From Verrucomicrobiota bacterium (GTDB taxonomy: Bacteria > Verrucomicrobiota > Verrucomicrobiia > Limisphaerales > UBA9464), in assembly GCA_016871615.1 (NCBI GenBank), contig VHCX01000007.1:1-64000 (forward strand): a stretch of 64,000 bases of DNA, given 5' to 3'. The stretch's first letter is position 1. The number at the start of each line of letters is the position of its first letter. The notes under the pieces were generated by a model. It worked only from the letters and a program-made list of their open reading frames with translations. It was not told where the DNA came from and searched no databases. A program made the translations under genes and the position numbers. This document shows, piece after piece, positions 1 through 64,000 of this stretch.

Positions 1-33
1 GGTAGCCGCCGAACCTTTCAAACCACAAACCAA

Positions 34-65
34 GGGCCAGACTTCCAACGAAGTCTGGCCCTTTT
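34..65 (+). terminator. Rho-independent terminator (possibly bidirectional) for a gene left of the window
   Basis: GGGCCAGACT-tccaacga-AGTCTGGCCC followed by TTTT. Confidence 0.7.
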
Positions 66-400
66 GGTTTTGAATCCCAAGGGTTTTCCCTGCCCAACGG
101 CCCACCCCTCGCCAACAACCCGAAGCCGTCCCACGTCCCGATGTTCCACGTTCACAGAGTTCGGGAACGCGAGCCGGACCCAGCATCACAAGATCCATGG
201 ATCCATTTCCACGGGTTCGAGCAGGTCGCGGGACCCATTTGCATCCAGGCCCACGTTCTACGTCCACGAATTCGGCAACGCCCCTTCCTTGGAATTTCAC
301 CGCACCGGACTTTCCTCGGATTTTGGAATCACCTAGCCTGTCCCTGTGTCGGCGGTCGGGCAAAGGTCCGACCGCTCGGATCCACGCTGCTGTTTTCCCT

Positions 401-751
401 ATGCCTACCTATGAGTACACCTGCCTGAAGTGTCAGGCGCAATTCGAGGTATCCCAACGCATCAGCGAGTCCCCGCTGACCCAATGTCCCAAGGAGTCGT
501 GTCCGGGCAAGAAATGGGGCAAGGGGAAGGTCCAACGGGGGGTAGGCGGCGGGGCCGGACTGCTCTTCAAGGGTTCCGGGTTCTATATCACCGACTACCG
601 CAGTTCCAACTACCAGTCAGCGGCGGCGAGCGATTCCAAGCCTTCCGGCTCGTCACCCGCTTCCGGCTCGGCGACTCCGACATCCAGTCCTGCGCCCGCC
701 GCCTCCTCCAAGCCCGCATCCAAAACGGCGGCCAAGTCGTCCAATCCGTGA
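401..751 (+). CDS. FmdB-like zinc-ribbon protein
   Basis: MPTYEYTCLKCQAQFEVSQRISESPLTQCP N-terminus, the CxxC zinc ribbon of the FmdB family; Ser/Pro/Ala-rich tail. Confidence 0.85.
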   Translation: MPTYEYTCLKCQAQFEVSQRISESPLTQCPKESCPGKKWGKGKVQRGVGGGAGLLFKGSGFYITDYRSSNYQSAAASDSKPSGSSPASGSATPTSSPAPAASSKPASKTAAKSSNP

Positions 752-825
752 TTCCCAGCGGGGCTCCAGTTCCGGACGAAGGGCCTCGGGGGCGGCGGAG
801 CCCGGTCCCGAGACGCCCGTCAGGG

Positions 826-2298
826 ATGAGGCCCCACTCGGGCTTGCCTCCTGGCCTGGTCGGGGTGCTGTCCTGGAGCCTGTTCTGGGGCCTCGCTTCA
901 GGCCTTTTTCCGGGCCTGGTTCCCGCCCTGTCCGCGCAGGTCGATTCGCCGGTGCCCCGACCCACGGGAGCCCCCACCCGAAGCCGCTCCGGGCAATTCC
1001 TCGTCCTTGGAGACCTTGCGGCCCCCGCCACCGGCGGATCCCAGGCGATCCGGCTCCCAACCGGTCCTTCCCAGCGCAGCGTCACCCTGAATCCGCTCCG
1101 GCCGATGGATCAGGGCGGCGTGGCGACCTTGAGTCCGCCCGTGCTCTCGGTCGCCTGTGAACGGGTCAAGGCGGGCGTCCTGCGAGTGCTCCGGTTGGAG
1201 GACCACCACCGTGGATCCGTGGTCGTCCGCATCTTCAAAGCCGACTCCCGGCGGCTCCCTGCGCGCATCGTTGCCACCCAGTACACGGATGGTTGGCGCT
1301 ATGCCCTGGAGCTTCAGGAGCGGCTCGACTCGACCTTGCTCGTGCGCACCCTCGTGGAGGTCCTCCTGCTGGAAATCGCCAATCGCGAGAACGAGGGGTC
1401 CTTGAGCCCCATCCCGCTCTGGCTCTCGGAGGGAATCACCACCTTGCTGATGGTGGCCGAGTCCGGGCCGGAACTGGTCCCACAGATGGATCGCGATTTC
1501 AGGGACCCCCGCCGGCCCCTCGATCCCGTCGCCGCGATCGCCGGCAGGACCGCCGGCCGGGCGCCCCTCGGCTTCGAGACGCTGGCCCAACCGCCGGAGG
1601 CCATGCTCGGCGACACCAACCGGTTCGCCTGGTTCCAGGGCTCGTCCGCCCTGCTGGTGCATCAGCTGCGCTCCCTTGGTGGCAATTCCGGTTCCCTGGG
1701 GAGACTCGTGGTCTCCTTCAACCGGCCCCTGAACTGGCAGACCGGGTTCCTGCGTACCTATTCGGCCGAGTTCTCCAGTCTCCTGGATGTCGAGAAATGG
1801 TGGGGCGTGGTCTCGATGGCGTTCCATGTCCAGGATGCCGCCCGACGCATGACCCCCGAGGCTTGGACCGGGCAGATGCGTTCGGTCCTCACCGAGACGG
1901 TGGAGGTGGCAGCCACCACCAACGGCGTACCCGAGCGTCGTCGGGTGAAGATCTCGCAGATCCTCGAAGAGTGGCCCTATCCCGCCCAGCAGCCGGTGCT
2001 GCAACGGAAGCTGTTCCAGTTGCGCATGCTCTTGGGCCTGGGCGAGTCCATGGCCCGGCGCGATGGCCTCGACGAATCCACCCGGGCCCGCCTGGTGCTG
2101 CTCGACCGGTTCATCGACGGCCTCACCCGCTACCAGGAGGCGCGCTCGGGCCGCTCCGCCGAGGCCGACCGGCGCGGGGCACCCGACCCGCGCGTGCGCC
2201 TGCTGGTCTCGTCCACCGCCGACCGCCTGAAAGCCATCGAGCAGGACCTGCTCAGCCCGGCCCAGGTCCCTCCGGCCCCAAGCCCCACGGGTCCGTGA
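826..2298 (+). CDS. Hypothetical secreted protein
   Basis: Internal ATG in the 430..2298 ORF gives a hydrophobic signal-like N-terminus (VGVLSWSLFWGLASGLFPGLVPALSAQ). Confidence 0.65.
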   Translation: MRPHSGLPPGLVGVLSWSLFWGLASGLFPGLVPALSAQVDSPVPRPTGAPTRSRSGQFLVLGDLAAPATGGSQAIRLPTGPSQRSVTLNPLRPMDQGGVATLSPPVLSVACERVKAGVLRVLRLEDHHRGSVVVRIFKADSRRLPARIVATQYTDGWRYALELQERLDSTLLVRTLVEVLLLEIANRENEGSLSPIPLWLSEGITTLLMVAESGPELVPQMDRDFRDPRRPLDPVAAIAGRTAGRAPLGFETLAQPPEAMLGDTNRFAWFQGSSALLVHQLRSLGGNSGSLGRLVVSFNRPLNWQTGFLRTYSAEFSSLLDVEKWWGVVSMAFHVQDAARRMTPEAWTGQMRSVLTETVEVAATTNGVPERRRVKISQILEEWPYPAQQPVLQRKLFQLRMLLGLGESMARRDGLDESTRARLVLLDRFIDGLTRYQEARSGRSAEADRRGAPDPRVRLLVSSTADRLKAIEQDLLSPAQVPPAPSPTGP

Positions 2299-2403
2299 TC
2301 CCACTGGCCGGCCGAGAGGACGCCGGCCCGGCCCCGCCGCGCGCCTGTGCCCCCCCAAAAAAAGGAGTTTGCGTGTCGGGGGTGAATCCATTTCGATTTC
2401 CCA

Positions 2404-3999
2404 ATGAAATTCCCCGGTTTTCGACTGCTGTTGCTCTGGGGCCTCGTTGGTCCGGCCATCGCGCAGGCCCCCGCCACCCCCCAGTCCTGGATGCCTCCGG
2501 AGTCGGCCTTCAAGAAGGTGATCCTCGATGAGGATGCCGCGGTCGACGGGAAGGCCAAGGACACCCTGGTCGATCCCATGGAACTGACGGTGGCTCCCGA
2601 TGGTCGGGTCTTCTGGGTCGAGCGGGCCGGCGTGGTGAAGGTGTGGAAACCGGACGTCCGGGCCACGGTGGTCGCGGGAAAGCTGGCGACCTTCACCGGT
2701 CTCGAGGACGGTGCCCTGGGCATCACCCTCGACCCGGGATTCCCCAAGAACCACTGGATCTACGTGAACCGCTCCCTGCCGGAAACGACCACGAATGCCC
2801 AGGGCAAGGTCGGCATCCTCCGGGTCTCGCGCTTCACCGTGACGGGCGACCAGCTGGACCTGTCCACCGAGACGCCGATCATCGACGTCGAGACGCAGCG
2901 CGAACAGTGCTGCCATGTCGGCGGCTCGTTGACCTTCGACCCGGCGGGCAACCTCTACATGTCGATCGGCGACAACACCAACCCGTTCGATTCCGACGGC
3001 TTCTCGCCCCATGACGAGCGTCCCGGCCGGTATCCCTGGGACGGGCAGCGGACGGCGGCCAATGCCAACTCGCTCGTCGGCAAGATCCTCCGCGTCAAGC
3101 CGCGCCCGCAGGGCGGCTACGACATTCCCGAGGGCAACCTCTTCAAGCCCGGCACCGCCGGAACCCGACCGGAGATCTACGTGATGGGCAATCGGAACCC
3201 CTTCCGCGTATCGGTCGACCGGCGTACCGGCTACCTCTACTGGGGTGAGGTCGGCCCCGATTCCGGGCATGCCGACCCGAAGCGGGGCTCGGCCGGCTTC
3301 GACGAGGTCAACCAGGCCCGCAAGCCCGGATTCTTCGGCTGGCCCATGTTCGTCGGCGACAACCGCGTCTACACCAAGGTCAACTTCGTGGACCGCCAGC
3401 GGGCCGGCGAGACCCGGCAGGCCTTCGACCAGGCGCGCAAGAAGCTCGAGGAACTCAAGAAGAAGGGCCAGGTCGACAACCTGCCGGAGCTTCCCCCGAA
3501 GCCCGAGCCGTGGGATCCGAAGGGCTGGGTGTTCGACCCGATGCACCCGAAGAACACCTCGCCGAACAACACCGGCATCCAGGACCTCCCGCCGGCCCAG
3601 CCCGCGTTCATCTACTACCCGGCCTCGGCCTCGACCCGGTTCCCGGTGGTTGGATCCGGAGGCCGCACCGCCATGGCCGGTCCGGTGTACTACTTCGACC
3701 CGAAGAATCCCTCGCCGCACCGCCTGCCCAAGGAGTTCGACCACACGCTCTTCATCTACGAGTGGTCTCGCAACTGGATCATCGCCGTGAAGCTGGACGA
3801 GAACGACAACATCGCCAAGACCGCCGACGGCAAGTGGATGATGGAGCGCTTCATGCCCGCTTCCACCTTCAAGCGGCCCATGGACATCGAGCTGGGCCCG
3901 GACGGCTGCCTCTACCTCATCGAGTTCGGCAAGGACTGGGGCAACAATTCGGACACCAAGATCGTCCGGATCGAGCACCACGGCGCGGGCGGTTCCTAG
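2404..3999 (+). CDS. PQQ-dependent sugar (glucose/sorbosone) dehydrogenase-like secreted protein
   Basis: Signal peptide; beta-propeller motifs DPMELTVAPDGRVFWVERAG, GNLYMSIGDNT, NANSLVGKILRVKP, YVMGNRNPFR. Confidence 0.85.
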   Translation: MKFPGFRLLLLWGLVGPAIAQAPATPQSWMPPESAFKKVILDEDAAVDGKAKDTLVDPMELTVAPDGRVFWVERAGVVKVWKPDVRATVVAGKLATFTGLEDGALGITLDPGFPKNHWIYVNRSLPETTTNAQGKVGILRVSRFTVTGDQLDLSTETPIIDVETQREQCCHVGGSLTFDPAGNLYMSIGDNTNPFDSDGFSPHDERPGRYPWDGQRTAANANSLVGKILRVKPRPQGGYDIPEGNLFKPGTAGTRPEIYVMGNRNPFRVSVDRRTGYLYWGEVGPDSGHADPKRGSAGFDEVNQARKPGFFGWPMFVGDNRVYTKVNFVDRQRAGETRQAFDQARKKLEELKKKGQVDNLPELPPKPEPWDPKGWVFDPMHPKNTSPNNTGIQDLPPAQPAFIYYPASASTRFPVVGSGGRTAMAGPVYYFDPKNPSPHRLPKEFDHTLFIYEWSRNWIIAVKLDENDNIAKTADGKWMMERFMPASTFKRPMDIELGPDGCLYLIEFGKDWGNNSDTKIVRIEHHGAGGS

Positions 4000-4004
4000 G
4001 CGCG

Positions 4005-5621
4005 ATGTCGGCCCCCGGGACCCATTCGTTCGACTTCATCGTGCTGGGCAGCGGCATCGCCGGGCTGACCTACGCGTTGAACGTGGCCCGGGCCGGCCGC
4101 GTGGCCATCCTGACCAAGAAGAACCGGGCGGACTCGAACACCAACTGGGCGCAGGGCGGCATCGCCTCGGTCACCAGCCGCGAGGACAGCTTCGAGCTGC
4201 ATGTGCGGGACACGCTGGAGGCCGGCGCCGGTCTCTGCCGGGAGCCGGTCGTGCGGACCATCGTCGAGGAGGGGCCGGAGCGCATCGCCGAGCTGATCCG
4301 TCTCGGCACGCGCTTCAGCCAGCGGGACATCCCCGGGGGCGGGGGACGCCGTGAGCTGGACCTCACCAAGGAGGGCGGCCACTCGAAGCGCCGGATCCTC
4401 CACGCGGCTGACGCCACCGGGCGCGAGATCGAGCGGGCCCTCCTGGCTGCGGTGGCGGCCGACCCGGCCATCTCCGTCTTCGAGAACCATCTGGCCGTCG
4501 ACCTCGTCACCACGGCCAAGCTGGGATTGCCGGGCCCGAACCGGTGTGTCGGAGTCTACGTCCTGGACAAGCCCGGGGGGCGAGTGGAAGTGTTCCGGTC
4601 GTCCGCGGTGCTGCTGGCGACCGGCGGCTGCGGCAAGGTCTACCTCTACACCACCAACCCGGACATCGCGACCGGGGACGGCGTGGCCATAGCCTACCGC
4701 GCCGGGGTGCCGATCCTGAACATGGAGTTCATCCAGTTCCACCCGACCTGCCTCTTCCATCCCAAGGCCAAGTCGTTCCTCATCTCCGAGGCGGTCCGGG
4801 GCGAAGGCGGTGTCCTGAGGGGGCCGGACGGCGAGCGCTTCATGCAGCGCTACGACCCGCGCCTGGAGTTGGCCCCCCGGGACATCGTCGCCCGGGCCAT
4901 CGACTCGGAGATGAAACGCACCGGCGCCGACTGCGTCCACCTGGACATCACCCACCGGCCTCGGGAGTTCGTCCTCGGACATTTCCCGACGATCCACGCC
5001 CGGTGCCTCGAGTTCGGCATCGACATCACCCGCGACTGGATCCCGGTGGTGCCGGCCGCCCACTACCAATGCGGCGGCGTGGAGACCGACCTCGACGGGC
5101 AGACCTGCCTGCCGGGCCTCCTGGCCGTGGGCGAGGTGGCCTGCACGGGGCTCCATGGGGCCAACCGGCTGGCCAGCAACTCGCTGCTCGAGGCGCTGGT
5201 CTGCTCCCACCGGGCGGCCGACCGGGTGCTCGCGATGTCGCCGGCCGGGCCGCCGGTCCCGATCCCCGGATGGCAGACCGGCCGGGCCACCGACCCGGAC
5301 GAGATGGTCGTCGTCTCCCACAACTGGGACGAGATCCGCCGCCTGATGTGGGACTATGTCGGCATCGTCCGGACCGACAAGCGTCTGCGCCGCGCCCAGA
5401 AGCGCCTCGCCAACCTGCAGGAGGAGATCCGCGAATACTACTGGGACTTCATCGTCACGTCCGACCTGCTCGAGCTGCGCAACCTGGCCACCGTCGCCGA
5501 GATCATCGTGGCCAGCGCCCTCCAGCGGCCGGAGAGCCGGGGTCTGCATTGCAACCGCAACCACCCGGATCCCGACCCGCGATGGACGCTGGTCGACACC
5601 CGGGTGACCCGGCCCGGTTGA
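4005..5621 (+). CDS. nadB: L-aspartate oxidase
   Basis: FAD motif VLGSGIAGLTYALNVA; NTNWAQGGIASV; HPTCLF; GLHGANRLASNSLLEALV. Confidence 0.93.
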   Translation: MSAPGTHSFDFIVLGSGIAGLTYALNVARAGRVAILTKKNRADSNTNWAQGGIASVTSREDSFELHVRDTLEAGAGLCREPVVRTIVEEGPERIAELIRLGTRFSQRDIPGGGGRRELDLTKEGGHSKRRILHAADATGREIERALLAAVAADPAISVFENHLAVDLVTTAKLGLPGPNRCVGVYVLDKPGGRVEVFRSSAVLLATGGCGKVYLYTTNPDIATGDGVAIAYRAGVPILNMEFIQFHPTCLFHPKAKSFLISEAVRGEGGVLRGPDGERFMQRYDPRLELAPRDIVARAIDSEMKRTGADCVHLDITHRPREFVLGHFPTIHARCLEFGIDITRDWIPVVPAAHYQCGGVETDLDGQTCLPGLLAVGEVACTGLHGANRLASNSLLEALVCSHRAADRVLAMSPAGPPVPIPGWQTGRATDPDEMVVVSHNWDEIRRLMWDYVGIVRTDKRLRRAQKRLANLQEEIREYYWDFIVTSDLLELRNLATVAEIIVASALQRPESRGLHCNRNHPDPDPRWTLVDTRVTRPG

Positions 5622-5701
5622 CGGGGTCGTCTCAAGTCCGCCGACGATCGTTCCGATAGATTCGGATCGGGACGCCCATCTTCGTCCCCCCGGTTTCCCT
5701 C

Positions 5702-7431
5702 ATGTCCGACACCTCGATCCAGACGAGCCTCCGGCAGATATGGTACACCTCGCTGGTGACGATCATCGGCGTGTCGGTCCTGGCGATCATCCTCGAGGTG
5801 GCGATCGGCCGCAAACCCACCGACATGTTCGGCAGGGTGGGTCGGGCCCGGGACGGCGCCCAGCAATTGCGCGTGGAGCTGGCGCTCCTGGGCAAGCTCC
5901 TGGCCGATGGACAAGGGCTCTTCCCCCCCCGGACGTGCCGAGGCGCCTGGCCGGCATGAAGGAGTCCATGGCCCGGGGCATCTCCGAGATGGAGGACTCC
6001 GGTCTCATGGCCGACAACGAGCAGGCCTTCCAGTTGCTCAAGGGGTTCTTCCGGACACAGTTCCTGTCCGACTTCACCAACTTCCAGCATCCGTTGGGCG
6101 ACCAGGACCGGGCCATGATCGTGGTCCGCCTCAAGCAGAGCCGGGAGGAACTCGAGTCGCGCCTCGGGGTGTTGGAACGGTCGCTCCTGAAACGTGCGGT
6201 CAAGGAATTCGAGGATTCCCGCCAGGTCAAGTTCATGTCGGCGGCCGGCGGTTGCACCCTGGGCGTGATCGGGCTGGGGCTCCTGTTCTTCCAGACCCGG
6301 GCGCTCCAGAAAGGGTTGGCCAAGGCGATCGCTACGGCGGCGCCCGTGGGCGCAGCCGACGCCAAGATGGCGGAGAACATCGCCAAATACGCCACGCGGA
6401 TCCGGGAATTGGAGGTCTCCAACAAGACGCTGCGTGCCGAGGTGGACAAGCTGGCCCCCTTGGCCGACGAGGTGGTGACCTTGCGCCAGCAGGAGGTGGT
6501 GACCTTGCGCCAGCAGGAGGTGGTGACCTTGCGCCAGCAGGTCAACCAGACGGCCTGGGAGACCTTCCTCGTGGCCATCCATGCCAGGGCGCGCTCCACC
6601 CTCGGCCGGTCTGGACAGCTTGGCCTCGTGCTCCAGATCAGCCACGAGGAGATCGAGGCCCTCGAGGGGCCGCTGCGCGAGCACACCGAATTCGTCCGGG
6701 TGACCTCGACGGCGGAGGAAGATTTGGCACCGCGCTCCCGCCATACGGTGCTCATCGTGGAGAGGGACTTCAAGGCCCGTGCCCGGCTGCTCTCGTGTGT
6801 CGTCGGTCTCGACCTGGAGGTCATCGAGACCTCGTCGACCGACGAGGCTTGGAACAAACTGGACGAGGTGGCGGTCGTCCGCCTCTGCCTCGTGGGCACC
6901 CGGGAGGACAACAGCGTTGGTGCCGAGTTCGGCAGGCGGGTGAAGGCCGACCCGAGGTTCCACGACACGGAGGTCATCTTCTGCTCCCCGATGATGGACG
7001 TGGCCGAGCTGACCGGCACGCTCAAGGCCGTTGCCGAGAGCAAGACCCCGATCCAGGAGGCCCAGGAGAAGTCGGGTCTCTCCACCTACGCCTTCGGCAA
7101 GATGATCCAGGCGGTCAACACCGAGACCACCGAGACCCTCACCTTCGCCCGCACGGCCCTGTCCAAGGGCCAGCGCAATTCCGCTTGGAACAAGATCACC
7201 TCGCTCAAGGAGACGGCGGCTTCGGTCGGGGATCGTTCCCTGAACAACGCCATCGCCTCGGTGGAGCGGGAGATGGATCGGGGCGACGTGTTCTTCATCA
7301 CCACCGAAATGGAGCGCCTGGAACGCGAGAACCGGCGCCTGAGCAAGCTCGCCCAGCAACTGCTTGCCGCAGCCCCCAAGCCCATGAACCCCAAGGACCT
7401 GGGCGGGTCCGGAGGCCCACCGGCCTCCTGA
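5702..7431 (+). pseudogene. Membrane-anchored coiled-coil protein with receiver-like domain, split by a frameshift at a C8 run (apparent pseudogene, sequencing error or programmed shift)
   Basis: Frame 5702..5959 (TM N-terminus) continues after the 5923..5930 C run in the frame of 5740..7431 (LADGQGLFPP|PDVPRRLAGMKESMARG); RHTVLIVERDFKARARLLSCVVGLDLEVIETSSTDEAW resembles a REC fold. Confidence 0.6.
6469..6540 (+). repeat. Three perfect tandem copies of a 24-bp unit (VVTLRQQE)
   Basis: gaggtggtgaccttgcgccagcag at 6469, 6493 and 6517. Confidence 0.95.
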
Positions 7432-7476
7432 CCGGTCTGGGTTCCAAGGGTCCGCGGGGCCCTCAGGCCGGGGCCC

Positions 7477-8238
7477 TCAGGCCGGGGCCGATCCTCCGGC
7501 ATCCCCCCGGGTGGCGGCGTCGCGGGTGAGCGCGAGGAACGCCGCCTCGAGGGATCCACGGGTCCCGGCCTGTTGGCGCAGTTGGCCCGCATCCCCGCAG
7601 GCGATCACGCGCCCCTGATGGAATACCCCGATGCGGTCGGCCATCTCCTCGGCGACGCCCACCTGATGGGTGCTGAGGAAGACGGTCATGCCGTCCCGGG
7701 TGGCCCGCTCGCGCAGGATGTCCTTAACCACGCGGGCGTGGTGGGGATCGAGGCCCACCATCGGTTCGTCGATGATGAACACCTCGGGCCGGTGGAGCAG
7801 GGCGCTGGCGATGGCGATGCGCTGGCGGGTGCCGTGGCTGAGGGACTCGATGGGCTGGTCGAGCCATTCCTCGAGGTTGAAGCGGGGAACCAGCTCGTCG
7901 CAGCCCTCGCGGATCCCCGCCTCGGGCATGCGGAACAGGCGGCCCGTGAACCGGAGGAATTCGGCCGGGGTGAGCTTCTCGTACAGGAAGGGGAAGTCCG
8001 GCACGTAGCTCAGGCGCGCCCGGGCCTCGAGGGGCTGCTGCTGGATGTCGAAACCCGCGATCCGTGCCCGCCCTGCCGTCGGGCGGATGAGGCCCACCAT
8101 CATCTTGATGGTGGTGGTCTTGCCCGCGGCGTTGGGGCCGAGCACGGCGAAGAACTGCCCGCGCGGGATCGCCAGGTCGATGCCGTCGACGGCCCGCAGC
8201 GTTCCGAAGTCCTTGGTCAATCCCTCGAGTTCGATCAT
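7477..8238 (-). CDS. ABC transporter ATP-binding protein (ABC-2/CcmA type)
   Basis: Walker A GPNAAGKTTTIKM, signature LSHGTRQRIAIASALLHRPEVFIIDEPMVGLDP. Confidence 0.93.
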   Translation of the reverse strand: MIELEGLTKDFGTLRAVDGIDLAIPRGQFFAVLGPNAAGKTTTIKMMVGLIRPTAGRARIAGFDIQQQPLEARARLSYVPDFPFLYEKLTPAEFLRFTGRLFRMPEAGIREGCDELVPRFNLEEWLDQPIESLSHGTRQRIAIASALLHRPEVFIIDEPMVGLDPHHARVVKDILRERATRDGMTVFLSTHQVGVAEEMADRIGVFHQGRVIACGDAGQLRQQAGTRGSLEAAFLALTRDAATRGDAGGSAPA

Positions 8239-8254
8239 GGCGGCTCCCCCGGGG

Positions 8255-9052
8255 TCATCGGCCGAGGATGGCCTCGTTGACCAGCACCAGCCGGTCCGGC
8301 AACTGCACCTTCAGGATCTCGCCGGCGCGGCTGATGAAGGCGGTGGCCTCGAGCTGCCCCGGCAGCCGGGCCGTCACTCGGTGCACCTTGAGACGGCTCC
8401 GGCCGACCTGCAGGCCGTCGGAGCCGGTCTCGAGCGTCACCGACCGCGACAGCGACTCTGGCCGCGTCCAGGCCTCCTCGGGGATCAGCCCGGCGGGCAG
8501 GACGGCGAGGTAGGGAGCGGCCATCAGGCGCAGGGCCGCGGCGTTCTTCGTCTCGAAGCTCTGGTCGAACTGGCGGCGACCCTCCTCGTACACCAGTCGC
8601 ACCCGGTCCGACCCGGCCTCGGTCTGGATCTCCCAGCTCCTCGGCCGCTGGTCCACGCGCACCTGGAGGCGGTCGAGCGTGTTCGACGCGGAGAGGTCGA
8701 TGTTCCCGAGGATCATCAGCCGGTCGAGCGGCGTGTGCTCGCCGGAGAAGCGGATCGCGACCCGCAGGTGGTGGCCCGTCGGGGCCGAAACCATGCCCTC
8801 GATGGCGTTGGTCGACCCGGCCTGCGGCGCCTCCAGGACCGATGGATGCCACTCGAGGGTGCCGATCGGGCGGCCCTGGTGACGGATGCTCAGCACGCTG
8901 GCGTCGGGTGAATCGAGCAGGCGTCGCCAGACCAGCTCCGGCGAGATGCCCGAGTCGGCCGAGAACCGCCCGCCCCATTCGGCCTGCCAGAGCAGCGCGT
9001 TCATCACCCCCCAGAACAGGGCGGCGGCGGCGAGGGCGATCCGGGAGGCCAT
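8255..9052 (-). CDS. Hypothetical protein with N-terminal TM/signal
   Basis: Intact ORF immediately upstream of the ABC ATPase; MASRIALAAAALFWGVMNALLW. Confidence 0.7.
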   Translation of the reverse strand: MASRIALAAAALFWGVMNALLWQAEWGGRFSADSGISPELVWRRLLDSPDASVLSIRHQGRPIGTLEWHPSVLEAPQAGSTNAIEGMVSAPTGHHLRVAIRFSGEHTPLDRLMILGNIDLSASNTLDRLQVRVDQRPRSWEIQTEAGSDRVRLVYEEGRRQFDQSFETKNAAALRLMAAPYLAVLPAGLIPEEAWTRPESLSRSVTLETGSDGLQVGRSRLKVHRVTARLPGQLEATAFISRAGEILKVQLPDRLVLVNEAILGR

Positions 9053-9077
9053 GGATCGGGGGCAATTTTCCGGGTGG

Positions 9078-9941
9078 CTAGGGAACCCGGATCTCCGAGC
9101 CGGGCTTGAGCCGGCGGGTGTCGACCCCGGGATTGGCCGCCTGCAACTGCTGCAGGGTGATCCCCTGGGCCGCGGCGATCGCCGCCAGGGTGTCTCCGGG
9201 CTTCATCCGGTAGGTCTTGGGTGTGGAGGACCGACGGGGCTCCGGGGTCGGTGGGCGGGCGGCGGGCCGGGACTTGGGCTCGACCAACTTGGCCTCGGCC
9301 CGCGGCGGGTTCGGCGAGGCGGGCACCGCACGCGTCGGAGGGGGCGTCTTGACCTTCGACGCCGGCATCCGGGTCGACGGGACCGCCGGACCCGGCGGGG
9401 CGGCGGCCGCGGTGGGGCCCGTGGCGGACGACCGGGTCGAGGCGTTCTGGAGCTGGTTGCTCAGGCTGTGGACGGCCTTGCGCAGTTCGTCGTTCTCGCG
9501 CCGCATCTGCTCGAGCTGGCCCTGGGTCTGGATCTTGCCGATGGCGTCGGCATGAAGCTCGGCCAGGCGCAGGCCGGTGGCGCGGACCAACTGGTTGACG
9601 ATCAGGTCGTTGGTGCGTCCCGACAGGCTCAGGTAGCGCCGCAGATGGTAGTAGGCGAAGCCGTACTCGGGCAGCTTGGCGGAGTCGGAGTGGATGATGC
9701 CCAGGCCCAGGTGCGCGTCGGCGTTGCGGGGATTCACGTCGAGCGCCCGCTGGTAGTATTCGACGGCCTTGGGGAACTGGTTCATCCGCTGATAGGCCTC
9801 GGCCTGACGGTAGTTGGTCTCCTCCTTCGGGTCGGCCTTGCCGCTCACCCAGGGGCGCTCGTCGCATCCGAGCCAGGGCAGGCAGGCGACCAGGAGCATG
9901 CCGACGGATGGCCAGGGGTTCTTCCGGGGTCTGGGGAGCAT
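9078..9941 (-). CDS. TPR and LysM domain lipoprotein
   Basis: Lipobox-like ACLPWLGC; TPR AVEYYQRALDVNPRNADAHLGLGI; C-terminal LysM MKPGDTLAAIAAAQGITLQQLQAANPG. Confidence 0.85.
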   Translation of the reverse strand: MLPRPRKNPWPSVGMLLVACLPWLGCDERPWVSGKADPKEETNYRQAEAYQRMNQFPKAVEYYQRALDVNPRNADAHLGLGIIHSDSAKLPEYGFAYYHLRRYLSLSGRTNDLIVNQLVRATGLRLAELHADAIGKIQTQGQLEQMRRENDELRKAVHSLSNQLQNASTRSSATGPTAAAAPPGPAVPSTRMPASKVKTPPPTRAVPASPNPPRAEAKLVEPKSRPAARPPTPEPRRSSTPKTYRMKPGDTLAAIAAAQGITLQQLQAANPGVDTRRLKPGSEIRVP

Positions 9942-9976
9942 GACGGGTGGGAGGCTGGTCCGGGCTGGACGGAACG

Positions 9977-11479
9977 TCAACGCGTGCGCCGCCGACGGGC
10001 GGGTCGGGGCCCTGCGGTCGCGGCAGGAGGGACAGGAGGGGCAGGAGGGGCAGGAGGGGCCACGGACAGCCGCCGGCGCCATCCGTCGATCTGCCGGTCG
10101 ACCTGACGCCCTCCCGGGGCTCCGGGGATGTCCCGGCGACCCATGGCCCGGGACAGGTCGTAGAGCCCGAGGACGTCGGCCTCGAAGCACGGCTCGATCG
10201 CCCGGTGCTCGTCGAGCGTGAGACGGTCGATCGGGCGGCCGGCCTTCTCGGCGAACGCCACCAGCGCACCCACCGCATGGTGCGCCTGCCGGAAGGGCAT
10301 GCCCCGTTGCACCAGGTAGTCGGCCAGGTCGGTGGCCAGCAGCAGGGGATCCTTGGCGGCGGCGGCGCAGGCGGCCGGCTGCACCGCGGTGTGGTCCAGC
10401 ATGGCGGCGGTGAGGCACACGCAGGATCGCACCGTGTCGGCCGTGTCGAAGAGGCGCTCCTTGTCCTCCTGCAGGTCGCGGTTGTAGGTCATGGGCAGGC
10501 CCTTGAGCAGGACCAGCAGCGACACCAAGTTACCGATGACGCGGCCGGACTTGCCCCGGGTCAGCTCGGCGATGTCCGGGTTCTTCTTCTGGGGCATCAG
10601 CGACGAACCGGTCGTGTACGCGTCGGCGATGCGGATGAAGCCGAACTCCGCGGACGCCCACAGGATGAGGTCCTCGGAGAGGCGGCTCAGGTGGACCGCG
10701 ACGAGCGAGGCGGCCGCCCCGAACTCCACGACGAAGTCGCGGTCCGACACCGCGTCCATCGAGTTGCGGGTCAGGCGCGGGCGCCCCTTGGCGTCGGTGA
10801 ATCCCAGCAGCGTGGCCACCAGGCCGCGGTCCAAGGGCAGGGTGCTGCCGGCGATCGCCCCGGATCCCAGGGGGCATTCGTTGAGGCGGTCCGCCGCGTC
10901 GGCCAGCCGTCCGGCGTCCCGCTCGAACATCTCGACGTAGGCCAGGCAATGGTGCGCGAAGAAGACCGGCTGGGCCCGCTGCAGGTGCGTGTAGCCGGGG
11001 ATGACCACCTCCGGATGCCGGGCGCCGAGGTCCACCAGCGACCGCTGGAGGTCCCTCAGCTCACCCGTCAGCGCGGCGATCTCGGCCCGCAGCCACAGCC
11101 GCATGTCGAGGGCGACCTGGTCGTTGCGAGACCTGGCGGTATGGAGCTTGGCGGCCGCCGGCACCCGGGCGGTGAGGGCGGCCTCGATGTTCATGTGGAC
11201 GTCCTCGAGGTCCTCCTTCCACGGGAAGGTCCCGGCGGCGATCTCCCGCCCGATGGCCTCGAGGCCGCCGACGATGTCGCGACGTTCCGGGGCGGACAGC
11301 ACGCCGATCTTTTCCAGCATCGTCGCGTGGGCGATCGACCCGGCGATGTCGTGGGGCCAGAGCCTCCAGTCGAAGGACACCGACTGCGAGAACCGGGCGA
11401 CCTCGCGGCTGGGGCCTTCGGTGAATCGGCCGGAGCGGGAGACGACGGCGGAGGGTTGGGACGGGCGGGGTGACTTCAT
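9977..11479 (-). CDS. argH: Argininosuccinate lyase
   Basis: HMNIEAAL, HTARSRNDQVALDMRL, GYTHLQRAQPV, GSSLMPQKKNPDIAEL. Confidence 0.95.
   Translation of the reverse strand: MKSPRPSQPSAVVSRSGRFTEGPSREVARFSQSVSFDWRLWPHDIAGSIAHATMLEKIGVLSAPERRDIVGGLEAIGREIAAGTFPWKEDLEDVHMNIEAALTARVPAAAKLHTARSRNDQVALDMRLWLRAEIAALTGELRDLQRSLVDLGARHPEVVIPGYTHLQRAQPVFFAHHCLAYVEMFERDAGRLADAADRLNECPLGSGAIAGSTLPLDRGLVATLLGFTDAKGRPRLTRNSMDAVSDRDFVVEFGAAASLVAVHLSRLSEDLILWASAEFGFIRIADAYTTGSSLMPQKKNPDIAELTRGKSGRVIGNLVSLLVLLKGLPMTYNRDLQEDKERLFDTADTVRSCVCLTAAMLDHTAVQPAACAAAAKDPLLLATDLADYLVQRGMPFRQAHHAVGALVAFAEKAGRPIDRLTLDEHRAIEPCFEADVLGLYDLSRAMGRRDIPGAPGGRQVDRQIDGWRRRLSVAPPAPPAPPVPPAATAGPRPARRRRTR
10024..10059. repeat. 9-bp tandem repeat (caggagggg) x4 in the 3' end of argH
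   Basis: caggaggga, caggagggg, caggagggg, caggagggg. Confidence 0.9.
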
Positions 11480-11589
11480 GTCGGACGCTACTCAGGCAAG
11501 CTTCGCAAGGGGGGGGACGAAGTCACGCGGGAAGAAGCCTGCGGCACCGACGGGGCGGGTTCGGGCAATCGATCCCGGGGGGAGGGCGA

Positions 11590-12255
11590 TCAGGTCGGCG
11601 TCTGGGCCGGCGGGGGCGTCGGCCCCGGATCGTCGGGCCCGGGATGCCACAGGCCTTCGCTCAGGTAGGGCTTCAGGCGCTGCCGGAGGGTGAGGCGGGC
11701 CCGGTGGATGAGCGACTTGGTCGCCTGCAGCGAGGTGCCGAGCACCTCCGCGATCTCCTCGTAGCTCAGCTCGCCCTCCCGGCAGAGCATCAGGGCCGTC
11801 CGCTGCTTCTCGGGCAGTTCGTCGAGGGCCTGGTCCACGAGGCGGAAGAGTTCCGCGCGACCGGCCTCGTCGCCGGCCGTCCGCTGTCTCGGGTCCTCGA
11901 TCTGGCGGGCCGCATGGTCCTCGTCGCCCTCGCGCGGCTCCTCCAGCGGGTCGGCCGGATGGCGCACGCGACGCCGGATCTCGTTCAGGCACAGGTTCCG
12001 GGCGATCGTGAAGAGGAAGGTCGAGAAGCGCGCCGTGGGCTGGTACCGGCCGGCGGTCCTCCAGAGCTGCACGAAGGTTGACTGTGCAAGGTCCTCGGCC
12101 TCGTCGGGGTCGGGCAGCGTGCGGTGGATGAACCCGATGACCGGGCGGTTCCACCGCTCGACCAGCTCCTGGAACGCCTCCTCGTCGCCCCGCTTGACGC
12201 GGAGCATCCGCTGGGTGTCGGGATCCTGGGAGGGATCGGTCGGCTGCTCGGACAT
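11590..12255 (-). CDS. ECF (RpoE-like) sigma-70 family RNA polymerase sigma factor
   Basis: Region 2 AFQELVERWNRPVIGFIHRTLPDPDEAEDLAQSTFVQLWR; region 4 LPEKQRTALMLCREGELSYEEIAEVLGTSLQATKSLIHRAR. Confidence 0.93.
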   Translation of the reverse strand: MSEQPTDPSQDPDTQRMLRVKRGDEEAFQELVERWNRPVIGFIHRTLPDPDEAEDLAQSTFVQLWRTAGRYQPTARFSTFLFTIARNLCLNEIRRRVRHPADPLEEPREGDEDHAARQIEDPRQRTAGDEAGRAELFRLVDQALDELPEKQRTALMLCREGELSYEEIAEVLGTSLQATKSLIHRARLTLRQRLKPYLSEGLWHPGPDDPGPTPPPAQTPT

Positions 12256-12320
12256 GGGTCGGATGTGGGACCTCCGGCCGGGACCTCCCGGGAGGCGTCG
12301 CCGTCGCGGCGGCGGGTCGG

Positions 12321-13142
12321 CTAGCGGGCCGGGGCCTTGCCGCGGGTCTCCACGAACGCCTTGGCCTTGGAGACGAATCCCTCGGGGTCCCGGGCGAAGT
12401 CGCCGCTGTCGGTCTCGATCGCCAGCCGGCCCGTGTAGCCGCTGCGGTGCAGCTCGGCGAAGAGGCCCTTGTAGTTGGCCTGGCCCTCGCCGATGTGGGT
12501 GTCGAAGGACACGTCGTCGCCCTGCGTCTTCTCGACCCGCTTGTCCTTGAGGTGCAGGTCGAACACGCGGCCGTCGTAGTCGCGGTACACCTTGGCGGCG
12601 TCGAATCCGGCGCTGGTGATCCAGCCCACGTCCATGCACACGCCGATGCGCGTGTCGCGGTGCTGGATGACCTGCTTCACCACGGCGGGGTTGCCGTAGA
12701 GGCTCTTGATGCCGTGGTTGTGGACGGCGACGCGGATGTCGTACTCCTTGGCCAGCTCCTCGAGGTTGTCCCAGATGCGGAAGTCGCCCGGCTCGACGAT
12801 GATCAGGCGGATGCCCATGAACTTCGCGAACTCGAAGAGGCGACGGTTCTTTTCCTTGTCGGTCGAGGTGCCGGCCACGCCGAAGGTGTAGGCGCGCAGG
12901 CCGGCCGCATCGAGGGCCGCCTTCTTCTTCGCCCACTCCTCCTTCGATGCGTTGGGGTCGATGTGGTTGCCGATGACCTGCAGGTCCTTGATGCCGTGTT
13001 TCTGGGCGAACTGGACGGCCTGTTCGAAGTTCAGGTTGCGCAGCGTCCACGTCTGGAGGGCGAGCTGTTGGACGAGGTCGCCGGCGCGGGCCGAGAGGAC
13101 CGCGGCCGCGAGGGCGATGGGGAGGAGGAGAGTTGTCTTCAT
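12321..13142 (-). CDS. Secreted sugar phosphate isomerase/epimerase-like TIM barrel
   Basis: Signal peptide MKTTLLLPIALAAAVLSARAG; LALQTWTLRNLNFEQAVQFAQKHGIKDLQ; VCMDVGWITSAG; LHLKDKR. An alternative start lies at 13184. Confidence 0.85.
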   Translation of the reverse strand: MKTTLLLPIALAAAVLSARAGDLVQQLALQTWTLRNLNFEQAVQFAQKHGIKDLQVIGNHIDPNASKEEWAKKKAALDAAGLRAYTFGVAGTSTDKEKNRRLFEFAKFMGIRLIIVEPGDFRIWDNLEELAKEYDIRVAVHNHGIKSLYGNPAVVKQVIQHRDTRIGVCMDVGWITSAGFDAAKVYRDYDGRVFDLHLKDKRVEKTQGDDVSFDTHIGEGQANYKGLFAELHRSGYTGRLAIETDSGDFARDPEGFVSKAKAFVETRGKAPAR

Positions 13143-13340
13143 GGAAGCCGTGGTGATGAAAGCAGCCTGCTGCGCCGGATTCAAACCGGAAGGCGGCCGT
13201 TTGGCCGCGCACGGCGGGTGGATGCCCGGCCCGGCCCCGGGCTCCGACCGATGGCGGCCGAGGAGGCGAAGGGGAAGCAGAGGGCCTCGAGTGGGAGCAG
13301 GGCTTGGCGGCGGGCGTTGCGTGCCTGGTGGTCGGGCGGG

Positions 13341-14864
13341 TCAAGTCCAGATCTGGCGGTCGAGCGACCGGTAGCGGACGGCCTCGGAGACGTGCTCCAG
13401 GCCCACGCCGTCGGAGCCCTCGAGGTCGGCGATGGTCCGCGCCACCTTGAGGATCCGGTGGTAGGCGCGGGCCGAAAGGTTCAGCTCGGCAAGCGCGTGC
13501 TTGAGGAACGTGAGGGTCGCCGCCTCGAGCCGCACGCACTGCTGGAGCTCGCGTGGGCCCAGCCGGGCGTTGCAGGCCGTGGGGCGGCCGGGGATCCGCC
13601 GGCGCTGGATGGCCCGGGCCTGCTCGACCCGCTGCCGGATCCGTGCGCTGGACTCGCCGGGGCGCGCCCGCTCGAGGTCGGTGAACCGCACAGCCGGCAC
13701 CTCGACATGCAGGTCGATGCGGTCGAGCAGCGGGCCCGAGATGCGGCCCACGTAGGACCGTATCTCGCGGGGGCTCGAGCGGGACTCGGCGGGCATCCGG
13801 CCGTCGGGCGACGGGTTCATCGCGGCGACCAGCTGGAACTGGGCCGGGAAGGTCACGGTGCCGGCGGCCCGGCTGATTGTCACGCGGCCCTCCTCGAGGG
13901 GCTGGCGCAGGGTCTCCAGCACGGTGCGCTTGAACTCGGGCAGCTCGTCGAGGAAGAGCACGCCCTGGTGCGCGAGGGAGATCTCGCCGGGGGTCGGCTG
14001 GGTGTTGCCGCCGAGAAGCCCGGCGTCGCTGGCGGTGTGGTGTGGCGAGCGGAACGGCCGGCGCGTGATGAGGGCCTGCCCCGGCGCGAGCTGTCCGACC
14101 ACGCTGTGGATCTGGGTGGCCTCCAGCGCCTCGGCGAGCGTGAGCGGCGGCAGGATGGTGGCCAGGCGCCGGGCGAGCATCGACTTGCCGGTGCCGGGTG
14201 GCCCGATGAGCAGCAGGTTGTGGGCGCCGGCGGCCGCCACCTCGAGGGCGCGCTTGACCGACTCCTGCCCGCGGACCTCGGCCATGTCCATCGTGTCGTC
14301 GTCCCCGGCCTCGAACAGCGCCGCCGTATCGATCCGGAGCGGAGGGATGGACGCCTCGCCGGCGAGGAACTGCGCCGCCTCGTGCAGGCTTCGGACCGGG
14401 ATGACGTCGAGGCCGTCGACCACGGCGGCCTCGGGCGCGTTGTCGGCGGGCAGGAGCAGGCCGTGGCATCCGCCGGCCCGCGCGCGCAAGGCCAGGGCCA
14501 GGGCCCCCTTGACCGGTCGGACGGCCCCGGTCAGCGCCAGCTCGCCCGCCATGGCGAAGGCCGCGAGGTCCCGGGGAACCAGTTGGCGGCTGGCCGCGAG
14601 GATGCCGACGGCGATCGGGAGGTCGAAGCTGGGACCCTCCTTGCGGATGTCGGCCGGGGCGAGGTTGATGGTGGTGCGGCCGGGCGGGAACCGGAAGCCG
14701 CTGTGGACGATGGCCGTGCCGACGCGGTCCCTGGACTCCCGGACGGCGGCGTCGGGCAGCCCGACCAGCACGATCTGCTGGGGACCCGGGCCGGAATCGA
14801 CCTCGACCTCGACGGGCAGGGCCTCGATGCCCTGGAGGGCGGCCGAGCGGATCTGGGCAAGCAT
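13341..14864 (-). CDS. comM: YifB/ComM family Mg-chelatase-like AAA ATPase
   Basis: MLAQIRSAALQGIEALPVEVEVDSGPGPQQIVLVGLPDAAVRESRDRV; GPPGTGKSMLARRLATILPP; FRSPHHTASDAGLLGG. Confidence 0.95.
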   Translation of the reverse strand: MLAQIRSAALQGIEALPVEVEVDSGPGPQQIVLVGLPDAAVRESRDRVGTAIVHSGFRFPPGRTTINLAPADIRKEGPSFDLPIAVGILAASRQLVPRDLAAFAMAGELALTGAVRPVKGALALALRARAGGCHGLLLPADNAPEAAVVDGLDVIPVRSLHEAAQFLAGEASIPPLRIDTAALFEAGDDDTMDMAEVRGQESVKRALEVAAAGAHNLLLIGPPGTGKSMLARRLATILPPLTLAEALEATQIHSVVGQLAPGQALITRRPFRSPHHTASDAGLLGGNTQPTPGEISLAHQGVLFLDELPEFKRTVLETLRQPLEEGRVTISRAAGTVTFPAQFQLVAAMNPSPDGRMPAESRSSPREIRSYVGRISGPLLDRIDLHVEVPAVRFTDLERARPGESSARIRQRVEQARAIQRRRIPGRPTACNARLGPRELQQCVRLEAATLTFLKHALAELNLSARAYHRILKVARTIADLEGSDGVGLEHVSEAVRYRSLDRQIWT

Positions 14865-14994
14865 GGGGTTCTTTTCCTGAGGCCCCGACCCGGACGTCGC
14901 GTCGGTCCCTCATGATAGGGTTCGCTCGCCGACCATCGGTTCTCCCCGGATTCTTCAAGAAATCTCCCACGACGGCCTCCCGCCCCATCCCCAC

Positions 14995-15022
14995 GAGCCT
15001 GTCCCCTCCACGAGCCTGTCCC
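14995..15022 (+). repeat. Two copies of dispersed repeat GAGCCTGTCCC(C)
   Basis: gagcctgtcccctccacgagcctgtccc. Confidence 0.85.
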
Positions 15023-15382
15023 TTGGTTGCGGATTCTTCCCGGGGGCTCCCCCCATTGCCGGAGGGTGGGCTGGAGCATGAGTACGTGCCGACACCCCCA
15101 ATGCGCCGCCAGCCTTGGAGCGGGACGGGTTTTGAGGGACGGGGTTTAGGGAACGGGGTTTGAGGTTGCGGGAAGCCGTGCCGCTTCCCTAGGGTCCGGC
15201 ATCGCCGGTTCGCCGGTGACGGGGCGGACAATGGAGAACCAACATCTCGTCCGCCCGTTCCGGGTCGGGTACACTCGTTTCAGCAGGGTTCTCCACCCTC
15301 GCCTCCTTGGTGTGCCCGGCCCGGAACCTCTCCTCCAGCAAGGCCCGTCGGTTGGCCAATCGTACCCCCCGGACTCCGGCGA

Positions 15383-16009
15383 TCAACGCCGCATCGGGAG
15401 CTGTTGGGTCTTGACGAGGGCCATGAAGACAACCGTCAGGACCGCCACCACGAGGACCAGTCCCCAGGCGACGATACGGAAGGTGGCCAGGCGGTTTCGG
15501 AAACCCTCGGCTTCCTGCTCACGCTGGGTCTGCCACAACGCCATCTCCTGCTGGATCATCTGGGCGGCCTGCGAAGGCTCCGGATGCCGGAAGAGCCACC
15601 ATCCGTCCTCCCGTGTCGCGAACGAGGGGAGCGGTTCCGGGAGGTCGGAGGCCGCCACCGGCTGGAAGCCGCAGGTCGACCAGTAGGCCGCATCCTCGCG
15701 GGTCCAGATGCGGCGGACGCCCTGGTTCCTGGCGATGATCCTGAGCCGTTTCCATGCCGTGGACCGGCAGCTGTCGGGGTCGTGGGATGACCCGGGGGCC
15801 AGCGCCTCGCTGTGAAGCAGGCCCTGGTCGTCCTCGACGAGAAGGCCAATGGCATGCAGGACGCGGCCGTCGGGGTCGGTCACCACCTGGAACTCGCCCA
15901 AGAATCCGGCCAGTTCGTCGGCCGGCAATTCCGACGCCGACCACAGCTCCTGGAGGGATTCCAGGTCCTCGGCGGCGGCCCTCCGGCTTTCGAGCGATAC
16001 GGCGTGCAT
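15383..16009 (-). CDS. GNAT-like acetyltransferase with C-terminal transmembrane helix
   Basis: STAWKRLRIIARNQGVRRIWTREDAAYWSTCGFQPV resembles GNAT motifs; TM FRIVAWGLVLVVAVLTVVFMALV near the C-terminus. Confidence 0.6.
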   Translation of the reverse strand: MHAVSLESRRAAAEDLESLQELWSASELPADELAGFLGEFQVVTDPDGRVLHAIGLLVEDDQGLLHSEALAPGSSHDPDSCRSTAWKRLRIIARNQGVRRIWTREDAAYWSTCGFQPVAASDLPEPLPSFATREDGWWLFRHPEPSQAAQMIQQEMALWQTQREQEAEGFRNRLATFRIVAWGLVLVVAVLTVVFMALVKTQQLPMRR

Positions 16010-16062
16010 GAGACCAAAGGTATCCCTGAAATCCGGGTCCTCAACATCCCGGCCGTGTGGGG

Positions 16063-17373
16063 TCAGTTGAGCACGATCCCCAGACGCAGGTAGGTTGGCA
16101 CGTCGAGGTCCACGCCCTTGTGGCGGTTGCGCTCGGTGTTGTCGAAGCGGCCCCGCTGCGCGATGTCGAAGTTCATGACCATCTGGGAGTCGGTCCGCCC
16201 GCGGGAGGAGGGCCTGGAACGCTGCCGGCTCAGGATCCGCTGGCGCTGCTCCATGCTGAGCTCCGGGGGCGGCGGGATCAGCCGGGGGTCGGCGACGGTC
16301 CGCTGCTCCGGGGCCTGCAGGAAGTCCTCGCCGCCGAAGGGGGCCGTCGTCCCGCCGCTTTCCGCGGACCGCACTTTGGCAGCCTGCGGTGTCGGGACCT
16401 CCCCGCCGCCGAAGCCGGACCCTACCCGCGCGGCCGCCGCCTGGGCCGGGGCCCGGGTGGTGATCGCCGTGACGTGGAGGTGCCCGGTCAGGGACGGGTC
16501 GATCGACGCGCCGACGACGAAGTCGGCCGACGGGCAACGGGCCTGGAGGGTCTCGACAAGGTGTTCGACCTCGCCGATCTGCAGGTCGTCGCCACCAGCC
16601 ACCCCGATCAGCACCTCGCGGGCCGAGGCCAGCGCCGCACCGGTGTCGAGGAAGGGGTGCGTGAGCAACTGCTCGGCCGCCGCGTGGGCCCGGTTGCCGC
16701 CGGTGGCCTGCACGGCCGCGAAGGCGCTCTCGGCATGACGGCCGCGCAGCAGGCGCTCGATGTGGGCGAACTCGATGGGGATCAGCCCGGGAGAGTCGAG
16801 CAGACGCCAGAGGCCCTGGAGGGTCTGGGCCAGCAGCTCGTTGGCGAACTGGTAGAGTTCGTGGGGGTGGGTCCGGTCGTCGTGCATCCTCCGGACCCTC
16901 TGGTTGGAGATGGCCAGGACCGCGTCGGCCGCGTTGCGCAGGCGCTCGAGCGACTCTTGGGCGAACTGCACGCGACGGCGCTCGAACTCGAAGGGCGTCG
17001 TGGCGATGACCAGCACGAGGGCGCCGGACTCGCGGGCCGCCCGGGCGACCACCGGTGCCGCCCCGGAGCCCGTCCCGCCGCCGAGGCCCGCGACGACGAA
17101 GACCATCCGAGCCCCTTGCGTGAACTCCCGGATGGACGCGAGGTCGGCCTCCGCGCTCAGGCGCCCGATGTCGGGGTCTCCCCCGGCCCCGAGGCCGTGG
17201 CTGACCGAAAGGCCCAGGGTGAGCCTCCGGTCGATCGGGGAGGTGCGGAGCGACTCGGGGCTGGTGTCGGCATGGGCGCACTCCAGCGCGCCGGGGGAAC
17301 GCCGGCGGAGCGCGTCGAGGATCCGTGCTCCGGCGTGGCCGACGGCGAGGAATCGGATGGCGGCGTCGTTCAT
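16063..17373 (-). CDS. ftsZ: Cell division protein FtsZ (divergent)
   Basis: Tubulin signature VVAGLGGGTGSGAAPVVARAA; VLIGVAGGDDLQIGEVEHLVETL; C-terminal peptide DLDVPTYLR; downstream of ftsQA. Confidence 0.9.
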   Translation of the reverse strand: MNDAAIRFLAVGHAGARILDALRRRSPGALECAHADTSPESLRTSPIDRRLTLGLSVSHGLGAGGDPDIGRLSAEADLASIREFTQGARMVFVVAGLGGGTGSGAAPVVARAARESGALVLVIATTPFEFERRRVQFAQESLERLRNAADAVLAISNQRVRRMHDDRTHPHELYQFANELLAQTLQGLWRLLDSPGLIPIEFAHIERLLRGRHAESAFAAVQATGGNRAHAAAEQLLTHPFLDTGAALASAREVLIGVAGGDDLQIGEVEHLVETLQARCPSADFVVGASIDPSLTGHLHVTAITTRAPAQAAAARVGSGFGGGEVPTPQAAKVRSAESGGTTAPFGGEDFLQAPEQRTVADPRLIPPPPELSMEQRQRILSRQRSRPSSRGRTDSQMVMNFDIAQRGRFDNTERNRHKGVDLDVPTYLRLGIVLN

Positions 17374-17390
17374 GCGTTGGGGGGTCGGGG

Positions 17391-18599
17391 TCAGCGGAGG
17401 AAGGGGAAAACGTCCCGGAGGCTGAAGCGCTGGCGCGGCCGGTTGCGCAGGCGCATGCCGCCGTACCGGGCGATGCCGATGGCCGTCGCGAACTCCGGGT
17501 GGGCCAGCGTGGCGGAGTTGCCCGCGATGTTCCGGCAGGTCGCCCGTGTCACGGGCAGGCGGAAGATGCGCTGGGCCAGAGTGTCGATGCCCGGGATGAG
17601 CGAGGAGCCTCCGGACAGGAAGACCCCGGCGCGCGCCTCGTCGAGCAGGCAGCCCTCCGCGCAGCGCTCGGCCACCAGCTCGAAGAGCTCCTGCAGGCGC
17701 ACGGACATGATCCGGTGGAGCTGCTCGAGGCTGATCTCCCTCGACGGGATCCCCACATCGTTCTCGCCCAGCGGCACCGACTGGCCCCGGCTCCCGGCCC
17801 CGACCACGGCGCTGCCGTGGCGGATCTTGAGCCGCTCGGCCATCCCCATGCTGATCTTCAGGCCGAGGGCGATGTCGTTGCTGACATGGTCGCCCCCGAT
17901 GGCGAACACCCCGGACTGCCGGATGGCCTGGCCCTGTTGGAGGACGAACTCGGTGGCGCCGCCCCCGATGTCGATGACCAGCGCCCCGTTCTCCTTGTCC
18001 TCGGGCGTCAGCACCGCCTGCGCGTTGGCCAGGCCATTGAAGACCGGTTGGTTCACCTCGATCGAGAGCGACTGCACCAGCTGCATGGAATTCTGGATGC
18101 GCAGGGCGTTGCCGTGGATCACATGCACGTGGGCCTCGACCTTCCGTCCCAGCCGTCCGGCCGGGTTGTCGGCCACCTCGACCCCGTCGACGCAGATGCG
18201 CTGGCGGATCGTGTGCAGGATGGTGTGCTCGGCCGGCAGGGTGATCGCCTTGGCGTTCTCCGCGGCGTCGGCGACGTCCTGCGCGGTGACCAGGCGGTCG
18301 TCCGAGGCGACCGGGTGCATGCCGACGTTGTTGAAGCCCTCGATGTGCCGACCGGTGACCCCGAGGAACAGGTTGCGGATGGTGACCTGCGCCTGCTCCT
18401 CGGCGTTCCCGAGTGCCGAGCGGACGTCCTCCTGCGCCTTTTCGCGGTCCACGACCTCGCCCTTGCGCACGCCGTGGGACCTCGCCTGGCCGATGCCGAG
18501 CAGGGTGAACTCCCCGCGCTCGGTCTCCTCGCCGATGGCGGCGCAGATCTTGGAGGTGCCGATCTCGAGTCCGACCAGGATGGGGGATGCCTTAGACAT
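17391..18599 (-). CDS. ftsA: Cell division protein FtsA
   Basis: ILVGLEIGTSKICAAIGE; VIDIGGGATEFVLQQG; FLSGGSSLIPGI. Confidence 0.95.
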   Translation of the reverse strand: MSKASPILVGLEIGTSKICAAIGEETERGEFTLLGIGQARSHGVRKGEVVDREKAQEDVRSALGNAEEQAQVTIRNLFLGVTGRHIEGFNNVGMHPVASDDRLVTAQDVADAAENAKAITLPAEHTILHTIRQRICVDGVEVADNPAGRLGRKVEAHVHVIHGNALRIQNSMQLVQSLSIEVNQPVFNGLANAQAVLTPEDKENGALVIDIGGGATEFVLQQGQAIRQSGVFAIGGDHVSNDIALGLKISMGMAERLKIRHGSAVVGAGSRGQSVPLGENDVGIPSREISLEQLHRIMSVRLQELFELVAERCAEGCLLDEARAGVFLSGGSSLIPGIDTLAQRIFRLPVTRATCRNIAGNSATLAHPEFATAIGIARYGGMRLRNRPRQRFSLRDVFPFLR

Positions 18600-19569
18600 G
18601 GGTTCTTCGGGTCTGTCGTTTGGGTCGGGGGCGCTGGATGCGGTCGGGGACCCGGTCGACCGTGTCGGCCGACGGCGCGGGGGCCGCCAGGGGCTCGTTC
18701 CAGCGGATGGGGGAGTTCTGCCATACGCTGAGGTCCAGGGAGCGGATGGAGCGCGGCTCCTGGGCCGACTCGAACCGGCGCAGGATGTCGCCCCAGCGGC
18801 GCAGTTGCGTGGGGTAGTCGCGGGTGGCGAAGGTGACCTCCGCACCCGTCTCGGTCGTGGCCACGAGCACCCCGGGCTCGGCGATGGACACCGAGCGGAT
18901 CTCGGGCAGGCCGGTCGGCGCGGCGGCCTCGTAGGCCCGGATGAAGTCGAGGGCCCGCAGCGTGTCGGCCCGCGCCGTGGGCCGCTGCGCGTCGTGGCCG
19001 ACGAGCACCGGCAGCGCCGACTCGGCCTCGACGGCCTCGGCGGGCGCGCTCGAGGCGTCAAGCGGCAGCATCAGGTGGCCGGCCTCGTCGAGCAGGTAGC
19101 GCGCCTGGAGCCCGTTGCGGGAGAGGGGTTCGACGGCGACGAGCGGCAGCCGCTCACGGATACCGATGAGCAGCGTCCCGGGGAACTCGGCGACGATGCA
19201 GGCCGAGGCGATCCTGGGATGGTGCTGCAGGCGGTCCCTCAGTCCCGGCAGGTCGATCGAGAGGATGTTGCGCCCCTTGGGCACGCCGGCCAGGCGACGG
19301 ACCTCGTCGGCCGAGAGCACGCCGTCGACCTCCACCACCACCTCCCGGAGCGCCAGCGATGGCATGCGGTGCACCCAGTTCTCGCGCAGCCACCAGCCGC
19401 CCGCCGCCAGCGACGCCCCGAACACCAGGGCCACCACCAGCCGGACGGCCCATCGCACGGGGCGCGCAGCCGTCCCGTTCGACCCGTCCGGGGCGTCGGC
19501 GCGCAGGCGGGCCTCCAGCACGGGTCCCGACCGTGTCCGTCTGCGGTTCTCCTGGGTGCGGGTGAACAT
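18592..19569 (-). CDS. ftsQ: Cell division protein FtsQ (POTRA)
   Basis: Single TM, POTRA-like LREVVVEVDGVLSADEVRRLAGVPKGRNILSIDLPGLRDRLQHHPRIASACIVAEFPGTLLIGIRERLP; overlaps the ftsA start. Confidence 0.88.
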   Translation of the reverse strand: MFTRTQENRRRTRSGPVLEARLRADAPDGSNGTAARPVRWAVRLVVALVFGASLAAGGWWLRENWVHRMPSLALREVVVEVDGVLSADEVRRLAGVPKGRNILSIDLPGLRDRLQHHPRIASACIVAEFPGTLLIGIRERLPLVAVEPLSRNGLQARYLLDEAGHLMLPLDASSAPAEAVEAESALPVLVGHDAQRPTARADTLRALDFIRAYEAAAPTGLPEIRSVSIAEPGVLVATTETGAEVTFATRDYPTQLRRWGDILRRFESAQEPRSIRSLDLSVWQNSPIRWNEPLAAPAPSADTVDRVPDRIQRPRPKRQTRRTHV

Positions 19570-19573
19570 GGGG

Positions 19574-20488
19574 TCAACGTTCCGTCGCCGGCCTGGCCAG
19601 GGCCCGTCGCACCATCCGCTCGCAGAGCTCCGCGAAGCCGATGTCGGCCGCGGCGGCGGCCTTGGGCAGCAGGCTCGTCTCGGTCATGCCGGGGAGGGTG
19701 TTCACCTCGAGAACCACGGGCGAGCCGTCGGGCCGGACCATCACGTCCACGCGGGCGTAGTCGCGGCAGCCCACCGCGTGGAAGGCCCCCAGCGCGGCGG
19801 CCTGGATGGCCCGGGTCACCTCCCCCGGGAACTCCGCCGGGCAGAAGTACTCGGTGCGGCCGGTGGTGTACTTGTTGGCGTAGTCGTAGGCGCCGGACCT
19901 CGGGCGGACCTCCACCACCGGCAGCGGCTCACCGTCGAGCAGGCCAACGGTGGTCTCGCGTCCGGCGATGCGCTCCTCCATCAGCACCTCGCCGCCATGC
20001 GACAGGGAGAAGGCCAGCGCGCCGGGAAAGTCCTCGATCCGGTCGACGAACCGCAGGCCCACGCTCGAGCCCTGGCGGGCCGGCTTGATCACGACCGGCG
20101 GCCGCCATCCGTCGGGCCAGGGCGCATCGGCGTCGATGAAGCGCTCGAACCGCGCAGTCGGAACCCCGGCCCGGAGGCAGCGGCGCTTGGTGAGGATCTT
20201 GTCGAAGGCGTAGAGGGAGGCCCGGACCCCGCAGCCGGTGTAGGGCACCCCGAGCTCCTCCAGCTCGGACTGGACCGTGCCGTCCTCGCCGTACGTGCCG
20301 TGGAGGGCCAGGAAGACCACGTCGGTTCCGTCCGGGATCTCCGGGGCCCCGGGCACCGGATCGACCTCGTCGATCCGGTGGCCCAGCGACCTCAGGGCCC
20401 GCGCCACGGCGTCGCCGGAGCGCAGCGAGACCTCCCGCTCGGCCGATGGGCCGCCGCGCAGCACGGTGATGTGGAGGCGGTCGGTCAT
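19574..20488 (-). CDS. ddl: D-alanine--D-alanine ligase
   Basis: VLRGGPSAEREVSLRSGDAV; ALHGTYGEDGTVQSELEELGVPYTGCG; VLEVNTLPGMTETSLLP. Confidence 0.95.
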   Translation of the reverse strand: MTDRLHITVLRGGPSAEREVSLRSGDAVARALRSLGHRIDEVDPVPGAPEIPDGTDVVFLALHGTYGEDGTVQSELEELGVPYTGCGVRASLYAFDKILTKRRCLRAGVPTARFERFIDADAPWPDGWRPPVVIKPARQGSSVGLRFVDRIEDFPGALAFSLSHGGEVLMEERIAGRETTVGLLDGEPLPVVEVRPRSGAYDYANKYTTGRTEYFCPAEFPGEVTRAIQAAALGAFHAVGCRDYARVDVMVRPDGSPVVLEVNTLPGMTETSLLPKAAAAADIGFAELCERMVRRALARPATER

Positions 20489-21474
20489 GCGTCCTCGCCC
20501 ACGATCTCCACCTCGATCTCCAGCGCGACACCCCGCTCCCCGAGCGCCCTCGTGCGGACCAGGTCGATCAGGGCGAGCATGTCCGCCGCGGTGGCCCGCC
20601 CGAGGTTGACGAAGAAATTGCCGTGGACGTCGCTGACCATGGCGTCGCCGACGCGCGTCCCCTTGAGCCCCAGCTCGTCGATGAGACGGCCGGCCGGGAG
20701 CGTCGGCAGGGGATTCTTGAAGGTGCAACCCGCGCTCGGCTGGCTGGGCTGGCTCGACCAGCGCTTGCCCGAATACTGCTCCATGCGGTCCCGGATCGTG
20801 TCGGCATCCTCGGGTCGTCCCCGCAGCACCGCGCCGAGCGCGATGTGCGTGGCGAGCATCGGGCAGGAGCGGTACTCGACGGGCACCTCGCGGGCCGGCA
20901 GGTGGCGGACCTCCCCGAGGCGGCTCATGCAGCGCAGCTCCTCCACCGCGTCGAAGGTCCACGACCCCATCGCCCCCGCGTTCATCCGCAACGCCCCGCC
21001 GAGGGAGCCCGGGATGCCCTCGAAGAACTCGAGGCCGCCGATGCCGGCGCGCCGGGCCTCGTGGGCGATCGTCTTGAGCCGGGCCCCGGCGCCGGCGGTG
21101 ATCCGCCCCCCATCGGTCTCGACGCGTGAGAAGTGGGGATGGGCGAGCGAGACGACCAGGCCGCGGATGCCGCCATCCCGCACCAGCAGGTTGGAGCCGC
21201 GGCCGAGCAGGAAGACCGGCAGGCCGCGGAGGTTGGCGATCTCGAGGGCGGACGCCAGCGCGTTGTCCGAGCCGGGTTCCACGTAGAGGTCGGCCGGCCC
21301 GCCGACGCGCAGGGTGGTGCGCCGGGCCAGGGGTTCGTCGCGCCTCACCACCGTCCCGGCAGGCAGGACGATCCCGAGGTCCCGGAAGGCGTTGGAGATG
21401 TCCTCGGCGTGGGCGGCGGCCGACTCGATCGCCGGATCGACCTGTTCCGGGCTCAGTCGCAGCGGGTTGCTCAT
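20485..21474 (-). CDS. murB: UDP-N-acetylmuramate dehydrogenase
   Basis: TLRVGGPADLYVEP; LGRGSNLLVRDGGIRGLVV; GIPGSLGGALRMNAGAMG; SAGCTFKNP. Confidence 0.95.
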   Translation of the reverse strand: MSNPLRLSPEQVDPAIESAAAHAEDISNAFRDLGIVLPAGTVVRRDEPLARRTTLRVGGPADLYVEPGSDNALASALEIANLRGLPVFLLGRGSNLLVRDGGIRGLVVSLAHPHFSRVETDGGRITAGAGARLKTIAHEARRAGIGGLEFFEGIPGSLGGALRMNAGAMGSWTFDAVEELRCMSRLGEVRHLPAREVPVEYRSCPMLATHIALGAVLRGRPEDADTIRDRMEQYSGKRWSSQPSQPSAGCTFKNPLPTLPAGRLIDELGLKGTRVGDAMVSDVHGNFFVNLGRATAADMLALIDLVRTRALGERGVALEIEVEIVGEDA

Positions 21475-22685
21475 GCGGCCTCCTTGAAGGGCATCCAGCG
21501 GCCGCCCACCGGCAGCCCGGATCCCCGGGGGCCGCGTCGGACGGCCTGGGTGAAAGGCTGGCGCAGGTGGTGGAGGATGCCTTCGGCGATCGCCGCCGCC
21601 GCATCCGGGCGGTCCAGTCCGGCCAGGGCCCGGCGCATCGCCAGGCGCTTCGCGTCGTCCCGGACCAGCGGCAGCACCGCGTCCATCAAGCGGTCCGGCG
21701 ACAGCCCCGCCTGCCCGAGCAGCGTGGCCGCGCCGACCCCGGCCAGGGCGGAGGCGTTGTGGCGCTGGTGGTCGTCTTGCGCCGTGGGCAGCGGCACCAG
21801 CACCGCGGGAAGCCCGGCGGCGGCCAGTTCCGCCAGCGACGAGGCCCCGGCCCGGCTGACCGCCGCATCGGCCGCCTCGAGCGCCCGGTGCATCTCACGG
21901 AGGAAGGGCCGGACGAACGATCGCGCGCCCAGCGGACGGTGCGCGGCCTGCACCTCGGTGAGGTCGGGAACCCCGGCCAGGTGGATGAACTGGAGGTCCG
22001 GCTCGGCGGCGGCCAGGCCGGGCAGGGCCGCGCACACCGCCCGGTTGAGCCCCCGGGCGCCCTGGCTGCCTCCGGTGACCAGCAGCACCGGCCGGGACGG
22101 ATCGAGGCCGAGGGCGATCCGTGCCGCCCCGGCGTCGCGGCCGTGCCGCAGCCGCGCGATCTCCCCGCGGACCGGGGTGCCCGTGCAGGTCGTGCGCGCG
22201 GCGCCCCACCGGGAGGCCGTCTCCTCGAAGCCGCAGAAGGCCTCCCGCACCCAGCGGGCCATCAGCCGGTTGGCCCGTCCTGGCACGGTGTTGGACTCGT
22301 GGAGGAAGATCGCGGCGCCGAGGCGTCGCCCTGCCAGCATCGGCGGAGCGGCGGTGAATCCCCCCATGCCGAGCACCGCCTCCGGGGGTCGCGGGCCGAG
22401 GCCGCGGCCGGTGAAGAGCCGATGCGCGCACCGCCAGGCGCGGACGAAGCCCGCCAGGAACGAGCCCACGTTGCCTCCCTGCAGCCCCACCGCCGGGAGC
22501 GTCGCCGTGGCCAGGCCGATCCCCGGCAGGGCCTCCTGGTCGACCTCCTTCGGCGAGACCAGCAGGGTGACCTGCGCGCCCCGGGTCGCGAGTTCCCGTC
22601 CCACCGCCAGCCCCGGGAAGAGGTGGCCGCCGGTTCCGCCGCAGGCGATGGCGACATGGATCGAGGTGCCGACGGGTCGGTTCAT
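21471..22685 (-). CDS. murG: UDP-N-acetylglucosamine transferase MurG
   Basis: IACGGTGGHLFPGLAVGREL; LHESNTVPGRANR; VTGGSQGARGLN. Confidence 0.94.
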   Translation of the reverse strand: MNRPVGTSIHVAIACGGTGGHLFPGLAVGRELATRGAQVTLLVSPKEVDQEALPGIGLATATLPAVGLQGGNVGSFLAGFVRAWRCAHRLFTGRGLGPRPPEAVLGMGGFTAAPPMLAGRRLGAAIFLHESNTVPGRANRLMARWVREAFCGFEETASRWGAARTTCTGTPVRGEIARLRHGRDAGAARIALGLDPSRPVLLVTGGSQGARGLNRAVCAALPGLAAAEPDLQFIHLAGVPDLTEVQAAHRPLGARSFVRPFLREMHRALEAADAAVSRAGASSLAELAAAGLPAVLVPLPTAQDDHQRHNASALAGVGAATLLGQAGLSPDRLMDAVLPLVRDDAKRLAMRRALAGLDRPDAAAAIAEGILHHLRQPFTQAVRRGPRGSGLPVGGRWMPFKEAA

Positions 22686-23827
22686 CGGGCGGGCAGGGAT
22701 TCGAGGTCCGGGCAATGGAAGGGGTTGGTCCGGACGCCGGATGCCGACTCGACCGTCTCCGGGGCCCGCCGGGCGATCGACAGCAGCAGGCCGACCAGTG
22801 CCAGCATCGTCACCGCGCTCGAGCCACCCCGGCTCACGAAGGGCAGGGGCATGCCCTTGTTGATCATCGAATTGGTGACCACGGCGATGTTGATCATCGC
22901 CTGGCAGGCGATCAGGAAACCGATGCCCCCGGCCAACAGCCTCCCCTCCGCGTCGGCCGCCCGGGCGGCGATGCGGACCGCGCAGAGGAGGATCACCACG
23001 AAGGCGACCAGCACCCCGAGGGTGAAGAAGAGGCCCAGCTCCTCGCCGATCACCGGCAGGATGAAGTCGGTGTGCTGCTCCGGGATGGTGAGCTTGATGA
23101 CCCCGGAGCCCAGCCCCACGCCCTCGAGGCCGCCTTCGCGCAGGGCCGCCAGCGACTTCAGCGCCTGCGACCCGGTGGTCTGCGGATACAGCTCCGGATG
23201 CAGGAAGGCGTCCATCCGGTCGCGCACCATCTTGCTGGACTGGTAGAAGTGCACGCCCAGACCGGCCCCGAGCAGCAGCGGCACGATGGCGAAGCGCCGG
23301 CGCATCCCGCCGAGCAACAGGACCACCACCGTCACCATGCCGAAGAGGATCATGGTGCCGCGGTCGGGCTGCTTGTAGAGCAGGCCCAGGAGCGGCAGCA
23401 CCACCAGGCCGGGCAGCACCAGTCCCCAGAGGCCGGTCTGGATGAAGCCGCCGAGGCGCATGCGGGGGCCGAACCTCGCTCCCCAGGCCGCCAGCGTGAG
23501 CAGGAGGGGCAGCTTGGCGAACTCCCCGGGCTGGGTGCCGAAGACCCAGCGCTGGGCCCCGTTGCGGTAGGTGCCCAGCGGCGAGAGCACCAGCACCAGG
23601 AGAACCAGCGCGATGCCGTACCCCCACCAGTGGTTCCGGAGCCACAGCCGGTAGTCGTTCCGCCACAGGGCGCACATCAGGGCCGCCCCGACCAGGATGG
23701 CCACGCCCTGGGTGGCCACGAGGTTCGAGAACCTCGCGTCCATCATCACCGCGCTGGCCAGCATGGTGAAGCTGAGGGCCAGCAGGAGGCTGACCGTCAA
23801 CAGCAGCAGGATCGACGTGGTGCGCAT
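22682..23827 (-). CDS. ftsW: SEDS glycosyltransferase FtsW
   Basis: Polytopic; NGAQRWVFGTQPGEFAKLPLLL; YKQPDRGTMILF; EGVGLGSGVIKLTIPEQHTDFILPVIGEELG; PFVSRGGSS. Confidence 0.94.
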   Translation of the reverse strand: MRTTSILLLLTVSLLLALSFTMLASAVMMDARFSNLVATQGVAILVGAALMCALWRNDYRLWLRNHWWGYGIALVLLVLVLSPLGTYRNGAQRWVFGTQPGEFAKLPLLLTLAAWGARFGPRMRLGGFIQTGLWGLVLPGLVVLPLLGLLYKQPDRGTMILFGMVTVVVLLLGGMRRRFAIVPLLLGAGLGVHFYQSSKMVRDRMDAFLHPELYPQTTGSQALKSLAALREGGLEGVGLGSGVIKLTIPEQHTDFILPVIGEELGLFFTLGVLVAFVVILLCAVRIAARAADAEGRLLAGGIGFLIACQAMINIAVVTNSMINKGMPLPFVSRGGSSAVTMLALVGLLLSIARRAPETVESASGVRTNPFHCPDLESLPAR

Positions 23828-23878
23828 GGGGAGGGGGCGTCTCGGGAGAGGAGGACCTTCGGGAGTCCCGTTGCCGGT

Positions 23879-24790
23879 TCAGCGGCCCGGCACGGCCGGA
23901 GGAGCCACCGGGGCCGGGTCGGCGATGGGCGCATCCGCCGGGGCCTCGGTCGCGGGGGCCGTCGCCTCGGGGGCGCCCTTGTCGGGGATCTTGAGCTTCT
24001 GCCCGATGTTGATCTTGTCGCCGGAGAGGTTGTTGGCGGCGCGCAGGGCCTTCACCGTGACCCCGTGCTTCTTGGCGATCTTGCCGAGGGTGTCTCCGCC
24101 CTTGACCGTGTGGGAGGATCCACCGGTGGCTTCGCCGGCGGCGTCGGCGGCATCGGTGCCGGCCGACTTGGCGGCCTTGGTGCCCTTCTTCGGCGCGGCC
24201 TCCTTCGCGGTCCCGGCGGCGGGCAGCTGCAGGACCTGGTCCACCTTGAGCTTGCCGAGGTCGGTGTTCGGGTTGGCGTCCTTCAGCGCCTTGAGGGAGA
24301 TTCCGTTGGCCTTGGCGATGTTGAAGGCGATGTCACCGCTCTTGACCTTGTACTCGCTGGTCGCGGTTCCGGCAGGCTCCCCCGGAGACCGGGTTTCGGG
24401 CGGAGTGCCGCCGCCGGCGGGACCGACGCCCAGTTCGGGCGGGGCAACGATCGTGGGAGGGTTGGTGGCGCCGGACGGGAAGGTCGCGACCGCGCCGCCC
24501 GGGACGGTGGGCGGGTTGGTCGGCAGCGCGTCCGCACCCGGCGGTGGCACGAGGTCGGCGGCACCGCCCGGGGGTTGGGCGGGCTGGACCGCCACATCCG
24601 TCGGGTGTGCCGGCGTCGCGGGCTCGGAGGTCGTCGCCGTGCTCTCCTTGTTGCAGCCGTTGAGCAGCACCACGAGGAACACGGCCACGTGCGCGCTGAA
24701 GATGAAGGCGGCGATGCTGAAGGTGGATCGGCTCTTGGCCGCCTGCTCCAGTTTGGAACCGGGCAGCAGGGGGGAGTTGGGGATGCTCAT
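23879..24790 (-). CDS. Membrane-anchored double-LysM protein
   Basis: TM FIFSAHVAVFLVVLL; two LysM motifs (YKVKSGDIAFNIAKANGISLKALKDANPNTD; HTVKGGDTLGKIAKKHGVTVKALRAANNLSGDKINIGQKLKIP). Confidence 0.88.
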   Translation of the reverse strand: MSIPNSPLLPGSKLEQAAKSRSTFSIAAFIFSAHVAVFLVVLLNGCNKESTATTSEPATPAHPTDVAVQPAQPPGGAADLVPPPGADALPTNPPTVPGGAVATFPSGATNPPTIVAPPELGVGPAGGGTPPETRSPGEPAGTATSEYKVKSGDIAFNIAKANGISLKALKDANPNTDLGKLKVDQVLQLPAAGTAKEAAPKKGTKAAKSAGTDAADAAGEATGGSSHTVKGGDTLGKIAKKHGVTVKALRAANNLSGDKINIGQKLKIPDKGAPEATAPATEAPADAPIADPAPVAPPAVPGR

Positions 24791-25122
24791 GGGTCAGTGG
24801 GTTGGACGATGCTGGATGGATCGAGGATGGGTTATTGAGGGTCCGTCCCGGTCCGGGTCCTCCCACCGGATCGGAACGAAAGTGCGTCCGCTCGGGCGGG
24901 ACGACCGGTCGACGACGTGCCACCGGCCAAACGGCACGGAGGACGGGGTGTCGATGGAATGGATCGGGTTTGCACGGATCGCCGCGGCGATTCCGACGGT
25001 CTCCGGCCGCGAGGGCCGGCGCCGCCGACAGGACCCCAATGAAACCACCGGCGGCCGCCGGATCAAGGAGCAACCGGCCGGCCCGGCCGGACGGTCGGCG
25101 TTTCGTCTGGAAGGTCGCGCGT

Positions 25123-26247
25123 TCATCGGATCTTCAGGGTGCTCAGGGCCACCACCGCGCAGAGGATCCCGGCGATGTAGAAGCGGGTGACGATCTTGGA
25201 CTCCTTCCAGCCCAGCTTCTGGAAATGGTGGTGGAGCGGCGCCATGAGGAAGATCCGCCGGCCCTCGCCGGTGGTGCGCCTCGTGTACTTGAACCAGCCC
25301 ACCTGCAGCATCACGCTGCCGGCCTCGGCGACGAAGACCGCCCCGGCGATCGGCAGCACCAGCGGTTGGTGGATGAGCACCGCCATGAGCCCGAGCGCCC
25401 CGCCGAGCGCGAGCGATCCGGTGTCGCCCATGAACACCTCGGCCGGGTGGCAGTTGAACCAGAGGAACCCGAGCGAGGCCCCGATCAGGGCCGCACAGAC
25501 GACCGTCAGCTCGCTGGCTCCGCGCACATGGGGGATCTGCAGGTAGGTGGCCAGCTTCACGTTGTCGGCCAGGTAGGTGAGGATCAGCATCACCATGGCC
25601 ACGATGAGCGTGCAACCGATGGCCAGTCCGTCCATGCCGTCGGTCAGGTTCACCGCGTTGGAGCTGCCGACGAGCGTCAGCGCCACCAGCGGGATTCCGA
25701 TCCATGGCACGGCGCTGAGCACGGGATCCTTGAAGAAGGGGATCTGGATTTCCGTCACGAGGGCCCGCGTCGAGGGCAGTTGCCACAGGTAGATGCCCAC
25801 GACGACGGCAAGCAGGCCTTGGACGATCCACTTGACCCTGGATTTCGCCCCGGCGGCGTCCTGGCGGGTCACCTTCAGCCAGTCGTCGTAGAAGCCGAGG
25901 AAGGCCAGCACCATCACGGAAAGCATCGTCAGCACCACCAGGGCGTTGGGCTTGGCCCAGAGCAGGACCGAGATGTCGAGGACCAGGAGGATCAGCACCC
26001 CGCCCATCGTCGGGGTGCCGCGCTTGGCGAGGTCGGCCGCCGCCGCGGTGGCGTCACCCGGGTTGCGCACGTCCTTGGGCTGGTAGTCCTGCCGGAACCG
26101 GAGGTTCCTGAGGCCCTCGATCACCCGGGGTCCGAGGAGCCAGCTCAGCACCAGCGCGGTCATCGCCGCGCCGGCGCTTCGGAAGGTGACGTACTTGAAC
26201 ACCGTCCAGGGGACCGTCGGGAACAGTTCTGGGAGCTTGTAGAGCAT
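25123..26247 (-). CDS. mraY: Phospho-N-acetylmuramoyl-pentapeptide-transferase
   Basis: KRGTPTMGGVLIL; FYDDWLKVTR; SSNAVNLTDGMDGLAIG; APLHHHFQKLGWKESKIVTRF. Confidence 0.95.
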   Translation of the reverse strand: MLYKLPELFPTVPWTVFKYVTFRSAGAAMTALVLSWLLGPRVIEGLRNLRFRQDYQPKDVRNPGDATAAAADLAKRGTPTMGGVLILLVLDISVLLWAKPNALVVLTMLSVMVLAFLGFYDDWLKVTRQDAAGAKSRVKWIVQGLLAVVVGIYLWQLPSTRALVTEIQIPFFKDPVLSAVPWIGIPLVALTLVGSSNAVNLTDGMDGLAIGCTLIVAMVMLILTYLADNVKLATYLQIPHVRGASELTVVCAALIGASLGFLWFNCHPAEVFMGDTGSLALGGALGLMAVLIHQPLVLPIAGAVFVAEAGSVMLQVGWFKYTRRTTGEGRRIFLMAPLHHHFQKLGWKESKIVTRFYIAGILCAVVALSTLKIR

Positions 26248-26254
26248 GTCGCGA

Positions 26255-27658
26255 TCAGCCGGGGATGTGGGTTCCGGACGGCTCGACGGCCAGCGACTCG
26301 ATCAGCCGCTCGATCCGGCTGCTGCGCGAGGCCTTGGCCAGCAGGCAGTCGCCGGGGTGGATCATCGGGCGCAGCGCCGGCACCGCGCTCTCGACGTCGG
26401 GGAAGCACAGCACCCGACCGCTGTCCCCGGCCCCGGAGGCGGTGTGGGCCGCCTGTCGGCCGACGCACACGAGGAGATCGATCCCCAGCCGGCGTGCCTC
26501 CGCGCCGACCTCGCGGTGGGCCTCGGCCGTGTGGCCCCCGAGTTCGGCCATGTCGCCGATGACGGCGATCCGCCGGCCCTCGCAGGGGAGGTCGGCCAGG
26601 GTCCGGAGCGAGGCCAGCGTCGAGTCGGCGTTGGCGTTGTAGGTGTCGTCGAGCCAGCGGACTCCGCGGCGCTCGGACCACTGCAGCCGCTGGCGGGCAC
26701 CGCGGAACCCGCGCAGCGCCTCCCGGGCGGCCTCCGGATCGACGCCCATGGACGCGGCGACGGCGAGGGCCAGGATTGCGTTCGAGACCATGTGGCGGCC
26801 CGGCACGCCCAGCGCGTAGTCGCCGCTCCAACACGGGTCCGGCGCCGTGAGCCCGAAGCGCGTGGCCTCCCAGTCCGACCCGAGCAGGCGTGCGCTCCAG
26901 TCGTTGCCGGCACCGAAACCACACCGCACCACCCGGGCCGGCGTGCGACCGGCCAGTCGTGCGGCCGCCGGGCAGTCGCCGTTGAGGAAGAGGGTGCCGG
27001 TCACGGGCAGGGCGCGGGCCAGCGCGCTCTCCTCCTCGAGCACCCCCTCGACGTCGCCGAAGTGCTCGAGGTGCTCCCGCCCGATCTGCGGGACGACCCC
27101 GATGTACGGCGAGATCAGACGGACCAGCGGGGCCAGTTCGCCCGGATGGTTGGTCCCGGCCTCGAGCACGGCCACCTCGTGCGAGGCGTCGACGGCCAGG
27201 AGGCTGAGCGGCACGCCGATGTCGTTGTTGAAGCTCGCCTCGGAACGGAGCGTGCGGAAGCGGGTCGACAGCACGGTGGCCAGCAGCTCCTTGGTGGTCG
27301 TCTTGCCGTTGGATCCGGCGACGCAGACCAACGGGATGCCGAGGCCCGACCGGTGGGCGGCGGCCAGGTCCGCCAGCGCGGTGCGCGTGTCCCGGACGTG
27401 CACGGACGGCATGCCCTCCGGAATCCCGCCCGGGCTTCTGGCGCAGACCAGGACGGCGGCCGCCGTCGACGCGAGGACGGGATCGCCGAGGAAGTCGTGC
27501 CCGTCGAAGCGTTCCCCGCGCAGGGCCACGAAGAGCTGCCCCGGCCCCAGCCGCCGCGAGTCGGTGCAGACGCCGGCGACCCGGACCCCGCCCGCCGTGG
27601 CGGGATGCACCACGCCGTGCGTGGCCTCGGCGATCCTCTGGAGCGTGAGGGGTTGCAT
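26255..27658 (-). CDS. murF: UDP-N-acetylmuramoyl-tripeptide--D-alanyl-D-alanine ligase
   Basis: TDSRRLGPGQLFVALRGERFDGHDFL; GSNGKTTTKELLATVL; NHPGELAPLVRLISP; LDDTYNANADS. Confidence 0.94.
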   Translation of the reverse strand: MQPLTLQRIAEATHGVVHPATAGGVRVAGVCTDSRRLGPGQLFVALRGERFDGHDFLGDPVLASTAAAVLVCARSPGGIPEGMPSVHVRDTRTALADLAAAHRSGLGIPLVCVAGSNGKTTTKELLATVLSTRFRTLRSEASFNNDIGVPLSLLAVDASHEVAVLEAGTNHPGELAPLVRLISPYIGVVPQIGREHLEHFGDVEGVLEEESALARALPVTGTLFLNGDCPAAARLAGRTPARVVRCGFGAGNDWSARLLGSDWEATRFGLTAPDPCWSGDYALGVPGRHMVSNAILALAVAASMGVDPEAAREALRGFRGARQRLQWSERRGVRWLDDTYNANADSTLASLRTLADLPCEGRRIAVIGDMAELGGHTAEAHREVGAEARRLGIDLLVCVGRQAAHTASGAGDSGRVLCFPDVESAVPALRPMIHPGDCLLAKASRSSRIERLIESLAVEPSGTHIPG

Positions 27659-28416
27659 CAGTCGAGGGCGTAGGTCGCGTTGACCACGGCGGTGACGGTC
27701 TTCTCGCGGGAGGTCGTGTCGTTCATCCCGTCCCAGGTGTTCTGCGTCGAGTGGAGCGGGGTGATCTGGAAGACCCCCATCTTGGCCGAGCGCATCCGCG
27801 CGATGCGCCGCCCGCCCGGCGAGACGATCTGCTCGGCCCGGGCGAGGGCGTCCCGGGAGGCGTCGGCCAGCATCTCTATCTTGGCCTCGCCCGCCTTGGT
27901 CCAGATGAACTCGGGCGAGCCCGCCGTGAACTCGATGCCCTGCGTGACGAGCTGGGGGGCCTTGGCGTCCATCGCCAGGACCGTGTCGATGTCGCCCGAA
28001 CGGACCTCGACCGTGCGGCCCAGGCGGAACCTGGAGGACGGGGCCTCGGTCCCGTCGTCGTCGCCGCCGCCGTCGGCGGCGGGCTGCCTGCCCGCGCGGA
28101 CCTGGATGCGCTGGATGGCGATCGGGTGGAAGTGCGTGTTGGTGACACCCTGAGCCGCGAGGAAGTCCCGGGTCGTGGATTCCTGGCGGGCCAGCAGCGC
28201 CTGGGCCTCCAGCAGCGTGGCGCTCTCGACGGTGATCGTTCCGCGCCAGACCACGAGGTCGGACTGCACGTTGCGACGGGCCGAGCCGGTGACGCTGATC
28301 GACTCGGCGTCGGCGACCTTCAGCCAGGTGCGCGTGAGCACCAGCGACGAGAGCACGAGTCCGGCGGCCAGGAACAGGCCGGCGAGCACGCCGAGAAGGT
28401 GTGGTCGGTGCGGCAT
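27658..28416 (-). CDS. SIMPL (DUF541) domain protein
   Basis: N-terminal TM; ISVTGSARRNVQSDLVVWRGTITVES...TRDFLAAQGV; C-terminal ASRDALARAEQIVSPGGRRIARMRSAKMGVFQITP. Confidence 0.82.
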   Translation of the reverse strand: MPHRPHLLGVLAGLFLAAGLVLSSLVLTRTWLKVADAESISVTGSARRNVQSDLVVWRGTITVESATLLEAQALLARQESTTRDFLAAQGVTNTHFHPIAIQRIQVRAGRQPAADGGGDDDGTEAPSSRFRLGRTVEVRSGDIDTVLAMDAKAPQLVTQGIEFTAGSPEFIWTKAGEAKIEMLADASRDALARAEQIVSPGGRRIARMRSAKMGVFQITPLHSTQNTWDGMNDTTSREKTVTAVVNATYALD

Positions 28417-28418
28417 GG

Positions 28419-29663
28419 TCACAGCGAGTCCCCCACCCATCCGCGTGCGGCCAGCGCCTCGCGGGCATGCCCGCGGTCGTCCCACGGGATGACCGACCCC
28501 AGGACCTCCTGGAATGGCAGTCCGCCCTTGCCGGCGATGAGCACCACGTCGTCCGCGCGGGCGTCCCGCACCGCCGTGCGGATGGCCAGGTGGCGGTCCG
28601 GTTCGCCACTTGACGCGCCGCCATGGCCACGCTGGAGATCGGCGAGGATGTCGCCGACCGTCGCGTGGCCCGGGTTGTCCGACGTGAAGATGACCTCGTC
28701 GGCCCCCCGGGCGGCGTCCCCCAGCGCGGCCCGTTCGGTGGACCCGGTGTTCCCACGGATCCCGGTCACCAGCAGGACCCGTCGTCCGCCGAGGGTGCGC
28801 GCCTCGGCGATGAGGTCCCGGAGATCGTCGGGGGAGGCGGCGCGATCGACGAACACGCCGAACGGCTGGCCGGCCTGGACAGGCTCCAGCAGACCCTGGG
28901 GTGGCTCAAGCAGGGGCAGCGCCCCCAGGGTGAGGGGGATCGGGCAGCCGGCGGCCAGCGCGACCTCGAGTGCGGCCTCGAGCCCCTTCAGGTTGGAGCC
29001 GCCGACGATCGGCAGGTGGGCCGTCCTCGGCGGCCTCCCGGGCAGCCCGAGGACCTCCAGGCGGGTCCCCTTCCAGTGCAGGGCCAGCGCCTCGACCCGA
29101 ACCCGGATCCTGGTCGGGGTCCCGAGTCGGGCGCGCGGGCTGGCCTGCCCGATCAGGGCGCGGATCTCGGCGTCCTCCTCGACGACCAGGCAGTCGCCGC
29201 CGCACCGGACATGGCTGGCCAAGAGGCGCGCCCACTCCAGGGCCTCCTCGCGCACCGGTCGATGCGGGAAGAGCCGGTCGGCGATCCGTCCGCCCTCCGG
29301 GGTGATCAGCGCCGGACGCCTCCCGGCGTGGGCGAGCAGCCCGTGCAGCAGGGCCGCCGTCGCCGCCGACACCCGGCCCTCCCGCGGGATGCGGCAGAGG
29401 TCCAGGCGCTCGAGCGGATGCCCCGCCGGGCCCGGGCCGACCCCGCCGGCGTGGGCGATGTCCGGCGCGGCGGTCGGCCGCAGCCGCCCGGTCGGGGGTG
29501 CCTGACGGAGGGAGCTCTGCCGTTGCCGCCGTCCGCCCGTCTCGCAGCCGGTGGTGGACGGCCCGAAGGCCTTCGGGCGCGCCGACGGCGTGCCCTCGTC
29601 GCGGGCGGTCGGCCGCGGACCGGCCGCGGTGCCGGGGATCCTGGACACGTCGATGGGAGGCAT
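28419..29663 (-). CDS. MurE-like Mur ligase homolog, apparently degenerate (no P-loop)
   Basis: C-terminal domain matches MurE (QPFGVFVDRAASPDDLRDLIAEA...EVIFTSDNPGHATVGDIL...DDVVLIAGKGG...IPWDDRGHAREALAARG); genomic position of murE between ftsI and murF. Confidence 0.75.
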   Translation of the reverse strand: MPPIDVSRIPGTAAGPRPTARDEGTPSARPKAFGPSTTGCETGGRRQRQSSLRQAPPTGRLRPTAAPDIAHAGGVGPGPAGHPLERLDLCRIPREGRVSAATAALLHGLLAHAGRRPALITPEGGRIADRLFPHRPVREEALEWARLLASHVRCGGDCLVVEEDAEIRALIGQASPRARLGTPTRIRVRVEALALHWKGTRLEVLGLPGRPPRTAHLPIVGGSNLKGLEAALEVALAAGCPIPLTLGALPLLEPPQGLLEPVQAGQPFGVFVDRAASPDDLRDLIAEARTLGGRRVLLVTGIRGNTGSTERAALGDAARGADEVIFTSDNPGHATVGDILADLQRGHGGASSGEPDRHLAIRTAVRDARADDVVLIAGKGGLPFQEVLGSVIPWDDRGHAREALAARGWVGDSL

Positions 29664-29665
29664 GC

Positions 29666-31834
29666 TCACGGGCGCGGGGCGTGGCCCCCCGGACCGGCGG
29701 CGAGGGTGTTCACCGTGGCCGTCGGGGAGGGGGGAATCGTCAGGTAGCTGGCCGTCTCGCGGACGATCTCCTTGAAGACGGGCACGCAGGCGGCGCCGTA
29801 GGCGGCACGTCCGTCGGTGCCGGTGGGCTCGTCGGCGCAGACCAGCAGGCAGACCTGCGGGTTCTCGGCCGGGAGGAAGCCGACGAAGGTGCTGAAATGC
29901 GCCGTGATCCCGGCGGCCATGTGGGCCTTGGTCATCTTGTTGGCCGTCCCGGTCTTGCCGGCGACGGTGTAGTCCGCCAGCGCCGCGTCCTTGCCCGTGC
30001 CCTTCGGCCCCACCACGGCCGTCATCAGCCGGATCAGGTGCCGCGCCGTCTCCGGGGCGACCACCCGGCCCACCTGCCGGGGCGCCAGGTTGCGGATGAC
30101 GCCGCCGGAAGGCGTCTCGACCGACGCCACGAGCATCGGTTCCATGAGGATCCCGTCGTTGGCGACCGCCGCGTAGGCCATGGCGATCTGCAATGGCGAG
30201 GTGTAGATGCCGTAGCCGTAGGAGAGGATGAGCTGCGTCCCCAGGCCCTCCCACGCCGGGATTCGGGGGTTCTGCTCGCCCCCGCACAGGATTCCGCTCC
30301 GGCGCAGCAGGCCGAAGGCGTCCGCGTACCGCACCAGCGCGGTGCCGCGCGGGGGCGCCGCCGGATCCCACAGGGCGTATCCCAGCTTCGCCGCGCCGAC
30401 GTTGGACGAGGCGGCGAAGGCCTCCTCGAGGGTCACCGTATGCAGCTTGTGTCCCCGGGCGTCGGCGATGGGCTTGCGGCGGCCGGCCGGCGGGTGCCAG
30501 AGGCCGCCCTCGCAGTCGATCCGCGAATCGGGTCTGAGATGGCGGCCGGCCAGCGCCTCGAAGGCGGCGGAGTAGGTCACCAGCTTGAAGGTGGAACCGG
30601 GCTCGACCAGCTCGGAGACGGCATGGTTGCGGCGCCTCGGCCGGACCGGGCCGCCCTTGGGGACCGGTGCGCCGGGCTGGACCGGCGGGATGTACTCCGG
30701 GTCGGTGGCGTTGGCCAGGGCCAGGATCTCGCCCGTCGCGGGCCGGACGAGGATCGCCGACATCCAGTTCGGCTTCAGCCGTCCCATGGCCTTATGCAAC
30801 GCGTTCTCGGCGACATACTGGAGGTTCGCGTCGAGGGTCAGGCGCACGTTGGCCCCGGGTTGCGGGGGCAGGTCGAGTTCGCGCGAGCCCGCCAGCTCGC
30901 GGCCCTTGCCACGGCGGAGCACCGACTGGCCGGGCACGCCGTGCAGCTCGTCGTCGAACTGCCGCTCGATGCCGTCGGCCCCGCGCACCTCGGCCGGAAG
31001 CTCCCGGGTCCGGACCTGGACGCGCTGGGTCGCGGTGCGGTACTCGACGAGCGGGATCTGCCCGTTGGTCGTCGATCCCAGCACCGGCGCGGCCAGCTCC
31101 CCATGCGGCATGATGCGTCGTTCCACGATCTCCGCGGTGATGCCGTTCTCCCGGACCTCCCTCAATTGGGGTTGGATCCTCTTCAGGGCCTGGGCGATCT
31201 CCCTTCCCTCGCGGCCGATCTCCTTCCGGAAGCGGTACCTGGCCGGCAGGTTCCACCAGGGGATCGGGGCCGCGTTGGTGCGGCGGTGCGCCAGCGCCGC
31301 CGAGGCGGCCAGGAGCCGCTGCTGCTCGGGCGGGCGGAAGGCCTTGAGGTTGGTCTGCACCCGGGTCCACTCCGCGTGGGTCAGGTTGGAGGCGACCAGG
31401 ACGTTCTGGTTGGTGTGGAGGACGTGCACCCACTGCGTGGTCACCAGGCCGGAGGCGTTGGTCGCGGGAAGGGCCTTCCAGCGGAGTTCCGGACGGATCG
31501 TCAGGCGCTCCTCGAGCACGCCGGCCGGGATCGACAGCAGCGGGGCCAGCATCGCCACCAGGTGGGGGGCCTGGTTGCTGACCACGACGGGGTTGCCCCG
31601 CAGGTTGTAGGTGTACTGAGAGAAGACCAGCCGCTCGCCGCGCCGGTCGAGCAGTTCGCCGCGTGGGGCCGGCAGGTACGACACGCGCGCCGGGTTGGCC
31701 CCGAGCGTGTAGCGCGCCGTCTCGGGACGGAACCCTTGAATGTACACCAGGCGGGCGGCGAGTCCGGCGAAGACGGCGCAGCAGATCAGGGTCAGCCCGG
31801 TCAGCGTCCTGTCGGTGGCGATGGGGGCGTTCAT
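29666..31834 (-). CDS. ftsI: Penicillin-binding protein (FtsI/PBP3-type transpeptidase)
   Basis: PRGELLDRRGERL; EPGSTFKLVTYSAAFEAL (SxxK); SSN; VAGKTGTANK (KTG). Confidence 0.93.
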   Translation of the reverse strand: MNAPIATDRTLTGLTLICCAVFAGLAARLVYIQGFRPETARYTLGANPARVSYLPAPRGELLDRRGERLVFSQYTYNLRGNPVVVSNQAPHLVAMLAPLLSIPAGVLEERLTIRPELRWKALPATNASGLVTTQWVHVLHTNQNVLVASNLTHAEWTRVQTNLKAFRPPEQQRLLAASAALAHRRTNAAPIPWWNLPARYRFRKEIGREGREIAQALKRIQPQLREVRENGITAEIVERRIMPHGELAAPVLGSTTNGQIPLVEYRTATQRVQVRTRELPAEVRGADGIERQFDDELHGVPGQSVLRRGKGRELAGSRELDLPPQPGANVRLTLDANLQYVAENALHKAMGRLKPNWMSAILVRPATGEILALANATDPEYIPPVQPGAPVPKGGPVRPRRRNHAVSELVEPGSTFKLVTYSAAFEALAGRHLRPDSRIDCEGGLWHPPAGRRKPIADARGHKLHTVTLEEAFAASSNVGAAKLGYALWDPAAPPRGTALVRYADAFGLLRRSGILCGGEQNPRIPAWEGLGTQLILSYGYGIYTSPLQIAMAYAAVANDGILMEPMLVASVETPSGGVIRNLAPRQVGRVVAPETARHLIRLMTAVVGPKGTGKDAALADYTVAGKTGTANKMTKAHMAAGITAHFSTFVGFLPAENPQVCLLVCADEPTGTDGRAAYGAACVPVFKEIVRETASYLTIPPSPTATVNTLAAGPGGHAPRP

Positions 31835-31843
31835 GGGAGTCGG

Positions 31844-32233
31844 TCAGTGCGGCAGGGTCGCCAGCGGCGGCGGGGGCGCGACCAGGGGAACCGGGGTGCG
31901 GGTCAGCTCGTGCGACGGCCCGGGTGCGGCGGCCGGATTGGTGACATGGATCACCTGCCGGTAGGCGATGTTGGTCAGCCCGAGCCCCAGCTCGTGGATG
32001 CGGCGCATCAATGCCGGCCGGGTCAGGAGCCTCTCGATGTCCTGCTGGTCCCGGGCGATGGAGCGCTCGAGGGCCGTGCAGTGGGTCCGGATCTGGGAGA
32101 TCCGGTCCTGCAGCCCCTGGTGGGCACGGCTCTGGAGGATCCACAGGAAGCCCAGGGTGCCGATCATCGCCGAGCCGGTCAGCGCCCGGAGGATCGTCCC
32201 CATGCGGATCTCGGAACGCTGCCGGGTGCTCAT
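31844..32233 (-). CDS. FtsL-like small bitopic coiled-coil protein
   Basis: One TM followed by coiled coil (LQDRISQIRTHCTALERSIARDQQDIERLLTRPALMRRIHELGLGL); located between rsmH and ftsI. Confidence 0.65.
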   Translation of the reverse strand: MSTRQRSEIRMGTILRALTGSAMIGTLGFLWILQSRAHQGLQDRISQIRTHCTALERSIARDQQDIERLLTRPALMRRIHELGLGLTNIAYRQVIHVTNPAAAPGPSHELTRTPVPLVAPPPPLATLPH

Positions 32234-33171
32234 GGTTTCGGGAGGCGTTCGAGCACCCTCAGCCTGGCGCTGCGGGCCCTGGGGTTGGATTCCAGCTCGG
32301 CCGCGCCGGCGACGATGCCCCGGCGGGCCAGTTCGCGTCCCTGGGGAGGCCTCGGGATGCGGAGATGGGGATGGTCGACGGGACCCTCGACATCGTAGTC
32401 GCGGGCCTCGCGCCGCATGAACTCCTTGACCAGGCGGTCCTCCAGGGAGTGGAAGCTGATCACGGCCAGCCGCCCTCCCGGCGCCAGCAGCGGGAAAGCC
32501 CGCTCGAGCCCGTCGCGCACCGAGTCCAGCTCCCGGTTGACGGCGATCCGGAGCGCCTGGAAGCACCGCGTGGCCGGGTGCGTCGGCGACCCGCGACGGG
32601 GGCAGACCCGCTCGATGGACGCCGCCAGTTGGCCGGTGGTGGTGAACGGGCGGTTGCGGCGTTTCTCGACCAGCGTCTGCGCGATGCGCCGCGAGTGGCG
32701 TTCGTCGCCCAGGGTCCAGAACAGGTCGGCCAGCTCCCCGGCGGGAAGCCCGTTGACCAGGTCGGCCGCCGTCGGTCCGCCGCCGGAGGGGTCCATGCGC
32801 ATGTCGAGGGGACCGTCCTGCTGGAAGGAGAAGCCGCGGGCCGGGGTGTCGAGCTGGTGGGAGCTGACCCCGAGGTCGAAGAGGATGCCGTCGAGGGATC
32901 CCGCGCAGATCCAGCGGTCGGCCCCGGCGAAATCGCCCAAGCGGGTCTCCGTGCGGCCCTCGAAGCGGGCCAGGCGGGCCCGAGCCGCCGCGAGCGCCTC
33001 GGGATCGCGGTCGCAGCCGAGCAGGAAGCCGTCGGGGGCGCTGGCCTCGAGAATCGCCTCGGCATGGCCTCCGCCGCCGAGGGTTCCATCCAGGTAGCGT
33101 CCGTGGGCCTTCGGTTGGAGTGCGGTCACCACTTCGTTGAGCAGGACTGGTTGGTGTGAGAACGGGGGCAC
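32230..33171 (-). CDS. rsmH: 16S rRNA m4C1402 methyltransferase RsmH
   Basis: HQPVLLNEVVTALQPKAHGRYLDGTLGGGGHAEAIL; FDLGVSSHQLDTPARGFSFQQDGPLDMRM; ISFHSLEDRLVK. Confidence 0.96.
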   Translation of the reverse strand: MPPFSHQPVLLNEVVTALQPKAHGRYLDGTLGGGGHAEAILEASAPDGFLLGCDRDPEALAAARARLARFEGRTETRLGDFAGADRWICAGSLDGILFDLGVSSHQLDTPARGFSFQQDGPLDMRMDPSGGGPTAADLVNGLPAGELADLFWTLGDERHSRRIAQTLVEKRRNRPFTTTGQLAASIERVCPRRGSPTHPATRCFQALRIAVNRELDSVRDGLERAFPLLAPGGRLAVISFHSLEDRLVKEFMRREARDYDVEGPVDHPHLRIPRPPQGRELARRGIVAGAAELESNPRARSARLRVLERLPKP

Positions 33172-33190
33172 CTGGGGCCTGGGACGGCGG

Positions 33191-33598
33191 TTACTCCCGG
33201 GTGGCGACTAGGCGGCGATCTACCGGGTCGCGGCCCCGGAGCCGGTTGAACGCCAGCTCGGGGTCGTGGGTGCCCGCCGCGCCGGGGGGGCGGGTCTCGT
33301 GCAGCAGGCGGCCTTCCCGGCGGCGGCGCACCAGCTCCACGTCGTCCTCGAACAGGTCGTTGCGCAGGGGTGTCGCGGCCGGCAGCTGCAGCTCACCCTG
33401 GACGAGGTCCGGGTGGGGCGCTGGCATGCGCCGGTTCTCGAAGGACAGGAACCTCCGGGCGAGGGTCTCCGGCAGGGCCTTGACGCTGCCCAGCGGCACG
33501 CCGCCGGGCTTCGGATTGCCGGTGCCGTGCGGTGCGGATGGACGGTCTTCCCGGCCGGGGAGCCAGGAACGCGGATGGAGCCATGCCGGCAGTTTCAT
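33191..33598 (-). CDS. Hypothetical protein between mraZ and rsmH
   Basis: ORF start overlaps the mraZ stop codon (TGATG-type coupling). Confidence 0.6.
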   Translation of the reverse strand: MKLPAWLHPRSWLPGREDRPSAPHGTGNPKPGGVPLGSVKALPETLARRFLSFENRRMPAPHPDLVQGELQLPAATPLRNDLFEDDVELVRRRREGRLLHETRPPGAAGTHDPELAFNRLRGRDPVDRRLVATRE

Positions 33599-34107
33599 GT
33601 GTTTCTCGGATTCTGGACCTTCTTGAGCACCGTCTCCGCGCCGCGTGCCGACTGGTAGGCCTTCGGGTTCCACAGTTCGAAGCGGTCGATGCAACCGACG
33701 AAGAGCACATCCTTGGTCAGCCCGGCGGCGAGGCGCATCTCCTCCGGCAGGCAGATGCGGCCGGCGCTGTCGAGGTCCAGTTCGATGATCCGGTCCACGT
33801 AGTCGTGGCGTTCGGCCAGCTTGAGCGGTTCGGTGAAGTCCCCGTCACAGATGGGTTGGCTGAATCGGTCGAACTGCTCGGAGGGAAGCACCATCACGAA
33901 TTCGGTGTCCGCCGCATGCCGGATCATCACCGCCATGAGGGACAGGCCTGAAGGATCCTCGGGGCGCCACCTGGCCGGCATCGGCACCCGGCCCTGGGCA
34001 TCCACCTTGTGGTCGTAGCGCCAGGTGAACCGAAGACGGGGCACCACCGCCGGGGCGGCCCCGGAGGAGGGGAATCCCGTTTCAGTGATGTCACCGGCGG
34101 TGGCCAT
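33595..34107 (-). CDS. mraZ: Transcriptional regulator MraZ
   Basis: Two MraZ repeats (DHKVDAQGRVPMPARWR; LDLDSAGRICLPEEMR); first gene of the dcw cluster. Confidence 0.92.
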   Translation of the reverse strand: MATAGDITETGFPSSGAAPAVVPRLRFTWRYDHKVDAQGRVPMPARWRPEDPSGLSLMAVMIRHAADTEFVMVLPSEQFDRFSQPICDGDFTEPLKLAERHDYVDRIIELDLDSAGRICLPEEMRLAAGLTKDVLFVGCIDRFELWNPKAYQSARGAETVLKKVQNPRNT

Positions 34108-34137
34108 GCTGGGGGTCCGTGAGGATTCGGATCACGA

Positions 34138-34162
34138 CCACGGGAAAACGTTGCTCCCGTGG
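34138..34162. promoter_or_regulatory. Perfect inverted repeat upstream of mraZ (candidate operator or leader hairpin)
   Basis: CCACGGGA-aaacgttgc-TCCCGTGG, 31 bp upstream of the mraZ start codon. Confidence 0.5.
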
Positions 34163-34340
34163 ACGACGACTTTTTACAGCAAGAGTATCCCTATAGACAA
34201 CTAAATCATTACTTTTTCTTCCTAATTGTTATGCGCAGGTTGTTCACAATGCATATTGCCCGGTAAATCCCAAGGAATACCGATAACCAACAACACAGGT
34301 TCGGTTCGACTTTGCCCGGCCTTTCCCTTTCTCTCCCTGC

Positions 34341-35411
34341 GTGCGTGTGTCGGATTTCGATTTCGAGCTGCCGGCCGAGCTGATCGCCCAGCATCCCGCG
34401 CCGGAGCGGGACGGGTCGCGGTTGATGCGCTTCGACCGGGCTTCCGGGGCCTGTGCGCATGGGCGGTTCACGGACCTGGTGGATCATCTCGAGGCCGGCG
34501 ATGTGCTGGTGATGAACGATTCGCGGGTCATCCCGGCCCGTCTGCTGGGTCACAAGGCTGATTCGCCGGGCCGGGTCGAGTTACTCCTGCTCGAGGAAGC
34601 CCGGCCCGGGTGCTGGTGGGCGATGGTGCGGCCCGGCAAGCGGATCCGCCCCGGGGCGAGGCTTTGCTTCGGCGAGGCGGGCGGCCCTGGGATGGCCTGC
34701 GAGGTGCTAGAGAAGAACCCCGAGGGCCACGTGCTGGTCGCCTGGGAGGATTCTGGCGGGTTCTGGCAGACTCTCCAGCACATCGGCCGGATCCCCCTGC
34801 CGCCCTACATCGAACGGGGGGATGCGGGCGCGACCGGCGAGGATGCCGAGAGGTACCAGACCGTGTATGGCACCCGGGCGGGGTCGGTCGCCGCGCCGAC
34901 GGCCGGGCTGCATTTCACCGGGCGGGTGCTGGAGGCGCTTCGGTCCAAGGGGGTCCGATGCCATCGGGTGACCCTCCACGTGGGGGCGGGGACGTTCCTG
35001 CCGGTCAAGGCCGAACGGGTCTCCGACCACGCCATGCACGAGGAGCGCTACGAACTTGGCGAGGAGACGGCCGGCGCGCTCCGCGAGGCCCGGGCGGCCG
35101 GGCGCCGGGTGATCGCGGTCGGGACCACCAGCATGAGGGTGCTGGAGACGGTGGCCCAGCGGTTCGACGGGGCGCCCGAACCCTGTTCCGGGCGCACGCG
35201 GATCTTCATCCATCCGCCCTTCCGGTTCCGCCTGGTCGACGGCTTGCTAACCAATTTCCACCTGCCCCGGAGCACGCTGCTGATGCTCATCAGCGCGTTT
35301 GCCGATCCCGGCGGCCTCGCGGGCCGGGAACGGGTGCTGGCGGCCTATGCCGAGGCGGTCCGTGAACGTTATCGATTCTTCAGCTATGGCGACGCGATGT
35401 TCCTCCACTGA
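34341..35411 (+). CDS. queA: S-adenosylmethionine:tRNA ribosyltransferase-isomerase
   Basis: DFDFELPAELIAQHPAPERDGSRLM; NDSRVIPARLLG; GSVAAPTAGLHFT; THVGAGTF-like TLHVGAGTFLPVK. Confidence 0.96.
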   Translation: MRVSDFDFELPAELIAQHPAPERDGSRLMRFDRASGACAHGRFTDLVDHLEAGDVLVMNDSRVIPARLLGHKADSPGRVELLLLEEARPGCWWAMVRPGKRIRPGARLCFGEAGGPGMACEVLEKNPEGHVLVAWEDSGGFWQTLQHIGRIPLPPYIERGDAGATGEDAERYQTVYGTRAGSVAAPTAGLHFTGRVLEALRSKGVRCHRVTLHVGAGTFLPVKAERVSDHAMHEERYELGEETAGALREARAAGRRVIAVGTTSMRVLETVAQRFDGAPEPCSGRTRIFIHPPFRFRLVDGLLTNFHLPRSTLLMLISAFADPGGLAGRERVLAAYAEAVRERYRFFSYGDAMFLH

Positions 35412-36318
35412 GGCTGACGCCCCCCCCGGCCGCCGGGCCATTCACGGGTCCAGCGAGCCTGTCCCCACGGGTGTCCCCACGGGAGCCCCTCCCACGGGCA
35501 CCGGGGCCTGCGTGGACGGTTCGAGCGAGCCTGTCCCCAAAGGGTCCGCCACGGGGCCCGGCGAGCCTGTCCCCAAGGCGGGTTCCGTGGCCTTCGTGGC
35601 CCGGGCTCCGGTCCACCTCGTGCTCAATATGGCGATGACGGCCGATGGCAAGGTGGCCACGGCCGGGCGCGAGGTCACCACCTTTGGCAGCCGGCACGAC
35701 CAACGGGCCCTGTACGCGCTCCGGGCCACCGCCGACGCCCTGCTGTGCGGGGCCCGCACCGTCGAGGAGACCGGGGCGACCTTGGGGACAGGCTCATCGG
35801 TGTTCGCCGCGGCCCGTCGGAAGGCCGGGTTGGCCCCGGCGGCGCTCCGGGTGGTGGTCAGTGGGTCCGCCTCGTTGGCTTCCGAGGCGGCCCTGTGGCG
35901 GCAAGCGGGAGCTCCCATCGTGATTTTGACCCGTGCAACCGCGCCGGAGGCACAGCGTGAACGTTTGCGAAAGCTCGGCGCCCAGGTCTGGTGTTCACCC
36001 GGTGAGGCCCTCGACCTGCGGGCGGCCTTGGACTGGTTGGCCCGGGAACATGGGGTCCGGCGGGTGGTGGCCGAGGGAGGCGGGGTGCTCAATGCGGCCC
36101 TGCTGGCCGCCGACCTGGTGGACGAGGTGCGCCTGACCTGGGTGCCGAGGATCTTCGGCGGGGCCACGAGCCCCACGATCGCCGACGGTCCGGTCGCCCG
36201 GGTGCTGGAGGATGCGGTCCGGTTCCGCCGGGTGTCGGTCCGGTCGGTCGGGGACGAGCGGTTCCTCAGGTACCTGCGGATCCCCCGGTCCGAGCCGACG
36301 GTCCTCCACGGCGACTGA
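35386..36318 (+). CDS. RibD C-terminal (pyrimidine reductase/DHFR-like) family protein; start uncertain
   Basis: LVLNMAMTADGKVATAGREVTTFGSRHDQRALYALRATADALLCGARTVEETGATL; VVAEGGGVLNAALLAADLVDEVRLTWVPRIFGG. The N-terminal ~70 codons are repeat-derived and the start could lie downstream. Confidence 0.82.
   Translation: MATRCSSTEADAPPGRRAIHGSSEPVPTGVPTGAPPTGTGACVDGSSEPVPKGSATGPGEPVPKAGSVAFVARAPVHLVLNMAMTADGKVATAGREVTTFGSRHDQRALYALRATADALLCGARTVEETGATLGTGSSVFAAARRKAGLAPAALRVVVSGSASLASEAALWRQAGAPIVILTRATAPEAQRERLRKLGAQVWCSPGEALDLRAALDWLAREHGVRRVVAEGGGVLNAALLAADLVDEVRLTWVPRIFGGATSPTIADGPVARVLEDAVRFRRVSVRSVGDERFLRYLRIPRSEPTVLHGD
35455..35574 (+). repeat. Three copies of dispersed repeat GAGCCTGTCCCC (plus one inverted copy at 35784..35795)
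   Basis: gagcctgtcccc at 35455, 35527 and 35563; ggggacaggctc at 35784. Confidence 0.9.
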
Positions 36319-36335
36319 AGGACCCACGGCGACCC

Positions 36336-36425
36336 GGGATCCGGCGTGCGGTTTGCGGCGTGCGGTTTCCCGGGCTGCAGACACCGAAATGCCCGTTTTC
36401 GACGACGGGATCCGGCGTGCGGTTT
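36336..36425. repeat. Intergenic repeat gggatccggcgtgcggttt (two full copies plus one partial)
   Basis: Copies at 36336..36354 and 36407..36425, partial gcggcgtgcggttt at 36355..36368. Confidence 0.85.
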
Positions 36426-36436
36426 TCCTGAGGGGC

Positions 36437-37198
36437 CTATCTGGCTCCTTGTCGGATCCACTCCTCGACGAGCTTGAGGGACTTGTCGGCGATCCGGTGG
36501 GCCTCGGGCTTGGGGATGTCCTCATCCTTGCCCGCAAGGATGGTCAAGAGGCTGGATTTCTTCGGGTCGCCCGGGGTCACGACCTTGCCGTAGGTCTTGC
36601 CGCCGGCCAGCACCCGATCCGGCCCCTCGACCGAGAAGCCGCCCTCCGCGCCCGGTCCGGAATGGCATTTGGCGCAGGAGGCCATCAGGAGGGGCCGAAT
36701 GTCCGGATCAAATCGGACGGGGAGGACGACCTCGGCGATCGGGCCGTCGGGCCAGGCGGCTCCCTGGTCGATCCAGGCCCGCAGCAGGCCGATCTGCTCG
36801 CGTGTCAGGGGATCGCTCTCGCCAGGCTTGCCGCCCGGCGGGGGCATGAGCATCTCGTCGATGAGCCCTGCCGCCATGAGGACGATCGCGCTCTGGGCGC
36901 TCTTGCCGGGGGCGATGGCCGGCCCGTGGTCGTCGGTGACCTTGAAGGCGCCCTCCTTCGTGTCCATCCGGTACTTGCCCTTCTGCTTCTCCGGACCATG
37001 GCACTTGAAGCAGGCCGCCTTGAAGAGCGGATAGACCTCGGTCTTGAAGTCGACCGGACGGGTCAGGGGCGGCGGCAGCTTGGCCAGTTCGGCCGCGGGG
37101 ATCGGCACCTGCGAAACCGCGGAGAGGGCACCGAGGAAGGCCAACGCGGCCAGCCACGCCGCAGGCCGGGTCGGGCGGGGAGTCGGGCGGGGAGTCAT
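36437..37198 (-). CDS. Secreted c-type cytochrome (PSCyt1-like) domain protein
   Basis: Two CxxCH motifs (CFKCHGPEKQKGKYRMDTKEGAFK; CAKCHSGPGAEGGFSVEG); signal sequence. Confidence 0.88.
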   Translation of the reverse strand: MTPRPTPRPTRPAAWLAALAFLGALSAVSQVPIPAAELAKLPPPLTRPVDFKTEVYPLFKAACFKCHGPEKQKGKYRMDTKEGAFKVTDDHGPAIAPGKSAQSAIVLMAAGLIDEMLMPPPGGKPGESDPLTREQIGLLRAWIDQGAAWPDGPIAEVVLPVRFDPDIRPLLMASCAKCHSGPGAEGGFSVEGPDRVLAGGKTYGKVVTPGDPKKSSLLTILAGKDEDIPKPEAHRIADKSLKLVEEWIRQGAR

Positions 37199-37326
37199 TG
37201 CGGGGAGACTAGCCCGCTTGGCCCGCCGAGGAAAGGCCCGGTCCGGGCATCGGCCTGAGGGCCGGAAACTTCGGGAGAGGACCCCGCCCGGGTTTCCGGA
37301 CAGGCTCCGGGGGTCTTGGCGCGGGC

Positions 37327-38136
37327 TCAGGGGGTAGTGCCGCGCATCCACCCGTGGAGGATCGGCATCCACAGCAGGGTCGGCAGGAGGTTCGCCTGGG
37401 GGGTTCCCCGGATGCCGGCGATGGCCGGGGCGCTGCAGAGGATGAGCAGGTCGGTGGCGAGCATCAGGGGAGTCGAGAGGCCCCGGGTGGCGAGGGCGCC
37501 TGCAGCCGCCGCCGCCGCCCCGGTCCAGGCCGCCTGCCAGACCGCCACCGGGCCGACCAACCGGGCGACCCCGGCCGGGGACAGGCCCGATGAAGCCCCC
37601 TCCAGCCGGCCCGCCGCCCAGGACAGCAGGGTGGCGGCGTCGAGGGCCGATTTCAGGGCCAAGCCGGTCCAGCGGCCCTCGAGGGCATCCTGGATCGAGG
37701 CGGGGATGACGAGGGGATTCAGCGCGAGGAGGACTCCGAGGCAGAAGTCGGCCCTGCGGGAATCCGTCGACGGGCCCGGCGTGACGGTGGGCCGGGCGAG
37801 CGATCGTCCCCAGGCATCCAGGCGTCGCTGCAGCCCGAGGGCGCGCCCCGTGAGGTTGCCGAGGATCAGCCCGGCCAGCGCCAGGCCGAGGAGGCGCAGG
37901 CCGCCCGTGACGTGGACCGGGCCCTGGGCAAGGGCCCGCAGGAGGCCCGAGCCCCCGACCAGCACGGCCACCCCGGCGGCCAGCCATCGCAGCCGCGCCG
38001 GCTCTGGCAGGCGTTCCCGGGAGACCCTCCGCCGGATCCATCCCGCTCCCAGGAGGGCCGCCCCGGCCGCGACGACATTGATGCAATGGCCGAGCACGTC
38101 GCCCGGGAGGCTGTCCGGATTCGCCCGGGCCCGCAA
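37327..38136 (-). CDS. DUF554-like membrane protein
   Basis: Multiple TMs; GHCINVVAAGAALLGAGW, FCLGVLLALNPLVIPASIQDALEGRWTGLALKSALDA resembles DUF554 signatures. Confidence 0.6.
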   Translation of the reverse strand: MRARANPDSLPGDVLGHCINVVAAGAALLGAGWIRRRVSRERLPEPARLRWLAAGVAVLVGGSGLLRALAQGPVHVTGGLRLLGLALAGLILGNLTGRALGLQRRLDAWGRSLARPTVTPGPSTDSRRADFCLGVLLALNPLVIPASIQDALEGRWTGLALKSALDAATLLSWAAGRLEGASSGLSPAGVARLVGPVAVWQAAWTGAAAAAAGALATRGLSTPLMLATDLLILCSAPAIAGIRGTPQANLLPTLLWMPILHGWMRGTTP

Positions 38137-38470
38137 CCCGGTTGGATGGTCCGGGTCCTCCCGGTCAGGGTGAGGGCACCAACGGGCAACCGTTGGTTCT
38201 GGCGCACGGCGCCGGTCCAGAGTTCATCCCACCGGAGTTCCGCGCCCGCTGCTCGTTCCCCCGGCGGCGCCTCTCCCGGCCCGGTGGAGGCCTCCCCTCG
38301 CGGATCCGGCGGTGGCGCGTCTGGCCGAACGGGTGGGCCGCCTCTCAGGACGATTTCCAAGGATTGGGCTTGCCCCGGGTTTACAAATGGTTTTTTTAGC
38401 CGACTCCCGTCCGGGGAGCGCGGCTCTCCGGACGAGCCGGTCAAACCGTCCAACGATCCGCAGCGAACCC

Positions 38471-38782
38471 ATGAGTCAGGCTCCCCGCCCTTTCGGCCTT
38501 CCGCGCAGCCCCGTGGCCAAGGCCCTGGTGCCGGTCCACTTCATCTGCCTAGCCCCGGAGGCCCGCGAGGTGGCGGTGGTCGGTGACTTCAACGGCTGGA
38601 ACCCCCGGGCCAATCCGCTGGGCCGCGCCTTCGACGGTTCATGGCAGGGGTCGATCCAGCTCCGGCACGGGCATCACCGCTACGCGTTCTGGGTCGATGG
38701 CGTCCTGCAGGTCGATCCGCGGGGACAGGGGGTCAGCCGCAACGACCAGGGCCAGCGGGTGTCCCTCGTCGCGGTGAGTTGA
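38471..38782 (+). CDS. Stand-alone CBM48/AMPK glycogen-binding-like domain protein
   Basis: FICLAPEAREVAVVGDFNGWNPRANPLGRAFDGSWQGSIQLRHGHHRYAFWVDGVLQVDP. Confidence 0.85.
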   Translation: MSQAPRPFGLPRSPVAKALVPVHFICLAPEAREVAVVGDFNGWNPRANPLGRAFDGSWQGSIQLRHGHHRYAFWVDGVLQVDPRGQGVSRNDQGQRVSLVAVS

Positions 38783-38860
38783 CCGGAGGCGCGCCCGCGC
38801 ACGTGCGCCGCTGGGCGATGGAACTTTCGGCCCGCGCCGGTTATCCAAAGGCCTGGCTTC

Positions 38861-40171
38861 ATGGGGCAATTCAACTACAAGGCGCGGCGTCGGACGGGTG
38901 AGGCGGTCGAGGGGGTTGTCGAAGCCGCCGACCGTCCTGCGGCCGTCCTCCAGGTCGAGCGGATGGGGGTGATGCCCGTCTCGGTGGTCCAGGCCAAGGG
39001 CTCTGCCAAGGCGGCCAAGGGTTCGCCCAAGGGCTCGGCCGGTATCGAGGCGTCCTCCGGGCCCGCCGGCCGGGGCGTGGCCGGCGCGAAGGTTTCCCTG
39101 GTGCCCCGGCTCTTCGCCCGGGGGCCGAAGAAGCCGGGTCTCAAGGAGTTGGCCATGTACACCCTTCAGTTGGCCAACCTGCTGCGGGCCGGAATGCCGC
39201 TGACGATGGCCCTTCGCAGCATGGAAAGCCTCTCGTCGAAGGGCATCCCCGGCGAGGTCAGCCGCCAGCTCAAGCAGGACGTCACCGAGGGGCGTGGCCT
39301 GTCCGAGGCCATGGCCCGCCAGAACCACGTCTTCCCCGACCTGGTCATCAACATGGTCCGGGCCGGCGAGCAGTCGGGGGCGCTCGAAGAGGTGCTCCGG
39401 CGCCAGGCCGCCCACTTCGACCGGTTCGCCGAGGTCCAGTCGAAGTTCAAGTCGGCCATGATCTACCCGGCGGTGGTCTGTGTCGTGGGCGGGGCGCTGG
39501 TGATCTTCTTCATGACGGTCATGCTGCCGAAGTTCATGACCCTCTTCGACAACACCAAGATCGAGCTGCCGGCCATGACCCGGATGCTCATCGCGATCAG
39601 CGGGTTCCTCAGCGGCTACTGGTGGGCCCTGCTGCTGGCCGGTGGCGGGGCCGTCGTGGCCTTCCGCCGGTACCGGGCCAGCAAGGCCGGCCGCGAGTCC
39701 CTCGACCGCCTGGTGATGCGCCTGCCGGTCGTCGGCAACGTGGTTCGGCTCAACCTCTTCGGCCAGTTCGCGCGCACGCTGTCCACCCTGCTGCAGAACG
39801 GCGTGCCGGTGCTGCAGGCCCTGCGCATCACCGAGCAGGTCATGCCCAACGTGGTGATCCAGGAGGCGATCGCCCGCACCCGCGAGGCCGTGACCGACGG
39901 CAAGACGCTGGCCCAGCCGCTGGCCAGGAGCCGGCTCTTCCCCCAGCTGATGATCGACCTCATCAAGATCGGCGAGGAGACCGGCGACGTGCCGGCGGCC
40001 CTCTCCAACGTGGCCGACACCTACGAGAACGACCTGAATGTCGGCCTCACGGCGATGACCAACCTGATCCAGCCGGTGATCATCGTGGCCATCGCCTTCG
40101 TCGTGGGCTTCATGCTCCTGGGCGTGATGTCGGCCATGTTCAAGATCACCGAGAGCATCTCCAGCCGGTGA
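38861..40171 (+). CDS. gspF: Type II secretion system inner membrane protein (GspF/PilC family)
   Basis: FNYKARRRTGEAVEGVVEA; tandem GspF domains; LANLLRAGMPLTMALRSM; TLLQNGVPVLQALRI. Confidence 0.92.
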   Translation: MGQFNYKARRRTGEAVEGVVEAADRPAAVLQVERMGVMPVSVVQAKGSAKAAKGSPKGSAGIEASSGPAGRGVAGAKVSLVPRLFARGPKKPGLKELAMYTLQLANLLRAGMPLTMALRSMESLSSKGIPGEVSRQLKQDVTEGRGLSEAMARQNHVFPDLVINMVRAGEQSGALEEVLRRQAAHFDRFAEVQSKFKSAMIYPAVVCVVGGALVIFFMTVMLPKFMTLFDNTKIELPAMTRMLIAISGFLSGYWWALLLAGGGAVVAFRRYRASKAGRESLDRLVMRLPVVGNVVRLNLFGQFARTLSTLLQNGVPVLQALRITEQVMPNVVIQEAIARTREAVTDGKTLAQPLARSRLFPQLMIDLIKIGEETGDVPAALSNVADTYENDLNVGLTAMTNLIQPVIIVAIAFVVGFMLLGVMSAMFKITESISSR

Positions 40172-40184
40172 ACCGCGCGGCGCG

Positions 40185-40778
40185 ATGAGGATCCCCGACG
40201 TCATCCCGACCGCCGAACGGAGCCCCCGGGGCCTCGCGGCCTTCACCATGATCGAGCTGGTGGTGGCGGTGATGCTCGTGGCCGTGATGATGTTCGTGGC
40301 CGTGCCGCGCTTCATGGCCGTCAAGAAGGGGCCGATGGCCTCGGCCCTCGAGGTGATGGAGACGGCCTGCGACGAGGCCCGCGCGCGTGCCATCATGGGC
40401 AACCGGCCCATGCAGGTGGTGCTCTACGGCGCCGAGGGCCGCGTGCTGGTCGAGCCCGCGCCCGAGGGCGTGATGGGCGCCACCAACGGCGTGTCGATGG
40501 CCTCCTTCGACCGGTTGCGCGACGCCGACGCGCTTTCCTCGGGACCGCTCTCCAAGCCGCCCTTCCACGGCCAGCTCGACGACGAGGTCGCCTTTCGCAG
40601 CCTGCGGGTCAACGGCATGGACATGATGGGTTCCTCCCTCGCCGCCATCCGCTTCTTCCCCAACGGCACCAGCGATGCGATGAGCGCCGAATTGAGCTGG
40701 CTCAAGCGCGGCCTGGAGCTCAAGCGCCTGACGCTGGAGGTCATCACCGCACGGCTCTCGATCGAGGACCTCCGATGA
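40185..40778 (+). CDS. Prepilin-type pseudopilin (GspH-like)
   Basis: RGLAAFTMIELVVAVMLVAVMMFVAVP prepilin N-terminus. Confidence 0.82.
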   Translation: MRIPDVIPTAERSPRGLAAFTMIELVVAVMLVAVMMFVAVPRFMAVKKGPMASALEVMETACDEARARAIMGNRPMQVVLYGAEGRVLVEPAPEGVMGATNGVSMASFDRLRDADALSSGPLSKPPFHGQLDDEVAFRSLRVNGMDMMGSSLAAIRFFPNGTSDAMSAELSWLKRGLELKRLTLEVITARLSIEDLR

Positions 40779-41191
40779 AGCCTCCCCGACATCCAGGGGT
40801 TCGCGCGGTCGCCCGGGGTTCCGGGAGCCGGGGGGCCTTCACGCTCATCGAGGTCGCGGTGGCCTCGGCGATCATGGCGCTGGCGCTCTTCGGCTTCATC
40901 TCGGTCTGCTCCACGGCGCTCAAGTCGGCCAAGTCGCTCAACCGCGTCGAGGTCGACGCCAGTAGCCTGGCCGCCGAGCTGTCCATCTCCAACCGGCTGG
41001 AGGAGATGTCCGACCATGGCGACTTCGGCCGGCTCTACCCGGGCTACCAGTGGAGCCGCACGGTCTACGAGGTGGGCACCAACGGGCTCTTTCGCGCCGA
41101 CTTCGTGGTGGTCGGCGGGCCCAAGGGATCGGAGCGGCGCCTGAGCGTGCTCTACTTTCCCAAGCAATACGTCCAGGGGGCCGGCCGATGA
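40775..41191 (+). CDS. Prepilin-type pseudopilin (GspI-like)
   Basis: GAFTLIEVAVASAIMALALFGFISV; overlaps the upstream gene by 4 nt. Confidence 0.82.
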   Translation: MKPPRHPGVRAVARGSGSRGAFTLIEVAVASAIMALALFGFISVCSTALKSAKSLNRVEVDASSLAAELSISNRLEEMSDHGDFGRLYPGYQWSRTVYEVGTNGLFRADFVVVGGPKGSERRLSVLYFPKQYVQGAGR

Positions 41192-41883
41192 GACCCCGGA
41201 TCCCCAGAGGCGCCTCCGGCCCCCGGCGCAAGGCCGGCGGCTTCACCGTGATGGAGGTCATGGTGGCGGTGTTCCTCTTCGCCCTGATCCTGACCATGAT
41301 CTACTCGACCTGGAGGCTCATCTTCCAGAGTTCGCAGGCGGCGATCCGCTCCACCACCGATTCCCAGAGGGCCCGCATGGCCATGCGCACCGTCGAGGAT
41401 GCCCTGGCCTCGGCCACGATGTTCGCCTCGAACCCGAGGCTCTACTTCTTCCAGTCCGACACCTCGGGCCAGTTCGCCGCCGTGAGCTTCGCGGCCGACC
41501 TCTCGGACTCCTTCCCCAACAGCGGGATGTTCGGGGGCGAGCGGCTGCGGCGGGTCAGCTTCTACGTGCCCCCCGGGCGGCGGGACCTGGTGCTCGAGCA
41601 GAACTCCCTCCTGGCCGACTTCGAGCAGGGGGGCGAGCCTTCCAGCGTCGTGCTGGCCCGCGACGTGCAGCTCTTCCAGCTCGAGTTCTGGGACGGCCAG
41701 CAGCGGGATTTCGTCGAGGAATGGCTCTCGACCAACCAGCTGCCGGTGATCGTCCGGGTGACCCTCGGGTTCGGTCAGTCGAGGGATGCGCGCGATCCGG
41801 TCCAGGTCGTCAGCCGCGTGGTGCGCCTGCCCACCGTGGCGGTGCCCCGGGACGCCCAGGGCATGATCGGAGGGGCCCCGTGA
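41188..41883 (+). CDS. Prepilin-type pseudopilin (GspJ-like)
   Basis: GGFTVMEVMVAVFLFALILTMIYSTW; internal ATG of the 41050 ORF overlaps the previous stop. Confidence 0.82.
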   Translation: MRPRIPRGASGPRRKAGGFTVMEVMVAVFLFALILTMIYSTWRLIFQSSQAAIRSTTDSQRARMAMRTVEDALASATMFASNPRLYFFQSDTSGQFAAVSFAADLSDSFPNSGMFGGERLRRVSFYVPPGRRDLVLEQNSLLADFEQGGEPSSVVLARDVQLFQLEFWDGQQRDFVEEWLSTNQLPVIVRVTLGFGQSRDARDPVQVVSRVVRLPTVAVPRDAQGMIGGAP

Positions 41884-43025
41884 ACCCGGCCGGACCTCGA
41901 TGTCGCCGGGCCGGCGACCCGATCACCGGCCAGCGCGGCGTGGCGCTGCTGATCGTCATGTTGCTGATCTTCGCCATGGCGGTGATCGTCACGGCCTTCG
42001 CCTACACGATGAAGGTCGAGGGCCGGCTGGCGACCCGCACCCAGAGCGAGAGCGAGACCGAATGGATGGGGCGCTCGGGCATCGAGATGGCCAAGTGGGT
42101 GCTGTCGCTCTCGCGGCAGATCCCCGGCGAGCAGACCTACGACGGCCTCAACCAGTTCTGGGCCGGAGGGCAGGGGATGACCAACGTGGCCGACAATCCC
42201 TTCGAGGGCGTGTCGCTGAAGGACGTGCCGCTGGGCGACGGCACCATCTCCATCGAGATCCACGACGCCGAGCGCCACCTGAACATCAACTCCATCGCCA
42301 CGCGCAATCCCCAGCTGCTCGAGCTGATCCTGCAGCTCTGCGGCGCCGGCGCCTCCGACTCGTTCGACATCTCCGCGGCCATCCGGGACTGGATCGACCC
42401 CAACGACGATCCGGCCATGGGGGGTGGGGCCGAGAGCGACTTCTACCGGAGGTTCGACCCGCCCTACATCGCCAAGAACGGTCCCATCGACGACCTGTCC
42501 GAGCTTCTCAAGGTCCGCGGGGTCTCCCCGCAGCTCTACTGGGGTCCACGGGGGCTCGGGATGGGCGGGGCCCCGGGCGGGGCCTCGGTCGACTCGGCCG
42601 GCCGCCGCGTGTCGGCCACCTTCCTCGGCCAGGGGGTCGCCGGGACGGTGGGCCTCGTGGACGTCTTCTCCGCCGTCTCCAGCGGCCAGTTGAACATCAA
42701 CACCGCCCCGTATCCCGTGCTGGTGATGGCCTGCGGGGGAGACGAGAACATCGCCCGCAACATCCTCGAGCAGCGTGCCGGACCCGACGGCGTCGACGGC
42801 ACCTACGACGACATGCCGGCCCGGGGTCCGCAGGACATCGCCCGGCTGCAAGGCGTGCCGGCGCTGCCCAACCAGGGCACCCCGCTGGCGGTGTTCACGA
42901 CCGTCAGCAGCACCTTCGAGGTGCGGGTGGACGTGAGGCTGGGTGCGCTGTCCCGTCGGTACGTCGCCGTGCTCCGGCGAAGCAGCCTGCGCGAGATGCC
43001 GGTGCTGACCTTCCGGCGGGAGTGA
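41880..43025 (+). CDS. gspK: Type II secretion minor pseudopilin GspK-like
   Basis: GTG start; RGVALLIVMLLIFAMAVIVTAFAYTMKVEGRLA; LNINSIATRNPQLLELIL; DWIDPNDDP; LNINTAPYPVL. Confidence 0.88.
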   Translation: MNPAGPRCRRAGDPITGQRGVALLIVMLLIFAMAVIVTAFAYTMKVEGRLATRTQSESETEWMGRSGIEMAKWVLSLSRQIPGEQTYDGLNQFWAGGQGMTNVADNPFEGVSLKDVPLGDGTISIEIHDAERHLNINSIATRNPQLLELILQLCGAGASDSFDISAAIRDWIDPNDDPAMGGGAESDFYRRFDPPYIAKNGPIDDLSELLKVRGVSPQLYWGPRGLGMGGAPGGASVDSAGRRVSATFLGQGVAGTVGLVDVFSAVSSGQLNINTAPYPVLVMACGGDENIARNILEQRAGPDGVDGTYDDMPARGPQDIARLQGVPALPNQGTPLAVFTTVSSTFEVRVDVRLGALSRRYVAVLRRSSLREMPVLTFRRE

Positions 43026-43037
43026 GATCGGCGCCGC

Positions 43038-43823
43038 TCAGGGCGTCGGCGTGGCCACCGGGATCTTGAAGAAGCACTGCCAGCCACCGTAATCCGAGCC
43101 CAACGAGACGCGCCTGTTGGCAAACCACTCCACGTGGCCGTCCTCGAAGCCGAAGTTACCGCCCTCGGGCGCGCCCCGGGCGACACGGTGCACGGCGGTG
43201 GCGACCTTCTTGCCGTTGTAGTCGGTGAACCAGTTCAACCGGGCGTCGAGGATGTTCGTGGTCTTGGAGCCGAGCGCCTGCAGGCGGTCGATGATGATCG
43301 GAGCGGACTCGTACATGCCGCCGAGCTTCTTGCGGAAGAACCACTCGGCCGTGCCCTGGGCGCCTCCGGTCACGTCGGGGTCGCCGGTCCGGCGCCCCGG
43401 CAGGTAGAAATACCCCATCAGCTGCGGATCGTTGTTGTTGGCGATCATCCCCCGCTCGGCCGCCCGGTGCCAGTCGTCGGTGGGACAGAACAGCACGTCG
43501 TTGGCCGCCCGTGTGTTGTTGGCCGTCGTGCGGCGGTTCTGGATGAGGTAGCCGTTCCAGAAGTTGCTCATCGAGGGCATCATCCAGCTGAAGCCCGCGC
43601 CGCCGCTGTTGTCCGGGAAGGAGCCCTGGTTGTCGGACCCGTAGAGGTTCACCGCGATGCCCCATTGCTTGCAGTTGCTGGCGCAGAGCGTCTTCACGGC
43701 CTTGGACTTGGCCCGGGCGAGGGCCGGCAGGAGCATGCCGGCGAGGATGGCGATGATGGCGATGACCACCAGCAGCTCGATCAGGGTGAAGGCGCTGGTG
43801 CGGGGTCGGCGGACGGCATTCAT
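43038..43823 (-). CDS. Verrucomicrobial-type secreted prepilin-like protein
   Basis: [62 protein letters not shown]-terminal [16 protein letters not shown]. Confidence 0.9.
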
Positions 43824-43989
43824 GATGGGGGGCTCCGGAATCGGGGATGTGTTTCCTTCATAGCGTCCCCGGGGTCCGGGGCCAATGAAATCTTCTGCCG
43901 CCCCGCCGGTCGCCGGTCGAGGTGGCGATGGAGAGATAGGAAGACCGCCGGCCGGGGATCCGGTCGGTCTGACGGACGCCGGCATGAAA

Positions 43990-44022
43990 CCGCCCCGGCC
44001 GAGGAGGAAGCGGCCGGGGCGG
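43990..44022 (-). terminator. Candidate terminator hairpin downstream of RNase G/E gene
   Basis: CCGCCCCGGCCG-aggaggaag-CGGCCGGGGCGG; followed by GTTTC on the minus strand. Confidence 0.55.
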
Positions 44023-44050
44023 GTGCGGGAACGAGGGTGGGGTGCGTGGG

Positions 44051-46036
44051 TCAGTTCCGTGAGCGCGCCAGTTCGTCGTTGTTCATGGCGTTGTAGATCT
44101 TCCACTCCTCGTTGTGGTAGGCCGGGTCCGGACGGAAGCTCAGCTTGGCGAAGAACTTCTTCTCCAGCTCGATGAGCAGCTTCTCGTCGCGGGTGCGCAG
44201 CCGGTCCAGCACCCTCGGATTGCAGACGATCTTGACCTGGAAGTCGCCGTCGTCGCGCGGCCTGCCCTTGAGGATCTGGGTCAGCTTGCGCTGGATCTCC
44301 ACGCTCATGGTCTCGGCGCTCTTGATTACGCCACGGCCCTTGCAGTGCTCGCAGTCGTCGTAGAGCGACGAGCGCACGCTCTCGGTCTGGCGCTGGCGGG
44401 TCATCTCCATGAGCCCGAGCTGGGAGAGCGGCAGCACGTGGGTTTTGGCCTTGTCGCGCTTCAGGTTCTCCTTCATGCGCTGGTAGATCGACTGCTGGTC
44501 GCGCCGCGACTTCATGTCGATGAAGTCGAGCACGATGATGCCACCCATGTTGCGCAGGCGCAGTTGACGGGCGATCTCGTCGGCGGCGTCCTGGTTCACC
44601 TTCAGGATCGTCGCGTCGTGGTTCTTGGTGCCGGCCTGCTTGTGCTTGCCGGTGTTCACGTCGATGGCCACCAGGGCCTCGGTCTCGTCGATGATCAGGT
44701 AGCCGCCGCTCTTGAGCCCGACCTGCCGGCTGAAGGCGGCCTCGAGCTGCCGGGTGATGTTGTAGCGGTCGAAGAGCGGCTCGGCCTCGTTGTAGAAGTG
44801 CACCTTGCGCGCGGAGCGGGGGCTGATGCGCTTGATGCTGTCGCGGATGGACTCGAACTTCTTGAGGTCGTCGATGACGATCTTGTCGACGTCCTCGGTG
44901 AGGAAGTCGCGGACGGTGCGCTCGATGAGGTCGGGCTCCTGGTACACACAGGAGGCCATCGGCTGGCCCTGGATCCGCTCCTGGATGAGCTTCCACTCCT
45001 CCAGCAGCAGGGCCAGGTCGCGCACGAAGTAGGCCTTGCGCTTGTCCTCGCCGGCGGTGCGGATGATCACGCCCATGCCCTCGGGGATGCTCAGCTCGCG
45101 CACGATCTTCTTCAGGCGCTGGCGCTCCTCGACGTTCTCGATCTTGCGGCTGATGCCCGACTGGTCGGAGTTCGGCAACAGCACCAGGTATCGGCCCGGC
45201 AGCGACAGGTTGGTCGTGACGCGCGGACCCTTGGTCCCGATGGGGCCCTTGGTCACCTGCACGATGATCTCGCTGCCCGGCGGGAAGAGCCGCGGAACGT
45301 CCTTCTGGGTGATCTTGGGCTTTTCCTTTCGCCTGGACTTGGAGGCGTCGTCGCGTTCCACGATCTCGACGCTGGAGTCGAAGCTGTTGGGGATGATGTC
45401 CCAGTAGTGCAGGAAGGCGTTCTTCTCGAAGCCGATGTCCACGAACGCGGCCTTCAGGCCGTCCTCGAGGTTCTTGACCTTGCCCTTGTAGACGGATCCC
45501 ACCAGGCGCTCGTCGCCGGTGCGCTCCACGGTGAGGTCCTCGAGCTTGCTCTCCTCGAGCACGGCGACCCGCGTCTCGAGCGGTTCGGCGTTGATGATCA
45601 CCTCCTTGACGATCTTCTCCTCGGGGCGGATCAGGCGCCTGACCTTCTTGACCACCTCCTTGACGGCGGCCCGGGCCTTCTCGATGAGGCCCTTGGGTTC
45701 GCGGGACGGCTTGGGTGCCTGCTCGGCGGTCTCCTCCTCGGCCTCCTCCGGTCTGGAGAGGTCCGGGGAGCGGTAGGTCTGGTCGCGCCCGTTCTTCGAG
45801 AGGCTGACCTCCGGCGCGTCGACGGCGTCCTCGGGCAGTCCGGCCGCCCGGTTCTCGGCCTGGCGGATCTCCGACTCGTGGCGTCGGATGTCGAAGACGC
45901 GCTCCTCGGCGGCCTTCTCGCCGATGGCCTCCATGCGGGCGGTGGTTGCGGAGCGGCTGGGGTTGGGAGTCCCGATGCCGCGGGTGGGCTTGAAGCGCAT
46001 CGGCCCCTTGCCCCGTTTGAATGTCTGTTGACTCAT
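44051..46036 (-). CDS. rng: Ribonuclease E/G family protein
   Basis: [31 protein letters not shown] (S1); [38 protein letters not shown]. Confidence 0.94.
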
Positions 46037-46054
46037 GATGGTGCGATTCGTTGG

Positions 46055-47266
46055 CTAGTACCGTTTCCGGTACAGGTGGATGTTCTGGAGAACGCCGACC
46101 GCGATCAGCGAGCAGAGCACTGAGGTTCCGCCTGCACTCAGCAGGGGCAGCGGGATGCCCGTGACCGGCATCAATTTGATGTTCATGCCGATGTTCACGA
46201 AGATGTGGATGAAGAGGAGGGTGACGACCCCGACGGCCAGCAGCCGCCCGAGGCGGTCGCGGGCCTCCCCGGCGGTCTTGATGCCGCTGAAGAGGATGAT
46301 GCCATAGAGGACGATCACCGCGAGGCTCCCGAGGAAGCCCCGCTCCTCGGCGATGACCGAGAAGATGAAGTCGTTGTGGGCCCCGAGCCGGGGCAGGTAC
46401 CCCAGCCGGTGCTGGGTCCCCTCGCGCCAGCCCTTGCCGGTGAGCCCCCCGGAGCCGACCGAGATGAGCGCCTGCTCGACGTTCCAGGACATCTGGCGCT
46501 TGCGCTGGGCGGCCCGCTGGCGCTGCTCGGGCGTCGCCGAGCGGGACGCGAAGTCGGCGTCGAAATAGACCAGGAGGCGTTCCCGCTGGTACTCCTGCAG
46601 CCGGATGAGCCGCCAGCTCTCGGGCGCGAAGAGGATGTCGGCCACGATGAGGCTCCCCAACACCGCCGCGCCGCCGACCAGCCGCACGAGGAACCGGGTC
46701 GGCACCCCGGCCACCGCCATCATCACCAGCGCGATGGGAAGGAACACCAGCGACGACCCGAGGTCAGGCTGCTTGAGGATGAGCAGCAGGGGCAACAGCG
46801 TGAGCCCGAGGGACCGGAGGAAGACGCCGGGGGAACGAAGTTCGGACGCCGGGCGCGCCAGGAAGTTGGCGATGGCGAACAGGAACGCCAGCTTGGCCAG
46901 TTCGCTGGGCTGGAACTGGATCGGTCCGAGGTCCAGCCAGCGCCTGGCGCCGTTGCGCGAGGTGCCCATGATGTGCACCACCACCAGCAGGACGACCGAG
47001 AGCCAATAGGCCACCATGGACCAGCGGGCCAGCCGGCTGTAGTCCACCAGCATCAGGACAGCCACGGCCACCAGACCGACGCCGAAGGCCGCCACCTGGC
47101 GGCTGGCGGTCCAGAGGTACCAGGGCACGTCGCGCGAGATCTCCGGCCCGCCGGTGGTGCTGAAGATGAACATCGCGCTCACGACCATCAGGCCGAGCAC
47201 CGAGAGCCAAAGGGGCCAGAGGATGTGGCCCTCGGTCCGGCGGGTCTGGAGGAGGGAGCCGTTCAT
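46055..47266 (-). CDS. rodA: SEDS glycosyltransferase RodA
   Basis: [101 protein letters not shown]. Confidence 0.94.
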
Positions 47267-49287
47267 GGGATGGCGGCGATGGGACGCGGGGTTCCGGCGT
47301 CGCGGGTGCGCAGGTGCTCGTGGATGGCCCGGGCCACGGGCCCGCAGGTGCGCCCCCCGGAGGCGCCGCTCTCGACCATCACCACCACCGCGTACCTCGG
47401 GGACTCGAAGGGCGCGAAGCTGGCGAACCACGTGACCTTGTCCTTGATCCCGTTGCCCTTGATCTCGGCGGTGCCCGTCTTGCCGCACACGGCGTAGTCG
47501 GCGACCCGGGCCGAGGTGCCCGTGCCCTCGGGGTCCAGCACGTCGTCGCGCATGGCGGCCCGGATGCGGGCGAGGTGCTCGGGCCGCGCCTCGAGCCGGC
47601 TGCGCACCTGTCCGGGCCGCACGGCGTACGCCGTCTCGTCGCTCAGGGGATCCCCCGACTCGAGGCGGTCCACCAGGCGCGGGTAGTGGACCGTGCCCCC
47701 GTTGGCGACGGCGGCGACCATCACGGCCAGTTGCAGCGGGGTGACGGTGACCTCCTGGCCGATGCTGAAGTTCGCCAGCCGGCCCAGGGGCCAGCGCCCG
47801 GACCGCGCCTCGGCGGGCTCGGGCATCCACCCGGAGCGCTCCTCGCTTGCCCGGAACTGGATGCGCGTCTGCTCGCCGAAGTGGAACCGGTGGGCCGTCG
47901 ACAGCAACCGCTCGTACCCGGCCTCGAGGCCCTGCTCGATGAAGTAGGCGTTGGAGGAGCGGATGAAGGCGCGACGGAAGTCGTAGGGCCCCGGTGGCGC
48001 GAGGTCCTCGATGCGGATGTTGCCGCGCTGGAACAGCCCCTTGCCGGGCTTGGCGGGGTTGGGTTCGACCACCATCACCCGGTCGGGATCGAGCCCGTTC
48101 TCGAGTGCCGCCAGCGCGGTGACGATCTTGAAGGTGGATCCCGGGGAGTAGGCCCCGTCGGTCACCCGGTTCATGAGCGGCGTGCGCTTGGGCACGTCAT
48201 AGAAGTCGGTCCAGCGCGCGCGGGTGATGCCGTCGATCCATTCGCCCGGGTCGAAGCTCGGGGCGCTGGCCATCGCCAGCACGTCGCCGTTCCGCACGTC
48301 CAGCACCACCACCGCTCCGCGCTCCTCGCCGCTCACGGCCGCCAGGGCCGCCTCGGCGGCCTTCTGGACCCCGAGGTCGAGCGTCGTGACGAGGTTCTGT
48401 CCGGGCACCGGCGGCGAGGTGACCGTCTCGCCCACGCGGTAGCCGTAGCTGTTGACCAGGAGGCTCTTCGAGCCGGAGGTGCCCCGGAGGGCTGCGTCGA
48501 AGGCGGCCTCCAGGCCGGCCGCGCCCCGGTAATCCCGGAGGCGGTAGTCGAACGAATCCCCCTCGTCGTCCGTGAAGTCGTCGGCCCGCACGAGGTAGCC
48601 CAGCGCGTGGGCCGCCAGCGCCCCGTGCGGGTAGTGGCGCGTGGCCTGCAGCTCGACGCTGACCCCGTGGATGGACCACGACTGCTCCGTCAGCAGGGCC
48701 ACCTGCTGCGGTGTCAGCTTCCGGAGGACCGCCAGCGGCAGCGCCCGGGAGTTGGCCCAGTGCCGGTGCAGCTCGGACTCGGTGAGGGTCAGCGGCAGGC
48801 CGACCTTCGCGGCCACCCGGGCCACGACGTTGCTCACGACCTGGTAGCGGGCCTGGCGCCAGAGCAGGGCGTTCTCCTCCGGCCGGATCAGCAGGCGCGG
48901 CGGCTCACGGCGGAACTTGCCCACGACCCGGGCCCAGAAACCGGGCGTGGGCGTGTTGGTGCCGCCCCGCGCGGCCAGGATCTCCCGGCGGAGCCGGCCG
49001 TGTTCCCGTCCGAAGTCCCGGCTCAGGGCCTCGAGATAGACGTCCAGACGATACCTCGGGGCGTTGCCCACGAGTTCCCGCCCGTCCCGGTCGAGGATTC
49101 GCCCCCGCAGGGCCGGCACGCGCACCGACTGGAAGCTCTGGGTCTGCAGGGACTGCTCGAAGCGACGATGCCCGAGGATCTGCACCTTGAGCAGGCCGGC
49201 CAGCAGCAGCAGCAGGCCGCCCGCCACCACCGCCGCGATCCATCGCAGCGGGCGCTCGGCCTGGTTGAACTGGTCGAAGACGAGCAT
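47263..49287 (-). CDS. mrdA: Penicillin-binding protein 2
   Basis: RGRILDRDGRELVGNAPRYRLDV; YSPGSTFKIVTALAALE (SxxK); SSN; VCGKTGTAE (KTG). Confidence 0.93.
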   Translation of the reverse strand: MLVFDQFNQAERPLRWIAAVVAGGLLLLLAGLLKVQILGHRRFEQSLQTQSFQSVRVPALRGRILDRDGRELVGNAPRYRLDVYLEALSRDFGREHGRLRREILAARGGTNTPTPGFWARVVGKFRREPPRLLIRPEENALLWRQARYQVVSNVVARVAAKVGLPLTLTESELHRHWANSRALPLAVLRKLTPQQVALLTEQSWSIHGVSVELQATRHYPHGALAAHALGYLVRADDFTDDEGDSFDYRLRDYRGAAGLEAAFDAALRGTSGSKSLLVNSYGYRVGETVTSPPVPGQNLVTTLDLGVQKAAEAALAAVSGEERGAVVVLDVRNGDVLAMASAPSFDPGEWIDGITRARWTDFYDVPKRTPLMNRVTDGAYSPGSTFKIVTALAALENGLDPDRVMVVEPNPAKPGKGLFQRGNIRIEDLAPPGPYDFRRAFIRSSNAYFIEQGLEAGYERLLSTAHRFHFGEQTRIQFRASEERSGWMPEPAEARSGRWPLGRLANFSIGQEVTVTPLQLAVMVAAVANGGTVHYPRLVDRLESGDPLSDETAYAVRPGQVRSRLEARPEHLARIRAAMRDDVLDPEGTGTSARVADYAVCGKTGTAEIKGNGIKDKVTWFASFAPFESPRYAVVVMVESGASGGRTCGPVARAIHEHLRTRDAGTPRPIAAIP

Positions 49288-49290
49288 GTC

Positions 49291-49854
49291 TCAGCGGGGG
49301 CGGAACTGCCGGCCCCGGACCGTCTCGCGGTCGGGGCGGAAGCTGGTGGAGGCCAGCGGGCGGTAGTCGAAGGCCCGGTGGAGGAGGTCGAAGAGCGCGA
49401 ACACCGCGGGGCAGGCCAGGCCGTTGACCAGGCCCAGCCCGAGGAGCTGCAGCACCGTGAAGGCCCCGGTCACCGGTTCGGCCCGTGTCAGGGCCAGGGT
49501 GGCCAGCGTCAGGAGCGGCACGCCCACGCCGGCGCCGAGGCCGATCCAGAACTGGGCGAAGCGCTGGTCGCGCAGGATGAGGTGGCGTTGGAGGTGCAGC
49601 GTGAGGGCCAGCAGGAACGGGCCCGGGATCCCGGAGCCGAGGGGGGCGCTCGACAGCGCATCGGAAAGCAGCCCGCCGAGCAGGGCCAGGCCGAACGCCG
49701 CTCCGGGGCCCTGGGTGAGCGCGGCGTAGCAGACCAGCGAGGGCCCGAGCGCGACGGGCACGGACATCCATTCCCGAAGGGCGGCGAATTGGGTCTGGGC
49801 GAAGGCCGAGAGCCAGACCGCCAGCGCCAGGAAGAGCAGGGTGGAGCGGTTCAT
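49291..49854 (-). CDS. mreD: Rod shape-determining protein MreD
   Basis: Small polytopic protein between mreC and PBP2; GLALLGGLLSDALSSAPLGSG. Confidence 0.8.
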   Translation of the reverse strand: MNRSTLLFLALAVWLSAFAQTQFAALREWMSVPVALGPSLVCYAALTQGPGAAFGLALLGGLLSDALSSAPLGSGIPGPFLLALTLHLQRHLILRDQRFAQFWIGLGAGVGVPLLTLATLALTRAEPVTGAFTVLQLLGLGLVNGLACPAVFALFDLLHRAFDYRPLASTSFRPDRETVRGRQFRPR

Positions 49855-50657
49855 GGTTGCAGCACCCAGACCTCCTCGAGGCGGTTCAGTTGGGCCGTGA
49901 GCCGGACCCGCGCCGTGGTGAACACGTTGCCGGCGTCGTTGCGCGTGTCGACGATGGTCCCGACCGGGAGACCCGCCGGGAAGACCCCGCCCAACCCGCT
50001 GGTCGTGACGGTCTGGCCGGCCATGATGGCCGGGCAGTTCTGCATGAGGGTCAGTTCCACCAGCCCGCCGTCGCCCGACAGGGTCTGGCCCGGCTTGATG
50101 ATGCCGAGGTCCCGGGTCTCGTGGACGACGACCGACACCCCGCACTCGGCATCCCCCACCAGGGCCACGCGGGAATGGGTGAGCCCGGCCTGGCTGACCC
50201 GGCCCACGAGGCCGGTCCCGCTGACGACCACCTGGTCGGCGGCAAGTCCGTCGCGCGAGCCGAGGTTGATCTGCAGGGTGCGCCACCAGGTCGTGGGTTC
50301 ACGGCCCACCACCCGGGCCAGGCGGGGTCTCCAGGGCCCACGCGGGGCCGCTCCGATGGCCGCCCGCAGGCGCTGGTTCTCGGCCAGCAGGTCGGTCGCC
50401 TGCAGCGCGGCCGCGCGGAGTTCGGCGTTCTCGCGCTCCAGGCGGAGCAGGTTGTCAACGAGGGTCGAGCGCGGCAGCGCCTGGTAGGCGGCCCGGTCGA
50501 CCACCGAGTTGGCCGCGGCCCGGAGGCCGAAGAGCGGCAGGAAGGCCGCACCGATGGCCGACTTGACGCGGGCCTCGAGGGGCTCAGGCAGATTAAGCAG
50601 GCCCAGCGTGAGGAGTCCCACGCCGAGGATCGCCAGATGATGGGTGCGCTTCAGCAC
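49851..50657 (-). CDS. mreC: Rod shape-determining protein MreC
   Basis: GTG start; coiled-coil LLRLERENAELRAAALQATDLLAENQRLRAAIG; ARVVGREPTTWWRTLQINLGSRDGLAADQVVVSGTGLVGRV. Confidence 0.9.
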   Translation of the reverse strand: MLKRTHHLAILGVGLLTLGLLNLPEPLEARVKSAIGAAFLPLFGLRAAANSVVDRAAYQALPRSTLVDNLLRLERENAELRAAALQATDLLAENQRLRAAIGAAPRGPWRPRLARVVGREPTTWWRTLQINLGSRDGLAADQVVVSGTGLVGRVSQAGLTHSRVALVGDAECGVSVVVHETRDLGIIKPGQTLSGDGGLVELTLMQNCPAIMAGQTVTTSGLGGVFPAGLPVGTIVDTRNDAGNVFTTARVRLTAQLNRLEEVWVLQP

Positions 50658-50695
50658 GTTCGTTCCGAGTGTCGGACGAACGCACCCCGGGGAGT

Positions 50696-51724
50696 TCAGG
50701 TCGACGTGGAGGAAGCGACTCTGCGGAGGAAGGAGAGTTCCTGCAGCACGCGGCCGGTGCCGGTGGCCACGGCGCTGAGCGGATCGTCGGCGATGTGGAC
50801 CGGCAAGCCAGTCTCCTGCGCGACCAGCCGGTCGATGTTGCGCAACAGCGCGCCACCTCCGGCCATCATGATGCCCCGGTCCACCAGGTCGGCGGACAAC
50901 TCCGGCGGGCACCGTTCCAGCGTGATGCGGACGGACTCCAAAATGCTCGAGAGCGGTTCTTGCAGGGCGGCCCTGATTTCTTCGGACCGGATGACGACCG
51001 TCTTGGGCAGGCCCGCGCTCAGGTCGCGGCCCTTCACCTCCATGGTCAGTTCCTGGTCCAGCGGAAACGCCGACCCGACACGGATCTTGATCTCCTCGGC
51101 GGTACGTTCGCCGATCATTAAATTGTGCGCGCGCTTCATGTGCGCGACGATCGTCTCGTCGAACTCGTCGCCGCCCACGCGGACGCTGCGGCTGAAGACG
51201 ATGCCCGCCAGCGAGATGATCGCGATCTCGCAGGTGCCACCGCCGATGTCGACGATCATGTTGCCCGACGGCTCATGCACGGGCAGGCCCACCCCGATGG
51301 CCGAGGCCATGGGTTGCTCGATGAGGTACACCTCGCGGGCGCCAGCGTGGGTGGCCGAATCCTTCACGGCCCGCTTCTCGACCTCGGTGATGCCGGAGGG
51401 AACGGCGACGACCACCCGCGGCATGATGAGCTTGCGGTGGTGCACCTTCTGGATGAAGTGCCTCAGCATCGCCTCGGTGATCTCGAAGTCGGCGATGACG
51501 CCGTCCTTCATCGGCCGGATGGCCACGATGTTGCCGGGGGTGCGCCCCAGCATCCGCTTGGCCTCCTCGCCGACCGCCAGCACGTTGGTGGTGCCTGCCT
51601 GGATCGCGACGACGGAGGGTTCGCGTAGGACGATGCCCTGGTCCCTGACGTAGACGAGGGAGTTGGCGGTTCCCAGGTCGATCCCGATATCGTTCGAGAA
51701 GAGACCTTTGATCTGGGCTAGCAT
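50696..51724 (-). CDS. mreB: Rod shape-determining protein MreB
   Basis: [67 protein letters not shown]. Confidence 0.97.
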
Positions 51725-51885
51725 GGGAGATTCCGTGGTGCCGACCCCTCAACGTGGGTGGACGCCCTGTGCCGGGTCAAGGGAAATGATCCTGCGGGAA
51801 AGTGATCCAAATGATCCTGCGATGCGCGCGCGAACCGTGTTCGGGCAGGCGCTTCGGGACGGGGCCTGGGCAGGGTAGCGGGCGG

Positions 51886-51915
51886 CGGTGCTTCGGCCGG
51901 CGGTGCCTCGGCCGG
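51886..51915. repeat. 15-bp tandem repeat (cggtgcYtcggccgg)
   Basis: Copies 51886..51900 and 51901..51915, with a partial third copy following. Confidence 0.8.
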
Positions 51916-52050
51916 TGGTGCCTGTCTGGGGGCGGGTCGGTGGCAGGCGGGTCGCAGGGGAGCGGTGCCTTCGGAGCCGCATCGTCAGGAAGTGGACCGT
52001 GCCCAATGGCGTCGCCGGGGGTTGAACCGCCGGAAGTTTGGACGGTGTGG

Positions 52051-52212
52051 TCAACGGCCCTCGGTCATGGCCGCCGGGAGGCCGGTCTCCCACGACTTGG
52101 GCGTGTTCCAGGGGCGGCCGATCAGCTCGTCCTCGGTCCGGCAACCGGAGAGTGCCCAGACGATCATGCCGACGAGGAGCGGGGCCTTGAGGCGGGGCGA
52201 CCAGGAATTCAT
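52051..52212 (-). CDS. Small lipoprotein (53 aa), absent from the ORF track
   Basis: MNSWSPRLKAPLLVGMIVWALSGCRTEDELIGRPWNTPKSWETGLPAAMTEGR*; lipobox LSGC; ATG 6 nt after the stop of the upstream gene. Confidence 0.7.
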   Translation of the reverse strand: MNSWSPRLKAPLLVGMIVWALSGCRTEDELIGRPWNTPKSWETGLPAAMTEGR

Positions 52213-52218
52213 GGACGA

Positions 52219-52971
52219 TCAGTAAAGCACCTGGTCACCCGCCGCAACCGCCACATCGCCCTGTTTCCACGCCGGCAGCACGTTGGCCACGCTGCGGTTG
52301 GACTCCACCGAGACGATCTTGACCTTGCCGACGAGCTTGTCGCCCCGGCGCACCATCAGGAGGCCGCCCTCAAGGGCGCCCTGCTGGGAACCGACGTTGA
52401 GGATCACGAACTCCCACTTGGGATCCACGGCCACCACCGCGCCCTTGAGGCCGGGCATGGCCACGACGCGGTTCTCGTCCTCGTACTTGGAGAGCTTGTT
52501 CTTCAGCGACGCCACGTTGCGCTGCAGGATGGACTTCTCGTCGGCGAGCACGCCGGTCAGCTCCTTCGCGGCCTTGAGGTCAGCCTTCATGGCCAGGATC
52601 TGGTCGGGCTTCATGCCCGTGCCGCTCCACTGGGCGAGCTGCTCCTGCGCGGAGTTCTTTTCGGCGAGCGTCTTGTTGTAGTCGGCGAAGTACTTGTCGG
52701 CGCGGGCACGCTGGGTCTTGGCCGTCTCGGTGGCCGCCTCGAGTTCCTTCTGGGCGGTCGCCAGTTCGGCCGTCTTCTTCTCGGCGCTCGCGGTGGCCGC
52801 CTTGGCCTTCTTCTCGGCCTCGGCCTTGGCCGCCTCGGAGGCCGTCAGGTTGGACTGGAGCCCGTCACGCTCCTGGATGAGCCCCTCGATCTTCGGCTTG
52901 GTGACGGTGAAGCTCAGCGCAAGGCTGCCGATGGCGGCCAGAATGGCCAGGATGAGGGCGACGCGGTACAT
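52219..52971 (-). CDS. Membrane-anchored coiled-coil protein of unknown function
   Basis: N-terminal TM plus long Ala/Lys/Glu coiled coil; C-terminal beta-rich domain (AVVAVDPKWEFVILNVGSQQGALEGGLLMVRRGDKLVGKVKIVSVES). Confidence 0.75.
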   Translation of the reverse strand: MYRVALILAILAAIGSLALSFTVTKPKIEGLIQERDGLQSNLTASEAAKAEAEKKAKAATASAEKKTAELATAQKELEAATETAKTQRARADKYFADYNKTLAEKNSAQEQLAQWSGTGMKPDQILAMKADLKAAKELTGVLADEKSILQRNVASLKNKLSKYEDENRVVAMPGLKGAVVAVDPKWEFVILNVGSQQGALEGGLLMVRRGDKLVGKVKIVSVESNRSVANVLPAWKQGDVAVAAGDQVLY

Positions 52972-53293
52972 GTGAGAAAGTTGTTCGCGCGGACACTAGG
53001 TCGGTGCCCGGAAACCTGTCAACGGCCGCCGGTTCCGGCCCCTCGGAATTTTTGGCGGCCATTCCCCTGCGGCCTTCGGCAGGATGCCTGCTGAAAGGAG
53101 GCCATAGGACCCCTTGGCCGTGCGCCAGAGCCCACGGTTGCCCGTTGGTGCCCCTCAACCCGGCAAAAAACCCCTTCCCCGCAAGAAAATCGCAAGGAAA
53201 ACGCTTGCATTGCCGGCGTTTGATGATTTTTGTCGGGGTCTGTCCTCCTTTCGTCAACCCTTGTCGAAGGGGGGGGTTTCAAACCACCAACCT

Positions 53294-56200
53294 ATGTCGA
53301 ACCAAATCTATCGCCACTTCCGGGGTACAATGCTCCGGAGCGCCATCACCGTCGGGCTCGGGTCCCAGTTGATCCAGGTACCTGCACTTTGGGCCCAGGA
53401 CGCGTCTTCGGAGACGAAATCCCTCGAGTCAACGGTCATCACCGGATCGCTGCTCACCGGCGCCGAGGCGGAGGGGTCGTTGTCCGTCACCGCCATCGAC
53501 ATGGCCTCGCCGGTCAATGGCGGTTTCGTCAACCTGAGCGACGTGTTCCGCCTGAAGCTGCCCCAGATGGGCGGCACTGGAAACTCCAACGAAGGCTTCG
53601 GCAACGGCGGGTCCGGCCAGTCCTTCGTGGGCCTGCGCGGTCTGCCGGGCAACGCCACCCTGCTGCTGGTCGACGGACGTCGGACCTCGACCTCCGACCT
53701 CAACATGATTCCGCAGGCCGCCATCGAAAGCATCGAGGTGCTCAATGACGGCGCGGGCGCGATCTACGGCACCGATGCGGTCGCGGGCGTGGTGAACATC
53801 AAGCTCAAGAAGAACTTCCAGGGCACCGAGTTCCGCGCGTTCTACGGCAACACGATGGACAAGGACATCTCGCAGCGCCGGTTCCAGGTCAACTTCGGGA
53901 CGTCCAACGAGAAGACCCGTGCGTTTTTCTCCGCCGAGTACAATTCGGCCAACGATCTCTTGAGCATCGACCGCGAACGCAGTTTCCCGGCCGGCAGCAA
54001 CGTGTCGGGCACCTCAAACCCCGGCCTCTTCTTCAACCGCCGCAGCTTCGGCACCCATTCGGTGACGGACGCCTCGGGCAACAGCATCAACGTGGCCAAC
54101 GGCATCGCTCTGCGCTGGACCCCCGCGTTCAAGAACACCCGCGGCCTGACCAACGCGTCGCAGGTTCCGAAATTCACCGGCCCGGTGCCAGCGTCGGTCA
54201 CCGTCGGTGGGCTCCAGTTCCCGATCGTCGTCGCGGGCAACTCCTTCGATCCCAGTGCCTTCGTCGACACCTCCAAGGCCACGGCCGCCTCCCAGGTGAC
54301 CGCTGCCCGCACGGCGGCCGAGGCGGCGCTCCGCGCGATCTTGCCGGCCGACGCCCAGCTGCGCTACGGCGGCAACGAGAGCCTCGTCCCGGGCACCAGT
54401 GCCGGCTTCCCGTACGGCTACTACACGACGGCCTACCGCCCGCATGACCGTTACGGTTTCAACACCTCAGTGGCCCACCAGCTCTTCGGCGAGCACCTCG
54501 AGGCGTTCGCCGACGCCTACTACATGAGCAACAAGTCGTCCTACACGCTGGCCCCGGGCCCGCTCGGCGGCTACACCATGTCCTCGGGCAACTACTGGTG
54601 GCAGCAGGTGTTCCCGGGTACTCCGGCGACCGACAAGTTCAACATCACCTACCGGCCGGTCGAGAATGGTCCGCGGGTGTACAACGACCTGTACCAGAGC
54701 ATCCACACGGTGGCCGGCCTGCGCGGCCGCATCGGGGAGACCACCTGGAACTGGGAGACGGCCTTCCTGTATGACCGGACGCAGAACGACACGGTGATCA
54801 CCGGCGGTGTCCTGACCAGCAAGTACCAGACGGCCTTGGATTCTGTGGCGGCCGCCACGGCGTTCAATCCCTTCGGCTACACGCCGATCAATGGGACCTC
54901 GGCCGTCAACGGGTCTGGCGTGCTGAATTCCTTCAAGGGTTCGGCCACCCAGGAAAATGCCTACATCACCCAGCAGTTCGATGGACTGGTTCGTGGCGAA
55001 GTGTTCGACCTGCCCGGTGGCGCGATCCAGGCGTCGCTTGGCGCCCAGACCCGGCGTGACTCGCTCGACATCGCGCCCGACTTTGCCCTCCAGAACGGGT
55101 CGGTGGCGCCGTTCAACACCGCCGTCAAGTGGGCCGCCGGTCGGCAGACCGACGCCGTGTACGGCGAGGTGCAGGTGCCGATCTTCGGCAACGACCTAAA
55201 GTTCACCGGCATGGATTCGTTCACGGTCGGCACAGCCGTGCGCTACGAGGAGTTTTCCGACGTGGGTGACACCGGAGCGAAGCCCCGCGTGAATTTCCGC
55301 TGGCAGCCCATCGAGAAGCAGGTGGTCATCCGCGGGTCGTGGGGTCAGGGCTTCATCGCCCCGTCCCTCGCCTCGATCTACCGCCCGGCCGGCGGTCAGG
55401 ACTTCCCCGAGGTCTACAACCCGATCACCCAGATCCGCACGCAGCCGCAAAACGGTGTGCTGGCGGTCAACAACCCGAACCTGCGCCCCGAGGAGGCCGA
55501 CACGTACCTGATCGGTGCCAAGTTCTCCCCGAACTTCCTCAAGGGATTCACCGTGGGTCTGGACTATTACAAGATCACCCAGACGGGCATCCCGTTCGCC
55601 AGCGAGCAGTACATCGTCAACCAGTGGGCGCTCAATGGCGGGGCGGGCAACGCCAAGAATCCCTACAGCGCCACGGCGACCCCGAGCGCGGCCAACCCGC
55701 TGGGCGCTCAGGTCGCGATCGACCCGACCACGGGTGACATCGACCAGATCCGCAACGTGGGCCCGATCAACACGGGTGTGCGTTCGACCGACGGTCTGGA
55801 CCTGTCCATGACCCAGGAGATCGAGACCTCGTTCGGCAAGTTCTTCCTCGCGGGCAACGCCACCAAGGTGCTGTCCATGAGCATGGAGAACTTCCCCGGG
55901 TCGCCCGCGATCGACTACCTCGGAGGTTTCTGGGCCTCGGGCGCTGCCATGGGCGACCTTGGATTCCCCGAATACCGTGCCACGGCATCGGTCGCCTGGG
56001 AGTTCGAGCGCTACTACGCCGCCATCGCCTGGAACTACACTTCGGGCTATCGTGAAGACCAGAGCGGTCAGAACTACGAGACCATCCAAGGCAATCCTCC
56101 GGACATCCGTGCCGGCCGCGACTACAACACCATCGACCTGCGCACCCGCTACACCATCCCGAAGGTGGAGGCCGACCTGAGCTTCGGCATCAACAACCTC

Positions 56201-56311
56201 TTCGACGAGCGCCCGCCGGCCATCTTCTCGGCCTTCGAGAGCAATGTCGACCGCCAGTTCGCCGACCTCCGCGGCCGCTTCTACTACCTCGAGCTGAGCA
56301 AGAAGTTCTGA
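53294..56311 (+). CDS. TonB-dependent outer membrane receptor
   Basis: Plug domain GLRGLPGNATLLLVDGRRTSTSDLNMIPQAAIESIEVLNDGAGAIYGTDAVAGVVNIKLKK; C-terminal NNLFDERPP...RGRFYYLELSKKF. Confidence 0.93.
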   Translation: MSNQIYRHFRGTMLRSAITVGLGSQLIQVPALWAQDASSETKSLESTVITGSLLTGAEAEGSLSVTAIDMASPVNGGFVNLSDVFRLKLPQMGGTGNSNEGFGNGGSGQSFVGLRGLPGNATLLLVDGRRTSTSDLNMIPQAAIESIEVLNDGAGAIYGTDAVAGVVNIKLKKNFQGTEFRAFYGNTMDKDISQRRFQVNFGTSNEKTRAFFSAEYNSANDLLSIDRERSFPAGSNVSGTSNPGLFFNRRSFGTHSVTDASGNSINVANGIALRWTPAFKNTRGLTNASQVPKFTGPVPASVTVGGLQFPIVVAGNSFDPSAFVDTSKATAASQVTAARTAAEAALRAILPADAQLRYGGNESLVPGTSAGFPYGYYTTAYRPHDRYGFNTSVAHQLFGEHLEAFADAYYMSNKSSYTLAPGPLGGYTMSSGNYWWQQVFPGTPATDKFNITYRPVENGPRVYNDLYQSIHTVAGLRGRIGETTWNWETAFLYDRTQNDTVITGGVLTSKYQTALDSVAAATAFNPFGYTPINGTSAVNGSGVLNSFKGSATQENAYITQQFDGLVRGEVFDLPGGAIQASLGAQTRRDSLDIAPDFALQNGSVAPFNTAVKWAAGRQTDAVYGEVQVPIFGNDLKFTGMDSFTVGTAVRYEEFSDVGDTGAKPRVNFRWQPIEKQVVIRGSWGQGFIAPSLASIYRPAGGQDFPEVYNPITQIRTQPQNGVLAVNNPNLRPEEADTYLIGAKFSPNFLKGFTVGLDYYKITQTGIPFASEQYIVNQWALNGGAGNAKNPYSATATPSAANPLGAQVAIDPTTGDIDQIRNVGPINTGVRSTDGLDLSMTQEIETSFGKFFLAGNATKVLSMSMENFPGSPAIDYLGGFWASGAAMGDLGFPEYRATASVAWEFERYYAAIAWNYTSGYREDQSGQNYETIQGNPPDIRAGRDYNTIDLRTRYTIPKVEADLSFGINNLFDERPPAIFSAFESNVDRQFADLRGRFYYLELSKKF

Positions 56312-56347
56312 GGTGTTCCGGGCCGCTCGTCCGGTCCGCATTTCGAC

Positions 56348-56379
56348 AAGGCCGGCCTCGTGAAGGGGCCGGCCTTTTT
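56348..56379 (+). terminator. Rho-independent terminator after TonB-dependent receptor
   Basis: AAGGCCGGCC-tcgtgaagg-GGCCGGCCTTTTT. Confidence 0.88.
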
Positions 56380-56412
56380 GCGGGTGCGTCCGGCCGGAGG
56401 CATCGCCGGGAA

Positions 56413-56481
56413 GGGGACAGGCTCCAATGAGGGGAGAGGCTTCTTTGGGTTTGTCTTGGGTCGGCGCCGAGGGACAGGCTC
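56413..56481 (-). repeat. Two copies of dispersed repeat GGGGACAGGCTC (inverse of GAGCCTGTCCCC)
   Basis: ggggacaggctc at 56413..56424 and gggacaggctc at 56471..56481. Confidence 0.85.
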
Positions 56482-56559
56482 GCCGGGTGGCCGGCGGTGC
56501 GGCTCCACCCCGCGTTTCCGAGGCTTGAACGCAGGCCGGTGGACCCGGAGATTGTCGCC

Positions 56560-57240
56560 ATGCACTGGAGTCCCCGCGACCTGGCCCGCCACATCGACCA
56601 CACGCTCCTCAAGCCCGAGGCCCGCGCCGCCGACATCGCCCGGCTTTGCGCCGAGGCGCTGGAGCACCGGTTCTGGAGCGTCTGCGTCCACGGCAGCCGG
56701 GTGGCCCAGGCGGCGGCGCTGCTCGAGGGCTCCGAGGTCCAGGTGGCGGCGGTGGTGGGATTCCCCCTGGGTGCCATGGATGGCGACGCCAAGCGCTACG
56801 AGACCGAGGTGGCCATCGACCTCGGGGCCCAGGAGATCGACATGGTCCTGAACATCGGCCGGCTCAAGGACGGCGACGACCGGGCCGTGTTCCGCGAGAT
56901 CCGCGATGTCGTGGAGGCGGCCCAGGGCATCTGGGTGAAGGTGATCCTCGAGACCTGCCTGCTCACCGACGACGAGAAGCTCCGCGCCTGTTCGCTCGCC
57001 GTCGAGGCCGGGGCGAGGTTCGTGAAGACCTCCACGGGCTTCGGCTCCGGAGGGGCCACCGTGGAGGACCTCCGACTCATGCGTCAGGCCGTCGGCCCGT
57101 CGCTGGGCGTCAAGGCCAGCGGGGGCATCCGCGACACCGCCACCGCGCTGGCCATGCTGGAGGCCGGGGCCAACCGCCTGGGCACCAGCGCCGGCGTGGC
57201 CATCGTGACGGGCCATGCGGCCGCCGCGGCGGCCTACTGA
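56560..57240 (+). CDS. deoC: Deoxyribose-phosphate aldolase
   Basis: [73 protein letters not shown]. Confidence 0.96.
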
Positions 57241-57349
57241 GCCAAGACCGGTCCCGGAGCCGAACCGTCGGCGTCGGGAACTCCGGTGGGTCGGCGCGGG
57301 GCGGCTGGGAGGACGCTGGTGCCGGCGGTCGGGTTGGCGGTCGGGCGCC

Positions 57350-58771
57350 TCAGACCTTCCGGGTCAACCGGACGCCCAGCTGCAGCAGCGCCTGGGCGTC
57401 GGCGTCGGAGCGGGCCTCGGCGTAGATGCGCAGGATGGGTTCGGTGCCCGAACCCCGCAGCATGAGCCACGAGCCGTCCTCGGCGATGAACTTCACGCCG
57501 TCGTAGGCCTTCACCGTGGCGAGCTTGGACTTCAGCAGGCGGGCCGGCGGACGCTCCGCGCAGAAGGCCATCAGCGCCGCCCGCTTCTCCAGCGGGAAGG
57601 TGGTGTCGATGCGGGCGTAGCGGTGCGTGCCGAAGTCCTTCTCCAGCTCCCGCAACAGCACCTTCAGGGGCTTGCGTTCCATGGCCAGCATCTCCAGGAG
57701 CACCAGACCGGCGGCGATGCCGTCGCGCTCCGGGATGTGGCCCGGGAAGCCGATGCCCCCGCTTTCCTCGAAGCCCAGCAGCACGCCGCCCTTGAGGATC
57801 TCGCTGGCGATGTACTTGAAGCCCACGCCCGTCTCGACCAACTCCAGGCCGTACCGGGCGCACATGCGGTCCACCATCGAGGTCGTGGTCAGCGCCTTCA
57901 CCACCCGTCCGGTCATCCGGCGGTTCTTCACGTAATGGCGCAGCAGCAGGCAGATGATCTGATGGGTGGTGAGCGGTGATCCGTCGCCCATCAGGCCGCC
58001 CACCCGGTCGGCGTCGCCGTCGGTGACCAGGCAGAGGTCGTGCGGGTGCTTCTTGAGGAAGGGGATCGAGCGGATGTAGTTCCGGGCGATGGGCTCCGGG
58101 TTGATGCCGGCGAAGCCAGGGTTGTGCTCGGCGTTGATCGTGGTCACCCGGCAGCTGGTCCCGGCGAGCAGTTCGTCGAAGCAGCCGGCCCCCACGCCAT
58201 GCAGCGCCTCGTGGGCGAACTTCAGGCCCGAGGCGGCGATGAGGGGGAAGTCGACCAGCGTCTTGAGCGCCGCGTAGTGCGCGCCCCGGATGTCCTGCAC
58301 GGTCACCTGGCGGGCCTTGAGCGCCGCGGCCATCGGGGTCGCCCGGACCGGATGGCGGTCGAGCAGGGCCTCGACGGCCTTGCACATCGACGGCTCGGCC
58401 GAGCCGCCATACCACGCCTTGAGCTTGAAGCCGTTGAACGCGGCCGGGTTGTGGCTGGCCGTGAGCATGACGCCGCCGACGGCCTTCTGGCGCTTCACCT
58501 CGAAGGACACGCTCGGCGTGGGCGTGGGCCGGTCGGTCAGCGTCACCCGGAAGCCGTTCCCGGCCAGCACCTCGGCCACGCGCGCGGCGAACTGGTCGGA
58601 CAGGAAGCGCCGGTCGTAGCCCACCACGGCGCGGTCGGCCCGCACGCCCTCCGGCGGTGCGGCGCGCCAGTGGTCGGCGGTCGCCTGGGCGACGCGGTCG
58701 AGGTTGGCGAAGGTGAAGTCCTCGGCGATGACCGCCCGCCAACCGTCGGTCCCGAATTGAATGGCTCCCAT
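57350..58771 (-). CDS. Phosphoglucomutase/phosphomannomutase family protein
   Basis: FGTDGWRAVIAEDFTFANL; GGVMLTASHNPAAFNGFKLK; VTDGDADRVGGLMGDG; GFEESGGIGF; LRGSGTEPILRIYAEA. Confidence 0.95.
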   Translation of the reverse strand: MGAIQFGTDGWRAVIAEDFTFANLDRVAQATADHWRAAPPEGVRADRAVVGYDRRFLSDQFAARVAEVLAGNGFRVTLTDRPTPTPSVSFEVKRQKAVGGVMLTASHNPAAFNGFKLKAWYGGSAEPSMCKAVEALLDRHPVRATPMAAALKARQVTVQDIRGAHYAALKTLVDFPLIAASGLKFAHEALHGVGAGCFDELLAGTSCRVTTINAEHNPGFAGINPEPIARNYIRSIPFLKKHPHDLCLVTDGDADRVGGLMGDGSPLTTHQIICLLLRHYVKNRRMTGRVVKALTTTSMVDRMCARYGLELVETGVGFKYIASEILKGGVLLGFEESGGIGFPGHIPERDGIAAGLVLLEMLAMERKPLKVLLRELEKDFGTHRYARIDTTFPLEKRAALMAFCAERPPARLLKSKLATVKAYDGVKFIAEDGSWLMLRGSGTEPILRIYAEARSDADAQALLQLGVRLTRKV

Positions 58772-59130
58772 AGCGTGTGCCCGGAAGATGGCCCGGAACG
58801 GCGACCCGAATCCAGCGTGCTCCTCCTCGGCGTCGTCGCGGATGCATCAAGCGATCCTGGTGGGGTGAGGCGGGAAGCGGTCGGGAAGATCCAGACACGC
58901 TGGGGGATGGGCGCTTTCCCCGAGAGCGCGGACCGGAAGGGTCCATGGATCCGAACCCTGTCCGACCGGACTCATCCCGCCGCCCTGCCTGCGCGCCGCC
59001 CCGGCACCGGGGCACGGGTCGGGACGGGGAGGAGCCGGTGCGGAGTCCGTTGGATTTCCTGCATCCAAAACCCGGGGCGTGGCGGATTCCCATCCGGCTG
59101 GATCCCGGGTCCAGCCCACTCCACCCTCCC

Positions 59131-62100
59131 ATGATGCCGTCGCTGCCACCCGTCCCGTCCCGCCTCGTTCCGGCCCAAGGCGCCCGGTCCCGGGCCATCG
59201 CGCCCGTCTGGGGGTCGCTCCTGTCCGCTCTGCTGCTGGTTCTGGGCACGGCATGGGCCGGACCGCTCGAGGTGCCGGGCCCGGACGCGATGGGCTGGCT
59301 GCGGCTGCGGTCCTCGGACGCCACCAACCGGGTGCAGACCCTCCAGGCCTCGGATGACCTTCGAGCCTGGTCCGAGGCGGGCGTCTTCCACGGCGGGTCC
59401 TTCGAGTTCAGCGATCCGACCACCCCCTCCCGGAAGGCCCGGTTCTATCGGGTCGCCACGCGTCCGAGGACCTCGGCCGACGACGGCCGCAACCAGTTGC
59501 GGGCCGAGGCGGATCCCTTCCTGGTTCGTCCGATGGCCGGGTTGTTCGAGACCCCCATCCATTGGGCCAAGTTCACGGTGCTTCGCGAGGATCCCACCCG
59601 GGTCTGGTTCCAGGATTCGCAGCGGTATGCCTTCCACCACGACTATGCCCGGGTGCGTTTGAAGCCCTTCCTCGGCATGGGGCGGGCGGAGTTCGACCTG
59701 CGGACCCTGTATCCGTCCAACCATCAGGCCGTCCTTGGAGCGGTGCTGGTCCCCGGGGATGGTCGCCCCGAATATGGCATCCAGATCGTGGGCCTGCAGC
59801 CGTGGCCCCGGGATGAGGTGCTGCAGTGGCTGCGGTTGGTCCGGGCGGCGGTCCGGGTGCCGGTAGGCACCCAAGCCTGGTACCTGCCGACCCCGGAGCA
59901 GGCCGCCGCCGCCGAGGCGGACCGCGAGGTGTTCGCCGCCGCCGGCTTCCCGGTCGGATCGGTCGAGCGGTGGCTCTCGCAGGATGCGGTGTACTCCGAG
60001 GGCTGGGCCGTCGGCAGGCTGGCCTGGGTGCCCGCGGCCGAGATTCCCGCGGCCCGGGCCGACGGGAGGCTCCGCTCGACCGACATCCTGCTGACCGATC
60101 GGGTGCCCGCCGAACTGCCGCCTTTGGCCGGCATCCTCACCTTGAGCCCCTCGACGCCGAATTCGCATGTCGCGTTGCTGGCCCAGGGCGACGGCATTCC
60201 CTTCGTGTGGTTCGCCGACGCCGCCGAGCGGGAACGGTTGCGCGGGCTCGCCGGCCGCGAGATCGCCCTGCGCACCCAGCGGGGCTTCGGCACCACCGCC
60301 ACCGTGCTCGACCTGGGCCCCGGCCTGACCGGGACCCTTCGGGAGGAGTTGCTGGCCCTGAAGCGGCCCCGGCCACTGTCCTATGTGCCCCGGCAGCTCC
60401 TGGGCTCGATCACCAACCTCGTGCCGCTGTCCCCGGGCGACGTCCGCTGGGTCGGCGGCAAGGCGGCCCACTACGGACTGCTGCGGGTGGCCGTGCCGTC
60501 GAATTCGCAGCCGGCCATCGCCCTGACCTTCGACCTGTGGGAGCAGTTCCTTTCCCAGACCCTGCCTTCGGGTCGGACCCTCCGGACCGAGATCGACGTC
60601 CAGTTGTCCGGACTCGACCGGAACGCCGAGATCCCGGGCCTCGCCCCGCGGCTGGAGGTCATCCGCCGGACGATCACCCGGGAGGCGCGATTTTCTCCGG
60701 CGCAGCAGGCGGCGATCCTCGGGGCCTTGGCGAACGCCGGTTTCGATCCCCGGCGGAAGCTGCGCTTCCGCAGCTCGACCAATGTCGAAGACGGTGAGGA
60801 GTTCACCGGGGCGGGACTGTACGACAGCTTCAGCGGCTGTCTCTCCGACGACCTCGATGCAGACGCCAGCGGTCCCTGCGGCTGCGACCCGTCCGAGCCG
60901 GAGGAGCGCGGGGTCTTCCGGGCCATCCAGCGCGTCTACGCCAGCTTCTACAACGACAACGCCTTCCTCGAGCGCTGGCGCCGCGGCGTGGTGGAGTCCG
61001 AGGTCGGCATGGCGTTGCTGGTGCATCACTCCGTTCCCGACGAGATCGAGATGGCCAACGGGGTGGCCACCGTCACCTGGGATGCCTCGTTCGGCAGCGT
61101 GTCCTTCGACGGCAAGCTGGTCACCCAGCTCGGGGCCGAGTCGGTGACCAACCCGGATGGGGCCACCCGGCCGGAGGTCGTCGACTTCTACCAGTCCTGG
61201 GGCTCGATGGCGCTGGCCCTGCGCCAGTCGTCGTCGCGGGTGCCGGTCGGTGGCCAGGTGATGCCGTGGGAGGGCGATTATCGCCGGCTCGTCGGCCTGC
61301 TCGAATCGGTGGCCAAGGAGTACGCGCGCCGGAATCCCGCCCGCAAACGCTTCGCCCTCGACTTCGAGTACAAGCGGGTGCGGCCCGGTCGCCTCGAACT
61401 GAAGCAGGTCCGGCCGCTGCCGCTGGCCGACGCGCCGGCTCCGCCGGTAACCACCTTCCTGATGCCCACGGACGGGACGTTCGTGGTGCAGGAGGGCGAG
61501 TTTTCGAGCGTCTTCGCCAAACACCGGCTCAAGTGCCGACTTCGTCTGGTGACCGAGGCCCGGAGGTTGACCGCCGCCGGGCTGGCCTCGCCGCCCTTTG
61601 CCGCAGCTGCCTGGGATGCCTCGCACCTGGGGAGCGGCTGGTTCCTGACCAACGGCTTCACAGGCTGGCCCGGGTTCGTCCATTCGGTGTCCGAGGACCG
61701 GACCCGCGATGTCTGGGTGGCGGGGTCCGGAGACCAGCGTCGCACCCTTGCCCTGGTGATCGACTGGCGGCGCTCGGCCCGCCCGCCCGACTCGGCGTGG
61801 GTCACCTTGCTGGACGGATCGCTCCGGCTGGAGGCGACGTATGCCACGCCTCAGCCTGAGCTGACCTGGGAAGGTCCTGGCACGGCAACCAACGAGACGG
61901 TCCTGCTCGTGCCGCTGCGCCCGCCGGGCCCGGGCGTGCTTCCCCAGACCCGCACGCTCACCCATCCCGGTGGACTGGCCATCGACACCCGGTTCCTGTG
62001 GCCGCCCGAGCCCCGGGGGCCGACGGCCGGCTACACCGCGCCCAATCTTGGCTTCGTCGAGACCCGCATCACCGGCCTGACCCGGGAGCCCCTGGTGCTG

Positions 62101-62310
62101 CGCAGCGCCGCCTCCCAGACCTACTCGCCCGGCCACCACAACTTCACCGAGACCTTCCTGTTCGAGCCGGCGCTCGATCCGGGCACGACCCCGGCCCAGG
62201 TGGGCGAATTGGAGGCCGCGGGCATTCGCCAACTGGTGGTGGATGACGACCTCCTCGGGGGGAAGGCGTTCTGGGTGGTCGGACCCGGGGGCAGGCTGCG
62301 CCGGTTCTGA
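59131..62310 (+). CDS. Secreted protein with PEP-utilising/phosphohistidine-like and PEP-synthase/GWD-type ATP-binding domains
   Basis: Signal peptide; LQASDDLRAWSEAG..RFYRV module; ILTLSPSTPNSHVALLAQGDGIPFVW (swivelling His domain); VRWVGGKAAHYGLL; LRFRSSTNVEDGEEFTGAGLYDSFSG; LDFEYKRVRPGRLELKQVRPL. Confidence 0.8.
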   Translation: MMPSLPPVPSRLVPAQGARSRAIAPVWGSLLSALLLVLGTAWAGPLEVPGPDAMGWLRLRSSDATNRVQTLQASDDLRAWSEAGVFHGGSFEFSDPTTPSRKARFYRVATRPRTSADDGRNQLRAEADPFLVRPMAGLFETPIHWAKFTVLREDPTRVWFQDSQRYAFHHDYARVRLKPFLGMGRAEFDLRTLYPSNHQAVLGAVLVPGDGRPEYGIQIVGLQPWPRDEVLQWLRLVRAAVRVPVGTQAWYLPTPEQAAAAEADREVFAAAGFPVGSVERWLSQDAVYSEGWAVGRLAWVPAAEIPAARADGRLRSTDILLTDRVPAELPPLAGILTLSPSTPNSHVALLAQGDGIPFVWFADAAERERLRGLAGREIALRTQRGFGTTATVLDLGPGLTGTLREELLALKRPRPLSYVPRQLLGSITNLVPLSPGDVRWVGGKAAHYGLLRVAVPSNSQPAIALTFDLWEQFLSQTLPSGRTLRTEIDVQLSGLDRNAEIPGLAPRLEVIRRTITREARFSPAQQAAILGALANAGFDPRRKLRFRSSTNVEDGEEFTGAGLYDSFSGCLSDDLDADASGPCGCDPSEPEERGVFRAIQRVYASFYNDNAFLERWRRGVVESEVGMALLVHHSVPDEIEMANGVATVTWDASFGSVSFDGKLVTQLGAESVTNPDGATRPEVVDFYQSWGSMALALRQSSSRVPVGGQVMPWEGDYRRLVGLLESVAKEYARRNPARKRFALDFEYKRVRPGRLELKQVRPLPLADAPAPPVTTFLMPTDGTFVVQEGEFSSVFAKHRLKCRLRLVTEARRLTAAGLASPPFAAAAWDASHLGSGWFLTNGFTGWPGFVHSVSEDRTRDVWVAGSGDQRRTLALVIDWRRSARPPDSAWVTLLDGSLRLEATYATPQPELTWEGPGTATNETVLLVPLRPPGPGVLPQTRTLTHPGGLAIDTRFLWPPEPRGPTAGYTAPNLGFVETRITGLTREPLVLRSAASQTYSPGHHNFTETFLFEPALDPGTTPAQVGELEAAGIRQLVVDDDLLGGKAFWVVGPGGRLRRF

Positions 62311-62422
62311 TCCCTCCGGGTGGCGCGCGCGCCTTGCGGACCAAGGCCCGGGGTAGACACCGGTGGTCGGGTGCCCGTCGCGGACCTCCGCCAGTCCCTC
62401 GAGCCCGCGAGGATCGATGGCG

Positions 62423-63745
62423 TCAGGAATACATCGCCAGGAACTCCCGCCGGTAGCGGGCCTCCTGCGCCGGCAGGCGTTGGCGGAGGGTCTCCCTGGA
62501 GATGGCCCCGTGCTGGAAGCGGCGCTTCTCGAAGACGGGCATGTCGACCCCGAAGACCTGCTTCATGCCGCGACGGACCACCTCGCCCTTGAGCGAGTAG
62601 AGGGTCGGCACGTCGTAGCGGGTCAACTCGATGAAGGGGATCGCCTCGCTGACGGCCATGACCCCGCGGCTCATCAGCGGGCTGTGGCCCTCGAAACCGT
62701 GCCGGCGGGCCGGCGCATAGGTCCGCACGTAGCCACGGCTCAGGCCGCCGCTGTAGGTCAGCGAGTGCTTGATGCGGCCCACGCCCCAGCCCTCGTGGTA
62801 GAGCATGAGGTTGTGCACGACCGAGCGGATGGTCAGCTCCGGGTTCTCCTCGATGGGGTAGTCCTTGAGGTTCTCGTCGCCCCCGTCGCCGTCGAGCAGG
62901 TGCCGCCACTCCGGGTACCGGGCCCGGATGCCCCGGCACAGGGCCAGCGCCATCGAGCCGCACTCGACGTCGAGCGGCTTGTAGTCCTCGAGCACCCGCA
63001 GGGTCTCGGACGGGTTGAGGTCGTCGGGCGTGCCGGAGATCTCCTCGAGGAACAGGCCGAGCCCCAGGGGCTCCAGGAATCCACGGGCCTGGGCCAGGTC
63101 GGGCCCGTCGCCGAGGTTCAGCGTGAAGGCCTTGAGGCGCGAGGGGCTCATGCCGAGCCGGCGCATCTGGAAATACGTGGCAAGGAAGACCGCCCCGCTG
63201 TCGACCCCCCCGGAGAAGGCCACCCCGATGGGTTCCTTCGGGTCGATCGTGCCGAGCACCTTGCCGATCTCGTCGGCCAGCGCCCCGATGTATTGGTGGC
63301 CGATGACATCGAGGTCGGCCGGCAACGAGTTGGGCAGGGGATTGAAGTAGCGGGTGTAGACCGGGTCGGGATCGGGGCAGCCGATGAGCTGGATCTCCAC
63401 CACGTAGTGCGCGGGCACCATGCGCGTGTAACTCGGGTGGAACTGGTCGGCCAGGCCCTCGCGCACGAGCTGCGCGAGGATGGCGTCCATCCGGTCGGCC
63501 ACGATCAGCGCCGGCCCCTCGGCCCGCTTGGCCAGGAAGTAGCGCATCGGTCGGTCCAGCGAACGGGCCATCCGCACGGTCTTCCCGTCCCGGGCCAGGA
63601 GCGCGAACGACCCGTCGATCTCGGCCACCCGGGCGGCATCCCCGCTGAGCACGCGCTCGACCGCCTCGGCCTGGGAGACGTTGCGCAACCGGTTGAGCGA
63701 GGGGTCCAGCAGGTTGACGACGCGTTCGACGTACTCGGGATGCAT
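62423..63745 (-). CDS. Asparagine synthase-related protein (truncated glutaminase domain)
   Basis: PP-loop GVAFSGGVDSGAVFLATY; LLDGDGGDENLKDYP; IDGSFALLARDGKTVRMARSLDRPMRYFLAKR. The ATG at 63745 is preceded by an AAGGTGA-like RBS; a longer start at 63814 is possible. Confidence 0.85.
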   Translation of the reverse strand: MHPEYVERVVNLLDPSLNRLRNVSQAEAVERVLSGDAARVAEIDGSFALLARDGKTVRMARSLDRPMRYFLAKRAEGPALIVADRMDAILAQLVREGLADQFHPSYTRMVPAHYVVEIQLIGCPDPDPVYTRYFNPLPNSLPADLDVIGHQYIGALADEIGKVLGTIDPKEPIGVAFSGGVDSGAVFLATYFQMRRLGMSPSRLKAFTLNLGDGPDLAQARGFLEPLGLGLFLEEISGTPDDLNPSETLRVLEDYKPLDVECGSMALALCRGIRARYPEWRHLLDGDGGDENLKDYPIEENPELTIRSVVHNLMLYHEGWGVGRIKHSLTYSGGLSRGYVRTYAPARRHGFEGHSPLMSRGVMAVSEAIPFIELTRYDVPTLYSLKGEVVRRGMKQVFGVDMPVFEKRRFQHGAISRETLRQRLPAQEARYRREFLAMYS

Positions 63746-63841
63746 GGCGTCACCTTGCGCCAAGAGCGATCCGCGTTCAACCGCGGGGTTGGGCTCCCGG
63801 GCCGGCTTGGGCACGGGTGCGGGCGGCCTGCAGGCCGGGGG

Positions 63842-64000
63842 TCACTGCAGCTCGATCCGTCCCCAGTCCTCGGGTCGTCCCTGCACCCCGGGGCGCGGTG
63901 ACCAGGCCAGCCGGGTGCGGTTGATGTTCTCGCCGGGGCGGGCGTCGGCCTGGTCCCCGTCGTAGACCAGCACGTTGAAGCCCGCGAGCGTGCCTCGACG
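63842..64000 (-). CDS. 3' end of a CDS running off the window (possible CBM9/carbohydrate-binding C-terminus)
   Basis: Open reverse frame ...GTLAGFNVLVYDGDQADARPGENINRTRLAWSPRPGVQGRPEDWGRIELQ*. Confidence 0.6.
   Translation of the reverse strand, partial: RRGTLAGFNVLVYDGDQADARPGENINRTRLAWSPRPGVQGRPEDWGRIELQ

Follow-up and report, generated by a model that had tools for sequence, protein, structure and literature searches.

The Mur ligases MurC to MurF are regarded as a set that is nearly universal and indispensable, and as targets for drugs. A 2025 survey found the dcw cluster to be highly conserved across Verrucomicrobiota (PMC12283558). The MurD2/MurL pathway is a known departure from MurI/MurD (PMC8788868), and Tannerella forsythia, a MurNAc auxotroph, no longer has all of the cytoplasmic wall pathway and uses AmpG to scavenge the product (PMC7670621). 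The ligase Mpl has L-Ala-gamma-D-Glu-mDAP as its established substrate; for the Psychrobacter enzyme, the rate is 260/min with the tripeptide versus 0.7/min with L-Ala (PMC3060825). A physical link of MurE to MurF and MurG is known from the Bordetella MurE-MurF fusion and its MurG scaffold (PMC6420597, 8f5d). PAP11, a MurE homolog, serves as a structural subunit and makes some of its contacts via the MurE C-terminal domain (PMC12681378). In the literature we searched, we found no description of a loss of MurC, MurD, and MurE with a retained pseudoenzyme, as reported here.

An eroded murE at its ancestral place in the dcw cluster

We analyzed a 64,000-nucleotide stretch of Verrucomicrobiota DNA (the window) that holds a contiguous dcw cluster in the order mraZ-rsmH-ftsL-ftsI-[murE]-SIMPL-murF-mraY-LysM-ftsW-murG-murB-ddl-...-ftsA-ftsZ. 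Its central features are the following.

29666..31834, minus strand: ftsI (PBP3), immediately upstream of the pseudoenzyme
28419..29663, minus strand: P-loop-less MurE pseudoenzyme, 414 aa, ATG start (residues 1-78, disordered tail; 79-257, remnant central domain; 258-412, Mur_ligase_C domain)
27658..28422, minus strand: SIMPL-domain (DUF541) protein, present in only some relatives
26255..27661, minus strand: murF, intact, Walker A GSNGKTTT, over the TIGR01143 cut-off
25123..26247, minus strand: mraY
23879..24790, minus strand: LysM protein, directly after mraY
22682..23827, minus strand: ftsW
21471..22685, minus strand: murG, 404 aa, overlaps murB
20485..21474, minus strand: murB
19574..20488, minus strand: ddl (D-Ala-D-Ala ligase)

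The cluster also encodes a divergent FtsZ (16063-17373, minus strand; TIGR00065 221 bits, cut-off 295) with an altered N-terminal glycine motif and a long C-terminal extension. Several families have a SIMPL (DUF541) gene where murE and murF once adjoined, with or without murE.

The ORF at the murE position is intact, reading from 29663 to 28419 on the minus strand. The ftsI TGA stop adjoins its ATG and its own stop overlaps the start of the SIMPL gene, so the arrangement resembles a coupled operon. A first-pass annotation, made from the letters of the window, had described an intact frame close to these two neighbors and had derived it from MurE, and both statements are confirmed. A Pfam scan gave Mur_ligase_C (PF02875) as the sole match (E 4.7e-18), and the Mur_ligase_M ATPase domain with GTNGKT(T/S) is absent. 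The NCBIfam MurE models match the C-terminal half, with E values down to 2.6e-34, far under their cut-offs; TIGR01085, for example, scores 114 bits, short of its cut-off of 257.3. An hmmsearch of the family profile against the PDB found MurE at 3.5e-52, and a domain-1 remnant was also detected in relatives. In the AlphaFold model, the core is confidently predicted from residue 79 on (pLDDT about 90), and residues 7-78 of the window protein are predicted to be disordered (pLDDT < 50). The top Foldseek folds are the MurE-like plastid RNA polymerase subunit PAP11 (E 8e-24) and then MurE of Mycobacterium and E. coli. Domain 1 had been described as replaced by low-complexity residues, which holds for only some of genus g1; a recognizable domain 1 persists in the other genera.

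Loss of the catalytic motifs

Motif retention was scored over the columns that are invariant in 16 canonical MurE sequences, against 18 pseudoenzymes of the family. P-loop residues T121, N122, and K124 are retained in none of them, and G123 and T125 in 11%. The F208-H219 motif (FTNLTRDHLD) is retained at 0-11% and the carbamylated lysine K229 at 0%. By stretch, retention is 18% from the P-loop to VEVSSH, 5% over FTNLTRDHLD and the lysine, and 58% in the C-domain. About half of the FTNLTRDHLD/lysine stretch is deleted, the deletion relative to MurE amounts to about 65 residues, and the segment with both motifs is lost in 18 of 18 family members compared. The loss of Walker A, FTNLTRDHLD, and the carbamylated-lysine loop, as first proposed, is thus borne out at 0-11% retention, which likewise supports the proposal that the protein is non-catalytic. 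The surviving residues are the Arg of GKR (0.72), the K of AGKG (1.0), D-N-P (0.8-0.9), and the last DD, and the Glu of AGKGHE is lost in every pseudoenzyme compared. The Arg of DNPR is gone in half of the 18 pseudoenzymes, that of the window among them. The DNPR-to-DNPG change noted earlier is real for the window protein and its nearest relative, but most aligned relatives keep DNPR, so this change is local. With these residues, part of mDAP recognition may be possible; ATP-driven ligation, judged from established Mur ligase chemistry, should be impossible.

Conservation and selection

Is the remnant simply decaying? Its catalytic motifs are gone and the gene has been cleanly deleted in sister genera g2 and g9 and in one g6 genome, as would befit a functionless pseudogene. 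We nonetheless consider this extremely improbable. Omega (Nei-Gojobori) stands at 0.05 and 0.11 for the two most closely related pairs and at 0.13-0.30 for five more distant ones, in line with the neighboring MurF in the same pairs, which argues for a maintained pseudoenzyme unless an overlapping feature imposes the constraint; the N-terminal tail before the core has near-neutral omega. The ORF is open in the full-length relatives aligned, and the core is predicted with high confidence. The P-loop-less form is present in seven genera of the family (g1 and g3-g8), and its occurrence in at least 18 relatives rules out a frameshift or assembly error hiding the P-loop. The first reading of the gene as maintained rather than decaying therefore agrees with the omega values. 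Its outright deletion in sister genera shows that the pseudoenzyme is dispensable there and not essential to the pathway.

Altogether, the gene lies at the orthologous place, keeps the fold, has lost the catalytic residues, and is under purifying selection. It is the ancestral orthologous murE at its own dcw place, turned into a maintained pseudoenzyme, and not a paralog as had been supposed.

Comparable erosion was seen elsewhere. A second MurE pseudoenzyme, full-length and from another family (G049; L082:9502-11286, minus strand), has GTNGKTT changed to GGEARSS, the FTNLTRDHLD and lysine motifs destroyed, and DNPC. At L241 (G051:C139, about 9703-10611), a MurE with an intact P-loop lacks the carbamylated-lysine region and is followed by a SIMPL gene. 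This genome otherwise seems to carry MurC and MurD, and its MurE is possibly an early erosion stage or an assembly gap.

Mur ligases left in the source genome

The first-pass annotation placed true MurE activity elsewhere in the genome, a claim that three whole-genome domain searches refute. The source genome has three Mur_ligase_M proteins, namely MurF, Mpl, and FolC; the PF01225 search found no extra Mur ligase, and the pseudoenzyme is the only extra match to PF02875. These searches of a 183-contig draft (95.6% complete) recovered no MurC, no MurD of any kind, and no second, working MurE. Such absences are Pfam-based and come from multi-contig drafts, and an unrelated replacement enzyme would escape these models. 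The Mpl protein, on contig C17, has intact motifs and scores 454 bits against TIGR01081, over the equivalog cut-off of 388.7. Its score against the murC model (306.8, cut-off 335.1) rules it out as a relocated MurC.

The window itself is closed up over the missing genes. In complete relatives, murD sits between mraY and the LysM gene, and it is missing from that slot here; murG and murB overlap, closing the murC slot between them. These observations bear on whether MurC, MurD, and MurE are present after all, either missed by assembly or binning or too diverged for the models to recognize. A draft in 183 pieces leaves some room for that, yet we judge it very improbable: the syntenic slots are closed rather than broken by contig ends, three Pfam domains agree, and the same absence recurs in 46 of 59 relatives, many of them more than 90% complete.

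Repeated loss across the order

Mur ligases were assigned by synteny and score in 59 genomes of the genus, family, and order. MurC and functional MurE are missing from 46 of them, many more than 90% complete; these lacking genomes span 2.4-6.7 Mb and otherwise retain the lipid II pathway. The remaining 13, from other families, carry MurE, most with the complete set. The usual Mur_ligase_M count among 195 genomes of the phylum is 5-7; a count of three or fewer occurs in just four others. The fate of murD varies: the source family has none, while the gene looks intact in f21, f22, and apparently f6, is eroded in f2, persists as a pseudoenzyme in f13, and is reduced to a C-terminal remnant in f10.

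Five changes, at least four of them on well supported branches, are required on a tree built from eight dcw proteins, which includes some gappy rows and rows of differing letter composition. One ancestral loss, with the lacking genomes as a single clade, is ruled out (p-AU 2.3e-6). The loss of MurC and functional MurE is repeated and stepwise, having occurred at least four times.

Individual genomes show further variation. In G047, a MurD pseudoenzyme in the dcw cluster (L081:4840-6213, minus strand) scores 137 bits against TIGR01087 (cut-off 212) with its frame still open. In G044, a C-terminal murD remnant between mraY and the LysM gene (L080:5346-5726, minus strand) is a loss caught in progress. 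G027 has two extra MurF-like ligases without the N-terminal domain (L089:4902-6428, L090:5909-7198). G172, a single contig, has a Mur_ligase_M count of 2, versus 6-7 in all others of its genus, which may reflect frameshifts or another loss.

A probable replacement route through Mpl

A genome that has neither MurC nor MurD nor a working MurE must make or obtain its wall peptide by a non-textbook route. How, then, is it supplied? We propose that Mpl would join free L-Ala-gamma-D-Glu-mDAP to the UDP-MurNAc made by MurA/MurB, giving UDP-MurNAc-tripeptide, after which MurF, MraY, and MurG would act as usual. The tripeptide would most likely be recycled or scavenged, with uptake by an Opp-type importer and trimming of tetrapeptide to tripeptide by LdcA; in the sister families, an AmpG-like importer would serve for uptake. 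The main alternative supply would be a hypothetical tripeptide synthetase.

Several observations bear on this route. Among the matches listed, one of the Mpl class occurs in each lacking genome outside g1 that is more than 90% complete, and most g1 genomes have one too; alignment confirmed Mpl in the 20 genomic regions examined. MurB, Ddl, MurF, MraY, and MurG remain, and these are the enzymes required if the tripeptide is the unit supplied. LdcA is found in 26/46 lacking genomes, including the source genome, versus 1/13 of the others, and AmpG-like permeases occur in six lacking families and in no complete family; this distribution points to recycling or uptake, although the LdcA, AmpG, and MurI associations come from 3-5 independent contrasts, which is not enough for a test. 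The source genome has an Opp-type binding protein (SBP) and two permease genes. Apart from sub-threshold matches and a single fragment at a contig edge, the lacking genomes have no MurI; 8/13 others have it. Five MurE-bearing genomes also lack MurI and must obtain D-Glu from another source, so the MurI result is supportive and not decisive. Counting against scavenging, LdcA is missing in many lacking genomes, and in three of them (G008, G009, and G042) an Opp SBP and an AmpG-like importer are both absent. The intact-looking MurD of f21, f22, and apparently f6 counts against an Mpl-only route there, because MurD would not be needed. On balance, UDP-MurNAc-tripeptide probably enters the pathway through Mpl from free tripeptide and passes to MurF, MraY, and MurG.

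Free tripeptide need not be scavenged. A non-Mur ligase, or a pair of them, might make cytoplasmic L-Ala-gamma-D-Glu-mDAP de novo for Mpl to load. A spreading synthetase would explain why genomes of this size, with the rest of the pathway retained, lost the ligases at least four times, and the lacking genomes without a recognized importer also fit. We consider de novo synthesis rather unlikely, since no candidate lies beside the mpl, ldcA, AmpG-like, Opp, or dcw genes (ATP-grasp families fell outside this search) and the lacking genomes are without MurI, apart from the matches noted above. No D-amino-acid transaminase scored over the cut-off in any genome searched. A common weaker match, tried as a source of D-Glu, looks like a branched-chain aminotransferase and was rejected. 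An Ala-Glu epimerase sought through MR_MLE_C was likewise set aside: the widespread, conserved enolase-superfamily ortholog occurs in complete genomes too and, by eye, looks hydroxyproline-type.

Possible role of the pseudoenzyme and significance

Returning to the Mpl route, what would the shell of MurE do? It keeps the C-terminal domain and some mDAP-binding residues without ATP binding. The scaffold or regulatory role first suggested for it is plausible, with the divisome as one of several possible partners. A docking or ligand-binding partner of MurF, MurG, or Mpl would be the simplest role, and we tentatively suggest that it may be such a subunit, passing on or sensing the mDAP-tripeptide, rather than an enzyme. 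Taken as a whole, we lean slightly toward a scenario in which several Verrucomicrobiota families independently gave up de novo stem peptide synthesis (MurC, MurD, MurE, and MurI) and build the wall via Mpl from free tripeptide, living as obligate scavengers on wall peptides from other bacteria or using an undiscovered synthetase, with the dead MurE kept as a non-enzymatic subunit of a MurF-centered machine.

Mpl becomes a candidate essential enzyme in a lineage that has lipid II machinery and lacks MurC, MurD, and MurE, and such a lineage is predicted to be intrinsically indifferent to MurC-E inhibitors. A muropeptide missing from media could help explain resistance to cultivation. The locus also offers a natural case for a non-catalytic MurE role.

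Comparison with known systems

The source genome's second UDP-MurNAc ligase belongs to the same family as the characterized Mpl (PMC3060825), with motifs intact; elsewhere, however, Mpl is a recycling enzyme beside MurC-E, whereas here it is apparently the sole entry of the stem peptide. Tannerella forsythia lost MurA/MurB and scavenges the sugar, while here it is the peptide branch that is lost. The MurD2/MurL pathway is itself Mur-ligase based and needs MurC, MurD2, and MurE, whereas the source genome yielded no MurC, no MurD of any kind, and no working MurE. Canonical MurE (1e8c, 2wtz, 8g6p) shares with the pseudoenzyme its orthologous position, its C-terminal domain, and the DNPR/AGKG/DDR motifs, of which the pseudoenzyme has remnants, but the pseudoenzyme is without the P-loop, FTNLTRDHLD, the carbamylated lysine, and about 65 residues. 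In the Bordetella fusion, in contrast, MurE is catalytically active. PAP11 is the best fold match and, like the proposed shell, a MurE homolog acting as a structural subunit of another machine. It is, however, full-length with an N-terminal extension, eukaryotic, and part of a transcription complex, whereas the pseudoenzyme is bacterial, shortened, and still in the dcw cluster.
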